A stretch of DNA of 64,000 nt from Bacteroidota bacterium. Its GTDB lineage: Bacteria; Bacteroidota; Bacteroidia; Palsa-965. The stretch spans positions 16,168 through 80,167 of the forward strand of contig PLYR01000066.1 in assembly GCA_003153435.1 (NCBI GenBank), given 5' to 3'. A program made the translations under genes and the position numbers. This document shows positions 1 to 64,000 of this stretch, in pieces. Position 1 is the first letter of the stretch, and each line of letters starts with the position of its first letter. The notes below the pieces were generated by a model that saw only the letters and a program-made list of their open reading frames with translations, made no database searches and had not been told where the DNA came from.

Positions 1-108
1 TTTTTGCTGGATTTGAAGCTTTCTAGGCTGATAAAAATGAACAGAGAGCCATTTGATTTCGGCAGAAGGGGGCCTTTTTCTTGTAATTTTAAGCATTAAT
101 AGGAACGT

Positions 109-849
109 ATGCACGATTTTGCCTCCGACTGGGCCTCCTTATTCAGTCTTTCCTCTCTCATCAGTTTGCTGACACTCACCGTGCTGGAGATTGTACTTGG
201 CGTTGATAACGTTATTTTCATTGCTATCGTTGCCGGCAAACTTCCGAAAGACCAGCAATCCCGTGCAAGGACAATGGGTCTTTCGCTTGCTTTGATTTTC
301 AGAATCGGTTTACTCATATCTATTACCTGGATACTTGGACTGAAGAAACCTTTACTGAGCCTTTGGGGCTTTGATGCAACAGGAAGGGACCTGATCCTTT
401 TTGGAGGAGGAATCTTTTTGCTTATTAAAACAATAGGGGAGATTCTTTCTAAACTCCGCGGTGAAGATGAAGCAGCTTCCCTGAAACTTAAAACAATTTC
501 TCTCTCTGCGGTGATCATGCAGATTGTCTTTATTGATATTATTTTTTCGTTTGATTCGATCCTTACTGCAGTAAGCATGGTTTCGAATGTGCTGATCATG
601 ATTGGTGCTGTCATCGTGGCCATGTTTCTGATGTTGGCATTTTCGGGAAGAGTAAGCGATTTTATAAACCGTCATCCGACCATCAAAATGCTGGCTCTGG
701 CATTCTTACTGATGGTCGCATTTATTCTTTTTATGGATGCTCTTCATTTTAATGTAGCGGCGATCAAACCTTATATCTATGTATCTATGGCTTTTGCTTT
801 AGGCGTGGAACTGCTCAATATGAGGGAACGTAGCGCTAAAGGCAAATAA
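109..849 (+). CDS. TerC family integral membrane protein
   Basis: ORF 246 aa; TerC hallmark LEIVLGVDNVIFIAIVAGKLP and second DIIFSFDSILTAVSMV motif, multiple TM segments. Confidence 0.9.
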   Translation: MHDFASDWASLFSLSSLISLLTLTVLEIVLGVDNVIFIAIVAGKLPKDQQSRARTMGLSLALIFRIGLLISITWILGLKKPLLSLWGFDATGRDLILFGGGIFLLIKTIGEILSKLRGEDEAASLKLKTISLSAVIMQIVFIDIIFSFDSILTAVSMVSNVLIMIGAVIVAMFLMLAFSGRVSDFINRHPTIKMLALAFLLMVAFILFMDALHFNVAAIKPYIYVSMAFALGVELLNMRERSAKGK

Positions 850-1419
850 ATGAAACAGGGTCTGCACTCATTCCTTATTGCATTTTTTTTATACTCCGCA
901 TTCTGTATCTCTGAAGGATATGGACAAAAGTCGCTTCCCAACTACAATGCACTATTTAAACGCGAAGCATTGGAAGGAAAATGGTATCTGGTCATGACAA
1001 ATGCCAGGCACTGGAACTCGGACAAAACAACCAATATCATTTTTGATTTCGTTACCCTGAAATCACCTTCCGGAGAAGCAACAGATCATTTTAACGAAAC
1101 AATTTCCTATCTCGAATCTGGCAAGGCAAAAGAACGGACAAAAGCACTGTACCCAAAAGCAAACAAGAAATTCGGTGAGCAGAAATTGTATAGAGGAAAA
1201 CATTCCCAGGTGCACTGGTATATTGTAGCTACAGCAACTGACAACCATTGGCTGGTTGTTTATCTTCACGGCGGTTTATTCAGGAAAGACGCAATAGAAG
1301 TCATTTCAAGAAACCCCAACCTCGATAAGGAAGACCTGGAACAGATCCGGAAATTATTTGAGGAGAGTTATTTTCTTCAGTCTAAGACCAAGAAGATCAG
1401 GGAAAATATTCAGAAGTAG
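850..1419 (+). CDS. Secreted lipocalin-like protein
   Basis: Signal peptide; GxW-type motif LEGKWYLV near the mature N-terminus and Blc-like C-terminal VISRNPNLDKEDLEQIRKLFEE; ATG immediately follows the upstream TAA. Confidence 0.5.
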   Translation: MKQGLHSFLIAFFLYSAFCISEGYGQKSLPNYNALFKREALEGKWYLVMTNARHWNSDKTTNIIFDFVTLKSPSGEATDHFNETISYLESGKAKERTKALYPKANKKFGEQKLYRGKHSQVHWYIVATATDNHWLVVYLHGGLFRKDAIEVISRNPNLDKEDLEQIRKLFEESYFLQSKTKKIRENIQK

Positions 1420-1451
1420 ATGAATGATATGTCAGATTGTTTTTAGAATCT

Positions 1452-2351
1452 CTAAAAACCATGGAATGTTGTTCCAAGATGCCGGAACCAGAGTTCGGAA
1501 ATAACAAATACAGAGAAAATAATGCTCGCAATACCATTCAGGGTCATAAATGCGAGATTGATCCTACTCAGGTCATGGGGCTTTACAATAAAATGCTGGT
1601 AAATAAGCAGGAGTATAAATATAGACGCTCCGATCCAGTATAATATTCCAAAGCCTGCATAGACTCCAGCCTGAATCACAAGTAAAGCAGAACCTAGGTG
1701 AAGGAATGATGATAATATCAAGGTTCTTTTTTTACCTAACCAAACAGGGATAGATCGCAGATTTTGGGATCGGTCAAATTCTTCATCCTGTAAAGCATAA
1801 ATCATGTCAAATCCGCTGACCCAGCAGAGTACCGCAAATGAATACATCAGTGGCATAATATTGAATTTGCCGGTTACAGCGAGGAATGCTCCGATGGGAG
1901 CGAGGGATAAACCAATACCCAGTATAAGATGACAAAGTGCCGTAAAGCGTTTCGTATAGCTATATCCAAGAATGATTATCAGAGCCACAGGTGATAACTG
2001 AAAACAAATAGGATTAATAAACCAGGTAGTAAGGATGAAGAGGGCACAATTTAAAATTACAAAAAACAGGGCGTTCCTCGTGGAAATAATCCCTGCAGGA
2101 ATTTCACGGATTGCGGTGCGGGGATTCGCTGCATCATATCTGCGGTCGATATACCTGTTAAAACCCATCGCTGCACTTCTGGCAAAAACCATACAGAGAA
2201 TAACCAGCCCGAGCAGAGACCAGGAAAAGCGGGTTGTACTCATTGTTAATGCAAGAAAAAATCCGATCAGTGCAAAAGGAAGGGCAAAAACGGTATGACT
2301 GAACTTGATGAGTGAAAAATAGCTTTTCACCTTTGGAGCAGATTCGTTCAT
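1452..2351 (-). CDS. UbiA-family prenyltransferase (4-hydroxybenzoate polyprenyltransferase-like)
   Basis: NRYIDRRYDAANPRTAIREIPAG (NxxxDxxxD motif), multi-TM, second DMIYALQDEEFD motif. Confidence 0.88.
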   Translation of the reverse strand: MNESAPKVKSYFSLIKFSHTVFALPFALIGFFLALTMSTTRFSWSLLGLVILCMVFARSAAMGFNRYIDRRYDAANPRTAIREIPAGIISTRNALFFVILNCALFILTTWFINPICFQLSPVALIIILGYSYTKRFTALCHLILGIGLSLAPIGAFLAVTGKFNIMPLMYSFAVLCWVSGFDMIYALQDEEFDRSQNLRSIPVWLGKKRTLILSSFLHLGSALLVIQAGVYAGFGILYWIGASIFILLLIYQHFIVKPHDLSRINLAFMTLNGIASIIFSVFVISELWFRHLGTTFHGF

Positions 2352-2626
2352 GAACTGTGAAGGGCTTTAACGATCAGAATCATAATGATGGGAGCTGAAC
2401 AAAGCAAGATGCCAAGAGTCCCCGGCGTAACCTTCTTCTCACTGACCTTATAACGGAGATTCAGGAAAATATAAACATTGGAAGCCAGAAAGCCGATGAG
2501 CCCGCTGAGCATCGCAGCGAAAAGAAAGAACCTAATTGGTTTAACTAGAAAAAGTAAAGTGGTGGTAGCTGCGAGAACGCCGATAATGATCGAACAGGTA
2601 CCCAGAATCCGGGTGATTTTTTCCAT
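2348..2626 (-). CDS. Small hypothetical membrane protein
   Basis: ORF 92 aa with three hydrophobic segments; 4-bp overlap with downstream ubiA-like gene. Confidence 0.6.
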   Translation of the reverse strand: MEKITRILGTCSIIIGVLAATTTLLFLVKPIRFFLFAAMLSGLIGFLASNVYIFLNLRYKVSEKKVTPGTLGILLCSAPIIMILIVKALHSS

Positions 2627-2628
2627 AC

Positions 2629-4785
2629 TCAGTGAACGGCAATTTTTCGGGTTTCGCTTTTCATTCCTTTCCGGTCGAGGGTCAGGAAATAAATACCGCT
2701 TCCCATATTGCTACGGGGTAAAGTTAAGGACTTTGTTCCCTCCGGAACGGTAAAATGTATGATTTCCTTACCCAGCACATCAAAGACCCTGATTCCGGCA
2801 CTACCCTGTATTTCATCAAACGAAACGGTCGTGCTCTCCCCAAAGGGATTAGGCCATATTTCCAGATTTCCTCCTCTGTTAATGATCTCTGAAATGGCTA
2901 ATGGATTACAGAGAGTCATAGCTCCAAAAGCATTTGCTTTACCATATCCCCACTTGTTATCAGGCAGGGAAGATCCTGTATATACATCCTGTGTAGCGGA
3001 GCAGGTAATAGCCGCTTTAATATCGAGATTTGTGGCCCCTGGAGTCTGTTGGAGTAGAAGAGCCGCAATTCCGGTGATAACAGGTGAGGATTGAGAAGTC
3101 CCCCCTCCTACCAGATGCATCCCTCCATAACCAATCTGAGTGGCTGGTGAATAGTATTGCTTCTGAGACATGACCATGCAGGAGATTACATAATCACCGG
3201 TTGCGGCAATGTCTGGTTTTAGCAAGCCAGTTCGGGTTGGCCCGTGACCCGAAGAAGGAGCAAGTCTTCGCGGTCTGAAGATGAAACTGGTATCACACCA
3301 TACCGTATCATTCTCTGCAAGAAAACAATTCTTATTTACATAATTGGCTACACTGATCACATTCGGAGAACACTGAAAACCTGTTTCCATTGTTTTGTCG
3401 AAGTCTGGTAGCTTACCATTTGCAGCCGGAGGATAGATTACAGGAGATGGAAGAGGCCCTGGGAAGAACTGAAAACACCAGGCATCAAAGGTTCCTGTCC
3501 CGGAGGTAATTACCCTAAAATTATCATAAGTAGAATCGGGAGTCACGATATATTCAATGGAATATACATTTCCCTTTTTCTGCTCGAACGACTGGATTAC
3601 AGCCACACGATTGGAATTGCTGAAGATAGTATCATATACAATGACCCCTACCTGAGAGGTGAATGAACGAAAAGGGGTCCTGCCCCTGAATGAATAGGAA
3701 GGACTAACCTGATCGGCTCCGATCGCAAAATTAAGTCCTTTCATAGAAGAGGAGTCACCGTAAATCTGAACATCCATTACCGTATTGCCGTTGGCCGTGT
3801 CGCTGCTGTTAAAACGCATCCAGGTAAAGGAGGAGTCGTTGGTCAGGGAATTTGTTGAATGGTAAGCAATGTCGCCACTGTTACCGGTAGCAGCCACAAA
3901 CACCCTTCCGGGTTGGCCCGTAACAAGACTGTCAATGATTTTTGCTTCAAGATCCGTTCCATCATGCGATCCCATTTCTGATCCCAAACTGCAATTGATG
4001 ACACAAGGTTTCCCAAGGGCTTTTGCTTTGGAGAAAATATATTCAGCCCCGTCTGCAATAGTGGGTCCTGGGTTATTGAAATCCACGGCTACCATAATGA
4101 TATCAGCCTTGGGAGCGACACCTGCATAACGGTTAACAGCTCTTCCGTTTCCCGCTGCTGTTCCTGCCACACGTGTTCCATGACCATAATAAGGGGTATC
4201 CACTTCAGTGCACTTACCACTGTCAATCTGGATGTTCGTCCATTCCTGACCAAAGTTGAAAGGCTGGGGCGTATTCGCTGCAATAGGCATTTTCTGATCC
4301 CAGATATACAGAATTCTGGTTTTGCCAAGACTATCCTTGAAATCAGGATGTGTGAAATCTATACCGGTGTCAATAAACCCGCAGACAATACCTTTACCAT
4401 CATAAGCCTGGGAAAGGGGGGCTGTCCCGTTGTGTACTTTCACAATATTATTCAGATAAACCATCGTGTCATTGAGGGGATGAAGGCGGATACTACCTTG
4501 TTCTATCCGGGTAATGAAAGGTACGGATGCTAACTTAACGAGTTGATTGGCTGGAATAGTTACTGAGGAGATGGTACCTATGTGATATTTGTAGTGACCA
4601 CCACACTGCTCAACGGCCCGCTGAACACCAACAGTGTTACCTTGAATGAGTACACCGATCTGGGTATAATTTTTTGATTTGTTATGAGAGAGGCGGTAGA
4701 GCTCCATAGACATTTTGCTCTGCTGTCCATAGATACAGGAAACGCAGAGTAAAAAGAGAACTGAAAAAGAGATGCGGATATACAT
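2629..4785 (-). CDS. S8 subtilisin-like serine protease with T9SS type A C-terminal sorting domain
   Basis: Catalytic motifs GFIDTGID, GHGTRVAG, GGTSQSSPV; C-terminal LEIWPNPF...VFDVLGKEI...GIYFLTL sorting domain. Confidence 0.93.
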   Translation of the reverse strand: MYIRISFSVLFLLCVSCIYGQQSKMSMELYRLSHNKSKNYTQIGVLIQGNTVGVQRAVEQCGGHYKYHIGTISSVTIPANQLVKLASVPFITRIEQGSIRLHPLNDTMVYLNNIVKVHNGTAPLSQAYDGKGIVCGFIDTGIDFTHPDFKDSLGKTRILYIWDQKMPIAANTPQPFNFGQEWTNIQIDSGKCTEVDTPYYGHGTRVAGTAAGNGRAVNRYAGVAPKADIIMVAVDFNNPGPTIADGAEYIFSKAKALGKPCVINCSLGSEMGSHDGTDLEAKIIDSLVTGQPGRVFVAATGNSGDIAYHSTNSLTNDSSFTWMRFNSSDTANGNTVMDVQIYGDSSSMKGLNFAIGADQVSPSYSFRGRTPFRSFTSQVGVIVYDTIFSNSNRVAVIQSFEQKKGNVYSIEYIVTPDSTYDNFRVITSGTGTFDAWCFQFFPGPLPSPVIYPPAANGKLPDFDKTMETGFQCSPNVISVANYVNKNCFLAENDTVWCDTSFIFRPRRLAPSSGHGPTRTGLLKPDIAATGDYVISCMVMSQKQYYSPATQIGYGGMHLVGGGTSQSSPVITGIAALLLQQTPGATNLDIKAAITCSATQDVYTGSSLPDNKWGYGKANAFGAMTLCNPLAISEIINRGGNLEIWPNPFGESTTVSFDEIQGSAGIRVFDVLGKEIIHFTVPEGTKSLTLPRSNMGSGIYFLTLDRKGMKSETRKIAVH

Positions 4786-4845
4786 AGGTGAATTACCATT
4801 TAAAGGTAGTCAAAAAAATGAAATATTCGTATATTTACTTCCCAC

Positions 4846-6333
4846 ATGCCGAATGAAACTTCCGCTCCTTATACCCTTCGTTTTCTCAATGCTTGCAGGT
4901 CTTTTGGAGACAGGCCCGCCCTTGTTGATGCGGTAAAGTCCTATTCATATTCAGAACTGAAAGGAATAGTCTCTGGAATTATGAATTTGCTGACGGAACG
5001 ATTTCCAGATGAAACCATGATCGGAGTAGTCGATCAGAATGACGTCTATACTTATGCCTCGATTCTGGCCATCAATCTTTGTGGGAAAACACATGTGCCA
5101 TTCAATATCCGATACCCAGAGGAAAAGTTGGTTGTGATAGCTGAAAAAGCTTCGGTAAGGATAATCCTTTCCTCTTATGCTTTTCAGTGTGGGAATTTAC
5201 ACATACTATTGACGCTGGGTATAACAGGAGGCATTTCAGAGGATTTTGTTCCGGTAAAAAAATCTGTTAATCCTGCATATCTTCTTTTTACTTCAGGCAG
5301 CACCGGGGAACCGAAGGGTGTTCCCATTTACAATCATCATCTGAACGCATTCTTTGATTTTTTTCTTGACGGGGGAGTTTTTTATTTTGATGAAAAGGAC
5401 AGATTTCTGCAAGTCTATGAAACAAGCTTCGATGTGTCTGTATTTTCAGCTTTCACACCATTGCTTTCGGGTGGATGTTTTTACCTGCTTCCCAGGAAGA
5501 CTTTTGCCTATCTCGAAATCCCGAAAATACTTTCTTCTTGTGAAATAACAGTGCTGAGTATGGTCCCCTCCATGCTCCATTTTCTTTCTCCCTATTTTAA
5601 ACAGCTAAGATTTGAAAAACTGAGGTATAGTTTTTTCTCCGGCGATAAACTTCTGAATTCCCTATTGCAAGACTGGAGTACCTGTGTACCTCATTCAGTA
5701 ATCGTAAACTGTTATGGACCTACCGAAACAACCATCGTCTGTTCTCACTACCTATGGGATGCACAAAAAGCGGTGAAAGATTCTTTTGAAGGGATCGTAT
5801 CCATAGGAAAGCTTTTCCCTGGAACCAATTATGTTCTGAGAAATGCAAAGGAAATCGGGCCCGGCCTCCTGGAAGGGGAGCTCTGTCTATGCGGCCAACA
5901 AGTAATAGACGCCTATCTGAACAAGGAGAACTCGGAAAAATTTATGGAATGGACGCTAGACGGAAAAGAATGCCGGTTTTATTGCACTGGTGACCGGGTA
6001 AGGGTTAATACCGAGGGAAATCTTTTGTTTCTTGGCAGGACGGATCATCAAATCAAAGCAGGAGGTTATCGGGTGGAACCCGCAGAAATTGAGACCGCTC
6101 TGAGACAGGTGTCAGGAAACAGTCTCTGCGTTGTAATGGGTGTTGATTCGCTGCAAGGTTCTACCCAGGTTGTGGCGTTTGTGGAAGGAAAAGGAGATGA
6201 AACTGAACTTATCAGGAAGTTAAGGAAAAAACTTCCTCCTCACTGCATCCCTTCCCGAATTACCTTTCTTGATCAGCTGCCTTTGAACATCAACGGGAAA
6301 GTGGACCGCCGGGAATTGTGTAAATTTGTTTAA
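4846..6333 (+). CDS. DltA-like amino-acid/acyl adenylating enzyme (AMP-binding)
   Basis: LLFTSGSTGEPKGVPI, FDVSVF, CYGPTETT, YCTGDRV, GRTDHQIKAGGYRVEPAEIE, NINGKVDR adenylation core motifs. Confidence 0.9.
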   Translation: MPNETSAPYTLRFLNACRSFGDRPALVDAVKSYSYSELKGIVSGIMNLLTERFPDETMIGVVDQNDVYTYASILAINLCGKTHVPFNIRYPEEKLVVIAEKASVRIILSSYAFQCGNLHILLTLGITGGISEDFVPVKKSVNPAYLLFTSGSTGEPKGVPIYNHHLNAFFDFFLDGGVFYFDEKDRFLQVYETSFDVSVFSAFTPLLSGGCFYLLPRKTFAYLEIPKILSSCEITVLSMVPSMLHFLSPYFKQLRFEKLRYSFFSGDKLLNSLLQDWSTCVPHSVIVNCYGPTETTIVCSHYLWDAQKAVKDSFEGIVSIGKLFPGTNYVLRNAKEIGPGLLEGELCLCGQQVIDAYLNKENSEKFMEWTLDGKECRFYCTGDRVRVNTEGNLLFLGRTDHQIKAGGYRVEPAEIETALRQVSGNSLCVVMGVDSLQGSTQVVAFVEGKGDETELIRKLRKKLPPHCIPSRITFLDQLPLNINGKVDRRELCKFV

Positions 6334-6360
6334 AGAATCTGCCTTACTTTACAGAAATCC

Positions 6361-6600
6361 ATGACCATGATTCTTGATGAGTTGAATAAAGTGTTTTGCA
6401 GGGTGTTTCATACAAAGGATCTGGTGATCACCCTGCATTCAGATGCATCTTCCCTGGATGGGTGGGATTCTCTGACGCATGTTGCACTTATTTCGGAAAC
6501 GGAGAAGCATTTTAAAATTACTTTTTCATTTAATGAAATGATGCAGTTTCGGAATGTGGGCGATCTGGTGAAAGCCATTGAAAAACACCTACAGCATTAA
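6361..6600 (+). CDS. Acyl/peptidyl carrier protein (DltC-like)
   Basis: 79 aa with LDGWDSLTHVALI phosphopantetheine-Ser motif; directly between adenylase and MBOAT. Confidence 0.88.
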   Translation: MTMILDELNKVFCRVFHTKDLVITLHSDASSLDGWDSLTHVALISETEKHFKITFSFNEMMQFRNVGDLVKAIEKHLQH

Positions 6601-6602
6601 GT

Positions 6603-8033
6603 ATGCATTTTCTCTCTGTTCCCTTCTTTTGTTTTCTTGCAGTGGCAGGGTTTCTTTCCCACTTTCTCCCTTACAAACAAAGGTGGAAACTACTGTTGAT
6701 CCTAAGTCTCTTTTATATCGGGCTATGGAACCCGGGGGCTTTGCTTGTGCTGATCTTTTCTTCCCTGTTTACATTTTATACCGGGCTTCTAATTGCACAA
6801 AATCGGAAATTTCGAGTCTGGGTTTATCTGTTATCAGTGACGATCCAGGTTCTAAGCCTCTTTCTACTTAAGTATGTAGAGTCTGAGAGTACGGGTTTGC
6901 ATTTTTTATTCCATGAAGCGGGATTCCGGCTGGATCTCATCCTCTACGCTGTTGGTTTTTCATTTTACACCTTACAACATATTGGGTATATTACGGAGAT
7001 TTATTATTCAAGAGCAGAGCCGGAAAAGAATCCACTGGATTTTCTTCTCTTCTCCTCCTTTTTCGCCAAATTCTCATCAGGTCCATTGGAGCAGGCTCCG
7101 AAACTAATTGCTCAGTTCAGGAATCCTTCAGCAGATTTGACTCTGATCTATGAAGGAATTCAACGGGTCGTGCTGGGAATCTTCAAAAAAATGGTCCTCG
7201 CCGATCGCCTTGCCCCTTCGGTAGCGCGCGTTTTTGAAGCAGGGCAAGGGCAGGGGAGTGCTGTCACGGTGGCCGGAGCCTGTTTGTTTACAGTTCAGCT
7301 TTATTTTGACTTTTCTGCTTATAGTGATATAGCCATTGGCGCTGCAAAGATTTTTGGGATCAGCCTCACAGAGAATTTTGACAGACCCTTTCTTTCCACC
7401 TCTGTTTCAGAATTCTGGAGGAGGTGGCACATTTCTCTTATCAGCTGGTTCAGCAATTATATTTATTATCCGCTAGTTTTTCGTCTCCGAAGGTATAAAG
7501 GGACAGCTGTCCTGGTTGGAATCCTGGTTACTTTTCTTCTCTCTGGATTCTGGCACGGCCTGGGTTTTACTTTTTTTATCTGGAGCTTACTGCACATTTG
7601 TTTCCTCTGTTTTGAAAGCCTCACTAAAAATATTCGACTGAATGCATCACGAAGTATTCCCGCGTTAATTTACAAGCCCTTCAGTATCCTGATTACATTT
7701 CTGTTGGTCTGTTTCAGTAATCTCTTTTTTCGGGCTCCGGATATTACAGTCGCCAAGCAATTGTTTCGGCAGCTTTACGGCCCACTCTTTCAGGGTAAGG
7801 GATTTATGGAAGGGTTTCTTTCTATCCTTGCCGGAGGTGGTTATCAAGAAGTATTATTCAATTTTTACTTGACACTGATGCTCGTAGGAGGATTTCTAAT
7901 TCTTGAAAAACACCTTTTGAAGCCACTACTTCCAAGCAGGGGACTCTTTCTGCGCACCTTCTTTCTGGTCACACTGATTTTTGTATTCGGAGTATTTAAA
8001 CATGCAGAATATTTTATCTATCAGCAATTCTAA
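6603..8033 (+). CDS. MBOAT family O-acyltransferase (DltB/AlgI-like)
   Basis: Multi-TM; FWRRWHISLISWFSNYIYYPL and catalytic-His LLSGFWHGLGFTFFIW motifs. Confidence 0.92.
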   Translation: MHFLSVPFFCFLAVAGFLSHFLPYKQRWKLLLILSLFYIGLWNPGALLVLIFSSLFTFYTGLLIAQNRKFRVWVYLLSVTIQVLSLFLLKYVESESTGLHFLFHEAGFRLDLILYAVGFSFYTLQHIGYITEIYYSRAEPEKNPLDFLLFSSFFAKFSSGPLEQAPKLIAQFRNPSADLTLIYEGIQRVVLGIFKKMVLADRLAPSVARVFEAGQGQGSAVTVAGACLFTVQLYFDFSAYSDIAIGAAKIFGISLTENFDRPFLSTSVSEFWRRWHISLISWFSNYIYYPLVFRLRRYKGTAVLVGILVTFLLSGFWHGLGFTFFIWSLLHICFLCFESLTKNIRLNASRSIPALIYKPFSILITFLLVCFSNLFFRAPDITVAKQLFRQLYGPLFQGKGFMEGFLSILAGGGYQEVLFNFYLTLMLVGGFLILEKHLLKPLLPSRGLFLRTFFLVTLIFVFGVFKHAEYFIYQQF

Positions 8034-8989
8034 TGTATAAACGAATTATACTTTTCATTGCTCTCCTACTGGTGCTACTCCTTGGCTTGGAAAAGCTTTA
8101 TGACCATTTTCTTCTGAAAAACGTAGACCTCAAAAGTTCCTTCGTTACTTCACAACCGGTCAATGCAGATGTGCTCTTCCTCGGTCCCTGCGAACCCTTA
8201 TGGATGATGAATCCTGCTCTGTTTCAAAAGTATGCCGGTTTGAAAGGCTTTAATCTCTCCACCGTTCATGCCAATTTTGCAGAGAACGAAGGCATGCTAC
8301 ATCTGTATCTGGAGCATAACAAAACTCCTCAATATCTTTTTCTGTATGTTACAACAGAATCAGTAGATGGAGCGTTCAACGTATTCAATTCCTATTCCTT
8401 TTCTCAGTTTGTTTCTGATCCGTTCATAAAAAAGATGATCGAAGCTCAGGACCCGCAATATTACCGGTGGGTGGACTGGCCCTTTATGAAGCATGCATAT
8501 TATAATAGCTTTATTACCTTCAATATGGTTCAAGGCATAAAGCATGGCCTTACCGGAAGAATGATTCCGTATTATCCCGATGGATATGTTCCTCCTCATG
8601 GGATAACCTGGGATATGCGATATGAACATTTTGTAAAGGAATTTCCGCTTGGCAGGCATTTTGAATGGAACACCAGTGAAGTGAAGGCTTTGCAGTCGCT
8701 TCTGGACCTTGCGAAAGCACATGGAATAAAGATAGTACTCTATGAATCCCCTATGCTGAACGAAATCAAGCCATTTATTCTTAATAGGGATGAAATCAAG
8801 CAGAAGATCGCTAAATTCGCCATGCAGAACAAGGTGCCTTATTGGGTGTTTGATACCATGCAAATTTCAAATACCCGATCCTGTTTTTTTTCAATTCTGA
8901 ATACAAACAATAAGGGATCGGCTATCTTTAACAAAACTTTCGCTGATTACTTCCTTCGGGAAGTGAGGCGTGATTCATTGCTTCATTAA
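8033..8989 (+). CDS. DltD/SGNH-like membrane-anchored protein, catalytic residues apparently substituted
   Basis: TAATG overlap with MBOAT; N-terminal TM anchor; ADVLFLGPCEPLWMMNP aligns with ADVLxxGSSxxxxxxNP of SGNH/DltD-like partners; C-terminal NNKGSAIFNKTFADYFL resembles the block-V region. Confidence 0.6.
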   Translation: MYKRIILFIALLLVLLLGLEKLYDHFLLKNVDLKSSFVTSQPVNADVLFLGPCEPLWMMNPALFQKYAGLKGFNLSTVHANFAENEGMLHLYLEHNKTPQYLFLYVTTESVDGAFNVFNSYSFSQFVSDPFIKKMIEAQDPQYYRWVDWPFMKHAYYNSFITFNMVQGIKHGLTGRMIPYYPDGYVPPHGITWDMRYEHFVKEFPLGRHFEWNTSEVKALQSLLDLAKAHGIKIVLYESPMLNEIKPFILNRDEIKQKIAKFAMQNKVPYWVFDTMQISNTRSCFFSILNTNNKGSAIFNKTFADYFLREVRRDSLLH

Positions 8990-9001
8990 ACCTTCGGGAT
9001 T

Positions 9002-10090
9002 ATGATAAAATTCAGATATATATTTCTTTTATCCGCGTTGATGTTTTCTCAGGTAAGCAGGGCTCAGAACCTGAATGCTTATTCGGATAAGGTAACTCAA
9101 TACTTTTATATCTTCGACGATGGAAAATTGGTGGAGGCTGAGTACCTCCCTGTAACCCAATCTGCCGTTGGTGGTAATTGCGTTGCATATGTAGACAATT
9201 CTTCAAACTTTAAAATTTACTACGACGGAAATACAAATGTAGAAGCTGATAACGCCCCAGATAAATTTTTTGCTACTGATAATCTGATCGTATATGATTT
9301 TCAAAAAAGACTGAGTGTATTTGAACGGGGGAGGAGTACTTTACTTACCTACCAGCATGGTATTTACGCTGCAGGCGATAGTATGGTTGCCTTTTATGAC
9401 ACGATATCTTATGCGCTGAAATTCTATAAAGACGGAGTCATCAAAGAAGGAGAAGCCTTGTATGACAAATCACCTCCAAAGAGCCTTCAGGTGGGTGATA
9501 ATATCGCTGCCTATGTAAACTACAATGACCTTTTCAAAGTTTATTACAACGATCGATTATACGATCTCGAGTCTGCAGGACCGACACAATATAAGGCCGG
9601 ATGCAATACAGTAGCTTATATTGACAGATACACCCGTAATTTCAAAGTGTTTTATCATGGCAATCTTCTTCAGTTGGAAAGCTTTCCTCCTTCCAGCTTC
9701 AAAGTGGGCGATGACATTGTTGCTTACATTGATAACACGGGTAGTTTCAAGGTTTTTTGCATGGGACAGCTCTATACAGTTCAAACGTATGAACCTCAAT
9801 TCTTTGATGTAACAGATCACATGATCGTTTTTGGAGACGTGCAGAACTTCAATGTTTTTTACGGCGGCAAGACAACTAAGTTGGAAAGTTATAAGCCGGA
9901 AATTTATCAGATGGATTATAATTCCCTTGCTTATATTGACAGTTTTAACAAGATCCGTTTATTTAGTGATGGAGCAATCAAAGATGTAAGTGGCTCTATT
10001 GTGAACTCCTTCCAGCTTACACGCAATGTACTTATGTACTCAACCGATCTGGAGAGTATGCACTTTTACTGCAACGGAAAAAATTATTAG
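9002..10090 (+). CDS. Secreted repeat protein, probable beta-propeller, co-oriented with the dlt-like cassette
   Basis: Signal peptide MIKFRYIFLLSALMFSQVSRAQ followed by roughly 8-9 repeats of about 35-40 aa of the form VGDNxVAYxDxxxxFKVFYxGxLxxLES. Confidence 0.7.
   Translation: MIKFRYIFLLSALMFSQVSRAQNLNAYSDKVTQYFYIFDDGKLVEAEYLPVTQSAVGGNCVAYVDNSSNFKIYYDGNTNVEADNAPDKFFATDNLIVYDFQKRLSVFERGRSTLLTYQHGIYAAGDSMVAFYDTISYALKFYKDGVIKEGEALYDKSPPKSLQVGDNIAAYVNYNDLFKVYYNDRLYDLESAGPTQYKAGCNTVAYIDRYTRNFKVFYHGNLLQLESFPPSSFKVGDDIVAYIDNTGSFKVFCMGQLYTVQTYEPQFFDVTDHMIVFGDVQNFNVFYGGKTTKLESYKPEIYQMDYNSLAYIDSFNKIRLFSDGAIKDVSGSIVNSFQLTRNVLMYSTDLESMHFYCNGKNY
9155..10087 (+). repeat. Protein-level tandem repeats (VAYIDxxxxFKVFYxGxLxxLES units)
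   Basis: e.g. YKAGCNTVAYIDRYTRNFKVFYHGNLLQLESFPPSS / FKVGDDIVAYIDNTGSFKVFCMGQLYTVQTYEPQF / FDVTDHMIVFGDVQNFNVFYGGKTTKLESYKPEI. Confidence 0.75.
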
Positions 10091-10095
10091 AGGAT

Positions 10096-11217
10096 TTAAT
10101 TGTTCAACATAACCGGCATCACCAGCATCAGAATATCTTCAGCTGCTAGCGGTTGTTCGGCAGGAATAAGGATACCTGCGCGGTTCGGTGCGCTCATTTC
10201 AATATTCACCTCATCGCTGTCCAAGTTAGCTACCATATCCATCAGGAAACGGGAGTTGAAACCAATCTCCATATCCTCTCCGGCATAGGAGCAAGTAAGG
10301 CGTTCGTTGGCTTCATTGGAGTAATCCAGGTCTTCTGCAGAGATGTTTAACTCACTTCCAGCCATTTTCAGACGTACCTGGTGGGTGGTTTTGTTTGCGA
10401 AAATGGATACACGTTTGATGGAGCCCAGGAATGCACTACTGTCAATGGTCAGTTTATTAGGATTAACTTTTGGAATGACTGCATCGTAGTTCGGGTATTT
10501 ACCATCTATCAGGCGACAAATAAGGCGGGAAGACCCGAATACAAATTGTGCATTTGTGGCATTGTATTCAGCCTTTACAGTTCCTCCAGCAGCACCGAGA
10601 TTATTCTTGAGCAGATTTAGAGGTTTCTTAGGAAGAATAAATGAAGCAGGGGCAGCGGTCTTAATGTCGCTGCGACGGTATCTCACCAGACGGTGAGCAT
10701 CTGTAGCTACAAAAGTTGCTCCTTCGGGAGAAAACTGAACAAAGACTCCCGACATTACCGGACGGAGTTCATCATTTCCGGTGGCAAAAATGGTTTTGTT
10801 AATAGCAGAGAGAAGCGCTTCGGAATCAATTTCTACAGACGCTCCAGCTTCTACTGTTGGAGCTTTGGGATATTCGTCTCCGTTGTGACCTGTCACTTTG
10901 TATTTTCCATAATCAGATGAAATTTCAATACTGAATTTCTTTAGATCAACGGAAAAAGTAAGAGGTTGTTCAGGGAATGCTTTTAAGGTATCAATGAGAA
11001 GTTTAGCGGGGATCGCAATGACTCCTGAATCTTTGGATTCAACATTCATTGTGGTAGTCATGGTTGTTTCTAAGTCTGATGCAGAAATGGTGAGGTCCTT
11101 CCCGTTAACTTCAAACAAAAAGTTGTCCAGAATAGGAAGTGTATTTGAACTGTTCAGAACCCCATTCAGCGATAAGAGATTTTTCAGCAGTGTGGAACTG
11201 GAAACAATAAATTTCAT
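10096..11217 (-). CDS. dnaN: DNA polymerase III beta subunit (sliding clamp)
   Basis: MKFIVSSSTLLKNLLSLNGVLNSSNTLPILDNFLFE start and C-terminal VMPVMLNN; typical DnaN throughout. Confidence 0.97.
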   Translation of the reverse strand: MKFIVSSSTLLKNLLSLNGVLNSSNTLPILDNFLFEVNGKDLTISASDLETTMTTTMNVESKDSGVIAIPAKLLIDTLKAFPEQPLTFSVDLKKFSIEISSDYGKYKVTGHNGDEYPKAPTVEAGASVEIDSEALLSAINKTIFATGNDELRPVMSGVFVQFSPEGATFVATDAHRLVRYRRSDIKTAAPASFILPKKPLNLLKNNLGAAGGTVKAEYNATNAQFVFGSSRLICRLIDGKYPNYDAVIPKVNPNKLTIDSSAFLGSIKRVSIFANKTTHQVRLKMAGSELNISAEDLDYSNEANERLTCSYAGEDMEIGFNSRFLMDMVANLDSDEVNIEMSAPNRAGILIPAEQPLAAEDILMLVMPVMLNN

Positions 11218-11331
11218 AAGGTGTTGTATTTGATTAATTTGACCTTCATCCAGTTTATACCGGAATGCGAGAGCCTACAAAATTAAATTTATAGTGCAGA
11301 TATGAGGGTAGTATGCAGCCATAGTTTTAAG

Positions 11332-12372
11332 CTATTTTTTAACACCCGGACCTTTATTTGCAAAGTATTCAATATCAGTGAGTAGCTTTCCAAAAACATA
11401 ATATTGGGTGACTACAAATTCATCCTTGTTGATAAGTGTATACATCCTGTCCATATCAAATTTTTCCGGCTTCCCTTTGGCATCCAAAGCTTCCCGGTGA
11501 GGCTCCATTCCGAAGAATCTCAGGTTTGTTACTTTATCATTCCTGTCGGTAATAGTCATTTCATAAAGTGGAGTGGAGCTTAAGATGGAATCTTTCCTAA
11601 AGGTCTGCATATCGTTCAGAAATGTCTCGAAACCAACCCCTTGAAAGTAAGAGAGGTATTGCTTCACCGCTAATGTGTCGATATTCGGATAGTTAGAATT
11701 GTTTTTCAGAAAATGAACTTCAAACAGATTGGGGCGGGAAGATTTGACTTCAAAGGAATTTCCGGCAGCACCTATAAATTGAAGTTTAACAGATTTAATA
11801 TTTGGAGGGAAATAGGAGAATGCTGTTTTATCCCTCCATTCGGCTTCGCTAGTCACATAAACAGGAGTCAGGTATCTGGTTTGACCCTCAATACACATGA
11901 CGAAAGGACGGGACGAATTTTGTTTGGTTTCTGGGTTCACGAGTAGCATATAAGTGCCTTCATCATCCGGAGTTGCTCCTCCGATATAATACATTCTCAC
12001 CAGTTTATCCCCCTGGTATAATTCTATCTTCGTAGCCCCTGAAGCGAGGTTCTTGATTACATTTTCCTGGGCCTGGACCCCCACCATACTTTTGATGGAA
12101 AGGTTTTTGACTACAAACAGAAGGTTAAAGATCCCGTCATTTCTCGCTTTGAATTTCTTGTTTACGGTCCAGTTTCCCTTACTTACTTTTTCTAGTGTAA
12201 CCTGATGCCCTCCCTTATCTGCAAGAAAAATTTTGGTGATCGATGCGGTATCTGCAAAAGCAAAATCACGGAGTTCTTTAGGAACAGTGGTACCGGTATC
12301 CTTCTTCAAAAGATAGATGGTAATGCATGCCAACAACAATACTATCAATAAGGCAATCTGATTTTTTTTCAT
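11332..12372 (-). CDS. DUF4340-like protein
   Basis: N-terminal TM, FAFADTASITKIFLADKGGHQVTLEK; directly downstream of gldG-like gene. Confidence 0.6.
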   Translation of the reverse strand: MKKNQIALLIVLLLACITIYLLKKDTGTTVPKELRDFAFADTASITKIFLADKGGHQVTLEKVSKGNWTVNKKFKARNDGIFNLLFVVKNLSIKSMVGVQAQENVIKNLASGATKIELYQGDKLVRMYYIGGATPDDEGTYMLLVNPETKQNSSRPFVMCIEGQTRYLTPVYVTSEAEWRDKTAFSYFPPNIKSVKLQFIGAAGNSFEVKSSRPNLFEVHFLKNNSNYPNIDTLAVKQYLSYFQGVGFETFLNDMQTFRKDSILSSTPLYEMTITDRNDKVTNLRFFGMEPHREALDAKGKPEKFDMDRMYTLINKDEFVVTQYYVFGKLLTDIEYFANKGPGVKK

Positions 12373-12433
12373 TGTAGGCTTTGATTTAGATAAAGGTTAT
12401 CAGGGGGATGGAGGCGGGGAAAGCATTGCTAAA

Positions 12434-14167
12434 TTACGAACTATATTTCTTTTTACGGATATAATAGCGGGAGATTCCGAAAATAAGGATGAGGAGAATC
12501 GGAACACAGGTATTCACGATTTTCCACTTTAGCTCTTCACTTCTGACTTTCTTCTTATCCAAAAGACGCAACTTGACCTCCCGGGTCCTCACTGAGATCA
12601 GACCCGAGTCGTCACAGAGATAGTTCATACAGTTGAGTAGGAAATTCTTGTTTCCAAAGAGCTGGTTCATATATTTATCCCAGCCCAGTGGAACAATATC
12701 ACCTCGATCTACTTCATTCCGGATAATATCCCCATCGGATACAACAATCATCTTTGTTGGAATTCCTTGTTCACGGAACCCGATTATCTTGCTCTCCCGG
12801 ATGGCAGTAGAAATCCGGTCTTTGTAATTCGATTCAAAAGCTCCTTCCAGTAAGACAGCCACTGGTTGGAATGAATTCCGGAAAAGTTTTTCATTGGGTC
12901 TCATATTCACCATTTCCAGTGAAACGCGGCTGGGTGCTGTAGCTAAACGTGTATATCGGGAAGAGTTTAGCAAAATGGTTTTAGATATTCCCTTGGCTGC
13001 TATCGTGTCTATTCCGCTTACAAATTGGAACTCAATCAGATCGAGATTTTTTACGATCGGATGTTTATTGGTTGGTGAAGGTCCGATAAGGGGAAAGAAG
13101 ATCCAAGGCTCCATCTGAATCCGGGGCTGGGTCCCTGCAATTGCTTTGTTGATTGGGATGCGAGCACATTGCAGGTCCATCAACAGGTTTGCATTCAGTC
13201 TGACCCCGTATTTGAAGAACATATCATCGAGGTTTAGTTTGTTCGGAATGGATAAGGTGTAACCATATCGTCTGAGACTGTCCATTGGAGTGAAAGCAGG
13301 ATCAACAAGCCACAATACCTTTCCTCCATACATGATAAACTGGTCAATAAGAAACTTATCCTTCTCTGAAAAAGCACTATCAGGCTTTGCGATAATGATG
13401 GCTTTATATTTAGGAATGAGGTTAGTGGTATGACCAAGGGTGTCCATAAGGGAATGTACATTCCCATTGATAAGGGTTCGGTCGACACGGTAATATTCGG
13501 CGAGTGAACGTGTGATATCCTTGGTATGAAGAGAGTCGAGCTCTCCATGACCTTCGATGAAAGCAATTTTGGGCTTAAGATCTACTTTTAGTTTACGGAT
13601 GACGTTGGAGAGTTCATATTCCAATCCTTCAATGGAAGCATTTAGTTGTTCCTCAGAACCAATGCCCTTTTGAGTTTTCAGGAGTTGTACAGGGAGTTCC
13701 TTACCCTTGTAGGAAACTAATGCTCCGGGAAACACATACTGTTGCTTGACTCCTGTTTCATCGTTCGATTCTAGGTTGGTGGGTTCAATGCCTTTATCAT
13801 ACAACTGTTTGAAAAGTTCCTTTTGCTGTTTCTTGTCAGGGTTAGCTGTCGGATTGATGAATTCATACTCGATATTGTGAGAATAAGCCCTGAATTCATT
13901 CAGCATTTCTTTGGTCTCGTTTTTTAATCTTACGAAGCCGGAAGGGAAGTCTCCGTCCAGGTAAATCTTGAAATACACTGCATCATTCAGGTTTTTCAGG
14001 AGGTCCTTGGTAACAGGACTGAGTGTATAGCGTTTTTCTTCGGTAAGGTCGAAGCGTTTGAAAACGAATGAGGAGATGAAATTAATAAGCACAATAATCA
14101 CCAGAACCAACATCAGGTTCACCAGATCTCTGCGTTTTTTATTTAGTTTCTTTTGTGCCATTACCAT
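12434..14167 (-). CDS. gldG: Gliding motility-associated ABC transporter substrate-binding protein GldG
   Basis: FDLTEEKRYTLSPVTKDLL, IAFIEGHGELDSLHTKDI, C-terminal TM; downstream of gldF. Start may be the internal ATG at 14161. Confidence 0.88.
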   Translation of the reverse strand: MVMAQKKLNKKRRDLVNLMLVLVIIVLINFISSFVFKRFDLTEEKRYTLSPVTKDLLKNLNDAVYFKIYLDGDFPSGFVRLKNETKEMLNEFRAYSHNIEYEFINPTANPDKKQQKELFKQLYDKGIEPTNLESNDETGVKQQYVFPGALVSYKGKELPVQLLKTQKGIGSEEQLNASIEGLEYELSNVIRKLKVDLKPKIAFIEGHGELDSLHTKDITRSLAEYYRVDRTLINGNVHSLMDTLGHTTNLIPKYKAIIIAKPDSAFSEKDKFLIDQFIMYGGKVLWLVDPAFTPMDSLRRYGYTLSIPNKLNLDDMFFKYGVRLNANLLMDLQCARIPINKAIAGTQPRIQMEPWIFFPLIGPSPTNKHPIVKNLDLIEFQFVSGIDTIAAKGISKTILLNSSRYTRLATAPSRVSLEMVNMRPNEKLFRNSFQPVAVLLEGAFESNYKDRISTAIRESKIIGFREQGIPTKMIVVSDGDIIRNEVDRGDIVPLGWDKYMNQLFGNKNFLLNCMNYLCDDSGLISVRTREVKLRLLDKKKVRSEELKWKIVNTCVPILLILIFGISRYYIRKKKYSS

Positions 14168-14892
14168 TTCCGGCTTTCAACCACCGTTCTTGTTGCAAAG
14201 AGAAAAATCCCTATCAGGCTAATAAAATAAAGCATATCCCGGGTATCAATCACTCCACGGCTCATTGATACATAGTGGGTGTTAATGCTCATGGAAAGAA
14301 GGAATGTATCTGCTTTGTTAAAAAAATCAAGGGAGCTGAGGTTGTCGAATCCAATATAACAGAATGCACAGAAAGCTACAGCCATCACGAAAGAGATGAT
14401 CTGATTGTCACTCAGGGCGGACGCAAAAATGCCGATAGCGACGAATGCCCCTCCAAGGAAGAGTAAACCGATGTAAGATCCCCACATCCCTCCAGTATCA
14501 ATATTGCCTGGAGGACTTCCCAACTGATTCACTGAGTAATAATAGACCAGCGTAGGAAGTAGTGAAAACATGACTAGGATGAGGCCGGCTAGAAATTTTG
14601 CAAATACAATCTGTATATCCAGCAGTGGGCGAGTGAGGAGTAATTCAATGGTTCCGCTCTTCCTTTCTTCTGCAAATGACCGCATTGTGATTGCCGGGAT
14701 AAGGAATAAAAAGACCCAGGGAGCAATTTCAAAGAGGGGATTGATATTCGCATAGCCGTTATGAAGTACATTGGAGTCTACAGAAAAAACCCACATGAAA
14801 AGTCCGAGGACCAGCAGGAAGACTACTATAACCACATAGCCGATCAGTGAACTTAAAAAGCTTTTGATCTCTTTCTTTAGGAGTGCGTACAT
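14161..14892 (-). CDS. gldF: Gliding motility-associated ABC transporter permease GldF
   Basis: MYALLKKEIKSFLSSLIGYVVI, AITMRSFAEERKSGTIELLLTRP motif, six TM-like segments. Confidence 0.9.
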   Translation of the reverse strand: MYALLKKEIKSFLSSLIGYVVIVVFLLVLGLFMWVFSVDSNVLHNGYANINPLFEIAPWVFLFLIPAITMRSFAEERKSGTIELLLTRPLLDIQIVFAKFLAGLILVMFSLLPTLVYYYSVNQLGSPPGNIDTGGMWGSYIGLLFLGGAFVAIGIFASALSDNQIISFVMAVAFCAFCYIGFDNLSSLDFFNKADTFLLSMSINTHYVSMSRGVIDTRDMLYFISLIGIFLFATRTVVESRKW

Positions 14893-14944
14893 AATTCAGC
14901 GCAAATTTAGCATTAAAAGCCGAAATAGATATATTTACACTCAC

Positions 14945-16021
14945 GTGGAAAAAGACAGCTCCCAACGCATATTCGGATTAGATATCCTGCGGACCCTTGC
15001 AATTATTCTTGTCCTCCTCGGGCATAGCTCGGGTATCATCTGTCCTGCATTTCCTGCATTTCCTTGGATTCCAATACCCGATGGAGTAGACCTGTTCTTT
15101 GTGCTGAGTGGATTTCTGGTAGGAGGGATCCTGATGGATGGGATCAGGAGCGATGGCCAATGGAGTTTTACGGATTTGCGTCAATTTATACGGAGAAGAT
15201 GGTTTCGCACACTCCCGAATTATTTTCTCTTCTTATTCATTAATATTATTCTCGTCAACCAGGGGGTCATTTTCGGGGAGCTTAACCGGCACCTAATTAC
15301 CTTCTTTTTCTTTCTCCAGAATTTTCACATTACCTATTTTGATCTGTTTACGGAGTCCTGGAGCCTTTCCGTGGAAGAGTGGTTTTATCTCTCCTTTCCG
15401 ATCCTATGCTTTCTGTCCTTAAAGTTAAGGAAGGTGAAGTTTAGCTCCGTTTCATTACCATTAATCATTAGTGGTTATTTACTCTTCCCCCTTCTTTACC
15501 GCATCCTAACCGCAGGAAGTATAACTACTGATGAGCACTATGAGCTTTTCTTCCGGAAGTTAGTGCTGACCAGACTTGATAGCATAGGTTTTGGAATTCT
15601 GGCGGCATGGTTCAAACGCTGGCGCCCTGTATTTTGGCAGCGTTTTCGGCTTGTGGCTTTCTTTACCGGGATTGTTCTTTTGTTCTTTCTTTGCCGCATG
15701 CATACCATGCCAGCGACTTTTTATCTGAAAACACTTCATCTGACGCTTCTTCCCCTCTCTATAGCCATATTGCTGCCAGCCTTGGATAGTGTGAAAACGG
15801 AGAAGTTGCCGGGTAAACCCTTTGCTTTTATCTCCCGGATTTCCTATTCAATGTATTTCTGCAACAGCCTGATATTTCAGATTTATTACCATTACTTTCA
15901 TCCTGAAACAACAATAATTCGTTTAGTATCTTTTGCAGGGTGCTGGTTCGCAATCATTTTGATATCCTGGTTGAACTTCAGCTTCTTTGAACGTCCGCTT
16001 ACCGGGCTCCGGGATAAGTGA
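14945..16021 (+). CDS. Acyltransferase family 3 (OafA/YrhL-like) membrane protein
   Basis: GLDILRTLAIILVLLGHSSG...FFVLSGFLVGGIL; GTG start at 14945 preferred over the ORF-track start at 14864, which overlaps gldF. Confidence 0.85.
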   Translation: MEKDSSQRIFGLDILRTLAIILVLLGHSSGIICPAFPAFPWIPIPDGVDLFFVLSGFLVGGILMDGIRSDGQWSFTDLRQFIRRRWFRTLPNYFLFLFINIILVNQGVIFGELNRHLITFFFFLQNFHITYFDLFTESWSLSVEEWFYLSFPILCFLSLKLRKVKFSSVSLPLIISGYLLFPLLYRILTAGSITTDEHYELFFRKLVLTRLDSIGFGILAAWFKRWRPVFWQRFRLVAFFTGIVLLFFLCRMHTMPATFYLKTLHLTLLPLSIAILLPALDSVKTEKLPGKPFAFISRISYSMYFCNSLIFQIYYHYFHPETTIIRLVSFAGCWFAIILISWLNFSFFERPLTGLRDK

Positions 16022-16070
16022 TAATCTGATTTTTTTTATAATTAAAAAAAGGAGAATTTAGCAGCTCTAA

Positions 16071-17399
16071 ATGGTTGAACACAAGTTTATGAAAGTATTG
16101 AAATTTGGAGGAACCTCCGTAGGATCCCCGGAGCGGATGAAAAAACTGGTTCCGTTGATTCAGGCCCCTGAGCCTAAGATTGTTGTGCTCTCTGCGATGA
16201 GTGGGACAACGAATAGCCTGGTCGAAATCTCCAAGGCTCTTCATGACGGACAACCCGGACAAGCCAAACAGCTTATCGGTATTCTGGAAGCGAAGTATAA
16301 AGAAGTCGTAAAGGCACTCTATACAAAAACAGAATCCCTTCAAAAAGGAAGTGAACTTATCAAAACCCATTTTGAATATCTGAACTCCTTTTGCCTGAAC
16401 CCATTCGGCAATAAGGAAGAAAAGGCTATTCTCGCCCAGGGAGAACTGTTATCGACAGCCCTAGTGCATTATTACCTTGAAGAAGTAGGTATTCCTTCAG
16501 TATTGCTCCCTGCTCTGAATTTTATGCGCATAGACGATAATGAAGAGCCAGATCTGCATTATATTGAGGAGCATATTCAGAAAGAACTGAGCAGGCATCC
16601 TTCTGTTCCTGTTTATATCACTCAGGGTTATATTTGCAGGAATGTGTTCGGTGAAATAGACAACCTGAAACGAGGAGGAAGTGATTATACGGGCACACTC
16701 ATTGGTGCTGCCATACAAGCGGAGGAGATTCAGATCTGGACTGATATTGACGGGATGCACAATAACGATCCAAGGGTTGTAGAGAAGACACATCCTGTAA
16801 CTGAATTGTCTTTTGATGAAGCGGCCGAGCTTGCCTATTTCGGGGCCAAGATTCTGCATCCTACTTGTGTTCTCCCGGCACAGTTGCGTAAGATCCCAGT
16901 GAGGTTACTCAATACTATGCAGCCTCAAGCAAAGGGCACATTGATTTCTGAAAAGAACAGCGGAGCAAGTTTTACCGCTGTCGCAGCTAAAGATGATATC
17001 ACTGCAATAAAGATCAAATCTGGACGAATGTTGCTGGCATATGGTTTCCTGCGTTCCGTATTCGAGGTTTTTGAAAGGTATAAAACCCCGATCGACATGA
17101 TTGCCACCTCTGAGGTCGCCGTTTCGCTTACTATAGATAATACTAGAAACCTGAAGAGTATTCTGACTGAATTAAGAGAAATTGCAACCGTGGATGTAGA
17201 TTCAGAGCTCAGCATTATTTGTGTGGTTGGAAATTTTACTGCCGAAAAGGAGGGATCTGCCTTCCGAATACTTCAGTCTATGAAGGAAATTCCAATCCGA
17301 ATGATTTCCTATGGAGGAAGTGAGCATAATGTCAGTATCCTTGTTAAAACGTCACATAAAAAAGCTGCACTCGTTGCCCTCAATAAGGGATTGTTCTAA
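16071..17399 (+). CDS. lysC: Aspartate kinase
   Basis: MKVLKFGGTSVGSPERM, GSDYTGTLIGAAI, C-terminal ACT regions; internal ATG at 16089 is the likely start. Confidence 0.94.
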   Translation: MVEHKFMKVLKFGGTSVGSPERMKKLVPLIQAPEPKIVVLSAMSGTTNSLVEISKALHDGQPGQAKQLIGILEAKYKEVVKALYTKTESLQKGSELIKTHFEYLNSFCLNPFGNKEEKAILAQGELLSTALVHYYLEEVGIPSVLLPALNFMRIDDNEEPDLHYIEEHIQKELSRHPSVPVYITQGYICRNVFGEIDNLKRGGSDYTGTLIGAAIQAEEIQIWTDIDGMHNNDPRVVEKTHPVTELSFDEAAELAYFGAKILHPTCVLPAQLRKIPVRLLNTMQPQAKGTLISEKNSGASFTAVAAKDDITAIKIKSGRMLLAYGFLRSVFEVFERYKTPIDMIATSEVAVSLTIDNTRNLKSILTELREIATVDVDSELSIICVVGNFTAEKEGSAFRILQSMKEIPIRMISYGGSEHNVSILVKTSHKKAALVALNKGLF

Positions 17400-17420
17400 A
17401 CAGAATTCATTTATCTTGCT

Positions 17421-18587
17421 ATGTTTCCAAAAAAAGTGTTTGAGTCATTTCAGAATATTCCTACTCCGTTTTACTACTATGACCTGGAGGTGTTGAAAGA
17501 AGGCCTTAGAAGGATAAAAGCAGAGTCAGAACCTCATGGATATCAGGTTCACTATGCGCTCAAGGCCAATCCCAATATAACTATTTTGAACATTGTAAAG
17601 GGGTATGGTCTTGGAGCTGACTGTGTGAGTGGGAATGAAGTGAAAAGAGCCATCGAAGCAGGTTTTGACCCCAGGCATATTGTATTTGCGGGAGTAGGAA
17701 AGAGCGATGAAGAGATCACCTATGCGATTGGATGTGGGATCTTTTGTTTTAATTGCGAATCAATGCAGGAATTGGAAGTGATTCATAAACTGGCTGTCAA
17801 AGCAGGGAAAAAAGCACGTATAGCACTTAGGATAAACCCGAACGTGAATGCGAATACCCATAAATACATCACTACCGGACTAGAAGAAAATAAATTCGGG
17901 ATCAACCTCTGGGAACTGGAGAGTGTGATGGAGCGTTTGCCTGAGCTCAAATCCCTCGAACTTATCGGTCTTCACTTTCATATCGGTTCACAGATCACTG
18001 ATCTGACTTCCTTCAAGTCACTCTGCCTGCGTGTCAATGAAATTCAGGGGTGGTTTGTAAGCAGGAATATAAAAATTGAGCATATCAATGTTGGCGGAGG
18101 GTTGGGCGTAGATTATCACGAGCCGGACAAGAATCAATATCCCGATTTCAAAGCCTACTTCTCACTCTTTCATGAATTCCTCGAGGTAAGACCAGGGCAA
18201 CAGGTACATTTTGAATTGGGAAGAGCCGTTGTAGCACAATGCGGAACACTTGTTTCCAAAGTGCTGTACATCAAGAAAGGTCAAAACACTAATTTTGCAA
18301 TATTGGATGCTGGCATTACGGAGCTGATCCGTCCTGCCTTGTATCAATCCTATCATTCCATTGATAACCTTAGCAAAAAGTTTATGCCGGCAGGATCCGT
18401 TCCTGTATTGCGTTATGATGTGGTGGGTCCGATCTGTGAATCCTCTGACTGTTTCCGAAAGGCAGTCGATTTGCCGGAGACTGAAAGAGGAGACCTGATT
18501 GCCATTCGCACTGCAGGTGCCTATGGAGAAGTTATGGCTTCTTCCTATAATCTCAGAGACCGTGTCAAGGCTTTTTATTCTGCGTGA
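17421..18587 (+). CDS. lysA: Diaminopimelate decarboxylase
   Basis: FYYYDLEVLKE...VHYALKANPN (PLP Lys), HFHIGSQI, VGPICESSDCF. Confidence 0.96.
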   Translation: MFPKKVFESFQNIPTPFYYYDLEVLKEGLRRIKAESEPHGYQVHYALKANPNITILNIVKGYGLGADCVSGNEVKRAIEAGFDPRHIVFAGVGKSDEEITYAIGCGIFCFNCESMQELEVIHKLAVKAGKKARIALRINPNVNANTHKYITTGLEENKFGINLWELESVMERLPELKSLELIGLHFHIGSQITDLTSFKSLCLRVNEIQGWFVSRNIKIEHINVGGGLGVDYHEPDKNQYPDFKAYFSLFHEFLEVRPGQQVHFELGRAVVAQCGTLVSKVLYIKKGQNTNFAILDAGITELIRPALYQSYHSIDNLSKKFMPAGSVPVLRYDVVGPICESSDCFRKAVDLPETERGDLIAIRTAGAYGEVMASSYNLRDRVKAFYSA

Positions 18588-18646
18588 CAAAGCCTAGCCA
18601 GCTCTCAAATTATAGTGTATTTTTGCCTTAATCCTCAAAACAAACT

Positions 18647-20269
18647 ATGAAATTTATTTCCGAAAAAAAGTGGGATTTTTTCTTTCTCCTTTTACTGATT
18701 TTCGTTTCCTGGGGTTTCGGCTATCATAAGATCTTGCATTTTCGTCCATCCTCCATTCACCAATGGAGGCAAGCAGATTGTTTATCTTTTGCTATCAATT
18801 ATTACCAGGAAGGGATGCATTTTTTCAAACCGGCCGTTCACTGGATCGGAAACCAGGGGGATGGGAGAACAGTGAGTGAGTTCCCTATTATCTATTATAC
18901 AGTAGCCTTTCTCTGGAAGATATTTGGGTATCATGAATCTATCTTTCGCATGGTGGATCTCCTGATCGTTTTCTCAGGTTTGTTCTCCCTTTACAAACTC
19001 TGCTCCGGCCTTCTTGAGGATAAAGCCTGGGCTTTGATGATTCCCCTCTACCTCTTTTCTTCTCCGATATTTGCCTATTATGGATTCAACTTTCTGGCTG
19101 ATGTTCCGGCCCTTTGTCTGGCCTTGAATGGATGGTATTTCTTCTTTCGTTTCTACCAGACTGAAAAGAACCGTTATCTCAGCATTTCTATGGGATTCTT
19201 TCTGATCGGTGGATTGATCAAGATCACCTCTTTGCTTTCATTTGTCCCACTTATCCTGGTCTTCCTGATTGAAGCCTTGAATTTATTTCCTTTCAAGAAC
19301 GGACGAAAAATATTCAATAATACGAAGCGTTATCTTATTCAGTTCATTCTGGTAATAGCAGCAATAGTGAGTTGGTATGCCTACGCGATCCACTACAATA
19401 AAATTAATAATGCAGGTTTATTCAGTACCTCCATTCTTCCAATCTGGAAAATAACGGCAGCTCAAAGGGAGGTGGTCCTGTTTCGTTTATACAATGAGTT
19501 ACTTCCTCAGTTCTTCAATAAAGCCGGTTTTATGTTCCTGACTGCGCTCCTGCTCGGGATCTTGATTTCCTGGAAGAAGATTAATGCCTTTCTTTTCCTA
19601 ATTACGGCTTCTGTTTTTGTTGGGGTAATTACCTATCTCATCCTTTGGTATCAGGTGTTTACCGTGCATGATTATTACCTTTCAAATCTGCTTATCATTA
19701 TTCCTCTGGTCATGATTACTTTTTTTTCTTTACTGAAAGAGGAATACCCTGCTATTTTCAAGTCTGTCCATGTGAAAGTTGTATTTGGAGTGGTGCTGTC
19801 TATCAGCTTGTACAGTTGTGCAATGCAGATGCGGGTTAAATATAATATTCTGGACCGGTTCGAACTTCCGAAGCATACTTTCATGCTTGAAAAATCGGAG
19901 AAGGAGCTTTGGGATTGGTATCACTGGGATTACAACAATCATTTCAAAGCACTCGAAACAATTACTCCGTACAATCGTTCACTCGGAATAAAAAGGGAGG
20001 ATAAAGTTATCAGTATTCCAGATCAAAGTATAAATATTTCACTTGTGCTGATGGATCAGAAAGGTTTTTCTGAATTCGGTTACGGAGAACTTGTTGGTGA
20101 GACCAGGATACGTACCTTCATCGGCATGGGTGCCAAATATCTGATCATTAATGATGAAGCCTTATTAAAGGCTCCCGACATACAACCCTTTCTTGTTAAT
20201 AAACTTGGACAGTATAAGAATGTTTCTGTCTATGATTTGAAAGGGATAGAAGGGATTGTTCCGAAATGA
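18647..20269 (+). CDS. Glycosyltransferase family 39 (ArnT/PMT-like) membrane protein
   Basis: HQWRQADCLSFAINYYQEG...SEFPIIYYTVAFLWKIFGYHESIFRMVDL, many TM helices. Confidence 0.75.
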   Translation: MKFISEKKWDFFFLLLLIFVSWGFGYHKILHFRPSSIHQWRQADCLSFAINYYQEGMHFFKPAVHWIGNQGDGRTVSEFPIIYYTVAFLWKIFGYHESIFRMVDLLIVFSGLFSLYKLCSGLLEDKAWALMIPLYLFSSPIFAYYGFNFLADVPALCLALNGWYFFFRFYQTEKNRYLSISMGFFLIGGLIKITSLLSFVPLILVFLIEALNLFPFKNGRKIFNNTKRYLIQFILVIAAIVSWYAYAIHYNKINNAGLFSTSILPIWKITAAQREVVLFRLYNELLPQFFNKAGFMFLTALLLGILISWKKINAFLFLITASVFVGVITYLILWYQVFTVHDYYLSNLLIIIPLVMITFFSLLKEEYPAIFKSVHVKVVFGVVLSISLYSCAMQMRVKYNILDRFELPKHTFMLEKSEKELWDWYHWDYNNHFKALETITPYNRSLGIKREDKVISIPDQSINISLVLMDQKGFSEFGYGELVGETRIRTFIGMGAKYLIINDEALLKAPDIQPFLVNKLGQYKNVSVYDLKGIEGIVPK

Positions 20270-20283
20270 TATTTGTGAAAAGA

Positions 20284-20955
20284 CTACTTCAGTTTCGATT
20301 GAAATACTTTTTTGAATTTATCTACTTTGGGAGCAATCACAAATTGGCAATAGGGCTCTGACCCGTTTTCCTTGAAATAGTCCTGATGGTAGTTCTCCGC
20401 TTTGTAGAATATAGTGTAAGGAACAATTTCAGTGACGATCGGTCCGCTGAAAGCTCCTGAATTATTTAGTTTCTTCTTGTATCCTTCCGCTAGTTTTTTC
20501 TGTTCATCATTGTGAAAAAAGATAACGGAACGATATTGAGTTCCTACATCGTTGCCCTGACGATTCAATGTCGTAGGATCGTGCGCGCTCCAGAAGGCCT
20601 CCAAGAGTTGGTCATAGGTGATGATCCCTTTATCGAAATAGATCTGCGTAACTTCGGCATGTCCGGTTGTGCCCGTGCATACTTCATGATATGTGGGATT
20701 CTTTACGGAACCTCCGGCAAAACCCGATTCAACCTTGGTCACTCCTTTCAATAGCTGAAACTGAGCTTCCATGCACCAGAAACACCCTCCTCCAAAGGTT
20801 GCGGTATCCGGACCAGATAAAGTTGTTACTTGTTTGTTTTCATCTGCTTTGGGAAGATTCATAGGCGCGTTTTTAGGTTGTTGGGCACAGGAAGTGAAGG
20901 CTATGCCCCAAAGAAGTAAACTGCATAATTGGGTGAGCTTTTTCATGATTCGCAA
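20284..20955 (-). CDS. msrA: Peptide-methionine (S)-S-oxide reductase with lipoprotein-type signal
   Basis: ATFGGGCFWCMEA, GTTGHAEV, NRQGNDVGTQYRS; N-terminal FTSC lipobox. Confidence 0.95.
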   Translation of the reverse strand: MRIMKKLTQLCSLLLWGIAFTSCAQQPKNAPMNLPKADENKQVTTLSGPDTATFGGGCFWCMEAQFQLLKGVTKVESGFAGGSVKNPTYHEVCTGTTGHAEVTQIYFDKGIITYDQLLEAFWSAHDPTTLNRQGNDVGTQYRSVIFFHNDEQKKLAEGYKKKLNNSGAFSGPIVTEIVPYTIFYKAENYHQDYFKENGSEPYCQFVIAPKVDKFKKVFQSKLK

Positions 20956-21066
20956 TTATTGATTAGTATGCTCTGTCAAAATCTTCTCAAATGTCGCTAT
21001 TTGATACGCGAATATAAGAAACAGGTTTCCTTAATCTTCTTAAACAATGTTAAATCGCTAATAAGC

Positions 21067-21942
21067 TCATGAAAAGGCGATGAGGGCAATGGAAATAATC
21101 GAAAGCACAATCCCTCCTATGTTTAGAGGAGAAAGTTTTTCCTTTAGAAGAAAATATCCCCCTGTTGCACTCAGGATGACTATTCCCATATTATTTATTG
21201 GATAAAGCACCGAACTTTCATAGATATGCGTATTGAGCGCCTTGATCATGAAATAAATGGAAAAGTAATTAGGAATACCCAATGCAATCCCACCAACGAT
21301 ATTCCGGATCGTCACTATCTCTCGTTTAATATAAATTTCTGACATAACCCAAACAAGGCCTATTGTTCCTGCAACAGCAAAAAAAGAGGCCACAAAAAGG
21401 CTGCTTTCTTCCTTTGGTACCAGCTTTTCCTGAGCATAATTGACAAATGCATCTGCAATTCCGCTCCCAAGAAATACAATGAGCGGGAGGATCAGTAAGA
21501 ACGGGTTGGAGGTTTTAGGATGGTCTGTATCTATTCTTTTTTTGGAAGTCATATAAACTGCCACCAGTGCCGTTAAGATGCCAATGGCTTTCAACACTCC
21601 GAAACTGTTATGATAGGCAAGTATGGCGATGGTTACAGGTATGATGACTGACATTTTATTTGCCACTGTAGCCACTGAGACTCCTACTTCCTGAGCGGTT
21701 TTGGCTATGAGAATAAAAACAACTATAAACATACCCCCAAGCAACACTGCTACCGGAGCCCAGGGGGTAAAGGGAACGGAAGTCAATGGTAAGGAAGTAT
21801 GATTGTTCATTAAGCCCAAGGCGCAGGCGCAAAGGTAATTGGTGACAATGGCTTGAAGATTATTGATTCGGAATTTCTCGAAATATTTGAGAATTATAAA
21901 GAGAAGGGCATTGCAGAATATACTAAGGAGGAGATAAATCAT
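21067..21942 (-). CDS. EamA/DMT family transporter
   Basis: About 10 TM segments, C-terminal LKEKLSPLNIGGIVLSIISIALI typical of EamA. Confidence 0.8.
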   Translation of the reverse strand: MIYLLLSIFCNALLFIILKYFEKFRINNLQAIVTNYLCACALGLMNNHTSLPLTSVPFTPWAPVAVLLGGMFIVVFILIAKTAQEVGVSVATVANKMSVIIPVTIAILAYHNSFGVLKAIGILTALVAVYMTSKKRIDTDHPKTSNPFLLILPLIVFLGSGIADAFVNYAQEKLVPKEESSLFVASFFAVAGTIGLVWVMSEIYIKREIVTIRNIVGGIALGIPNYFSIYFMIKALNTHIYESSVLYPINNMGIVILSATGGYFLLKEKLSPLNIGGIVLSIISIALIAFS

Positions 21943-21945
21943 AAA

Positions 21946-23016
21946 TTATTTTTGGGATGCAAAAGGATCTTCTTCATTCCGGTAAATCAGGAGCTCATCC
22001 TTTCCGCTTCTTTCTACGGAGTGTGAATAGCCCGGTTTTTCAGGTGCCTTGACACCTGAGCCAATTGTCTCCGGGGAGATGAAGATTCTTGCCTCATCCC
22101 ACAATCCCTGACTTAGAAAGGTATTTAATGTTTCGTATCCTCCCTCTATAAGGACGGAAAGGATCTGACGTTTATAGAGATTTTCCAGTATATCTTCTAG
22201 AACTTGTTCAGGCCTCTGAAAGGCAATCTGAAGATATTCAAGATTTGTTGTTCCTTCCAGCCTCTGACTCGTGAAGACAAGGGTAGGGGTAGAGCCATCT
22301 TTCAGATGAAAAGTCTGTGGGATCCTATTTTTCCTGTCTATCGCAATACGCAATGGATTTTTACCTTTAATGGCCCTCACATCAAGCCTTGGGTTATCAA
22401 GCAGGGCTGTATTGGTGCCTACCAGAATAGCCTGCTCTTCAGCCCTCCATCTGTGAACCAGCTTTTGGGATTCGAATGAGCTAACCGGGTAGGGATGGTC
22501 GTTGCCGGGTGAGCGGAATTTGTCTAGGAACCCATCTGCCGTTTCGGCCCATTTAAGGATCACAAAGGGCCTTTTTTCCTCATGAAATTTAAAGAATCGA
22601 CGGTTCAGATATCTTGATTCTTTTTCGAGGACTCCGATTTTAACGTTAATACCCGCACGGATCATTTTCTCAATGCCTCTTCCCTGAACCTTGGAAAAGG
22701 TATCGATGCAACCGATGACTACAAAAGGAATATTCATAGCAATAATCAGTTCAGCACAAGGCGGTGTTTTTCCGTGGTGGGCACAGGGCTCCAGGTTTAC
22801 ATATAAGGTGGCACTTTTCAGGAGCTCTTTATTCTTTACGCCGTTAATTGCGTTTACTTCGGCATGTGGGCTCCCGAACCTTTCGTGCCATCCTTCACCA
22901 ATAATAATTCCTTCGTGAACAATTACAGAGCCCACCATAGGGTTCGGGGCAACCATACCCATACCCTTGATGGCAAGATCGAGGCAACGCTGCATATAAG
23001 CTTGTTGATAGCTCAT
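21946..23016 (-). CDS. ribD: Bifunctional diaminohydroxyphosphoribosylaminopyrimidine deaminase / 5-amino-6-(5-phosphoribosylamino)uracil reductase
   Basis: GMVAPNPMVGSVIV, GSPHAEVNAI, LYVNLEPCAHHGKTPPC deaminase motifs plus reductase domain. Confidence 0.95.
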   Translation of the reverse strand: MSYQQAYMQRCLDLAIKGMGMVAPNPMVGSVIVHEGIIIGEGWHERFGSPHAEVNAINGVKNKELLKSATLYVNLEPCAHHGKTPPCAELIIAMNIPFVVIGCIDTFSKVQGRGIEKMIRAGINVKIGVLEKESRYLNRRFFKFHEEKRPFVILKWAETADGFLDKFRSPGNDHPYPVSSFESQKLVHRWRAEEQAILVGTNTALLDNPRLDVRAIKGKNPLRIAIDRKNRIPQTFHLKDGSTPTLVFTSQRLEGTTNLEYLQIAFQRPEQVLEDILENLYKRQILSVLIEGGYETLNTFLSQGLWDEARIFISPETIGSGVKAPEKPGYSHSVERSGKDELLIYRNEEDPFASQK

Positions 23017-23098
23017 TCCGCTAAATTAATCCTTTCCGGCTAAAAGGACATAAGGCAGGTTTAGTCAATTCAATAATATTCCCCAGATTTGTATTAGA

Positions 23099-23968
23099 AT
23101 GAAAATACCCAGTAATAAGATCAAGTCGGTTGTCCACTACTTTTATACCGAACTTGAAGGATTGTATGGAAGGGAAGAAACGGAAACAATGCTTTATTAT
23201 TGCCTCGTCTCTTACTTAGACTTTAAGAGACGGACTGATATCTTGCTTCGGGAAGAAGAAACCATAAGCGAGTCAGACCTGCTTAAATTCAGTTTCGCCG
23301 TAAAAGAACTCAAAAAACATCGCCCTTTACAATACATTCTAGGTGAAGCCCTTTTTTACAAACTTACATTCCTGGTTAATGAATATGTTCTCATTCCAAG
23401 GCCGGAAACTGAAGAACTGGTAGATCTTATTGTGAAGGAAAATGTAGGCAAGGCGCTTCAAGGGTTAGATGTCGGAACAGGCAGTGGCTGTATAGCTATT
23501 GCCCTAAAAAAAAACCTCCCATTCTCTTCGATTACGGGCATTGATATTTCTGAGGAAGCTATTGCAATTGCCAGGCAGAATGCAATACGAAACAATGTAT
23601 CAGTACTTTTTACGAAGATGAATATATTAGACCCAACTGGCTGGCAAGGGGAGGGGGATTTTGATATTATTGTTTCCAATCCACCATACATCATGCTTTC
23701 AGAGAAAGATGCCATGGAGGCGAATGTAAAAGATTATGAACCATATTTGGCTCTTTTCGTTCCGGATGATGACCCTCTTCTGTATTATCGACATGTTGTG
23801 GAGTTCGCTTTCCTGCATCTGAATACCGGAGGGAAGATTTACTTTGAAGTGAACAGGGAGAAAGGAAAAGAGGTAGGCAGACTTTTAGCTTCCGACGGTT
23901 ATAGAGAAATACGGATACTGAAAGATATTCAGGGTATGGATCGAATCGTAACCGGCATTAAAAGCTAA
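23099..23968 (+). CDS. prmC: Peptide chain release factor N5-glutamine methyltransferase
   Basis: YILGEALFYKLTFLVNEYVLIPRPETEELV, DVGTGSGCIA, SNPPYI. Confidence 0.94.
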   Translation: MKIPSNKIKSVVHYFYTELEGLYGREETETMLYYCLVSYLDFKRRTDILLREEETISESDLLKFSFAVKELKKHRPLQYILGEALFYKLTFLVNEYVLIPRPETEELVDLIVKENVGKALQGLDVGTGSGCIAIALKKNLPFSSITGIDISEEAIAIARQNAIRNNVSVLFTKMNILDPTGWQGEGDFDIIVSNPPYIMLSEKDAMEANVKDYEPYLALFVPDDDPLLYYRHVVEFAFLHLNTGGKIYFEVNREKGKEVGRLLASDGYREIRILKDIQGMDRIVTGIKS

Positions 23969-24018
23969 TATGCAATACTAACATGTAAGATGTTAGTTCG
24001 AATAGGTTATTGGGTTTA

Positions 24019-24471
24019 TTATTTACAATCAACGATTCTGATCCGCTCCTCTTCTTTAACCACATTCCATCCGACTCTGTCGGTTTCAATGATTACGAAA
24101 GGAGTGACCAGTAATTTAGCGTTGTGACAGTTTTTTTCAAAAGAAATGCGTGTGAGAACTATGCAAAGCTTACCTTTCTCATTCCTGAGACTATCAACTT
24201 CTAGTCCATTTGTTTGTGACCCAGCGTAGCAGGCAATAACGACTTTTGCTTTAAAATTAACACTAGGCGGTATATCAGGGAGAGAATAGTCTGATTTCCT
24301 AAGCTCGAGCCACCCCTTTAGAAATTGTTTTTTATTTGAAAATAGAGTGGTTTTACGCTCCATCACCCCGCTGTTTTTGCCAGAAAAAAGAAGTTTCCAT
24401 TCCGGATTTTTATCAGTTAATACAAACCCACAAAAGAGGAAGACTGCAGGGAGCAGAAGAAGTTTGCGCAT
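24019..24471 (-). CDS. Hypothetical secreted protein, possibly PrcB-C-terminal-like
   Basis: Signal peptide; W..L.....P.DIPPSVNFKAKVVIACYAGSQTNG pattern resembles PrcB_C domains. Confidence 0.4.
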   Translation of the reverse strand: MRKLLLLPAVFLFCGFVLTDKNPEWKLLFSGKNSGVMERKTTLFSNKKQFLKGWLELRKSDYSLPDIPPSVNFKAKVVIACYAGSQTNGLEVDSLRNEKGKLCIVLTRISFEKNCHNAKLLVTPFVIIETDRVGWNVVKEEERIRIVDCK

Positions 24472-24500
24472 GGTTAAAGATAAGCATGTTTCGGATTTGA

Positions 24501-26528
<2,028 letters not shown>

Positions 26529-26566
26529 TAGGCTAAAAGTAAACCCAGACCCTTAAATTAACTCAT

Positions 26567-27118
26567 TTGGCCCTGATCGATAAAATAAGACAGACTATTG
26601 GCAGGTATTTTCTGAATCAGGAGATGACAACCTTGAAACGGCAGCGAGGCATCGTTAATCTGAACGATGCAAAAACCATAGGCATTCTTTTCGAAGCAAC
26701 AGATAAGGAAGAATTTGAGCTCGTCAAGAAATATGTGCTTTACCTCAAGGAACTGAAAAAGAAGGTTAAGGCAGTCGGCTATTTTAGTACCGGTGATACA
26801 CCCGATTTTACGTACTCCAAGCTAGAGTACGATTTCTTCTCCAAAAAAGATCTGAACTGGTATTCCAAACCCAGCGATAAATTTGTTAGTAATTTTATAG
26901 AAGAAGAATTCGATATCCTAATGGATCTTAATGTTCATGAACACTTCCCGATCCGATATATAGCAGGAACTTCAAAGGCCAGGTTTAAGGTAGGTCGGCA
27001 AAAAGAAGGAGATGATGCAATCTATGACCTGATGATTGAAGGCACAGAAGGGAAGGGCCTCAAATATTTTCTTCGACAGGTGGATACTTATCTTCTAATG
27101 TTCAAAGGCCGGGTTTGA
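26567..27118 (+). CDS. DUF6913-like hypothetical protein
   Basis: TTG start; FDILMDLNVHEHFPIRYIAGTSKARFKVGR typical of the small Bacteroidota family between ligA and dapA. Confidence 0.65.
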   Translation: MALIDKIRQTIGRYFLNQEMTTLKRQRGIVNLNDAKTIGILFEATDKEEFELVKKYVLYLKELKKKVKAVGYFSTGDTPDFTYSKLEYDFFSKKDLNWYSKPSDKFVSNFIEEEFDILMDLNVHEHFPIRYIAGTSKARFKVGRQKEGDDAIYDLMIEGTEGKGLKYFLRQVDTYLLMFKGRV

Positions 27119-27139
27119 TTATTTTATAAAATTCTAAAG

Positions 27140-28030
27140 ATGTCTATTCAAAAAAAACTTACAGGAACCGGAGTTGCTATCATCACTCCTTTCAAGACCG
27201 ATGGATCAGTAGATTTTAAATCACTCACCAAGATTGTGAACCATCTGATAAAAGGGAAAGTGGAATATCTGGTTGTGCTGGGAACCACTGGAGAGTCGGT
27301 TACGCTTGACAAAAAGGAAAAAGTAGCGGTCATAGCTCATGTGCTCGAAGTGAACGCCGGAAGAGTGCCATTGGTGGTCGGAATCGGTGGAAACGATACA
27401 AGGGAAGTAGCGGGTAGCATGGAAAAGATGAACTTGAAAGGATATGATGCGATACTTTCTGCCTCTCCAGCATACAACAAACCAAGTCAACAGGGAATTA
27501 TAGCACATTACAAGGTTTTGGCCAAAGCTTCACCATTGCCATTGCTGCTCTATAATGTGCCAGGGAGAACCTCCAGCAACCTTGTTGCAGATACAACCCT
27601 ACAGCTTGCTGAGGTGAAAAACATTATTGGAATCAAAGAAGCTTCCGGAAATCTGGAGCAGGTAATGAAACTCCTAAAGTACAGACCTAATAATTTTATG
27701 GTCATCTCTGGTGATGATAATCTGAGCCTTCCTATCTTGGGTTGCGGAGGTGATGGTGTGATATCTGTTGTAGCCAATGCATTTCCTCTTAACTTTTCAG
27801 AGATGACACGTCAGGCCCTTAAATACAATATGAAAGAAGCGCAGCGCCTGCACTATAAATTGATCGATATTACGGATCAATTATTTGCAGATGGAAATCC
27901 AGGAGGTGTAAAAGTGGTGATGCAACTGCTGAAACTCTGTACCGACACTGTCAGACTTCCTCTGGTTCCGGTCAACGACACAGTCAGGAAAAAACTGGAA
28001 ACACTATTCAAGGCATATAAGCCTGGATAG
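27140..28030 (+). CDS. dapA: 4-hydroxy-tetrahydrodipicolinate synthase
   Basis: GTGVAIITPF, GTTGESVTL, LYNVPGRTSSN, GIKEASGNL. Confidence 0.97.
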   Translation: MSIQKKLTGTGVAIITPFKTDGSVDFKSLTKIVNHLIKGKVEYLVVLGTTGESVTLDKKEKVAVIAHVLEVNAGRVPLVVGIGGNDTREVAGSMEKMNLKGYDAILSASPAYNKPSQQGIIAHYKVLAKASPLPLLLYNVPGRTSSNLVADTTLQLAEVKNIIGIKEASGNLEQVMKLLKYRPNNFMVISGDDNLSLPILGCGGDGVISVVANAFPLNFSEMTRQALKYNMKEAQRLHYKLIDITDQLFADGNPGGVKVVMQLLKLCTDTVRLPLVPVNDTVRKKLETLFKAYKPG

Positions 28031-28034
28031 TTCT

Positions 28035-28775
28035 TTACAGGCTCTTCTTAAGCTTTTTCCATAATTTCATGTACATCTCCGAAGCTTCTGCATAGGGATA
28101 TTTGTGGACGATAGGTGCCAAGTACTCTCCCATCCTCTCAATTTCTGAATTGTAAGGAATAGCAATTTTAATGCACTCTGGATAATTTGAGGCAAAAATA
28201 TCCATGCTTTCGTTATGCATGTTTTTTCTCCGTTCATACATTGAGAAAAAAGGGAATAATTTTTTCTTATCAAATCCTTCTTCCTTGAAGAATTCCCGGA
28301 GTTGCTCATATGTACGGATAGACAGAATAGTTGGTATTACAGGCACCAGCATGGCATCTGCATTTTCGAACAGGTTTCGAGATACGGAAGTAATGCTAGG
28401 CGGGCAATCAATGAATACATAATCGTATTGTTTCCTTACCGGACTAAAGAGTTTGCTCAACCACTTATCGCTTTTCTTCATTTCGTAAAGAAAGTGATCG
28501 AGTTTACGATATTTGGAATCAGCAGGAAGGATATCCAACCCTGTGAACTCAGTTTGGCGAATAGCACTTTCAATGGACCTACCTCCAAAAAGTATTTTAT
28601 TGGCATCTCCATCCATGGAAGGCTTGGTTTTGAAATAGAATGAACTCGCGCCCTGAGGGTCAATATCCAGCAATAAAACCTTGTTCCCATCAATGGTAGC
28701 AGCGTAGGATAAATTCACAGCAGTCGCAGTTTTTCCGACTCCGCCCTTTATATTATAAACTGCAATAACCTTCAT
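28035..28775 (-). CDS. ParA family ATPase
   Basis: YNIKGGVGKTATAVNLSYAA deviant Walker A, LLDIDPQGASS, FIDCPPS; no parB adjacent. Confidence 0.9.
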   Translation of the reverse strand: MKVIAVYNIKGGVGKTATAVNLSYAATIDGNKVLLLDIDPQGASSFYFKTKPSMDGDANKILFGGRSIESAIRQTEFTGLDILPADSKYRKLDHFLYEMKKSDKWLSKLFSPVRKQYDYVFIDCPPSITSVSRNLFENADAMLVPVIPTILSIRTYEQLREFFKEEGFDKKKLFPFFSMYERRKNMHNESMDIFASNYPECIKIAIPYNSEIERMGEYLAPIVHKYPYAEASEMYMKLWKKLKKSL

Positions 28776-28880
28776 GAGGTATATTTTAAAAGTTACTATA
28801 CTGTTCGAAATTTATAAAAGATATTGGAATTTCGGGTACAAACGAGCAGAGAAATCTTTACGTTGTTTGCTGGTGGCTGG

Positions 28881-29597
28881 TTAAAAGGCAAGATAATAAT
28901 CCTTGGTCAGTTCCTTGTATTCTTCGGTATAACTGTGTCTTTCATCTTTTTCAATGACAATGGTCTCCTCCGAAAAGGAACTGGGAGAGAATTCAAATTG
29001 CATCAGATGTCTTTTTTCAGTTTCTTTATCGATGCGTGTCCTGACCCGCAGTAACTTACTCAAATGCAGTCCCTTTTCTTTGGCAAGCTCCCTGAAAATT
29101 GCGGCTTCTTTGACTGGAAGAATAACACAAAACTTTCCTTTTCTATCGAGTAAACAGATTACACTATCAATCAGCTCCACATGTGGAAGCAAATCGGCAT
29201 GCCTGGCGGTGGTCCTTTCTAATCCGCTCGCTTTTGAAGAATCAAGAAAATAAGGAGGGTTGCTAACAATGAGATCGTACCGGGTAGTAGTTTCTTCGCA
29301 ATAACCCTGAAGGGAATGATGCAAAATTCTAACCTGTTCCGACCAAGGACTGAGCCTGACATTTTCTTCAGCCTGGGCACAAGCCAGATCTTCTATATCT
29401 ATTCCATCAATTAGGGCTTCTGTTCGCTGCGCCAGCATAAGAGCAATAACCCCTGTTCCAGTCCCAACGTCCAGGATTCTTTTCGCTCCATTGGTCTTCA
29501 CCCACGCACCGAGCAATACTGCATCGGTACCGACTTTCATAGCGCATTGCTCTTGCCGGATAATAAACTGCTTAAAGGCAAAATGCTGGTTAGCCAT
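28881..29597 (-). CDS. tRNA1(Val) (adenine(37)-N6)-methyltransferase-like
   Basis: FAFKQFIIRQEQCAMKVGTDAVLLGAW, DVGTGTGVIALM, SNPPYF. Confidence 0.85.
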   Translation of the reverse strand: MANQHFAFKQFIIRQEQCAMKVGTDAVLLGAWVKTNGAKRILDVGTGTGVIALMLAQRTEALIDGIDIEDLACAQAEENVRLSPWSEQVRILHHSLQGYCEETTTRYDLIVSNPPYFLDSSKASGLERTTARHADLLPHVELIDSVICLLDRKGKFCVILPVKEAAIFRELAKEKGLHLSKLLRVRTRIDKETEKRHLMQFEFSPSSFSEETIVIEKDERHSYTEEYKELTKDYYLAF

Positions 29598-29690
29598 AAA
29601 GAAGTGTTACGAAAGCATGCTCCACATATAGGTATGTAAGGCTAAGTTAATACAAAATAAGGACAAAGAAAACCGTTTTGAAAGATCTTG

Positions 29691-30245
29691 TTATTCTTCT
29701 TCCTCATCCGGTCCTGGCGTGAGATAAATATCTAGAAGGCCATCGGGAGCCTTAAGTAATATAGTTTTCAGATTTCGGTCTATTTTGAGAAGAATGCCTT
29801 CAACTGCCGGAATAAGTATTTCTTTATCATCTTTCATTATGAGGAAGATTTGCTGCATAGGTAAGTCCATGACTTCTTTAACACGTCCAAGTTCACCAGC
29901 AACTAAATCACTTACCAAATATCCAATCACTTCCTGGGCATAAAAATGTTTCTCATCCGGTTCCGGAAGATCGGATGGTTGCATAAAAACTTCTTTCAGG
30001 ACGAATGCAGAAGCTGAAGCTTTATCTTCAATCCCTTCAAGCTGAACTAACAAGATGTTTTTATTCAGAGAAAAAGAAAATGAACTGACGAAGAATGGTA
30101 CAGGTCCTCCGCCTGGATTGATAAAAAGCACCTCAAACATATAATCCTTGAAAAGCTCAGGCTCATGCAGGGAAATGCTTAGTTGACCCTTTACACCGTG
30201 TACACGAGTTATTTTTCCGGCTTTGTATAAAGGCTCTGACTTCAC
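29691..30245 (-). CDS. rimM: Ribosome maturation factor RimM
   Basis: YKAGKITRVHGVKGQLSISL; downstream of rpsP. Confidence 0.9.
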   Translation of the reverse strand: MKSEPLYKAGKITRVHGVKGQLSISLHEPELFKDYMFEVLFINPGGGPVPFFVSSFSFSLNKNILLVQLEGIEDKASASAFVLKEVFMQPSDLPEPDEKHFYAQEVIGYLVSDLVAGELGRVKEVMDLPMQQIFLIMKDDKEILIPAVEGILLKIDRNLKTILLKAPDGLLDIYLTPGPDEEEE

Positions 30246-30282
30246 TTCGCAAAACTAAGTATTCTTAGGATACTTAAAACGA

Positions 30283-30313
30283 AAAGACCGGCTTCTGAAT
30301 GAAACCGGTCTTT
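30283..30313 (-). terminator. Rho-independent terminator downstream of rpsP
   Basis: Perfect 9-bp stem AAAGACCGG/CCGGTCTTT with 13-nt loop, followed on the minus strand by TCGTTTT. Confidence 0.75.
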
Positions 30314-30331
30314 AAAACAAAGCTTGTTGTT

Positions 30332-30883
30332 TTAAGCTTCTGTATTTTCTGTTGAAGTTTCAGCAGCAGCTTCTGGAGAACTCTCAGTGGCTGTAGGTGT
30401 AGCTTCCACTTCGGCAGCAGGAGGAGGTGTGTTCTTAATAATGATAGCAGCAGCTTTTGCTTCTTTGGATTTTGCTTCAGCAGCCATACGCTTTTTGTAA
30501 GCCTCTTGCTGTGCTCCACTCAGTCCGTCAATTTTAGCCTGAATCTTTGCATCTTTTTCGCTCAGCCATTTGTTGAATTTTGCATCTGCAACTTCTTGGG
30601 TAACAGCACCTTTAGCAACCCCGATCTGGAGATGATTACGGTACATAACCCCCTTGTATGAGAGAATTGCTCTGCAGGTATCAGTGGGTTGAGCACCATT
30701 ATGGAGCCAGGTCATTGCTTTCTCAAAGTTGAGATCAATGGTTGCTGGATTTGTAGTTGGGTTGTACGTGCCTATTTTCTCGATAAACTTCCCGTCTCTC
30801 GGTGCACGACCGTCCGCAATTACAATGTGAAAGAAAGCCTGAGCCTTTTTTCCATGACGTTGTAATCTGATTTTTACTGGCAT
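30332..30883 (-). CDS. rpsP: 30S ribosomal protein S16 with extended Ala/Glu-rich C-terminus
   Basis: [42 protein letters not shown]. Confidence 0.96.
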
Positions 30884-30992
30884 CTTGTTGTTTTTTAATT
30901 AGTTATGATATCCTAGCTTTTTTAGGACAGCAAATGTCGGAAAAGATATTCAATCCACAAAGGATATATCACTGTTTTAGAGGATCATTTGT

Positions 30993-31020
30993 TTTGAATG
31001 ATAAATTAGCATTATCTTTG
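30993..31020 (+). promoter_or_regulatory. Bacteroidota-type promoter candidate upstream of the Usp gene
   Basis: TTTG (30993-30996) and TATCTTTG (31013-31020, matches TAnnTTTG). Confidence 0.4.
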
Positions 31021-31047
31021 CGCCCAAATCATCAAAATCATCGATAA

Positions 31048-31869
31048 GTGGAAAGTAAACCGAATTATTTCCTGATACCCACCGATTTCACGGAGCAAAC
31101 CTATATTGCTCTCGAACAATCGTATAATCTTGCCCGTTTTCATAATGCTCGTCTGCTGCTTCTTTTTGTTTCAGACGAGGAGGATAAAAATGCACGTAAG
31201 AAGCTGGAAGACATGGCGGTTAAGGCACGGAAAGAGTCAGGCCTAGTGGTTGAAACTATGGTTAAGAGAGGTAATATTTATACTGAGATAGAAAAACTTG
31301 CGGATTCCATTGAACCTAAAATGATTGTAATGGGTCTTGAATCCAAAATCGGATTTGATAAACTTATAGGGCCGAACGCTTTTCGACTAATTCGGGAATC
31401 CCGTTTTCCTGTGCTCACAATTCGCGGAAAAGTGCACAAAAAGGGTTGCGAAAACATCCTCCTTCCGCTGGATTTGACTAAAGAAACTCGCGAGAAAGTA
31501 TCTAAGGCTCTGGAACTTGCGAAAGATTATGGGGCTAATATCCGTATCGTTTCCGTACTCTCTTCTACCAAGGAAAGAGATGAAAATAAATTAATGGCTT
31601 ATTCTACTCAGGTACGAGATTATATTAAAAAATCAGGGGTTAAAACCTCTATCCGTACACTTCGCGGAAAAGATGTTCCAAAAATGGTTCTTAATTATGG
31701 GTATAGCATCGATGCGGACCTTATTCTGATCATGAGTAAGGCAGAATTAAACCTGCGGGAATTTTTCATCGGCACAGTTGCACAGAGACTTATTAATGAG
31801 TCAAATATTCCTGTTCTTAGCATAAGACCAACTCCCAAAGCTGTTACAGGATCAACACTTGGTTCCTAG
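31048..31869 (+). CDS. Universal stress protein (tandem UspA domains)
   Basis: FLIPTDFTEQTYIALEQS, IVMGLESKIGFDKLIGPNAFRLI..PVLTI, repeated in the C-terminal half; GTG start. Confidence 0.88.
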   Translation: MESKPNYFLIPTDFTEQTYIALEQSYNLARFHNARLLLLFVSDEEDKNARKKLEDMAVKARKESGLVVETMVKRGNIYTEIEKLADSIEPKMIVMGLESKIGFDKLIGPNAFRLIRESRFPVLTIRGKVHKKGCENILLPLDLTKETREKVSKALELAKDYGANIRIVSVLSSTKERDENKLMAYSTQVRDYIKKSGVKTSIRTLRGKDVPKMVLNYGYSIDADLILIMSKAELNLREFFIGTVAQRLINESNIPVLSIRPTPKAVTGSTLGS

Positions 31870-31895
31870 CGCAAAAGCTGGTATAGCTGTTCAGG

Positions 31896-31936
31896 AAGGG
31901 TGTTGAAAATTACTCACAACATCCTTTTTTTATTTT
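31896..31936 (+). terminator. Rho-independent terminator downstream of the Usp gene
   Basis: AAGGGTGTTG-N11-CAACATCCTT stem (one G-U pair) followed by a T-rich tract. Confidence 0.7.
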
Positions 31937-31957
31937 ACCCCTCCTACTTAACTTTAA

Positions 31958-34900
31958 GTGATGTTAAGGGCTGTAGATACAGCACTCAATGCATTCATCT
32001 TACAATTTCCTATGCCAACATTTTCCCACCTTCATGTTCATACGCAATTCTCACTGCTTGATGGAGCGGCTGATATTTCTTCTCTCTACAAAAAAGCCGT
32101 TGATGACGGAATGCGGGGCTTAGCCATTACTGACCATGGAAATATGTTCGGAGTCTTCAAATTTGTTGCTGAAGCAGGGAAACATAATACACCGGATAAC
32201 CCGAATAAAATAAAGCCGATAGTTGGATGTGAGTTTTATGTAGTAGAAAATAGACATAAGCACCAGTTTACAAAAGAAGATAAAGATGTAAGACGGCACC
32301 AGCTCCTCCTCTCCAAAAATGCGGAAGGATACCGAAATCTTGTGAAATTGTGCTCCCTGGGATATATGGAAGGGCTCTATGGGAAATATCCCAGGATTGA
32401 TAAAGAATTGATTCTTCAATATCATAAAGGACTAATTGCGACTACTTGTTGTCTCGGAGCATCGGTGCCTCAGACTATTCTACGAAAGGGCGAGACGGAA
32501 GGAGAAAAGGAATTCAAATGGTGGCTCGATGTTTTTGGAGAGGATTATTATGTGGAACTACAGCGTCACAGTATCCCTGAACAGAATACAGTGAACGAAG
32601 TACTGCTTCGCTTTGCTATGAAACACAATGTAAAAATTATAGCTTCCAATGATTCACATTATGTAGATCAAGCTGATTCTAATGCACATGATATTCTGCT
32701 TTGTATCAATACTGGCGAAAAGCAAAGTACCCCCAGTATGAAAGAATTTAGTGATGAAGAAGGGTTTTCAAAAGGAAAACGTTTTGCGTTTTACAATGAT
32801 CAGTTCTATTTCAAAACAACCGCTGAAATGTCAGAACTCTTCAGCGACATACCCGGGGCCATAGATAATACTAATGAAATTGTTGACAAGATAACTCCCC
32901 TCAAGCTCAAGCAGGATATACTGCTCCCTCATTTTAAAATACCAAATGGGTTCACTTCGCAGGATGAATACCTCAAGGATATGACCTATAAAGGTGCAAT
33001 TGCAAGATATAAGGAACTTACCCCGGAAATAGAAGAACGGATCAGGTTTGAACTTTTTACCATAAGCACTATGGGTTTTGCCGGATACTTTCTTATTGTT
33101 GCCGACTTTATCCGTGCCGGTCGCGATATTGGTGTGTTGATTGGACCTGGCCGGGGATCTGCAGCAGGATCAGCAGTAGCATACTGCATCGGAATTACCA
33201 ATATTGATCCAATAAAATATAACCTGCTTTTCGAACGATTCCTGAATCCCGACCGAAAGAGTATGCCCGATATAGATACTGATTTTGATGATGAAGGCAG
33301 GCAGAAAGTGATTGATTATGTGGTTGAAAAGTACGGCCGAAACCAGGTAGCTCAAATCGTGACTTACGGTACGATGGCTGCTAAAATGAGCATTAAGGAT
33401 GTCGCACGTGTACTCGACTTGCCTTTGCAGGATTCCAATGCCTTGGCCAAACTCGTTCCGGAACGACCAGGCATTGAACTGAAACGTTTGATTAACGCTC
33501 CAATCTCTGGAGAAAAAAGTCTGGAAGAGAAGGAAGGCTTGAGTAAGGAAGAACTCGATGATGTAAAAAAACTCCGTGAAATCCATAAAGGAAAGGATAT
33601 CCAGGCGGATGTCCTTCGCGAAGCCTTGATCCTTGAAGGCTCTGTAAGAGGTACAGGAATCCATGCAGCTGGGATCATTATTGCCCCTAAGGACCTTACA
33701 GAAATTATCCCGATCTCTACATCTAAAGACAGTGCGCTGCTTATTACCCAGTATGATGGAAAAGTAATTGAGGAAGCGGGTGTAATCAAGATGGATTTTC
33801 TGGGCCTGAAAACGTTGACCATTATTCGTGATGCGCTTAGATTGATTAAACAGAACCATGGAATTGATATCAATATTGATACTATCCCGCTGGATGATAA
33901 AAAAACTTTAGAACTTTATCAACGAGGTGAGACCAATGGGACATTTCAGTTCGAGTCTCCTGGAATGCAAAAGCATCTCATTGCCCTGCATCCCGATAAA
34001 TTTGAGGACCTCATTGCGATGAACGCATTATACCGTCCAGGGCCAATTGAATATATTCCAAACTTTATTGCGCGTAAAAACGGGAAAGAAACTATTACTT
34101 ATGATCTTCCCGAAATGAAAGAATATCTGGAGGATACTTATGGTATTACTGTTTATCAGGAACAAGTCATGCTGCTCTCGCAAAAACTCGCTGGTTTTAC
34201 AAAGGGTGACGCCGATGTTCTCCGGAAAGCGATGGGTAAAAAAGACAAGGCCACCCTTGATAAAATGAAGTATAAATTTGTGGAAGGCATACGTAAAAAT
34301 GGGATGGATGAAAAGATTGCCGAAAAAATCTGGGTCGACTGGGAAGCTTTTGCGCAATACGCCTTCAATAAGTCACATTCTACTTGTTATGCCTTTGTTG
34401 CATTTCAAACGGCCTTTCTTAAAGCTCATTATCCTGCGGAGTACATGGCATCTGTACTTACCCATAATCTTAGTAATATTGATAAAATTACATTCTTCAT
34501 GGAAGAAGCCAAACGTATGGGGATTCCCGTCCTTGGCCCTGATGTGAATGAAAGTGAATACCAGTTTGCCGTTAATAAAAAAGGTCAGATTCGTTTCGGC
34601 TTAGGCGCGGTTAAGGGAGTGGGGGAGGCTGCTGTTATCTCATTAGTCGAAGAGAGAATCAACAAAGGACCTTATGTCAGTGTTTTTGATCTCGTACGGA
34701 GGATAAACCTGCGTGCAGCCAATAAAAAAACCTTTGAAAGTCTTGCATATGCAGGGGGATTCGATTCTTTTGACACGATACATCGGGCTACATATTTTAT
34801 CCCGGACGCAGATGGAAATACTTTCCTTGAAAAAATGATCAGGTATGGTAACACGCATCAGGAAAACCTAAATTCTAGCCAGCATTCACTTTTTGGTGAA

Positions 34901-35620
34901 GAGGCCGGAGAAGGTGCCGAGATGCCGGAACCTAAATTCCCTGTGGTGGAACCATGGGACAGTCTAATTAAACTTAAATTCGAAAAGGATGTCATCGGGT
35001 TTTATATTTCTGGTCATCCACTGGATAACTATAAAATAGAATTGGAAAATTTTTGCCACAATAAAGTCTCCGACCTTAAAGATCTGGCAAAATTTAAAAA
35101 TCGAGATATCACTATCGGGGCAATGATCACCTCTGTTACGCATCGCACCACTAAAACTGGAAAGCCTTTTATGATCTTCACGATTGAAGATTATACAGAT
35201 TCTTTCGAAGTGGCATTGTTCGGAGACAGTTATCAGTTATTCCGCACATCAATTCTGGCTGGAGATCTGGTGTTTTTGAAAGGTAAAATAGGAGAACGTT
35301 TCGGCCAGGCTGACAATCTTGAATTGAAGGTGGCATCCATACAACTGCTCTCGACACTAAGGGATAAACTTGCCAAAAGCCTCACACTTCAGCTAAACCT
35401 TCCGGATGTATCCGAAGAATTCATTCAGAAATTAAATGTACTGATTGAAAGCAATTCCAAACAAGACCATCCCAAGAATTGTAGTTTGAAATTTCTTGTA
35501 AGGGACACAGAGGAGGGCATTCTGGTTGACTTGCTATCCCGAAAGGTGAAAATTAATCCAAGCAACGAGTTTCTGGCTTCATTAGAAGTGCTTGGAACCG
35601 TAAAGTATAAGTTGAACTAA
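31958..35620 (+). CDS. dnaE: DNA polymerase III alpha subunit
   Basis: PHP domain HLHVHTQFSLLDG, PDIDTDFDDEGR catalytic motif, YRPGP, OB fold; likely start at internal ATG 32012 (MPTFSHLHVH). Confidence 0.98.
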   Translation: MMLRAVDTALNAFILQFPMPTFSHLHVHTQFSLLDGAADISSLYKKAVDDGMRGLAITDHGNMFGVFKFVAEAGKHNTPDNPNKIKPIVGCEFYVVENRHKHQFTKEDKDVRRHQLLLSKNAEGYRNLVKLCSLGYMEGLYGKYPRIDKELILQYHKGLIATTCCLGASVPQTILRKGETEGEKEFKWWLDVFGEDYYVELQRHSIPEQNTVNEVLLRFAMKHNVKIIASNDSHYVDQADSNAHDILLCINTGEKQSTPSMKEFSDEEGFSKGKRFAFYNDQFYFKTTAEMSELFSDIPGAIDNTNEIVDKITPLKLKQDILLPHFKIPNGFTSQDEYLKDMTYKGAIARYKELTPEIEERIRFELFTISTMGFAGYFLIVADFIRAGRDIGVLIGPGRGSAAGSAVAYCIGITNIDPIKYNLLFERFLNPDRKSMPDIDTDFDDEGRQKVIDYVVEKYGRNQVAQIVTYGTMAAKMSIKDVARVLDLPLQDSNALAKLVPERPGIELKRLINAPISGEKSLEEKEGLSKEELDDVKKLREIHKGKDIQADVLREALILEGSVRGTGIHAAGIIIAPKDLTEIIPISTSKDSALLITQYDGKVIEEAGVIKMDFLGLKTLTIIRDALRLIKQNHGIDINIDTIPLDDKKTLELYQRGETNGTFQFESPGMQKHLIALHPDKFEDLIAMNALYRPGPIEYIPNFIARKNGKETITYDLPEMKEYLEDTYGITVYQEQVMLLSQKLAGFTKGDADVLRKAMGKKDKATLDKMKYKFVEGIRKNGMDEKIAEKIWVDWEAFAQYAFNKSHSTCYAFVAFQTAFLKAHYPAEYMASVLTHNLSNIDKITFFMEEAKRMGIPVLGPDVNESEYQFAVNKKGQIRFGLGAVKGVGEAAVISLVEERINKGPYVSVFDLVRRINLRAANKKTFESLAYAGGFDSFDTIHRATYFIPDADGNTFLEKMIRYGNTHQENLNSSQHSLFGEEAGEGAEMPEPKFPVVEPWDSLIKLKFEKDVIGFYISGHPLDNYKIELENFCHNKVSDLKDLAKFKNRDITIGAMITSVTHRTTKTGKPFMIFTIEDYTDSFEVALFGDSYQLFRTSILAGDLVFLKGKIGERFGQADNLELKVASIQLLSTLRDKLAKSLTLQLNLPDVSEEFIQKLNVLIESNSKQDHPKNCSLKFLVRDTEEGILVDLLSRKVKINPSNEFLASLEVLGTVKYKLN

Positions 35621-35623
35621 TAA

Positions 35624-36790
35624 TCAGTCAACTTTAGCAACTAAAGGAGTTTTGTTTAAAACAAGTTCTTCCTTGCGATAAATTACTTTTCGTTCCTTCA
35701 GATAACTGATGAAGTAGTTGAAGCAGGCTTCATGCTTTCCAACCAGCTCTGGTGGAAAAACCCCCTTTTCGGTAAACAATCCATCAAGGAACATATTGAC
35801 AGCTGCTGTAGCTGTATAGCCTGTGGTACGTGCCATGGAAGAGGTTTGAGTGGTTGCATCATACTCATCATGAAGATAATAGGTTATTTTTTTTTCAACT
35901 CCTTTTTCAGTTCCCTGTACACTCACTCTCATAACAGTAATCTCCTCCTCCTCATCACCCAGCTTCCATTCACTAAAAAGAATTTTGGATGTAAAGTCTA
36001 ATGGGGTAATGTCCACACCATTTATTTTAATTGGAACCTTACTCAGAAATCCAGATTCCCGAAGGGCCAATACTTTCTCAATATGACCAGGATATCTCAA
36101 GGTCTTTTCTTTCATATTAGGAATGTTGGGCATTGTAAAAATGATGGAACGCAACCCATCAGAGTTGAAGGACTCAAGAGTTCCAACACCTTTCATTTCA
36201 ATATGCTCAATATCACTCATAGCTGATTTGGTTATCACCTGACCATTTTCAACATATCGTGCAGGACGGGTATATTCTTCAATTACATCCACTGGTGAAA
36301 AGGGTGCCTTGTAGTTGAAAGGCCATTTTTTGACCTTTGGCAGTCCACCAACAAGACATTCGAAATCAGTTAATTGCATCTTTGCATTGTAATATCCCAA
36401 AATGAGATTATCCATGCCTGGAGCAACTCCACAGTCTGTAATTGCAGTTACTCCTTCCTGCTTCGCAAGAGCATCTAGTTCGAAAACATTTTCGGGAAAG
36501 AAAGAAATGTCAACTACATTTTTACCTGCTTCGATAATGGATTTAAGTGTTTGAAACCCCATAAATCCTGGTACTGCGCAGACAATAATATCGAATGGCT
36601 GAATAGTAGTTTTTAATAATGCAGTGTTCTTGGCATCCAAAACAATTGTGGAAATGGCATTGTTCCGGTTCTTGCTTTTCAGTAAGGCTTGTTCACTAAG
36701 ATCTGCAAGGGTAACTTTATGTTTTTTTGCGAGGTCTAGCGCCATAGCACTACCAACCATTCCTGCACCCAATACGATTATATTGCTCAT
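35624..36790 (-). CDS. Saccharopine dehydrogenase family protein
   Basis: IIVLGAGMVGSAMALDLAKKHKVTLADLS, DCGVAPGMDNLILGY. Confidence 0.88.
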   Translation of the reverse strand: MSNIIVLGAGMVGSAMALDLAKKHKVTLADLSEQALLKSKNRNNAISTIVLDAKNTALLKTTIQPFDIIVCAVPGFMGFQTLKSIIEAGKNVVDISFFPENVFELDALAKQEGVTAITDCGVAPGMDNLILGYYNAKMQLTDFECLVGGLPKVKKWPFNYKAPFSPVDVIEEYTRPARYVENGQVITKSAMSDIEHIEMKGVGTLESFNSDGLRSIIFTMPNIPNMKEKTLRYPGHIEKVLALRESGFLSKVPIKINGVDITPLDFTSKILFSEWKLGDEEEEITVMRVSVQGTEKGVEKKITYYLHDEYDATTQTSSMARTTGYTATAAVNMFLDGLFTEKGVFPPELVGKHEACFNYFISYLKERKVIYRKEELVLNKTPLVAKVD

Positions 36791-37027
36791 TGACTAAAAT
36801 TTTGACGATTAAGAAAAGTTAAAAGTAAGCCAATTAAGTGGAATTGGCAAAAGCCATTTTTTCGGCCGGCCAAATCATTTCATATTTAGTACAAAAATCA
36901 ATAAACTAGGATATTCGGTCTGGCAGATTCAAGCATTTGTTGAAGCATCACCTAATTGGGAGGGAGTTTTAAGAAAATATAAAGAAGGTTAGAAAAGAAA
37001 GTCATTGCTTAGTAAAAAGACCATTTT

Positions 37028-37435
37028 TTAGACTGCAGATTCTTCGATTGGAGCTGAATAGTAGGCTTTAAGTGGAAGCTTATAACCTATATTGGAGAGA
37101 ATTATATTTGCAGGGGAATCTGACTTTCCAGTAAGGAGACTCAGGAGATGAGCGCGGTCTTCTGCAGGTTCAACTTTTGCAATTTTTAATAACAACCGAT
37201 TTTCAGCCTCCCTCTTCCAATGATGGAACCGATTGGTATTCATTACAGTATCATACATGTTTGGAGAATCATACAAGTCAATCAGTTTGTAGGAGGTTGT
37301 ATCGAAGCCAATTTTGTTGGGCGTAAATTGTGCATCGATAAGCATTAGTATTCCACCGCTTTCTGGAACGTTTAATGGAGCTTTTTTTTCAGTGATGTCC
37401 CATAAACCTTCCCAAAACAATTTTACTTCTCTCAT
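37028..37435 (-). CDS. Hypothetical protein, possible degenerate GIY-YIG-like domain
   Basis: VPESGGILMLID...YKLIDLYDSPNMYDTVMNTNRFHHW...ILSNIGYKLP has the layout of GIY-YIG superfamily proteins but lacks clear GIY/YIG residues. Confidence 0.4.
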   Translation of the reverse strand: MREVKLFWEGLWDITEKKAPLNVPESGGILMLIDAQFTPNKIGFDTTSYKLIDLYDSPNMYDTVMNTNRFHHWKREAENRLLLKIAKVEPAEDRAHLLSLLTGKSDSPANIILSNIGYKLPLKAYYSAPIEESAV

Positions 37436-37575
37436 GATGGTTAATATTTTAATGTGTTTGTGCTAAAAAGTAATTATACCAACAAAATTAGCGCTGATAC
37501 CCTATCAGAGAAATGACAAATAGGAATTTTTTAGACCCTCATCTTAAAGAGATAAAATCTTTGACTCAGAAAATA

Positions 37576-37603
37576 AGCCGAAAACTCTTTAGAGTTTCCG
37601 GCT
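37576..37603 (-). terminator. Terminator-like hairpin downstream of the small secreted protein gene
   Basis: AGCCG-AAAACTC/GAGTTT-CCGGCT stem and TTATTTT on the minus strand. Confidence 0.55.
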
Positions 37604-37636
37604 AAGTATTAAATATGAGAATCTAGGTTGCTTAGA

Positions 37637-37924
37637 TTAATTAGGAAGATTTTGTACGGCAACAATACTAAGTCCATGAAGAATAAGAATTTGACCACCT
37701 GCAACAACAGCATCATAGTTTCCGCTTCCATCAGCATTCAGAGAGACTGAGAGCACTGTATAACCGAGCTGATTAAGGTAGTTAGTGATTTGTTGAGTGG
37801 ACAAAAAAGCTTTTTGAGCCGTTGGATTTTCAGTTTCATTAGCCTGGCTAAATGCCGTTTTGTCGAATGATAGCAAAGCTATTGCGAGAGTTACGGTTAA
37901 AAATAAATTGGTTTTCGTTTTCAT
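37637..37924 (-). CDS. Small secreted hypothetical protein (95 aa)
   Basis: Clear signal peptide MKTKTNLFLTVTLAIALLSFDKTAFSQ; own terminator. Confidence 0.65.
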   Translation of the reverse strand: MKTKTNLFLTVTLAIALLSFDKTAFSQANETENPTAQKAFLSTQQITNYLNQLGYTVLSVSLNADGSGNYDAVVAGGQILILHGLSIVAVQNLPN

Positions 37925-38103
37925 AATCTTAAGTTGTTAGTGGTTAAAAGAAATGAATGATGGTTTGCTGGTTCTGAAACATAAAAAGTGCATAGTACTT
38001 AAAGAGAAGCATTGAAAGTGTCTCCCGCAGTTTCAATGGTTTTCCTCAACTGATACAAAGTACGGGTTGAAATAGTGATATATCAGAGACAAAACAAGAT
38101 AAC

Positions 38104-38117
38104 TTTGACACTCATTT
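38104..38117. repeat. Left arm of perfect 14-bp inverted repeat (TTTGACACTCATTT)
   Basis: Exact reverse complement of AAATGAGTGTCAAA at 39836-39849. Confidence 0.7.
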
Positions 38118-38215
38118 GTTTTATTAAATTGCTGTTAACCTAAACAATTGTTAATATTAGAGCGAAATATTAATATAAATTTGGAACTATATCTTGACCC
38201 TCATAACTGTTTCTG

Positions 38216-39721
38216 ATGAACAAAGTCCACGACTTATTACGTAGATTATCAAGCCCTCAGTTAAAAATGTTTCGGGACTATCTACATTATTTTTCAGTAA
38301 GAAAGGATCCAGACACACAGTTGATGAAGTTGGCTGATTTGCTTTTGCAGAGCCAGGAGGAGATTCCCAGCCTGGAGGATTGTTCCCGCGTTATATATGG
38401 GTCAATGAACTATAATGGAATCCAGAAATTGAAATCTCGACTTCAGAAGAAGGTAGAAAATTTAATACTTATGGATACTGGAACGGAAAAGCGGGATACG
38501 GGGTTGGATGAGCTTGATAAATATATTATTATCATTCGAAGGAAAGTAGCCTTATTCCATATTCTTTTACTTTCAGGGACAGATAACAGTTCATTCCTGA
38601 CTTCTGAAATGGAGGATATTATAAGACTCTCCAAGAAGTACGAACTCTACTCTATTTTGGTGGAGCAGCTGAAATATAAAAAATGGATGCTTGGCCTGAG
38701 AGAAGGGGAAAAGGTTCTAATTGAAATTGGTAAACAAATCGCATTCTACCAACGCTGTGACGAGGCCCTGGCTAAAGCCGTGGATTGCTATTATTTGGCA
38801 GTGATCAGAAATGTTCACCATTCTAAATCAAATCAACTGAGCATGCAAAAATTTCTAAAAAGAAATATTACATTTCTTCAAAGGGAAATTAGCTTGACAG
38901 GCTCCGCAATGATTCAATATTATACAAAGCAACTTGAGGCGATGTATTATGATAGCCTCAACAAAGTTGAGCGGGCTCAGGAAGCCGCAATCGAAATGCT
39001 TAAGATTATCCAGTGCAATAAGTCTGTTTACAGAAAGCGAAGATTGGCAATAGCTTATATCTATCTTTCGAACTGCGATATCCGGATAGGTCTCTATGAC
39101 CAGGCTATCGCGTATGCCATTTCCGCCAAAAAGCTTTGTGCCAAAAATTCCGTTAATTATTTCGCTTCCATTGATTATGAATTCTTAGCGAGATTTTATG
39201 ATCTTGATTGGACCCATTGTCAAAGGCTAAGCCAGGAATTACTCAGGAGTGTAAAGAAGGAGATTGGTGATTTTTCATTTGCAAAATATCTTTTTTATCA
39301 AGCCAGTGTTTTCTATGTGAATAAGAAGTATAAAGAAGCACTTCGCTTACTTAATTATAAGTTGCAGTTGTCAAAAGACAAACAAGGCTGGGATGTAAGT
39401 ATTCGGATACTTAAAATTCAGACCCTCGTGGATATGGGTTTGCTTGATGAGGCTTCGACACAAGTGTTGGGCCTTCTTAAACACGTCGAGCGTTCATTTC
39501 CTGAGAGAGAGATGAAGCTTAGAGGGAAACTGATCTTAAAAACCTTAAGATTACTTGAGCATGAAGGTTTTTCAGGACACAGGGTCAAAACTAAACTGGA
39601 AAAATCATTGGAATTACTCAGAGGGAATGAAAATTATAAGTGGGAACCACTCTCTTCCGAACTTTACCCTTTTGAGAATTGGCTAATCGCCAGATTTAGG
39701 TTTCTCAAACTCAATAAATAA
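38216..39721 (+). CDS. Hypothetical TPR/alpha-helical repeat protein
   Basis: 501 aa, helical repeats such as RRLAIAYIYLSNCDIRIGLYDQAIAYAISAKKLC and AKYLFYQASVFYVNKKYKEALRLLNYKLQL. Confidence 0.65.
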   Translation: MNKVHDLLRRLSSPQLKMFRDYLHYFSVRKDPDTQLMKLADLLLQSQEEIPSLEDCSRVIYGSMNYNGIQKLKSRLQKKVENLILMDTGTEKRDTGLDELDKYIIIIRRKVALFHILLLSGTDNSSFLTSEMEDIIRLSKKYELYSILVEQLKYKKWMLGLREGEKVLIEIGKQIAFYQRCDEALAKAVDCYYLAVIRNVHHSKSNQLSMQKFLKRNITFLQREISLTGSAMIQYYTKQLEAMYYDSLNKVERAQEAAIEMLKIIQCNKSVYRKRRLAIAYIYLSNCDIRIGLYDQAIAYAISAKKLCAKNSVNYFASIDYEFLARFYDLDWTHCQRLSQELLRSVKKEIGDFSFAKYLFYQASVFYVNKKYKEALRLLNYKLQLSKDKQGWDVSIRILKIQTLVDMGLLDEASTQVLGLLKHVERSFPEREMKLRGKLILKTLRLLEHEGFSGHRVKTKLEKSLELLRGNENYKWEPLSSELYPFENWLIARFRFLKLNK

Positions 39722-39835
39722 TCCATTCTCTTTTTCAAAGCATTGAATTTTCTTTTTTCATTTCAACTATTAATAATGTTTAATCATGGTGCTTGTTAGG
39801 CTTTCTCCATTGTGGGTTTGCTCTGTTTTTGATGA

Positions 39836-39849
39836 AAATGAGTGTCAAA
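39836..39849. repeat. Right arm of perfect 14-bp inverted repeat (AAATGAGTGTCAAA)
   Basis: Exact reverse complement of 38104-38117. Confidence 0.7.
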
Positions 39850-39911
39850 CATTTTTAAATATGTCGTCTGAATTCGATAGTTGTTCTACTACTTTTGATT
39901 TATAAAAACTA

Positions 39912-39941
39912 AAGACAACCTAAGACAACCTAAGACTTAAC
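39912..39941. repeat. 10-bp tandem repeat AAGACAACCT x2 plus partial third copy
   Basis: AAGACAACCT AAGACAACCT AAGACTTAAC directly upstream of the ATG at 39952. Confidence 0.75.
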
Positions 39942-39951
39942 CCGTAGACCT

Positions 39952-40626
39952 ATGAAAAACAAATATTTCCGGAGGGCTCACATCAGTGAGGCTAAATTTA
40001 AACTCATACTCAAACTATTCTGTGAAGAAAAGACTGCAGTCGAAATTGCTGAGCTTACGGGAATCAGCAGGGTTACCGTAAATAAATACCTTGGAGATAT
40101 CCGAAACATGATTGTGCGATGTGATGATGAACTCTTAAAACAAGACGCTGAATCATTATTCTCTGAAACCTTTTCCGAAATGAAGCCAAGCTTAGGAAAA
40201 ACTGAAAGTAGAGAGCCGATCAAAATGGTTGGAATTGAAGCGGAGGGAAGGAAACTAAGGATCCGTCCGATTGAGCAAGTTCCTCTGAGTAGAATGCTCC
40301 GGATTACAGAGGGTAAACGGATTGGAAAAAAAGAGGAAGAATTGGCTCAACGATTTTGTGGATTTGTAGATTTGAAAGAAAGACAGTTTTATCAGTTCAG
40401 AACGATCTCTCATCGCAAAAATGGGAAACAAATTGCAAAGGATACAGATCGTTTGTGGAGTATCTTCAGAAATCAGATCCACAAAAGTAAAGGCTTAGCT
40501 TCGAATACGATTTACCTTCATTTGAAGGAATCGGAATTGCGCTGTAATTACACCAAAGTGCAAATTTATGCAATGCTCCTGAAGGTTCTAAGTCGAAGAA
40601 ATGTTAGGGTTGACCGGGCAGCATAG
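39952..40626 (+). CDS. IS1595/ISXO2-type transposase-derived protein, catalytic core apparently lost
   Basis: HTH EKTAVEIAELTGISRVTVNKYL; C-terminal DRLWSIFRNQIHKSKGLASNTIYLHLKESELRCNYTK aligns with ESFWSxxKRRLAKFxGIxxxTFYLHLKExEFRxNH of IS1595 transposases; DDE/N residues not evident. Confidence 0.55.
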   Translation: MKNKYFRRAHISEAKFKLILKLFCEEKTAVEIAELTGISRVTVNKYLGDIRNMIVRCDDELLKQDAESLFSETFSEMKPSLGKTESREPIKMVGIEAEGRKLRIRPIEQVPLSRMLRITEGKRIGKKEEELAQRFCGFVDLKERQFYQFRTISHRKNGKQIAKDTDRLWSIFRNQIHKSKGLASNTIYLHLKESELRCNYTKVQIYAMLLKVLSRRNVRVDRAA

Positions 40627-40648
40627 GAGTTAGACCATTCACCATACT

Positions 40649-42277
40649 TCAGGTCTGGATTACACCAACATTATAAGCCTGTTTAATCGGCGCATGGTTA
40701 GCCATTTCTATTCCCATAGAAATCCATTTACGCGTGTCAATTGGGTTGATAATAGCATCTAGCCAAAGTCGTGCAGCTGCATAGTAAGGTGACGCCTGTG
40801 CATCATATTTGTCCTTAATACGGTTATATAATTCAGATTCGACTTCAGGAGTGATTAATTCTCCTTTAGCTTTCAACGAAGCAATTTCAATCTGCACGAG
40901 CACTTTGGCTGCCTGGGCTCCTCCCATCACGGCTAATTGGGCAGTTGGCCAGCCAATAATAAGGCGAGGGTCATAGGCTTTTCCACACATTGCATAGTTG
41001 CCGGCTCCATAAGAATTACCCACTATCACAGTGAATTTGGGAACAACCGAGTTGCTCATAGCATTGACCATTTTGGCACCATCTTTAATAATACCACCCT
41101 GCTCGGACCTCGATCCAACCATAAATCCGGTCACATCTTGAAGGAATACAAGTGGAATTTTTTTCTGGTTACAGTTCATTATAAACCTTGCGGACTTATC
41201 TGCAGAGTCTGAATAAATTACTCCCCCAAACTGCATCTCCCCTTTCTTGCTTTTTACAACTTTTCGTTGGTTCGCTATAATTCCAACAGCCCAGCCATCA
41301 ATCCTACCCAGGCCACAAAGAATGCTTTGTCCATACCCTTCTTTGTATTCTTCAAACTCTGAATTGTCGACAAGGCGGGCAATTACATCCAGCATGTCAT
41401 ATTGTTTATCACGTGTATCAGGTATGATTCCCATTAATTCCTGAACATCTTTGGCAGGCAATTGAGAGGTAGTGCGGTTGAAACCTGCTTTATCATTTTC
41501 ACCTATTTTATCCATGATCGTCCGGATCCTAGTCAGACAATCTTTATCATCTGTACATTTGTAATCGGTAACCCCGGAGATTTCGCATTGGGTGGTGGCA
41601 CCTCCCAAACTCTCATTGTCTATCGTTTCGCCAATAGCAGCCTTAACAAGATAGGAGCCAGCAAGGAAAATAGTTCCCGTCTTATCCACAATCAAGGCTT
41701 CATCACTCATAATTGGAAGGTAAGCTCCTCCGGCAACACAACTTCCCATGATAGCTGAAATCTGAATAATTCCCTGAGAAGACATGATTGCATTATTCCT
41801 GAATATCCTTCCAAAGTGCTCCTTATCTGGAAAAATTTCATCCTGCATGGGAAGGAAGACTCCGGCACTGTCTACCAGATAAATAATTGGGAGTCTGTTT
41901 TCCATTGCAATTTCTTGGGCCCTTAGACTTTTCTTTCCTGTAATTGGGAACCATGCACCAGCTTTTACAGTTGCATCATTGGCTACTACAATAGTTTGAC
42001 GGCCCTTCACATACCCAATCACGACAACTACTCCTCCAGCAGGGCAACCTCCATGCTCCTGATACATGTCTTCTCCTGCAAATGCTCCAATTTCAATATT
42101 TGGTCTATCTGGATCAAGCAAAAACTCAATGCGTTCACGCGCGGTGAGTTTTCCTTGATCATGTTGTTTTTCAATACGAGTCTTTCCACCACCTAGATAT
42201 ATCTTTTCCAGTTTCTTCTCCATGGAAGAGATTAATAATCTGAGCTTATCTTCGTTTTTGTTAAATTCTATATTCAT
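40649..42277 (-). CDS. Acyl-CoA carboxylase beta (carboxyltransferase) subunit
   Basis: RIEKQHDQGKLTARERIEFLLD, QEHGGCPAGGVVVVIGYVKGRQ, GGPxxxA-type carboxyltransferase motifs; start MNIEFNK at 42277 preferred over 42334. Confidence 0.92.
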   Translation of the reverse strand: MNIEFNKNEDKLRLLISSMEKKLEKIYLGGGKTRIEKQHDQGKLTARERIEFLLDPDRPNIEIGAFAGEDMYQEHGGCPAGGVVVVIGYVKGRQTIVVANDATVKAGAWFPITGKKSLRAQEIAMENRLPIIYLVDSAGVFLPMQDEIFPDKEHFGRIFRNNAIMSSQGIIQISAIMGSCVAGGAYLPIMSDEALIVDKTGTIFLAGSYLVKAAIGETIDNESLGGATTQCEISGVTDYKCTDDKDCLTRIRTIMDKIGENDKAGFNRTTSQLPAKDVQELMGIIPDTRDKQYDMLDVIARLVDNSEFEEYKEGYGQSILCGLGRIDGWAVGIIANQRKVVKSKKGEMQFGGVIYSDSADKSARFIMNCNQKKIPLVFLQDVTGFMVGSRSEQGGIIKDGAKMVNAMSNSVVPKFTVIVGNSYGAGNYAMCGKAYDPRLIIGWPTAQLAVMGGAQAAKVLVQIEIASLKAKGELITPEVESELYNRIKDKYDAQASPYYAAARLWLDAIINPIDTRKWISMGIEMANHAPIKQAYNVGVIQT

Positions 42278-42528
42278 AGTATTCGGTTTGAAATTGCAAA
42301 ATGAAAGGCTAAGATAAGGATGATTTGCATTCACTTTTAATCCAGACCATTAGGTGGCACTTGATTTTATTGTGAACAGTGCCTGCTATTTAGTTCCTGG
42401 ATGTTGAAAACCTCCTGTATTTGAGTCTTAATAGTATGTACAGCCCCAATCAGGGATGTTGATAAACGCAGCGTTAAGACCCACCGGCATCGTTTTAATA
42501 ACTCTAATTTTGAGAAACACTGCCTATT

Positions 42529-43830
42529 ATGAAAATGAGCACGAAAATCTTCCTTTTTTTGTTTTTTGTGGCTTATGTATTTCCTGGGGCCGATTGTACA
42601 GCTCAACAAGCTGTTAAGAAGAAAGGTTCCTATCTCGAAAAGTATGCTAATGGCAAGAAAAAACTGGAGGGTAATTTTGCTGATTATTTGAAGCAAGGAG
42701 AATGGAAAAGCTTTGATGAAACAGGAAATTTGATAAAATTAGAAAGCTTTAATAACGGTCTTTGGGATGGTAAATACCAAGAATGGTTCGAGAGTGGAAA
42801 ACCAAAAGTAAGCGGATTTTACGTGTCTGGTAAACGATCCGGCCTTTGGACCATATGGAACTCACAGGGTGGGGTGCTTTCCAAAACACTATTCAGTGCT
42901 GATAAGCCCGACGGAGATTACCAAAAATGGTATCCTAACGGCAATTTGGAAGAAAGTTATGTGTACAGGAACGGTTTGCGTGACGGACGATTTGTAAAAT
43001 GGTATCAGAATGGAAAAACAAAGGAGGATGGAGCCTATCGCGAAGATAAAAAGGAAGGTACATGGACCAAATGGGATGAGTCAGGTTCACTGGAGTCTAT
43101 TAAATCATATAGGGATGACCGCAAAGAGGGACTAAGTAGCTCTTATGAGAAAGGAATCAAAATAGAAGAAATCATCTATAACAATGGAAGAAAAGAAGGG
43201 AATTATACGAAGTATTATATCGACGGTAGCATTAAAGAAAAAGGGAAATATGAGAATGATCACCACGACAGCCTTCGGGAGAAGTGGTATGAGAATGGTC
43301 GACTTTTTGAGCAGGCTTTTTATCTGGACGGAAAAGAGGAGGGAATAAGTCGTACTTGGTACCCTGACGGAGCTCTTAAGGAGCAGCAGTTCTACGTGAA
43401 TGGTAAACTCGATAGTACTAGTATGGAATACTACCCTTCCGGAAAAAGAAAGTTCATGATGAACTACCATAAAGGCAAACAGCAAGGAGAATTCATTACA
43501 TGGCATGAATCTGGGAAGATTCAGATGCAATGCCGGTACGAACGAAACAGGCGCACAGGGCAGCTGATTGCATATTATCCGGATGGTAAAAAGGAGAAGG
43601 AAATTTATTATGATGATGGGGAAATGGATGGTTTGTATTTAGAGTTCTTTCCTAACGGGAAACGGAAGATCCAAAGAACCTTTGAACGTGGAACTCCAAC
43701 TGGAATGTATTACGAGTGGGATGACCGGGGGAAGTTGGTAAAAACCGGAACCAGTGAACAGTTTTCTGGAGAGATTGAAGCTTCCAGCGATCCTGCTATG
43801 TTAGAAGGATCTGATCCGACTAAAGAATAA
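42529..43830 (+). CDS. Secreted YwqK/MORN-like repeat protein
   Basis: Signal peptide then about 16 units of about 23 aa, e.g. KWYPNGNLEESYVYRNGLRDGRF / VKWYQNGKTKEDGAYREDKKEGTW. Confidence 0.85.
   Translation: MKMSTKIFLFLFFVAYVFPGADCTAQQAVKKKGSYLEKYANGKKKLEGNFADYLKQGEWKSFDETGNLIKLESFNNGLWDGKYQEWFESGKPKVSGFYVSGKRSGLWTIWNSQGGVLSKTLFSADKPDGDYQKWYPNGNLEESYVYRNGLRDGRFVKWYQNGKTKEDGAYREDKKEGTWTKWDESGSLESIKSYRDDRKEGLSSSYEKGIKIEEIIYNNGRKEGNYTKYYIDGSIKEKGKYENDHHDSLREKWYENGRLFEQAFYLDGKEEGISRTWYPDGALKEQQFYVNGKLDSTSMEYYPSGKRKFMMNYHKGKQQGEFITWHESGKIQMQCRYERNRRTGQLIAYYPDGKKEKEIYYDDGEMDGLYLEFFPNGKRKIQRTFERGTPTGMYYEWDDRGKLVKTGTSEQFSGEIEASSDPAMLEGSDPTKE
42643..43746 (+). repeat. Protein-level YwqK/MORN-like tandem repeats
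   Basis: About 16 units with W/Y-x-x-G-x-K periodicity. Confidence 0.8.
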
Positions 43831-43845
43831 TCTGTAATTTTAAGC

Positions 43846-44424
43846 ATGAAAAAAATCATTTTCTCCTTTTGGAGTTTATTGCTGCTGAACACCGGTTGTA
43901 AGCAGGTTATTAAATTGCGTCCGGTTGGTGACACATCTAAAATGGCTACAACTTCAATCTACGATTTCAAATTGAAGAGTCTGGATGGAACCATTATTGA
44001 TTTTTCCAAGTACAAAGGGAAGAAAATCCTTATTGTTAATACGGCTTCGAAATGTGGGTACACTCCTCAATACGAAGATCTTGAAAAATTAAACAAAGCT
44101 TATGGAGACAAGGTTGTATTGCTTGGCTTTCCTGCCAATAATTTTCTGCACCAGGAGCCTGGAACCAATAAAGAAATAGAACAATTCTGCACTAAAAATT
44201 ATGGAGTGAGTTTTCAGATGTTTGAAAAGATATCTGTGGTGGGATCGGATCAATGCGAACTATACAAATGGTTGACCCGAAAAGAACTGAATGGATGGAA
44301 TGATCAGGCCCCTTCCTGGAATTTCTGCAAATATCTCATCAGTGAAAAAGGAGAGCTATTGGGGTATTATCCTTCGGCCATAAAGCCATTGAGCAAGGAA
44401 ATACTAGATGCAATACAGAAATAA
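43846..44424 (+). CDS. Glutathione peroxidase family protein with lipoprotein-like signal
   Basis: IVNTASKCGYTPQYEDLEKL, LLGFPANNFLHQEPG, WNFCKYLIS. Confidence 0.93.
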   Translation: MKKIIFSFWSLLLLNTGCKQVIKLRPVGDTSKMATTSIYDFKLKSLDGTIIDFSKYKGKKILIVNTASKCGYTPQYEDLEKLNKAYGDKVVLLGFPANNFLHQEPGTNKEIEQFCTKNYGVSFQMFEKISVVGSDQCELYKWLTRKELNGWNDQAPSWNFCKYLISEKGELLGYYPSAIKPLSKEILDAIQK

Positions 44425-44465
44425 CCAACTCCGCGTTAACCTTTCCAACAAGAATACCTGATTAG

Positions 44466-45284
44466 TCATTTGATTCGTGAAGTCTCTGGATTCCTTAGTC
44501 CCTTATAGCTGAATAGTTTCACCTTTACGGTGCCTACGATGATAGGTGTCTCCACGTAAAGAGGAACCTTATTCTTGTCGTCAGTCACCCAAACGGTCAT
44601 TCCTTCCCCTCCCCGGAATATGGTTCCTTCGACAAGGAGGGGACTAAATTTGATGCAATTGAATTTACCCAGATCCTTATCGGTGTAAACGCCCTTTCCC
44701 AGATATCTTACGTATATCGGATAGAGTTTGTTGTCGAGAAGCAAGGAGATACTCACAGTATCCCGCACTTTACAATTGGAATAATCGATATTTCGCGCAT
44801 AATAGATAGCAGTAAGTACATCAATAGTATTAGATGCGATATTCATACTGTCAACCCGGGTATGGGCTTTCCCTCTTTGGATAGAAGTGTAGACTTTCTT
44901 AGTAATATTATTAAAGAAGTAATCATGTTTTTCCTTTTTGCCTCCTTCCTGAATATTTGCCCGGAAACGCAAGGGGCGAAAGCTTGAAGAATCGAGGAAA
45001 GTTTCAAATTCATCCTGAACCTTATAGAACCAGGCGTATTTCGGGTAGGTAAAGCCTGTTCCTATCAAATGATAACAGGATCTTCCCTTCACAAGGGCAG
45101 GGGATACGGCAAAGGTTGCTTCAGCAGATTCAAGCCAGATAGCCCCCCAATTATAAATGACCTTGAAATGGAGTTCCTCCCCCGAAGAAAAGGCGGAATT
45201 GGAGGTTACGACACCTGTTTGCGCCAACAGGCTATAACCTTGATATAGAATCAAAATGAAGGAGATGAAGACCTTGTTGAGCAC
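44466..45284 (-). CDS. DUF3108-containing secreted protein
   Basis: SSGEELHFKVIYNWGAIWLESAEATF, VWVTDDKNKVPLYVETPIIVGTVKVKL. Confidence 0.8.
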   Translation of the reverse strand: MLNKVFISFILILYQGYSLLAQTGVVTSNSAFSSGEELHFKVIYNWGAIWLESAEATFAVSPALVKGRSCYHLIGTGFTYPKYAWFYKVQDEFETFLDSSSFRPLRFRANIQEGGKKEKHDYFFNNITKKVYTSIQRGKAHTRVDSMNIASNTIDVLTAIYYARNIDYSNCKVRDTVSISLLLDNKLYPIYVRYLGKGVYTDKDLGKFNCIKFSPLLVEGTIFRGGEGMTVWVTDDKNKVPLYVETPIIVGTVKVKLFSYKGLRNPETSRIK

Positions 45285-45561
45285 ACATTAAAGATAAGGA
45301 TTAAACGAGACCTCTAATGGCTTTCTTCTTCCTTGCTGGTATGCATATTAATCCTCTGTAGTTTTGGGATTTATGTCTGAAGAGTACTCCGGTGGAATAG
45401 TTGGGATCTGATTGCCAGGCCTCTTGCTCTGAGTAAGTCTATAGCTGCGCAGTTCTTACATCCCTTGCATCACGTGCAGTCTTTTGGGATGACACTCTCT
45501 TTTTCAGTATTTTTAGCACTCAGTTATTACACCTTATTGGTGTTATCAAACTCAATAGGAT

Positions 45562-45933
45562 ATGGAACAGGGAAAAGGTAATTATTTAGTGCGTACAATT
45601 CGGAGTTTTGGTTTTGCATTCAGAGGCCTTGGCTTTTTCTTTTCAAAGCCATCTAATGCCTGGATTCATTTGGTGTCAGCAATCTTAGCCTGTTCGGCTG
45701 GCTTTTATCTGGATATAACAAAGATTGAGTGGATAGCCATTCTTTTTGCAATAGCCCTTGTTTTTGTTTCTGAAATGCTCAATTCTGCTCTGGAGACTAC
45801 AATAGATCTGATTTCTCCTGAATTTAACGAGTTTGCTGGCAGAGCTAAAGACATTGCAGCTGGAGCAGTCCTGATTGCAGCTCTAATTGCATTAATTATA
45901 GGAGGGCTTGTGTTTATTCCCAAGTTGCTCTGA
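45562..45933 (+). CDS. Diacylglycerol kinase family protein (DgkA-like)
   Basis: SFGFAFRGL, FVSEMLNSALETTIDLISPEF, AKDIAAGAVLIAAL. Confidence 0.92.
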   Translation: MEQGKGNYLVRTIRSFGFAFRGLGFFFSKPSNAWIHLVSAILACSAGFYLDITKIEWIAILFAIALVFVSEMLNSALETTIDLISPEFNEFAGRAKDIAAGAVLIAALIALIIGGLVFIPKLL

Positions 45934-45950
45934 AGGTGTCCCTTTAGGCT

Positions 45951-46439
45951 CTACTTCATGTTTACAAACTGAACCGGGAGCTCGTATGATTTCTGGCGCA
46001 CAAGGGAAATTATTTTTTGTAATTCATCAATTTTTTTTCCCGTGACTCGTACCTGATCATCCATTAGTTGAGCCTGCACTTTTAATCCGCTGTCTTTTAT
46101 GTCCTTGATAATTTTCCTGGCTGTATCCTTATCAATACCTTCTTTAACTTTCACATCTTTCTTTACCATATTTCCGGAGGCATAAACTTCCTTCCCCGCA
46201 TCCAGACATGTAGGATCAATATTTTGCTTTGCCATCCGGCTCCGGATTACGTCTATTATTGAATTCATTCTCATATCATCTTCCGTAAGAAGGGAGATAA
46301 GGAGGTCCTTCTTATTGAAATTTATTTCAGTTTTAGAATTCCTGAAGTCAAACCGGTTCACAATTTCCTTACGGGCAATGTTTAATACATTGTCAAGAGT
46401 CTGATGGTCCAGTTTGCTTACGATATCGAAGGAAGGCAT
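45951..46439 (-). CDS. YajQ family cyclic-di-GMP-binding-type protein
   Basis: MPSFDIVSKLDHQTLDNVLNIARKEIVNRFDF; start at 46439 avoids the ORF-track extension into the PorP/SprF gene. Confidence 0.93.
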   Translation of the reverse strand: MPSFDIVSKLDHQTLDNVLNIARKEIVNRFDFRNSKTEINFNKKDLLISLLTEDDMRMNSIIDVIRSRMAKQNIDPTCLDAGKEVYASGNMVKKDVKVKEGIDKDTARKIIKDIKDSGLKVQAQLMDDQVRVTGKKIDELQKIISLVRQKSYELPVQFVNMK

Positions 46440-46464
46440 AGGAAATGGTTTAGCATTGACATCT

Positions 46465-47427
46465 TCAGAAAAGGAAATATTTCTGATGCACAAATTCATT
46501 GTTATGACGGTAGCGGCCATCTGGCCTGACATTTGTTTTGTATACGATTGTAATTTCGTTGGTCCCTTTCTGATAACTTCCCAAGGGAAAAGTAACAAAG
46601 TCATAAGAGTATCCGATCTGAATTTTTCCCATCAGCACCCAGCCTCCTTGTATAGCGATGGCATCTCCCAGGCGGATATCAGTTCCGATATAAACCACTT
46701 TCTTTATATTCAGCTTTAAGTTGTATTCAATGTTGATTGGACTGGCCGCATTATACATTGCAATAAGATTGTTCTCCCAGATGAATTCCGGATTAGCTGA
46801 GTAATTATATCCCACATTGAAATAGTAGTTTGGAGACATGGTATATTTGGCAGTATGGCCAGGGTCATCCTTAAAGAATATGGCATGCTCTTCAAGCATG
46901 TTGATAATGGATAGTCCGAAGTGGAAGCGGTCATTGTATATCAACCCTCCAAAGGAGGCATTGGGTATCCATTTGTATTCAACATAATTGCGGTCAACCG
47001 CAGGATCACCGGAGTTATGGACAGATACAAGTCTCGAATCCCAAAATGTCTTGGTGTCATTTCCGGCAACACCAAGGGAAAGCTCTACATCAGGGAAATG
47101 GATGTGGTAGGCTGCATTGAGAGAATAACTAATTCGTTTATAAGGTCCAGTTTCATCACTAACAATGCCACCCGCAACTCCAACTTTGCCTTTCAATAGA
47201 CGGCTGTCTATCATGAAACTCTGGGTGACAGGAGCACCTTCAAAGCCATACCATTGATTCCTGTAATCCAACAATACATTAATATTCTTCTTGACTCCAG
47301 TAAACGCTGGATTATAAGCTATGTAATAATTAGAGGATTGTGTATAGGCAGGGAGCTGCTGGGCGAAGCCCTGAAGCAGAAATGTGTATAATATAACAAT
47401 CAGAAGTGTAAGAGTTTTCTTTTTCAT
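46465..47427 (-). CDS. PorP/SprF family type IX secretion-associated membrane protein
   Basis: SQQLPAYTQSSNYYIAYNPAFTGVKKNINVLLDYRNQWYGFEGAPVTQSFMIDSRLLKGKVGVAGGIVSDETGPYK. Confidence 0.93.
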   Translation of the reverse strand: MKKKTLTLLIVILYTFLLQGFAQQLPAYTQSSNYYIAYNPAFTGVKKNINVLLDYRNQWYGFEGAPVTQSFMIDSRLLKGKVGVAGGIVSDETGPYKRISYSLNAAYHIHFPDVELSLGVAGNDTKTFWDSRLVSVHNSGDPAVDRNYVEYKWIPNASFGGLIYNDRFHFGLSIINMLEEHAIFFKDDPGHTAKYTMSPNYYFNVGYNYSANPEFIWENNLIAMYNAASPINIEYNLKLNIKKVVYIGTDIRLGDAIAIQGGWVLMGKIQIGYSYDFVTFPLGSYQKGTNEITIVYKTNVRPDGRYRHNNEFVHQKYFLF

Positions 47428-47433
47428 CTTCTT

Positions 47434-48510
47434 TCATCGGATAATTGAAACAGAACCTTTGTAGGGGTTACTTCCATCTCCCAGATCCAGTTTATAATAA
47501 TAAGTTGCGTCAGGCAGCTTTTCGCCCTGATTTGTACCATCCCAATCATTCATATATCCCACCTTCGTATAGACTAGCTTTCCGTACCGGTTATAAATAT
47601 CAAGTTTGCAATTAGGAAATGAGAGGATATTACCAATATACCAGGTATCATTATTGCCGTCTCCATTCGGAGTAAAAGTGTTGTATATAATTACGGAGTT
47701 ATCCTGAATCACAAAGACAGTAACTGTATCCTGTCCAACGCACCCGTAGGAGTCTTTTGCCTGAACAGTGTAAGTTGTTGTTAAGAGAGGTTCGGCGTCG
47801 GGATTAGCAGAACCATTATAATTGATACTTCCTGATGGACTCCAGGAATAGACGGATGCTCCTGAACCGTGAAGAGTTGTTTTTTCGCCTATGAAAATAA
47901 CGGTCCAATGCCCTGCACTAACCGGGGGGGGCTGATGTATTGTAACCGTAACTGTTTCCTGATGAGGTGGACAAGTTCCCTGATCAACAGTCATTGTATA
48001 AGTAGTTGTGACTGTTGGGGTGGCAACCGGGGAAGGCGAGGTGGTGGAAGATAAGCCTGTTGCGGGGGACCAGGAATAAGTCGGGCCTGCGGTAGGATTC
48101 CCGGCACCAATTGTTGCACTTAGGCCGACGCCTCCGCAGAAAGATTGAGCTGATCCCGCATGAGCATACCACATACTATAATAAGATACGGTTACTGTTG
48201 AAGAGCTGGTCGTACCGGCTGAATCTGTAACGGTCAGGGTATAAGTCATGGTCGGGCTGGCACCTATAGTGGCAACCGGATTAGAAACGGATGTACTGCT
48301 TAGTCCTGACGATGGGGTCCAGGAATAAGTATAAGGCAATTTTCCTCCTGTTGCTGCCGGAGTTCCCCCAATGGTGGCTGAACCGCTGTCGCAAACAAGA
48401 GCAGTCGATCCTGCATGGGCAACCAAAGCCTGAGCCTTCAAGGCTGATCCGGCTGTGGAAACCAAGAAAAGGAGCACGATTAGTTTTAAAATCAGATGAT
48501 TCAGGCCCAT
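47434..48510 (-). CDS. PKD/SprB-like repeat protein with gliding motility-associated (T9SS type B) C-terminal domain
   Basis: YSWTPSSGLSST.. repeats; C-terminal NTFTPNGDGNNDTWYI...IYNRYGKLVYTKVGY..WDGTNQGEKLPDATYYYKLDL. Confidence 0.92.
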   Translation of the reverse strand: MGLNHLILKLIVLLFLVSTAGSALKAQALVAHAGSTALVCDSGSATIGGTPAATGGKLPYTYSWTPSSGLSSTSVSNPVATIGASPTMTYTLTVTDSAGTTSSSTVTVSYYSMWYAHAGSAQSFCGGVGLSATIGAGNPTAGPTYSWSPATGLSSTTSPSPVATPTVTTTYTMTVDQGTCPPHQETVTVTIHQPPPVSAGHWTVIFIGEKTTLHGSGASVYSWSPSGSINYNGSANPDAEPLLTTTYTVQAKDSYGCVGQDTVTVFVIQDNSVIIYNTFTPNGDGNNDTWYIGNILSFPNCKLDIYNRYGKLVYTKVGYMNDWDGTNQGEKLPDATYYYKLDLGDGSNPYKGSVSIIR

Positions 48511-48544
48511 ACGAATAGTAAAAGTAAGGATTATAAACCGAAAA

Positions 48545-49264
48545 TCATAGCTGTTCTCCGGTGCAGAATAGGAAGACACAGGGTCGTTTATGGAGCTCAG
48601 GCTTGTTTTTTTTCCAATTATCAATACTTTGTGTTTGGATCAATTGGGAAGGAAGGGTGATGTCGCATGCAATACAGAGAAGCGTTTGATCTTTGCATTC
48701 CCGGAGTAGGTCTTCCAGCATATGGTCATTCCGGAATGGGGTTTCAATAAAAATCTGGGTTTGCCGAAGCTGAGTCGCCTGCTTTTCCAGTTCCTTTATT
48801 CTACGGATTCGGTCTGGTCTTTCCTTAGGGAGGTATCCGTGAAAACAAAATTGTTGACCATTTGAACCAGATGCCATCAGGGAAAGGAGGATGGAGGAGG
48901 GGCCTGTCAAAGGAACTACCTGGATGTTTTTTTGATGGGCCAGGGCCACGATTGCTGCTCCGGGATCTGCCACACCAGGGCATCCTGCGTCTGATAGCAC
49001 ACCAATGCTTTCACCCTGAAAAATGTTTTTAAGATAGGAGAGATAAAGGTCAGGGTTTGTGTGTTTCCCGACTTCATGAAAGATCAGACTTTCTATGGGT
49101 TTTTTCATTCCCATAAGCTTTAAATGTCTTCGTGCCGTGCGCAGATCTTCAACTATAAATTCTCCGAGTGTATTAATGACTGCAACATTAAAACCCGGTA
49201 TTACTTCCTCCGGGTTGTTTTCTCCCAAGGGTACCGGAATTAAATACAGTTTACCGCTAGTCAT
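48545..49264 (-). CDS. SAM-dependent methyltransferase, RsmI-like (tetrapyrrole methylase fold)
   Basis: GKLYLIPVPLGENN, GVLSDAGCPGVADPGAAIVALAHQ, VPLTGPSSILLSLMASG; start chosen at 49264. Confidence 0.88.
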   Translation of the reverse strand: MTSGKLYLIPVPLGENNPEEVIPGFNVAVINTLGEFIVEDLRTARRHLKLMGMKKPIESLIFHEVGKHTNPDLYLSYLKNIFQGESIGVLSDAGCPGVADPGAAIVALAHQKNIQVVPLTGPSSILLSLMASGSNGQQFCFHGYLPKERPDRIRRIKELEKQATQLRQTQIFIETPFRNDHMLEDLLRECKDQTLLCIACDITLPSQLIQTQSIDNWKKNKPELHKRPCVFLFCTGEQL

Positions 49265-49277
49265 CAGCGTTAGTTTA

Positions 49278-49739
49278 TTATTTAAATTTAGCACTGATAA
49301 CCTCACAAGCCTCGTCAAGCAGATTATACACCAGCTCGAAACCTTCTTCTCCTCCGAAATATGGATCGGGGACTGGTCGATCCTCGCCTGGATAAGATTC
49401 GTTCAGAATGAGTCTGACTTTTGAACGATCGTGCTCATTTCTAGCCTTGATGAGTACATCCTTCTGATTCGAATGGTCCATCACATAAATGACTTCAAAA
49501 TCATCAAAATCATGAACGGAAAACTGTCTTCCAAGATGTTTTGAAATATCGATACCATGCCGGAGAGCATTTTCAGTGGATCTTTTATCTGGATGCTCAC
49601 CAATATGGAAACCTGCCGTACCCGCAGAATCAACCATAACATTCTTCACCTTTGCTATACTCAGTTTTTTTCGAAGGATTTCTTCTGCCAGAGGAGACCG
49701 GCAAATATTACCAAGGCAAACCATAACAATTTTAACCAT
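49278..49739 (-). CDS. Low-molecular-weight protein tyrosine phosphatase
   Basis: KIVMVCLGNICRSPLAEEI, VPDPYFGGEEGFE. Confidence 0.96.
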   Translation of the reverse strand: MVKIVMVCLGNICRSPLAEEILRKKLSIAKVKNVMVDSAGTAGFHIGEHPDKRSTENALRHGIDISKHLGRQFSVHDFDDFEVIYVMDHSNQKDVLIKARNEHDRSKVRLILNESYPGEDRPVPDPYFGGEEGFELVYNLLDEACEVISAKFK

Positions 49740-49762
49740 TTGAAATCAGGAATTTGAAGGCA

Positions 49763-52700
49763 TCAATTCTTCAGAGCTTTAAAAATCATTTTATAATAAG
49801 TGCCATCCATTTCTATCTTCTCAATATACCCGTTTAGCTGATCTGCAAGAATTTTTACAAGTTCCAGGCCCAAGGTTTGATGAAACTGGTCATCAAACGG
49901 GTTACCATTATATCCTTTCCCGTTATCACCAATAATGAGCACAAAGCTGTTCATATCCGTAGCTGTATTAAGGCGAATTACAATTTCTCCTCTTTCCTGA
50001 CCCACAAAAGCATACTTAAGTGAGTTGGATATAATTTCATTGAGCAGCAGTCCAAGCGGGACAGTAGTATTCAGGTTAAGGAACTCTATTTTCAGGTCCA
50101 GTATCAGTGAAATCTTTTTATCGATATTGTAGGTTTTAATCATGCTCTGAACAAGCAACTGAATATAGTCTTTGATGTTTATCCTACCGAAATCCTCTGA
50201 ATTGTAAAGTTTTTCGTGGATCAATGCAATAGCCCTAATTCGGTTTTTACATTCTTCAAACACCTCGAGGGATTTTTTATCTTCTATGAAAGATGATTGA
50301 ATACTGATCAAACTGTTAATGACCTGTAGGTTGTTTTTTACCCGATGATGGATTTCTTTAAGCAGTACCTCTTTCTCTTCTTTTTGCCTCACGAGTTCTC
50401 CCGTTCTTAGGTTGATTACCTTTTCTAGTTCTTCTTTTTCTTCCTGCTGCTTTTGTTTTCTGAATTTGTTGTAGGTATATAATAAACCAGTCAGGGAACA
50501 GAGACATAATCCAATGAACCACCAGGTCTGCCAGTATGGTCGAGTGATGGTAAACGCGAATTCAGAGGGAATGTCATTCCACCCATCTCTCTTGTTAGCA
50601 GCTTTTACACTAAAGACATAGTGGCCCGGGGCAAGGTTAGAATAGGTTGCGAATGGAGTCTCAGTTTCAGGACTCCAATCGGGATCAAATCCACGGAGTT
50701 TAAAGCTGTATTTGATATTATCGGGAGATGTTTTGTTGATGGCCTTAAAGTCAAAAGTAAGGTGATTTTGGTCATGTGGTAGGGTAGGATTTAAAGGAAG
50801 AAAATCCCATGAACTGGTAGAGTCTGTGAACGTGCTCCAGTCTGTGAGTTCATAAAAGAGCCGGACCTTGGAGATATGAACTGAAGGAATTTCATCAAAA
50901 TCCCTTTCCTCCGTGGGGTTGTACCTGATTGCTCCCTTAATAGTACCAAACCAGAGATTGCCACTGTTATCTATACATGTTGAGCGGGAGTTACATTCAA
51001 CACCTCTAAAGCCTTCGGTCTTTCCAAAATTCCGAATTCGTTTAATTTGACCATTTGGATTTAGTTCAATTTTATCAACGCCTTTATTGCTCCCAACCCA
51101 GATGTTTCCATAATCATCCACATTCAAAAGGTAAATGGTTCCGGAGGAAAGTCCATCCACAGTTGAAATACTTGTAAATTTTTTTCCGTCATACCTCATC
51201 ACACATTGGTCTGTACCCATCCAGAGGGCACCGAATTTATCTTTCACCATACTTCCAATATATGCGTTGCAAATGCCTGATTCAGGGCCATAAACCTGGA
51301 TGAGACCTGTTGGCGAATATTTGTACACATCGATCCCTGTGCCAAACCAGATATTCCCCGCATTGTCTTCGCAGATCGAATAAACGTACGGGCTTTTAAG
51401 TCCCTCAGCAGCACCAATATGTTTCACCTTATTTTTATTGTCTATCTGGAAAGCGCCTTGTCCTCGGGTTCCAATCCATAAATTCCCATAGCTGTCTTCC
51501 GCAAAAACGGAAACATTGAGAGGAGTAGTATCTGAAGAGAGGGTAAAAGTTTTAAAAGCATGTCCATCAAAGCTGCGTATCCCTTTCGGTCCGCCTATCC
51601 AGAGAAGTCCGTTATGATCGCAATATATTGCCCTCACTCCGAATCCCTTCAGGAGAGGATTTGAAGAGTAAGAAACTGTTTTGTTCCCGTCATAGCTATA
51701 GAGCCCTTTTGAGGGAGTCCCAGCCCACATGGTCCCTGTATGATCTGAGCAGAGCGCAAAAATGTCACTTTCCTGAAACCCTTCCAGGTTTTCATAATAG
51801 CTGAAAGTCTGGTCCATAAACTTAACGAGGCCAGCCCCACTGGTTCCAATCCAGAAACACCCGATTCGGTCTTCAAAAATGCAGCGAATATTATTGGTTG
51901 GAAGTCCGCTTTTCTGGTCAAAGTGGTTGACTTGGCCTTTATAAAATTTGAAGATACCATTGTTAGTGGTTGTGACCCAGAATTGCCCTCTGCGGTCTAT
52001 GTGCAACGCAGAAATTGTTGAACCTGAAGGAATCAGTATCGTGTCCTGAACAACGGCCTTCAGATTTTCAAATTTTTCGGAGGCATGTGTATCGACATGG
52101 TATATCAATCCGTTTTCTTTGGCAAACCATAGATTTCCTTCATTATCTCCAGTTATGGAAAGGATGTTCCCTTTTCCGAGTATGGGATCTGTCCTGTAGT
52201 CGTGAAGAATTTGTCCTTTCAGCACGAAAACGCCTGCCTGGCTTCCCATCCAGATATTCCCAAGAAAGTCCTTATAAACGCAGGTTATGCTATTCTCTTT
52301 AAGTGTAGGGCTGTCTTCTGAAACGGTTCTAACTTTTTTACCATCATAGAGGGCAATATTCCCTCTGGAACATAACACCAGTTGATCTTGGTTATTAATA
52401 ATAAGTTGATTGATCGTTTCATCGGTGAGGAGGTCTTTCTGAGGAAAGGAGTTGAATTTTTTTCCATTATAGGAGCAGATACCTCCCCAAGTAGTGCTTA
52501 CCCAAACGTTTCCTTTTTTGTCTTCAGCCACTGAAGTAACCAGTTGCCCTGATAATCCGTCTTTTTGTTCAAAGGGATGAAATTCCTTGCCATCAAACTG
52601 GCAAACTCCGCCGCCAGTTGTTCCAAGCCACAGATACCCTCTGCTATCTTCGAGGATACATGAAATTTCAGATTGAGAGAGACCCTCGTCGAGTGAGTAA

Positions 52701-52807
52701 GTCTTGAAATTATAGATTTGGGCAAAACCGGAATTACAAGACAGGGCCATATAGAAGAGGGAAAACCTCAGGTACTTATATACGGATCTATGGGCTAATC
52801 GTCTCAC
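49763..52807 (-). CDS. Two-component regulator-propeller sensor histidine kinase (Y_Y_Y, HisKA_2-type)
   Basis: Many LWxGTxGxGxxxxDG propeller repeats, Y_Y_Y region YSFKLRGFDPDW, TM, LLKEIHHRVKNNLQVINSLISIQ and HATPase. Confidence 0.94.
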   Translation of the reverse strand: MRRLAHRSVYKYLRFSLFYMALSCNSGFAQIYNFKTYSLDEGLSQSEISCILEDSRGYLWLGTTGGGVCQFDGKEFHPFEQKDGLSGQLVTSVAEDKKGNVWVSTTWGGICSYNGKKFNSFPQKDLLTDETINQLIINNQDQLVLCSRGNIALYDGKKVRTVSEDSPTLKENSITCVYKDFLGNIWMGSQAGVFVLKGQILHDYRTDPILGKGNILSITGDNEGNLWFAKENGLIYHVDTHASEKFENLKAVVQDTILIPSGSTISALHIDRRGQFWVTTTNNGIFKFYKGQVNHFDQKSGLPTNNIRCIFEDRIGCFWIGTSGAGLVKFMDQTFSYYENLEGFQESDIFALCSDHTGTMWAGTPSKGLYSYDGNKTVSYSSNPLLKGFGVRAIYCDHNGLLWIGGPKGIRSFDGHAFKTFTLSSDTTPLNVSVFAEDSYGNLWIGTRGQGAFQIDNKNKVKHIGAAEGLKSPYVYSICEDNAGNIWFGTGIDVYKYSPTGLIQVYGPESGICNAYIGSMVKDKFGALWMGTDQCVMRYDGKKFTSISTVDGLSSGTIYLLNVDDYGNIWVGSNKGVDKIELNPNGQIKRIRNFGKTEGFRGVECNSRSTCIDNSGNLWFGTIKGAIRYNPTEERDFDEIPSVHISKVRLFYELTDWSTFTDSTSSWDFLPLNPTLPHDQNHLTFDFKAINKTSPDNIKYSFKLRGFDPDWSPETETPFATYSNLAPGHYVFSVKAANKRDGWNDIPSEFAFTITRPYWQTWWFIGLCLCSLTGLLYTYNKFRKQKQQEEKEELEKVINLRTGELVRQKEEKEVLLKEIHHRVKNNLQVINSLISIQSSFIEDKKSLEVFEECKNRIRAIALIHEKLYNSEDFGRINIKDYIQLLVQSMIKTYNIDKKISLILDLKIEFLNLNTTVPLGLLLNEIISNSLKYAFVGQERGEIVIRLNTATDMNSFVLIIGDNGKGYNGNPFDDQFHQTLGLELVKILADQLNGYIEKIEMDGTYYKMIFKALKN

Positions 52808-52838
52808 TTTAGAATGATATACTAAATTAAAAAAAAAG

Positions 52839-52867
52839 GAATCAGTAGCACTGATTCCTTTTTTTTA
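52839..52867 (-). terminator. Rho-independent (potentially bidirectional) terminator downstream of dnaA
   Basis: Perfect 9-bp stem GGAATCAGT-AGC-ACTGATTCC flanked by A and T tracts. Confidence 0.85.
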
Positions 52868-52882
52868 TCATTTTGATGACAA

Positions 52883-54313
52883 TTATTGAATGCTTAGCTT
52901 TTTATCCAACTCTTCGATATAGGCTTTGAATCGCTTATCGGTATCCATGAGGTTATTGACAGTCCTGCAAGCATGAAGCACAGTTGCGTGGTCTTTTCCT
53001 CCGCAATGCATGCCGATGGTAGCAAGAGAGGATTTTGTCATATTTTTTGCAAAGTACATGGCAATTTGTCTTGCCTGAACGACTTCACGTTTCCGTGTCT
53101 TTGATTTCAGTAGCTCAATGGGTAGATCGAAGTAATCGCAAACTACTTTCTGAATATAGTCAATGGAAACCTCTCTAGCTGTATTCTTGACAAATTTATC
53201 AATCATGCTCTTGGCAAGATCGAGCGTGATCGCCTTTTTATTCAAGGAAGCCTGAGCGAGTAATGAAATAAGAGCTCCTTCCAGTTCACGAATATTGGTT
53301 GTAATACTGTAAGCCAGGTATTCTACTACTTCCTTCGGAAGTTCGATCCCATCCGTATAAAGTTTCTTTTCAAGGATGGCAATCCTGGTTTCCAGACTTG
53401 GGGCCTGCAGGTCAGCACTTAGACCCCATTTGAACCTGGAGAGGAGGCGTTGTTCCATTCCCTGCATTTCAACCGGGGGTTTGTCTGCCGTAAGAACCAG
53501 TTGCTTTCCTGTTTGGTGAAGATGATTAAAGATGTGGAAGAAGACATCCTGAGTTTTATCTTTTCCGGCAAGGAACTGAACATCGTCAATGATCAGGACA
53601 TCGATCATCTGGTAGAAATGAATAAAATCGTTGGTGTTGTTATTCTTAACAGCATCGATGAATTGATGACAGAATTTTTCAGAAGAAAGGTAAAGAACTG
53701 TTTTTCCTGGGTAATTTCTTTTGATTTCAATTCCGATGGCATGAGCAAGGTGTGTTTTGCCGAGGCCGACCCCCCCATATATAAGAAGCGGATTGAAAGC
53801 AGTTCCTCCAGGTTTATTGGCTACTGCATATCCAGCAGAACGTGCAAGGCGGTTGCAATCACCTTCAACGAAATTTTCAAAGGAGTAATTGGGATTCAGT
53901 TGAGATTCAACATTAACTTTTTTAAGTCCCGGAATGATAAAGGGGTTCCGGATGGTATTCTTATTTAAATCGATCGGCATGGAAACCGACGGGTTTTTAA
54001 TATCCCTTGAATTGGATGTAGGTATCTTAACGGTATAAGGCTTTGTACTGTTATGGTTATTTTCCATAATAATACTGTATTCCAGTTTACCGTCTACACC
54101 GAGTTCTTTCCGGATGGTTTTTTTAAGCAGGGAGATATAATGCTCTTCGAGCCACTCATAAAAAAATTGACTGGGCACTTGAATCGTCAGAACGCTTGCT
54201 GATAATTTTACTGCTTTAATAGGTTCGAACCATGTTTTAAAACTCTGTGTGCTGACGTTGTCTCTGATGATTGATAAACAGTTATCCCAAATTTTTTCAT
54301 GCGATTTCTCCAA
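52883..54313 (-). CDS. dnaA: Chromosomal replication initiator protein DnaA
   Basis: YGGVGLGKTHLAHAIG, LIIDDVQFL, domain IV RKREVVQARQIAMYFAKNMTKSSLATIGMHCGGKDHATVLHA; TTG start at 54313 gives MEKSHEKIWDNCL. Confidence 0.97.
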   Translation of the reverse strand: MEKSHEKIWDNCLSIIRDNVSTQSFKTWFEPIKAVKLSASVLTIQVPSQFFYEWLEEHYISLLKKTIRKELGVDGKLEYSIIMENNHNSTKPYTVKIPTSNSRDIKNPSVSMPIDLNKNTIRNPFIIPGLKKVNVESQLNPNYSFENFVEGDCNRLARSAGYAVANKPGGTAFNPLLIYGGVGLGKTHLAHAIGIEIKRNYPGKTVLYLSSEKFCHQFIDAVKNNNTNDFIHFYQMIDVLIIDDVQFLAGKDKTQDVFFHIFNHLHQTGKQLVLTADKPPVEMQGMEQRLLSRFKWGLSADLQAPSLETRIAILEKKLYTDGIELPKEVVEYLAYSITTNIRELEGALISLLAQASLNKKAITLDLAKSMIDKFVKNTAREVSIDYIQKVVCDYFDLPIELLKSKTRKREVVQARQIAMYFAKNMTKSSLATIGMHCGGKDHATVLHACRTVNNLMDTDKRFKAYIEELDKKLSIQ

Positions 54314-54689
54314 TTTTGCTTTCAATGGTTTGGATTTATATGTTGTTACAAATGATTTTTTTCGAGTTGTAAATGTATGCAAATAAAAATACCGGACTCT
54401 AACTTTTGAACAAAAAAAAATTAAATTATTTTTCTTAAGCCCTTGACTTTTTAGATTATTTGATCTTTGCTTGTTATTTTTCTTTTTTGACCTTGGAAAT
54501 GAAACCCTTAATGAGCTGACTGAAACAGCTATACCCCTTTGCTTTCCTTGCAATATAAGCATTTTGGGAGGTTTCCACAAATTAAATCTGGCTAAAAAAA
54601 GAAAACAGCATTTTATTTTGGGTATTGGTTTTTGCCTATCTTCAAGAAAATTTTTTTCCAGGTTCTTCTTCTTTTATTATTTCCGAATT

Positions 54690-55094
54690 ATGGTTCAGAC
54701 TGAAATAGAGATCAGGGTCAGATATGGCGAAACCGACAGGATGGGTTATGTCTATTATGGGAATTATGCACAATATTTTGAAGTAGCCCGGGTAGAATGT
54801 TTAAGGTCGATGGGTGTAAGTTACCGTGAAATGGAGGAGGAAGGAATATTGTTACCTGTCTATACCTATTCTGTTAAATTTCTAAAGCCGGCATTCTATG
54901 ATGATCTGCTTTTCATTAAGACCTTGATTCGAAAAGTTTCAGGGGCCAGGATTTATTTTGAATTCGAGACCTTTAATGATAAAGCGGAGAAGTTGAATAC
55001 CGCAGAGGTTGTGCTCGTATTCTGTGATGCAAAGACCAGGGCCCCATGTGCAGTTCCTGAGAAGTTAATGGTCCTTCTCAATAAGTACTCCTGA
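54690..55094 (+). CDS. Acyl-CoA thioesterase, 4-hydroxybenzoyl-CoA thioesterase/YbgC type
   Basis: IEIRVRYGETDRMGYVYYGNYAQYFEVARVECLR; start at 54690. Confidence 0.93.
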   Translation: MVQTEIEIRVRYGETDRMGYVYYGNYAQYFEVARVECLRSMGVSYREMEEEGILLPVYTYSVKFLKPAFYDDLLFIKTLIRKVSGARIYFEFETFNDKAEKLNTAEVVLVFCDAKTRAPCAVPEKLMVLLNKYS

Positions 55095-55096
55095 AC

Positions 55097-55417
55097 TCAG
55101 GCAAGGGAGATAAGGGAATTGACACTCCAAGCCTCCGGTTTTTCCGAAAAAAGCACTTTTGTGAGCGCCCAGGTTTCTTGAAATAAGGAGGAAGTACGGT
55201 ATGCCTCCAGATGAGCTTCGGAGATCCACTTACTATAAGTAATGAAAATTTCCGGTCTTTCGGTATCCTGGAATAATTCGAGGTAGACACAACCATCGCA
55301 ATGCCTTATATTGTTCTTACGTTCCATGAAGATCTTCCGGAAGGTTTCAATCTTCTCCACATGGAAGGTCATCTTAACGATTCTGGTCAGGATGGAACTC
55401 GATCCGGATACTTTCAT
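55097..55417 (-). CDS. Antibiotic biosynthesis monooxygenase (ABM) family protein
   Basis: RIVKMTFHVEKIETFRKIF...CDGCVYLELFQDTERPEIFITYSKWISEAHLEAYRTSSLF; overlaps the next gene by 44 bp. Confidence 0.8.
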   Translation of the reverse strand: MKVSGSSSILTRIVKMTFHVEKIETFRKIFMERKNNIRHCDGCVYLELFQDTERPEIFITYSKWISEAHLEAYRTSSLFQETWALTKVLFSEKPEAWSVNSLISLA

Positions 55418-56162
55418 TCATGGTTTTTTTTAAGGATTTAACTGCATTGCCTTTGTTCTGTGCTATTTCCAGAAATCCGCTTGAATTAAAAAAGGCGAGC
55501 ATTTCCCCATCAGCCACATCAGAATATTTGCCTACAATCTTATCAATATTATAGCCTGCAATTTCAATCGTAAAATTTCTTCCCTTTCCGGTTTCTTTGA
55601 AAACAGACTGGGTAATATCCGTAACCAGGTTCCCGGCTGAATCAATGTATATAATATTTCCACGGATATTAAGTTCTCCGGGGGGCTGGTGAAGCCGGCT
55701 CCGCTCGGAGAGTTTCTCCTTCCTCTTACCCAGCATCTCCAAGGTTCCACCGCGTGCCAGATGGCATGCTGCCTTTACAAAAATATCCCGTGTTGGAAAA
55801 GTCAGGGAGTCGCTGTCTTGTCTTAAATTGAACTCTACAATAAGCTCAGGCTTTAAGGGAAAGACCAGGGAAAATAAACCATTGTCATTTCCAATAAAGT
55901 AATGTCCCTTATGAAGGATTCCTACATGAGGATGTTCAATACTGCTGATTGCATTTACAGCAACAATATGAATGGTTCCAGCCGGAAAGTGTGACCAGGT
56001 ATTTGAAAATATGTATGCTCCCTGCAGAATATCACAGGGGGGGATAAGGTGACTGATATCCACAATCTGCGCTTCGGGCAATTCTGAGAAGATAGACCCT
56101 TTGACTGTACCCACATAATGGTCCTTCAATCCGAAGTCAGAGGTGAGCGTTATGATTGGCAT
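55374..56162 (-). CDS. SAM hydroxide adenosyltransferase / DUF62-type (SAM-dependent chlorinase/fluorinase family)
   Basis: ITLTSDFGLKDHYVGTVKGSI, VVDISH-like IVDISHLIPPCDILQGAY, IDSAGNLVTDI. Confidence 0.9.
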   Translation of the reverse strand: MPIITLTSDFGLKDHYVGTVKGSIFSELPEAQIVDISHLIPPCDILQGAYIFSNTWSHFPAGTIHIVAVNAISSIEHPHVGILHKGHYFIGNDNGLFSLVFPLKPELIVEFNLRQDSDSLTFPTRDIFVKAACHLARGGTLEMLGKRKEKLSERSRLHQPPGELNIRGNIIYIDSAGNLVTDITQSVFKETGKGRNFTIEIAGYNIDKIVGKYSDVADGEMLAFFNSSGFLEIAQNKGNAVKSLKKTMNESIRIEFHPDQNR

Positions 56163-56257
56163 CAGAAGTAAAAATGTTGATAATTTTAATTCAGGTTAAG
56201 CGCTAAATTACGTTATTTTGTTGGAGTAAAATTAAGAATTTAGTAAAGCAAATCGCC

Positions 56258-57193
56258 TTGGCAGAACGAGTAATTGATATCCGATCGGTAGACCCCGTTG
56301 AGCTGTATGGAGTGAATGATGCGAAGCTTGAGCAGATTCGAAAATACTTCCCTAAGTTAAAATTGATTGCAAGAGGTCAGGCTATCCGCGTTAAAGGAGA
56401 TGAAAAGGAATTGCAACGATTTGAGAAAAGTCTTGATGCGTTCATCAGCCACCATTCCAGATATGGCACCCTTACAGAGTCTATCATTGACCGGATCATG
56501 AGCAAGGGAGAGGAGAAAGAAGAAGGACCTCAAAATAACGATATTATTGTCCACGGTAATGGTGGGTTGATTATTCGTGCGAGGACCGTGAATCAGGCCC
56601 GGCTTGTGGAGAGCTGCACCAAAAACGACATGATATTTGCCATAGGCCCTGCAGGTACGGGAAAAACCTATACTGCGGTAGCACTAGCAGTACGTGCACT
56701 AAAAAATAAAGAAGTAAGGAAAATTATTCTTACCCGGCCGGCAGTGGAAGCTGGCGAAAATCTGGGCTTTCTGCCAGGCGATATGAAAGAAAAGCTGGAT
56801 CCTTATCTCCAGCCCCTTTATGATGCCTTATATGATATGATCCAGCCGGAGAAACTGAATTATTATCTGGAGAATAGAATTGTGGAGATTGCTCCGCTTG
56901 CATTTATGCGCGGACGAACGCTTGACAATGCATTCGTAATCTTAGATGAGGCTCAGAATGCAACAGCCGCTCAGTTGAAAATGTTCCTGACCCGAATGGG
57001 CCCTTCAGCCAAATTTGTTATCACCGGAGACCTCACCCAGATTGATTTACCGAAGCAACAACCATCCGGACTCGAACCTGCCCTTTACAAAGTCAATGAA
57101 ATTGAAGGTGTGGAGGTAATCTATCTCGACGGAAATGATGTTCTCCGACACCGCCTTGTTAAACGAATAATTGAAGCCTACGATAAACCATGA
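56258..57193 (+). CDS. PhoH family ATPase
   Basis: [69 protein letters not shown] start. Confidence 0.96.
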
Positions 57194-58149
57194 AAACAAC
57201 TATGAACAATGTATTAAAAGCTACGGCTTTTCAACTCCCAGGTCAGGTTTCCAGGTACCAGGGTAAAGTAAGGGATGTATATACGCTCTCCAACAAATTA
57301 CTTGTAATGGTAGCGACAGACCGGATTTCTGCTTTTGATGTCGTCCTGCCGGAAGGAATTCCTTACAAAGGGCAGGTCCTCAATCAGATTGCAGCTAAAT
57401 TTCTTGCCGCTACTTCCGACATTGTACCCAACTGGGTACTTGCTGTTCCAGACCCTGTAGTCACAGTAGGTAAAGCATGCGAGCCGTTTAAGGTTGAAAT
57501 GGTCATCAGAGGATATCTGAGCGGACATGCTGCAAGAGAATATGCTGCAGGAAAGCGGAAAATCTGTGGAGTATCTATGCCTGAAAACATGAAAGAAAAC
57601 GATCGTTTTCCGGAGCCACTCCTCACCCCAACCACAAAGGCCACTGAAGGACATGATGAAGATATCTCCAGGGAGGAGATCCTGGCTCAGGGCCTTGTTT
57701 CCAAAGCGGATTATGAAGCGATTGAAAAGTATACACGTGCTTTATTCAAGCGGGGCACTGAAATGGCGGCATCCCGGGGACTAATCTTAGTCGATACAAA
57801 ATACGAATTTGGCAAGGCGGATGGCAAGATATTTCTTATCGATGAAATTCATACTCCCGATTCTTCCAGGTATTTTTATCTGGAGGGCTATGAGGAACAT
57901 CAGCGAAAAGGGGAACCTCAAAAGCAGCTTTCAAAAGAATTCGTCAGGCAGTGGTTAATTGAAAACGGATTCCAGGGGAAGGAAGGACAAAAAGTTCCTG
58001 AAATGACCGAGAAGGTGATCAATGATATTTCTGAACGATACATTGAGCTGTTTGAACAGATCACAGGAGAAAAGTTCGTTAAATCAGATGCTTTGGATGC
58101 GATGGAAAGGGTAGAAAAGAATGTTCTTTCCTTTCTGACTTCCCTATAG
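57190..58149 (+). CDS. purC: Phosphoribosylaminoimidazolesuccinocarboxamide synthase
   Basis: [46 protein letters not shown]; 4-bp overlap with phoH. Confidence 0.97.
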
Positions 58150-58197
58150 ACTTGTCCTGATTATCCTTATCTTTCCTGTTCAAACCAAAGCCTGCGA

Positions 58198-60063
58198 ATG
58201 AGGAATTGTATAATCGGTCTTGTCTTTCTTTTATACTCTACCGCAGTCTTTGCACAAGGCAAGTACCTTATTACACTTGATCTGAATAATATCCTGAGCG
58301 ACAGGATCAAGGTTACGATAGTCCCACCCCGGCTGAATGACCGTGAAATACGGTATGTGATGCCTGCCTATATCCAGGGTTCTTATTTCCGGAAAGATTT
58401 TGGGCGTTTTATTTCCGACATGCTCGTGATTACCAAATCCGGCAATTCCCTGGACATCAAAAAAGACGGTGAAAATATATTCGTGATTAAAAATAAGAAT
58501 GCTGAAGAGATTGCCAAAATCGAATACTACATAAGTGATAGCTGGGACATGGAGAAGCCTATTCCCTCTATGACTGATGAGGAGTTTAACTATGTATTTC
58601 AGCCAGGGGGAACCAATATTACTGCCGGCCAGAATGTAGTTATCAATCATTATGGCTTTTTCGGATATATCGATGGATATAAGGATAATCCCTATGAGCT
58701 TCTTATTCAGAAACCAACTTCCTTCTATGGTTCTACAACGCTAAGCAGAAGAAAGGGGACCGCCACCAAGGATTACTTCGCTGCTGAAAACTACACCAAG
58801 CTGGTGGATAATCCGATTATGTACTGTGTACCTGATACAACCAGTTTTAATATCGACAGCACTCATATAAGCATTTCTGTTTATTCGGAAAACGGGAAAG
58901 TGAAAGCAAAAAACCTGACTTATTATCTGATCATGCTTTGCTCAGCTGTTCGGGACAATCTTGGTCACCTTCCTGTGAAGCAATATTCTTATATTATGTA
59001 TTTCGCAAATCCAAACAATCAATCCATAACGAAGTATGGAGGATTTGGAGGGATGGAACACAACTACTGTTCTTTTTATTTTCTTCCGGAGATAGCAAGA
59101 GCTGATAGCCTAGATGGGATACTCAAACAGTTTATTCCGCATAATTTCATGCATATCCTGACCCCTCTGAATATACACAGTGAAAAACTGGATGCTTTTG
59201 ATTACAAGCATGTGCCTCAATCCAAACATCTTTGGTTGTATGAAGGGGTTACTGAATATCTCTCCTATCTAGTGCAGGTTAAAGACTCCATTATGACGGA
59301 AGATGAGTTTATGGATATTTTCCATGAAAAAATGGATAGGGCGGTGACCTATCCGGATATTTCGCTCACGGAGATCAGTAAAAACCTCAACAAAAAGGCA
59401 AACCGGGATGCCTACATGAATATATTTGACAAAGGTGCTGTGACAGCCATGATGATGGATTCCCGCCTGATGGAACTCAGCAACGGGAAGATGGGCTTGA
59501 AGGATGTGCTTTTGAAACTATCTGAGAAATATGGACCTAACAGATCATTCATAGATGATTCCCTTTTTGATGAGATAGTGAAGATTTCCTATCCGGAGAT
59601 GAAAACATTTTTCGATGATTATCTTGTAGCCAACAAACCACTTCCTTACAGAGAATATTTCGGGAAGATGGGTTTGAATTATTATGCATCCAAAGTAGAT
59701 ACGGTGTGGTCTTTCGGCAAATTTAGCATGGCTATTGATCAGGTCAAGGATGAACTGGTGATTATCAAGGTAGAGCCTGGAAATCTTTTCGGATTACAGA
59801 AGGGAGATTTTCTCGTTGCTGTGAATGATATCCCGCTTACCCTGTATAACTTTGAATTGCTGATGATTCCGGTTTATAAGGCAAAGAATGGAGAAAAAGT
59901 AAAATTGGCTTATAACCGCGGGGCTACAAAGCTGGAGAAAGAAGCCTTGCCCCGCTGGATCGTTGAAAAGCGGACGAATGTGCTGACCACCAATGAAGCT
60001 GCCACAGATGAGCAAAAAGCGTTTCGAGAGCGCTTCCTGGGGCCCTCCAATACTAAAAACTGA
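58198..60063 (+). CDS. M61 glycyl-aminopeptidase-like protein with PDZ domain; zinc motif altered to HNFMH
   Basis: LKQFIPHNFMHILTPLNIHSEKLDAFDY...LWLYEGVTEYLSYL matches the M61 layout; C-terminal PDZ-like segment. Confidence 0.82.
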   Translation: MRNCIIGLVFLLYSTAVFAQGKYLITLDLNNILSDRIKVTIVPPRLNDREIRYVMPAYIQGSYFRKDFGRFISDMLVITKSGNSLDIKKDGENIFVIKNKNAEEIAKIEYYISDSWDMEKPIPSMTDEEFNYVFQPGGTNITAGQNVVINHYGFFGYIDGYKDNPYELLIQKPTSFYGSTTLSRRKGTATKDYFAAENYTKLVDNPIMYCVPDTTSFNIDSTHISISVYSENGKVKAKNLTYYLIMLCSAVRDNLGHLPVKQYSYIMYFANPNNQSITKYGGFGGMEHNYCSFYFLPEIARADSLDGILKQFIPHNFMHILTPLNIHSEKLDAFDYKHVPQSKHLWLYEGVTEYLSYLVQVKDSIMTEDEFMDIFHEKMDRAVTYPDISLTEISKNLNKKANRDAYMNIFDKGAVTAMMMDSRLMELSNGKMGLKDVLLKLSEKYGPNRSFIDDSLFDEIVKISYPEMKTFFDDYLVANKPLPYREYFGKMGLNYYASKVDTVWSFGKFSMAIDQVKDELVIIKVEPGNLFGLQKGDFLVAVNDIPLTLYNFELLMIPVYKAKNGEKVKLAYNRGATKLEKEALPRWIVEKRTNVLTTNEAATDEQKAFRERFLGPSNTKN

Positions 60064-60075
60064 TCCTGTTTTCCT

Positions 60076-60450
60076 GTGTCCCGTTTTTTCAAAAAACAAA
60101 CCCGTTGGTACAAAGTGTTTGAGTCACTTCTGGAGGCCGAAGAGCGAGTGCCTTTATTTCAAACAGAAACAGTCCTTGCCGGCCATAAAAAGATCTGTCT
60201 GGCCCATACACAAGAAGGGATTTTTGCGGTAGGAGATCGTTGTCCGCATAATGGATTTTCCCTGGGTAAGGGTTGGTGTACCCCTGAACAAACAGTTGTT
60301 TGCCCGCTTCACCGTTATGCCTTCGATTTGCGAACGGGCAGGGCGCGAACAGGTTTGGCTGATTATGTTGACACCTATAAGGTGGAGTCCCGCCCCGATG
60401 GCTTTTTTGTGGGAATTGAAGAAACTGTTTTTACCCTTTTCGGGGAGTGA
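60076..60450 (+). CDS. Rieske [2Fe-2S] domain protein
   Basis: CPHNGFSLGKGWCTPEQTVVCPLHRYAFDLRTG; GTG start. Confidence 0.9.
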   Translation: MSRFFKKQTRWYKVFESLLEAEERVPLFQTETVLAGHKKICLAHTQEGIFAVGDRCPHNGFSLGKGWCTPEQTVVCPLHRYAFDLRTGRARTGLADYVDTYKVESRPDGFFVGIEETVFTLFGE

Positions 60451-60454
60451 GCTA

Positions 60455-61321
60455 TTAAGCCCCGAAACAGTCAGCAAGTGTAAACTTATCCTTCAGCTTC
60501 ACTCCCTTCTCTGTATTCTGCACGGTACAGCATTCTGTAACCGGATCATGCTCAAAGAAGAGGATGTATTCTTCATCTGCCGCTTTACGCAGGAATATTT
60601 CCTTTTCAGTCATCGTAATAAGCGGCCGTGTATCATAAGCCATTACAAAAGGAAGGGGGATATGGGCCGTGGAAGGCAGGAGATCTGCGGTAAAAACGAC
60701 AGTCTTGCCTTTGTAACGTATATGAGGAAGCATCATCGCGTTGGTATGTCCGTTCATAAAGGAAATACCGATTTCCTTTCCAAGTTCTGAGCCGGCACTC
60801 CACTCACTTTCTTTAGAGATCCATTTCAGATGACCACTTTCCTGGATCGGGAGCATGTTTTCTTTGAGAAAACTCGCCTTCTCTCTCGGATTCGGTTTTG
60901 TGGCCCATTCCCAGTGTTGTTCATTGCACCAGTATTGGGCATTCGGGAAGGCCAGTTCAAATCCGGTATGGTCGTTGTTAAACTGGATACTTCCTCCGCA
61001 ATGATCAAAATGAAGATGCGTGAGGAACATATCCGTAATATCTGTTCGGTCGAAGCCTTTTGCCTTCAGAGATTTTTGAAGTGTATCGTTTCCGTGCAGG
61101 TAATAATGGCCCAGAAATTTAGCATCCTGTTTATCTCCAATACCATTATCGATAAGGATGAGTCGGTTGCCATCCTCAATAAGGAGGCAGCGCATGGCCC
61201 AGGAGCACATATTGTTTTCGTCGGGAACATTCGTTTTGCTCCAGATCGATTTTGGAACAACTCCGAACATGGCACCCCCGTCGAGCTTAAAGAACCCTGT
61301 ATCGATTACATGTAATTTCAT
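60455..61321 (-). CDS. MBL-fold metallohydrolase
   Basis: MFLTHLHFDHCGGSIQ, LIDNGIGDK, VVFTADLLPSTAHIP. Confidence 0.93.
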   Translation of the reverse strand: MKLHVIDTGFFKLDGGAMFGVVPKSIWSKTNVPDENNMCSWAMRCLLIEDGNRLILIDNGIGDKQDAKFLGHYYLHGNDTLQKSLKAKGFDRTDITDMFLTHLHFDHCGGSIQFNNDHTGFELAFPNAQYWCNEQHWEWATKPNPREKASFLKENMLPIQESGHLKWISKESEWSAGSELGKEIGISFMNGHTNAMMLPHIRYKGKTVVFTADLLPSTAHIPLPFVMAYDTRPLITMTEKEIFLRKAADEEYILFFEHDPVTECCTVQNTEKGVKLKDKFTLADCFGA

Positions 61322-61331
61322 ATCCAGAAAT

Positions 61332-63395
61332 TTACCAGATTTTAACCCTGTCTTTTACCTCCCTGTACATTTTATCTCCAGGTTTTACATTAAAAGCGGT
61401 ATAGAAGGCTGTAATGTTAGAAAGAGGTCCATTCACCCGGAATTGTGCCGGTGCATGAACATCAGACATAATCTGTTTGGCGAGAGACTCATTCCTTTTC
61501 TGTTGCATCCAGGAATAGGCATAAGCCAGGAAGTAGCGTTGATCGGGGGTTAGCCCATTGATCTTGATCTGCTTTTTCCACTGATCTGTTTTTTTAAAGG
61601 CTTCGTAGCCCATGATTACGCCGCCGAGGTCAGCAATGTTTTCCCCGAGGCAAGCGTAACCTCTGATGTGCATGCTATCGAGAACGGTATACTTGTTGAA
61701 CTGTTCGGCAAGTTTTCTGGAACGTTCGTTGAACTTGCTGCTGTCACTACTGGTCCACCAGTTATTCAAGTTTCCTTTTTCATCATACTGACTTCCTTCA
61801 TCATCAAAACCATGAGTAATCTCGTGACCCATGGTAGAACCACCAACAACTCCGTATAGTGTGGCATCATCCGGCTGCCCCATGCCAAATCCCGGAACAA
61901 TGAGATTGCAGGCAGGGATAACAATTTCATTGTTTGTTGGCTCGTAATAAGCATTATAGGTTTCCGGCGTCATGACCCATTCGGCACGGTCAACCGGCTT
62001 CCCATAACGGGCAATCATGTACTGATAATGCCAGGACCCGATATTCATAATGTTCCCGGCAAGAGAGGTTCGGTTGATGATTAAAGCGGAATGGTCTCTC
62101 CATTTATCAGGGTAGCCCATTTTCATAGTTACTCCATCCAGTTTATGCAAGGCTTTTTTCTTGGTATCGTCCGACATCCAGTCGAGGCTTTTGAGGTGTT
62201 CAGCATATACCGCAAGAATATTCTTGCCCATGGTGGTAAGTCTTTCTTTCGCATCGGCAGGCACATAATGAGCCACATATTCCTGACCCACAATTTCACC
62301 GAGCATGCTTTCGGTCAGGTCAACCATGCGTTTCCATCTTGGTCTCTGAATTTTCGACCCGGTCATCACAGTATGGTTGAAATGAAAATCTTCGAGCTCG
62401 AATTCTTTCCCCATGAATTCTGCAAAACGGTCCAGCAGCTGCCACTTGAAGTAAGGTTTCCAGTTATTATCCGGATCACGAAGGGATTTGTCCATACCAC
62501 TTAGAAACTCAGGTTGACCGGTGATAACGGTATCTACCTTTGGGAGTCCCATGAGCGTAAACATTTCTTTCCAGTTGATAGTCGGGGTCAGGTTGTTGAA
62601 CTTCTCAATCGGCAGTTTATTGTAGTTTTTATAAGGATCCCTGAGATCTTCCATTTTACGGGAGATAGAGGCAAGGTCTGTCTCCAGTGCAAGCACAGAA
62701 TTAGCTTCGGTTCTTGCCTTCGCATCATCATCACCGCTTAGTTTGAACATATTAATCATATGCTCGAAGTAGGCTGTTCTGATTTTAACGGTCCTAGCAT
62801 CATTGTTGAGATAGTAATCTCTGTCAGGTAATCCGATTCCCCCCTGCTGGACGAAGGCCGCATATTTGGAACTCATTTTATCATCTCTGCTGATATAGAA
62901 GGTGAATAAGGTAGGACATCCGAGTGTATGCAGATGAGCGCACTCGCTCAGAATATCGCGGGTGCTTTTCATGTTTTCGATAACTTTCAATTCCTTATCA
63001 AGGGATTTAATTCCTTCTTTTTCCCTGGATATAGTATCCATTGCACTGGCATAGAAGTCACCTATTTTTTGTTTGACCGTTCCTTTAGCTCCTGGATTTG
63101 CGGCACAATCATCACAGATAATATGCAGGATGTGATTGATGCTATCTCCAACGGTAAGGTAGATTCCGTTGCTGCTTTCTGAAGGCGGGATTGGGTTTTT
63201 CCGGAACCATCCGCCATTGGCATAATTCCAGAAATCATTTCCGGGTTTGATGAGGGTATCGCGTTGTGTAGAAAGAGGGTCAGCTTTGAGGATGATGTTC
63301 TCAAAGGAGCTTTTAAGAAACGTGAAGGAACATAAAAGGATTAGGGATCCGAGCAGGATCACGTGGCCTGAACTCAATTTTTTCTTTAAGTGCAT
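61332..63395 (-). CDS. M13 family metallopeptidase (neprilysin-like)
   Basis: GHEITHGFDDEGSQYDEKGN, GENIADLGGV, VNGPLSNITAFYTAFNVKPGDKMY. Confidence 0.96.
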   Translation of the reverse strand: MHLKKKLSSGHVILLGSLILLCSFTFLKSSFENIILKADPLSTQRDTLIKPGNDFWNYANGGWFRKNPIPPSESSNGIYLTVGDSINHILHIICDDCAANPGAKGTVKQKIGDFYASAMDTISREKEGIKSLDKELKVIENMKSTRDILSECAHLHTLGCPTLFTFYISRDDKMSSKYAAFVQQGGIGLPDRDYYLNNDARTVKIRTAYFEHMINMFKLSGDDDAKARTEANSVLALETDLASISRKMEDLRDPYKNYNKLPIEKFNNLTPTINWKEMFTLMGLPKVDTVITGQPEFLSGMDKSLRDPDNNWKPYFKWQLLDRFAEFMGKEFELEDFHFNHTVMTGSKIQRPRWKRMVDLTESMLGEIVGQEYVAHYVPADAKERLTTMGKNILAVYAEHLKSLDWMSDDTKKKALHKLDGVTMKMGYPDKWRDHSALIINRTSLAGNIMNIGSWHYQYMIARYGKPVDRAEWVMTPETYNAYYEPTNNEIVIPACNLIVPGFGMGQPDDATLYGVVGGSTMGHEITHGFDDEGSQYDEKGNLNNWWTSSDSSKFNERSRKLAEQFNKYTVLDSMHIRGYACLGENIADLGGVIMGYEAFKKTDQWKKQIKINGLTPDQRYFLAYAYSWMQQKRNESLAKQIMSDVHAPAQFRVNGPLSNITAFYTAFNVKPGDKMYREVKDRVKIW

Positions 63396-63605
63396 ACGGA
63401 ATGGGTTTGGTTCTGTTCCTTTCCATCAACGGGATTTTAGGAACTTAGCGAAGATACTAAAAAACACTACGCTTTGCCAGCTCCGAAGGGGTTCTGTAAG
63501 AGGAGGTGAAGTAACACTCTGGTGTTAAAAACTATCTCCATAACGGTTCATGGATTGGCCCCGGTTCTGTAAGTTTGGGTGTATTGGATAAGTAAATATT
63601 TAAAC

Positions 63606-64000
63606 ATGAAAATTCATTTTATTGCTATCGGAGGAAGTGCGATGCACAATCTGGCTATTGCGATGTTCAAGAAGGGATTTGTTATTACGGGCTCAGACGA
63701 CGAAATCGAAGAACCGAGCCGATCGCGCCTTGAAAAGAGCGGACTCCTTCCAGCTCATACAGGCTGGTTCCCGGAAAAGCTGGATAAGAGCCTGGATGCT
63801 GTAATCCTTGGAATGCATGCACGGGCAGATAACCCGGAGCTACTCAGAGCAAACGAACTGGGACTGAGGGTCTATTCTTATCCTGAATATATCTATGAAC
63901 AAACGAAAGATAAAATGAGAATCGTTGTTGGTGGCAGCCATGGCAAAACGACGATTACGGCTATGATCCTTCATGTGCTGGCTGCTTTGAAGATTGATTG
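63606..64000 (+). CDS. mpl: UDP-N-acetylmuramate:L-alanyl-gamma-D-glutamyl-meso-diaminopimelate ligase (Mpl/MurC-like), 5' part truncated by window edge
   Basis: Direct translation MKIHFIAIGGSAMHNLAIAMFKKGFVITGSDDEIEEPSRSRL...VILGMHARADNPELLRA...VVGGSHGKTTITAMILHVL. Confidence 0.88.
   Translation, partial: MKIHFIAIGGSAMHNLAIAMFKKGFVITGSDDEIEEPSRSRLEKSGLLPAHTGWFPEKLDKSLDAVILGMHARADNPELLRANELGLRVYSYPEYIYEQTKDKMRIVVGGSHGKTTITAMILHVLAALKID

Follow-up and report, generated by a model that had tools for sequence, protein, structure and literature searches.

Organisation of the gene cluster

The window, a 64,000-nucleotide stretch of a Bacteroidota genome, includes five co-oriented genes on the plus strand. 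They encode an adenylation enzyme (A), a carrier protein (ACP), a membrane-bound acyltransferase of the MBOAT family, an SGNH-fold partner of the MBOAT and an exported β-propeller (Table 1). Each gene has an ATG start and an in-frame stop, and the intergenic distances are 27, 2, -1 (a 1-bp overlap) and 12 bp. The sequence-only reading of this DNA had described five co-oriented genes that overlap or are separated by no more than 27 bp, and this arrangement was confirmed by the open reading frames and Pfam searches. On the upstream side, 60 bp away, lies a divergent S8 subtilase gene, and on the downstream side, 5 bp away, a convergent dnaN-like gene. The gene set is not a product of chance because the order of its core recurs in other families (see below).

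Table 1. Positions of genes and key residues in the window.
Feature	Position	Strand	Evidence
S8 subtilase, type IX secretion tail, divergent neighbour	2629..4785	-	PF00082 1.3e-36, PF18962 9.6e-09
Adenylation enzyme (A), 495 aa	4846..6333	+	PF00501 1.1e-45, PF13193 (AMP-binding_C) 8.8e-09
A enzyme substrate-Asp in FDVS	5431-5433	+	sequence
A enzyme catalytic Lys in NGKVD	6298-6300	+	sequence
Carrier protein (ACP), 79 aa	6361..6600	+	PF00550 (PP-binding) 9.4e-08
ACP phosphopantetheine Ser37 in WDSL	6469-6471	+	sequence
MBOAT, 476 aa	6603..8033	+	PF03062 8.2e-22; DltB structures 1e-24; tree
MBOAT catalytic His318	7554-7556	+	sequence
FIYQQF (FXYXXF acyl-shuttle motif), MBOAT C-terminus	8013..8030	+	sequence; Tyr473 = 8019-8021
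SGNH-fold MBOAT partner, 'GPC' clade, 318 aa, N-terminal membrane helix	8033..8989	+	relatives' HMM 8.9e-44
SGNH partner Cys53, His79, Glu109	8189-8191, 8267-8269, 8357-8359	+	HMM alignment, residue counts
SGNH partner Glu238, Ser287, Asn290	8744-8746, 8891-8893, 8900-8902	+	HMM alignment, residue counts
Exported 10-bladed beta-propeller, 362 aa	9002..10090	+	PF21734 2.8e-94

Adenylation enzyme and MBOAT

The closest solved chain to the A enzyme is linear gramicidin synthetase A. The A enzyme retains the Asp with which amino-acid adenylation domains bind the α-amino group, and the substrate would be an α-amino acid. The pocket letters, read at motif positions by GrsA numbering rather than from a structural superposition, are DVFSFSCIVK and gave no confident specificity match. 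The enzyme of locus L014 has identical letters and four enzymes of family f74 depart from them at one or two positions, and those of locus L184 and of the Dlt-operon enzyme encoded in the same genome differ from them.

The MBOAT has the catalytic His together with the C-terminal FXYXXF hexapeptide, as do the MBOATs of PatA/PatB-type pairs. This hexapeptide is located on DltX in the Dlt pathway and on the MBOAT itself in PatA; its Tyr is acetylated in PatA, and acyl groups are shuttled by the hexapeptide of DltX (PMC12148441). In the window the motif is fused to the MBOAT rather than carried by a separate DltX microprotein. A tree of 55 MBOATs places the window protein in a genus clade (support 100/100) nested in a clade of 27 (100/99). 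Most MBOATs of this larger clade adjoin SGNH genes, and several lie within polysaccharide clusters. Two MBOATs from Dlt operons split off from this clade at 100/100.

Catalytic residues of the SGNH-fold partner

The fourth protein, called DltD-like in the sequence-only reading, has no Pfam match, the DltD family PF04914 included; by homology it has the SGNH fold, which corrects the earlier description. An HMM built from 18 relatives, with the genus members left out, aligned the four SGNH proteins of the genus free of gaps over the catalytic blocks. Position 53, which is Ser in 18/18 relatives, is Cys in all four genus proteins, and position 290, His in 18/18 relatives, is Asn in all four. Position 287 is Ser in the genus as compared with Asp or Asn in the relatives, and position 79 is His as compared with mostly Gly.

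The genus proteins belong to a widespread group of SGNH partners, named 'GPC', that forms one clade with 100/100 support. Among 22 GPC proteins (the four from the genus and 18 from other families), Pro52, Cys53 and Glu109 are present in all and His79 and Glu238 in 21 each, and none has His at position 290. A few GPC proteins are encoded without an adjacent MBOAT gene (G671, G455, G607, G585 and G627). A literature search found no paper on SGNH partners with a catalytic cysteine, and no plasmid relatives of the protein were found. A structural model of the partner built from four sequences (pLDDT 52) is too poor for placing Cys53, His79 and the Glu residues; its fold matches, which include GDSL-like hydrolases and DltD, serve only as supporting evidence.

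From the residue counts, the catalytic site is read as a rebuilt Cys-His(-Glu) centre. A serious though less probable alternative is that the partner is a pseudoenzyme that docks the MBOAT and the acceptor in an otherwise identical acyl relay, in which the Tyr tail transfers the acyl group directly or another protein finishes the reaction. In favour of a pseudoenzyme, the SGNH triad has lost its Ser, its Asp and its His to other residues, as block II has its Gly, and the loss of the Asp-His pair is equally compatible with it. However, a Cys at the nucleophile position in 22/22 proteins, a near-invariant new His and an invariant Glu exceed the needs of a docking shell, and within the genus the partner matches the MBOAT in degree of conservation (58-61% versus 51-60% identity).

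Conservation of the core

The order MBOAT-SGNH-propeller is found in 4/4 genomes of the genus, in one of which (G002) the contig ends inside the MBOAT gene. A class-wide search of 395 genomes with the SGNH protein revealed strong homologues in other families, and the order ACP-MBOAT-SGNH with a GPC partner occurs in five families (f1, f74, f83, f120 and f67). The A gene precedes this core in f74 (G567, G461, G518 and G697, the ACP of the last being absent from the ORF-filtered set and found by translation) and in f120 (G698). It is not adjacent in one genome of f74 (G631), one of f83 (G496) and three of f67 (G485, G537 and G562), each of which has an A homologue elsewhere in the genome (E 2.4e-73 to 2.1e-103). 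Overall, the A gene adjoins the core in three of the five families and lies elsewhere in the genome in the others, and an A homologue, beside the core or elsewhere, was found in 11/14 genomes searched (E < 1e-70). A gene of 343-404 aa beside the f67 cores was considered as an alternative loader and rejected, as its product matches no family and begins with a stretch resembling a signal peptide.

Homologues lacking joint conservation of the five genes had been named earlier as grounds for refutation. The neighbourhood search bears this out for the full set of five, since the fifth gene is not conserved with the rest, but not for the ACP-MBOAT-SGNH core, which is conserved in five families.

Some neighbouring genes also keep their place. 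A subtilase gene of the same type occupies the same divergent position in f74, and it and a UbiA-like gene (a label given for sequence likeness to the window gene, not from a family search) keep their place in f74 and the genus. The subtilase is an association only and is outside the assigned pathway.

Replacement of the loading enzyme in a sister species

In the sister species G001 (locus L015), an ACP gene and a gene for an FkbH homologue (PF21211 4.9e-62, TIGR01686 2.9e-78) replace the A and ACP genes, with the subtilase and MBOAT genes of the window locus retained on either side. Loader and ACP were apparently exchanged as a pair, since the ACP is only 36% identical to that of the window while the MBOAT, SGNH protein and propeller retain 51, 59 and 68% identity. 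No close A homologue was found in this genome, which is 84% complete; the best match (5.9e-44) is in a 1326-aa frame. A 270-bp gap in L015 was considered as a further gene and rejected, there being no notable open frame. This is a single instance of replacement in place, but misassembly is unlikely given that the genes lie on a single contig with conserved flanks. Two more FkbH-ACP pairs were found near MBOAT genes (G003 and G006).

FkbH proteins load glyceryl from 1,3-bisphosphoglycerate onto ACPs in polyketide pathways (PMC7489565). L015 resembles the glyceryl-ACP loading of tetronate and methoxymalonyl-ACP pathways in that an FkbH homologue adjoins an ACP, here in the place of the A enzyme. 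In the known pathways, however, the carrier feeds a polyketide pathway (PMC7489565), whereas that of L015 adjoins an MBOAT-SGNH pair. A literature search on FkbH together with O-antigen found no paper.

The NRPS-like character of the A enzyme and the occurrence of FkbH and stand-alone ACPs in natural-product clusters (PMC7489565) might suggest that the cassette serves the production and export of a small molecule, such as an amino acid or peptide tailored in part by the MBOAT. This is very improbable, as the MBOAT ends in the shuttle motif of envelope acylation and no condensation, ketosynthase or thioesterase domain and no dedicated exporter is encoded beside the cassette (genes within positions 1-16000).

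The fifth gene

The fifth protein matches PF21734 with 316.8 bits against a cut-off of 27, over residues 20-362, which is the whole domain. Its AF2 model is all-β (pLDDT 89.3, pTM 0.83) and fold-matches propellers in the PDB. A signal peptide is predicted to be cleaved before Gln22 (positions 9065-9067), a residue invariant in 7 homologues, and the protein is probably exported, since a mature start at Gln22 fits the Q-rule of Bacteroidetes (PMC5837995). A Pfam search found no type IX tail on it. Hence, of the earlier description as a secreted repeat protein, export stands as a prediction, and the identity is corrected to a predicted propeller.

Among the cassette proteins, the propeller shows the highest conservation within the genus (67-70% identity), and it is present in 69/395 genomes of the class. 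In none of 25 PF21734 loci examined outside the genus is the propeller gene next to one for an MBOAT or an SGNH protein. Family f74 has in the fifth slot a gene for an exported protein of ~208 aa with no detectable similarity to the propeller, and in f120 a histidine kinase gene follows the core. The propeller is therefore a genus-level addition, linked to the cassette only in this genus, and neither a role as a conserved core partner, rejected on the 25 unlinked loci, nor the earlier suggestion that the gene is dedicated to the cassette could be upheld.

Comparison with Dlt and PatA/PatB systems

Dlt-derived systems that transfer amino acids to Gram-negative envelope polymers include Vibrio Alm and Bordetella dra. 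The cassette shares with DltABCD/DltX an adenylation enzyme, a carrier protein, an MBOAT, an SGNH-fold membrane protein and the hexapeptide Tyr shuttle. That it is an ordinary member of this system, D-alanylating an envelope polymer, would agree with these gene classes and with matches of the A enzyme to DltA models (1.8e-62) and of the MBOAT to the DltB model (8.2e-49), both below the curated cut-offs. This is nevertheless improbable, the scores being far under those cut-offs. The MBOAT belongs to a clade other than the DltB type and carries the shuttle motif itself, the partner is outside PF04914 and has Cys for Ser and no catalytic His, and the A enzyme is exchanged for FkbH in a sister species.

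In addition, a Dlt-type operon is present elsewhere in the same genome (G000:C22, L023), with genes for an ACP, a DltD of PF04914 (4.5e-46), an MBOAT and an A enzyme, and a DltX-like 50-residue frame between the DltD and MBOAT genes (positions 10847-10999 of L023) ends in FVYQQF. A similar set was found in G009 (L138). The cassette is therefore Dlt-like in logic but is not a Dlt operon, and the close kinship with Dlt supposed earlier is not supported.

With PatA/PatB, which O-acetylates peptidoglycan, and kindred pairs the cassette has in common the C-terminal FXYXXF of the MBOAT, an adjacent gene for a membrane-anchored SGNH partner and a Gram-negative envelope. The Ser nucleophile and catalytic His of PatA/PatB-type partners, retained in the 18 relatives, are replaced in the window partner along with the Asp. 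The donor also differs: PatA uses acetyl-CoA, and the MBOAT/SGNH pathways other than Dlt are reported to have no carrier protein (PMC12148441), whereas in the cassette the acyl group would come from the ACP together with the A enzyme or FkbH. The adjacent A enzyme and ACP genes argue for a carrier rather than an acyl-CoA donor. The FIYQQF fusion, the MBOAT tree and the presence of a second, Dlt-type set thus indicate that the cassette combines donor genes of the Dlt kind with a transfer side resembling that of PatA.

Proposed acyl relay

The analysis establishes the genes with their families and order, the conservation of the core, the shuttle motif and the residue replacements, and is on its firmest ground in the residue counts, the SGNH clade and the gene orders. 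All steps of the chemistry are inferred, as are catalysis by Cys, the choice of amino acid, the acceptor and the function of the propeller. The reading that we favour, by a modest preference, is that the cassette forms a transmembrane acyl relay, fed by the carrier protein and equipped with a rebuilt active site. The A enzyme would activate an α-amino acid with ATP and load it onto the ACP, and the MBOAT would move the aminoacyl group across the inner membrane to Tyr473 of its own FIYQQF tail. The membrane-anchored SGNH-fold partner would then take the group from Tyr473 and transfer it to a periplasmic acceptor, for which a hydroxyl or amine group on a surface glycan is the likeliest candidate. 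In place of Ser-Asp-His, Cys53 would act as the nucleophile in this step and His79, together with Glu109 or Glu238, as the base. The propeller may be a lineage-specific exported accessory, probably for recognition of the acceptor. The general scheme given earlier, an activated amino acid passed from a carrier via the MBOAT/SGNH pair to an envelope acceptor, is supported as the best reading. To it are added the replaced catalytic residues in what had been labelled a 'GPCE' protein, the FIYQQF shuttle motif and the exchange of the loader for FkbH in a sister species.

The suggestion of a glycan acceptor comes from the sister clades, since no GPC cassette was found inside a polysaccharide cluster. 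Sister pairs with a Ser-type partner lie in apparent polysaccharide clusters (L046, L048, L053 and L054) or adjoin PorV-PorU-like genes (L044, L045, L047 and L049, Pfam-checked in L045 only). A type IX-tailed PKD protein occurs in f67. A connection to type IX secretion is hinted at, by association only, by the PorV-PorU-like neighbours, the type IX-tailed subtilase and this PKD protein. A broader scheme, rather doubtful as a whole, is a Bacteroidia-wide relay of aminoacyl (or glyceryl) groups from ACP to Tyr to a Cys thioester, with Cys-His-Glu on an SGNH fold. Loaders and exported end-proteins would be exchanged around a fixed ACP-MBOAT-GPC core, which might act on the glycan anchoring type IX-secreted proteins.

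Many bacterial envelopes are decorated by MBOAT-SGNH pairs, and in the pathways described in PMC12148441 the last step is carried out by an active-site Ser. A monophyletic set of partners that has Cys, lacks the His and is apparently carrier-fed is a natural test of what this last step requires. The FkbH replacement further predicts that species of one genus would use the same core to attach different acyl groups.

Neighbouring genes and related loci

An AT3-type acyltransferase gene in the window lies ~5 kb downstream of the cassette, a neighbour by position. The same Bacteroidota genome (G000) includes a Dlt-type operon distinct from the cassette, and an operon resembling it is present in genome G009 (locus L138).

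Features in the window and in comparison loci (L)
Feature	Location	Strand	Detail
AT3-type acyltransferase	window 14864-16018	+	PF01757, 2.2e-22
Dlt-type operon	L023 (G000:C22) 8166-12415		ACP, DltD, DltX-like peptide, MBOAT, adenylation enzyme
DltX-like frame	L023 10847-10999	-	ends in FVYQQF
FkbH-ACP pair near MBOAT	L043 2207-6886
FkbH-ACP pair near MBOAT	L046 7587-13174

One of the two FkbH-ACP pairs is accompanied by MaoC-like and SDR-like genes, and the other lies within a polysaccharide-type cluster.

In family f67 (L186, L187, L189 and L193), the genes flanking the ACP-MBOAT-GPC core, GPC being the SGNH-fold partner with Cys at the nucleophile position, are one for a PKD protein of ~1465 aa that bears a type IX tail (Pfam check in L187) and a glutamine-amidotransferase-like gene (632-649 aa). 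No MBOAT adjoins the GPC-type SGNH proteins of L185, L190, L192, L194 and L195; in L190, a Big_5-domain protein precedes the SGNH gene. Immediately downstream of MBOAT-SGNH pairs that retain Ser are PorV-like and C25 (PorU-like) type IX secretion genes (L044, L045, L047, L049 and also L042), labels checked against Pfam in L045 only.
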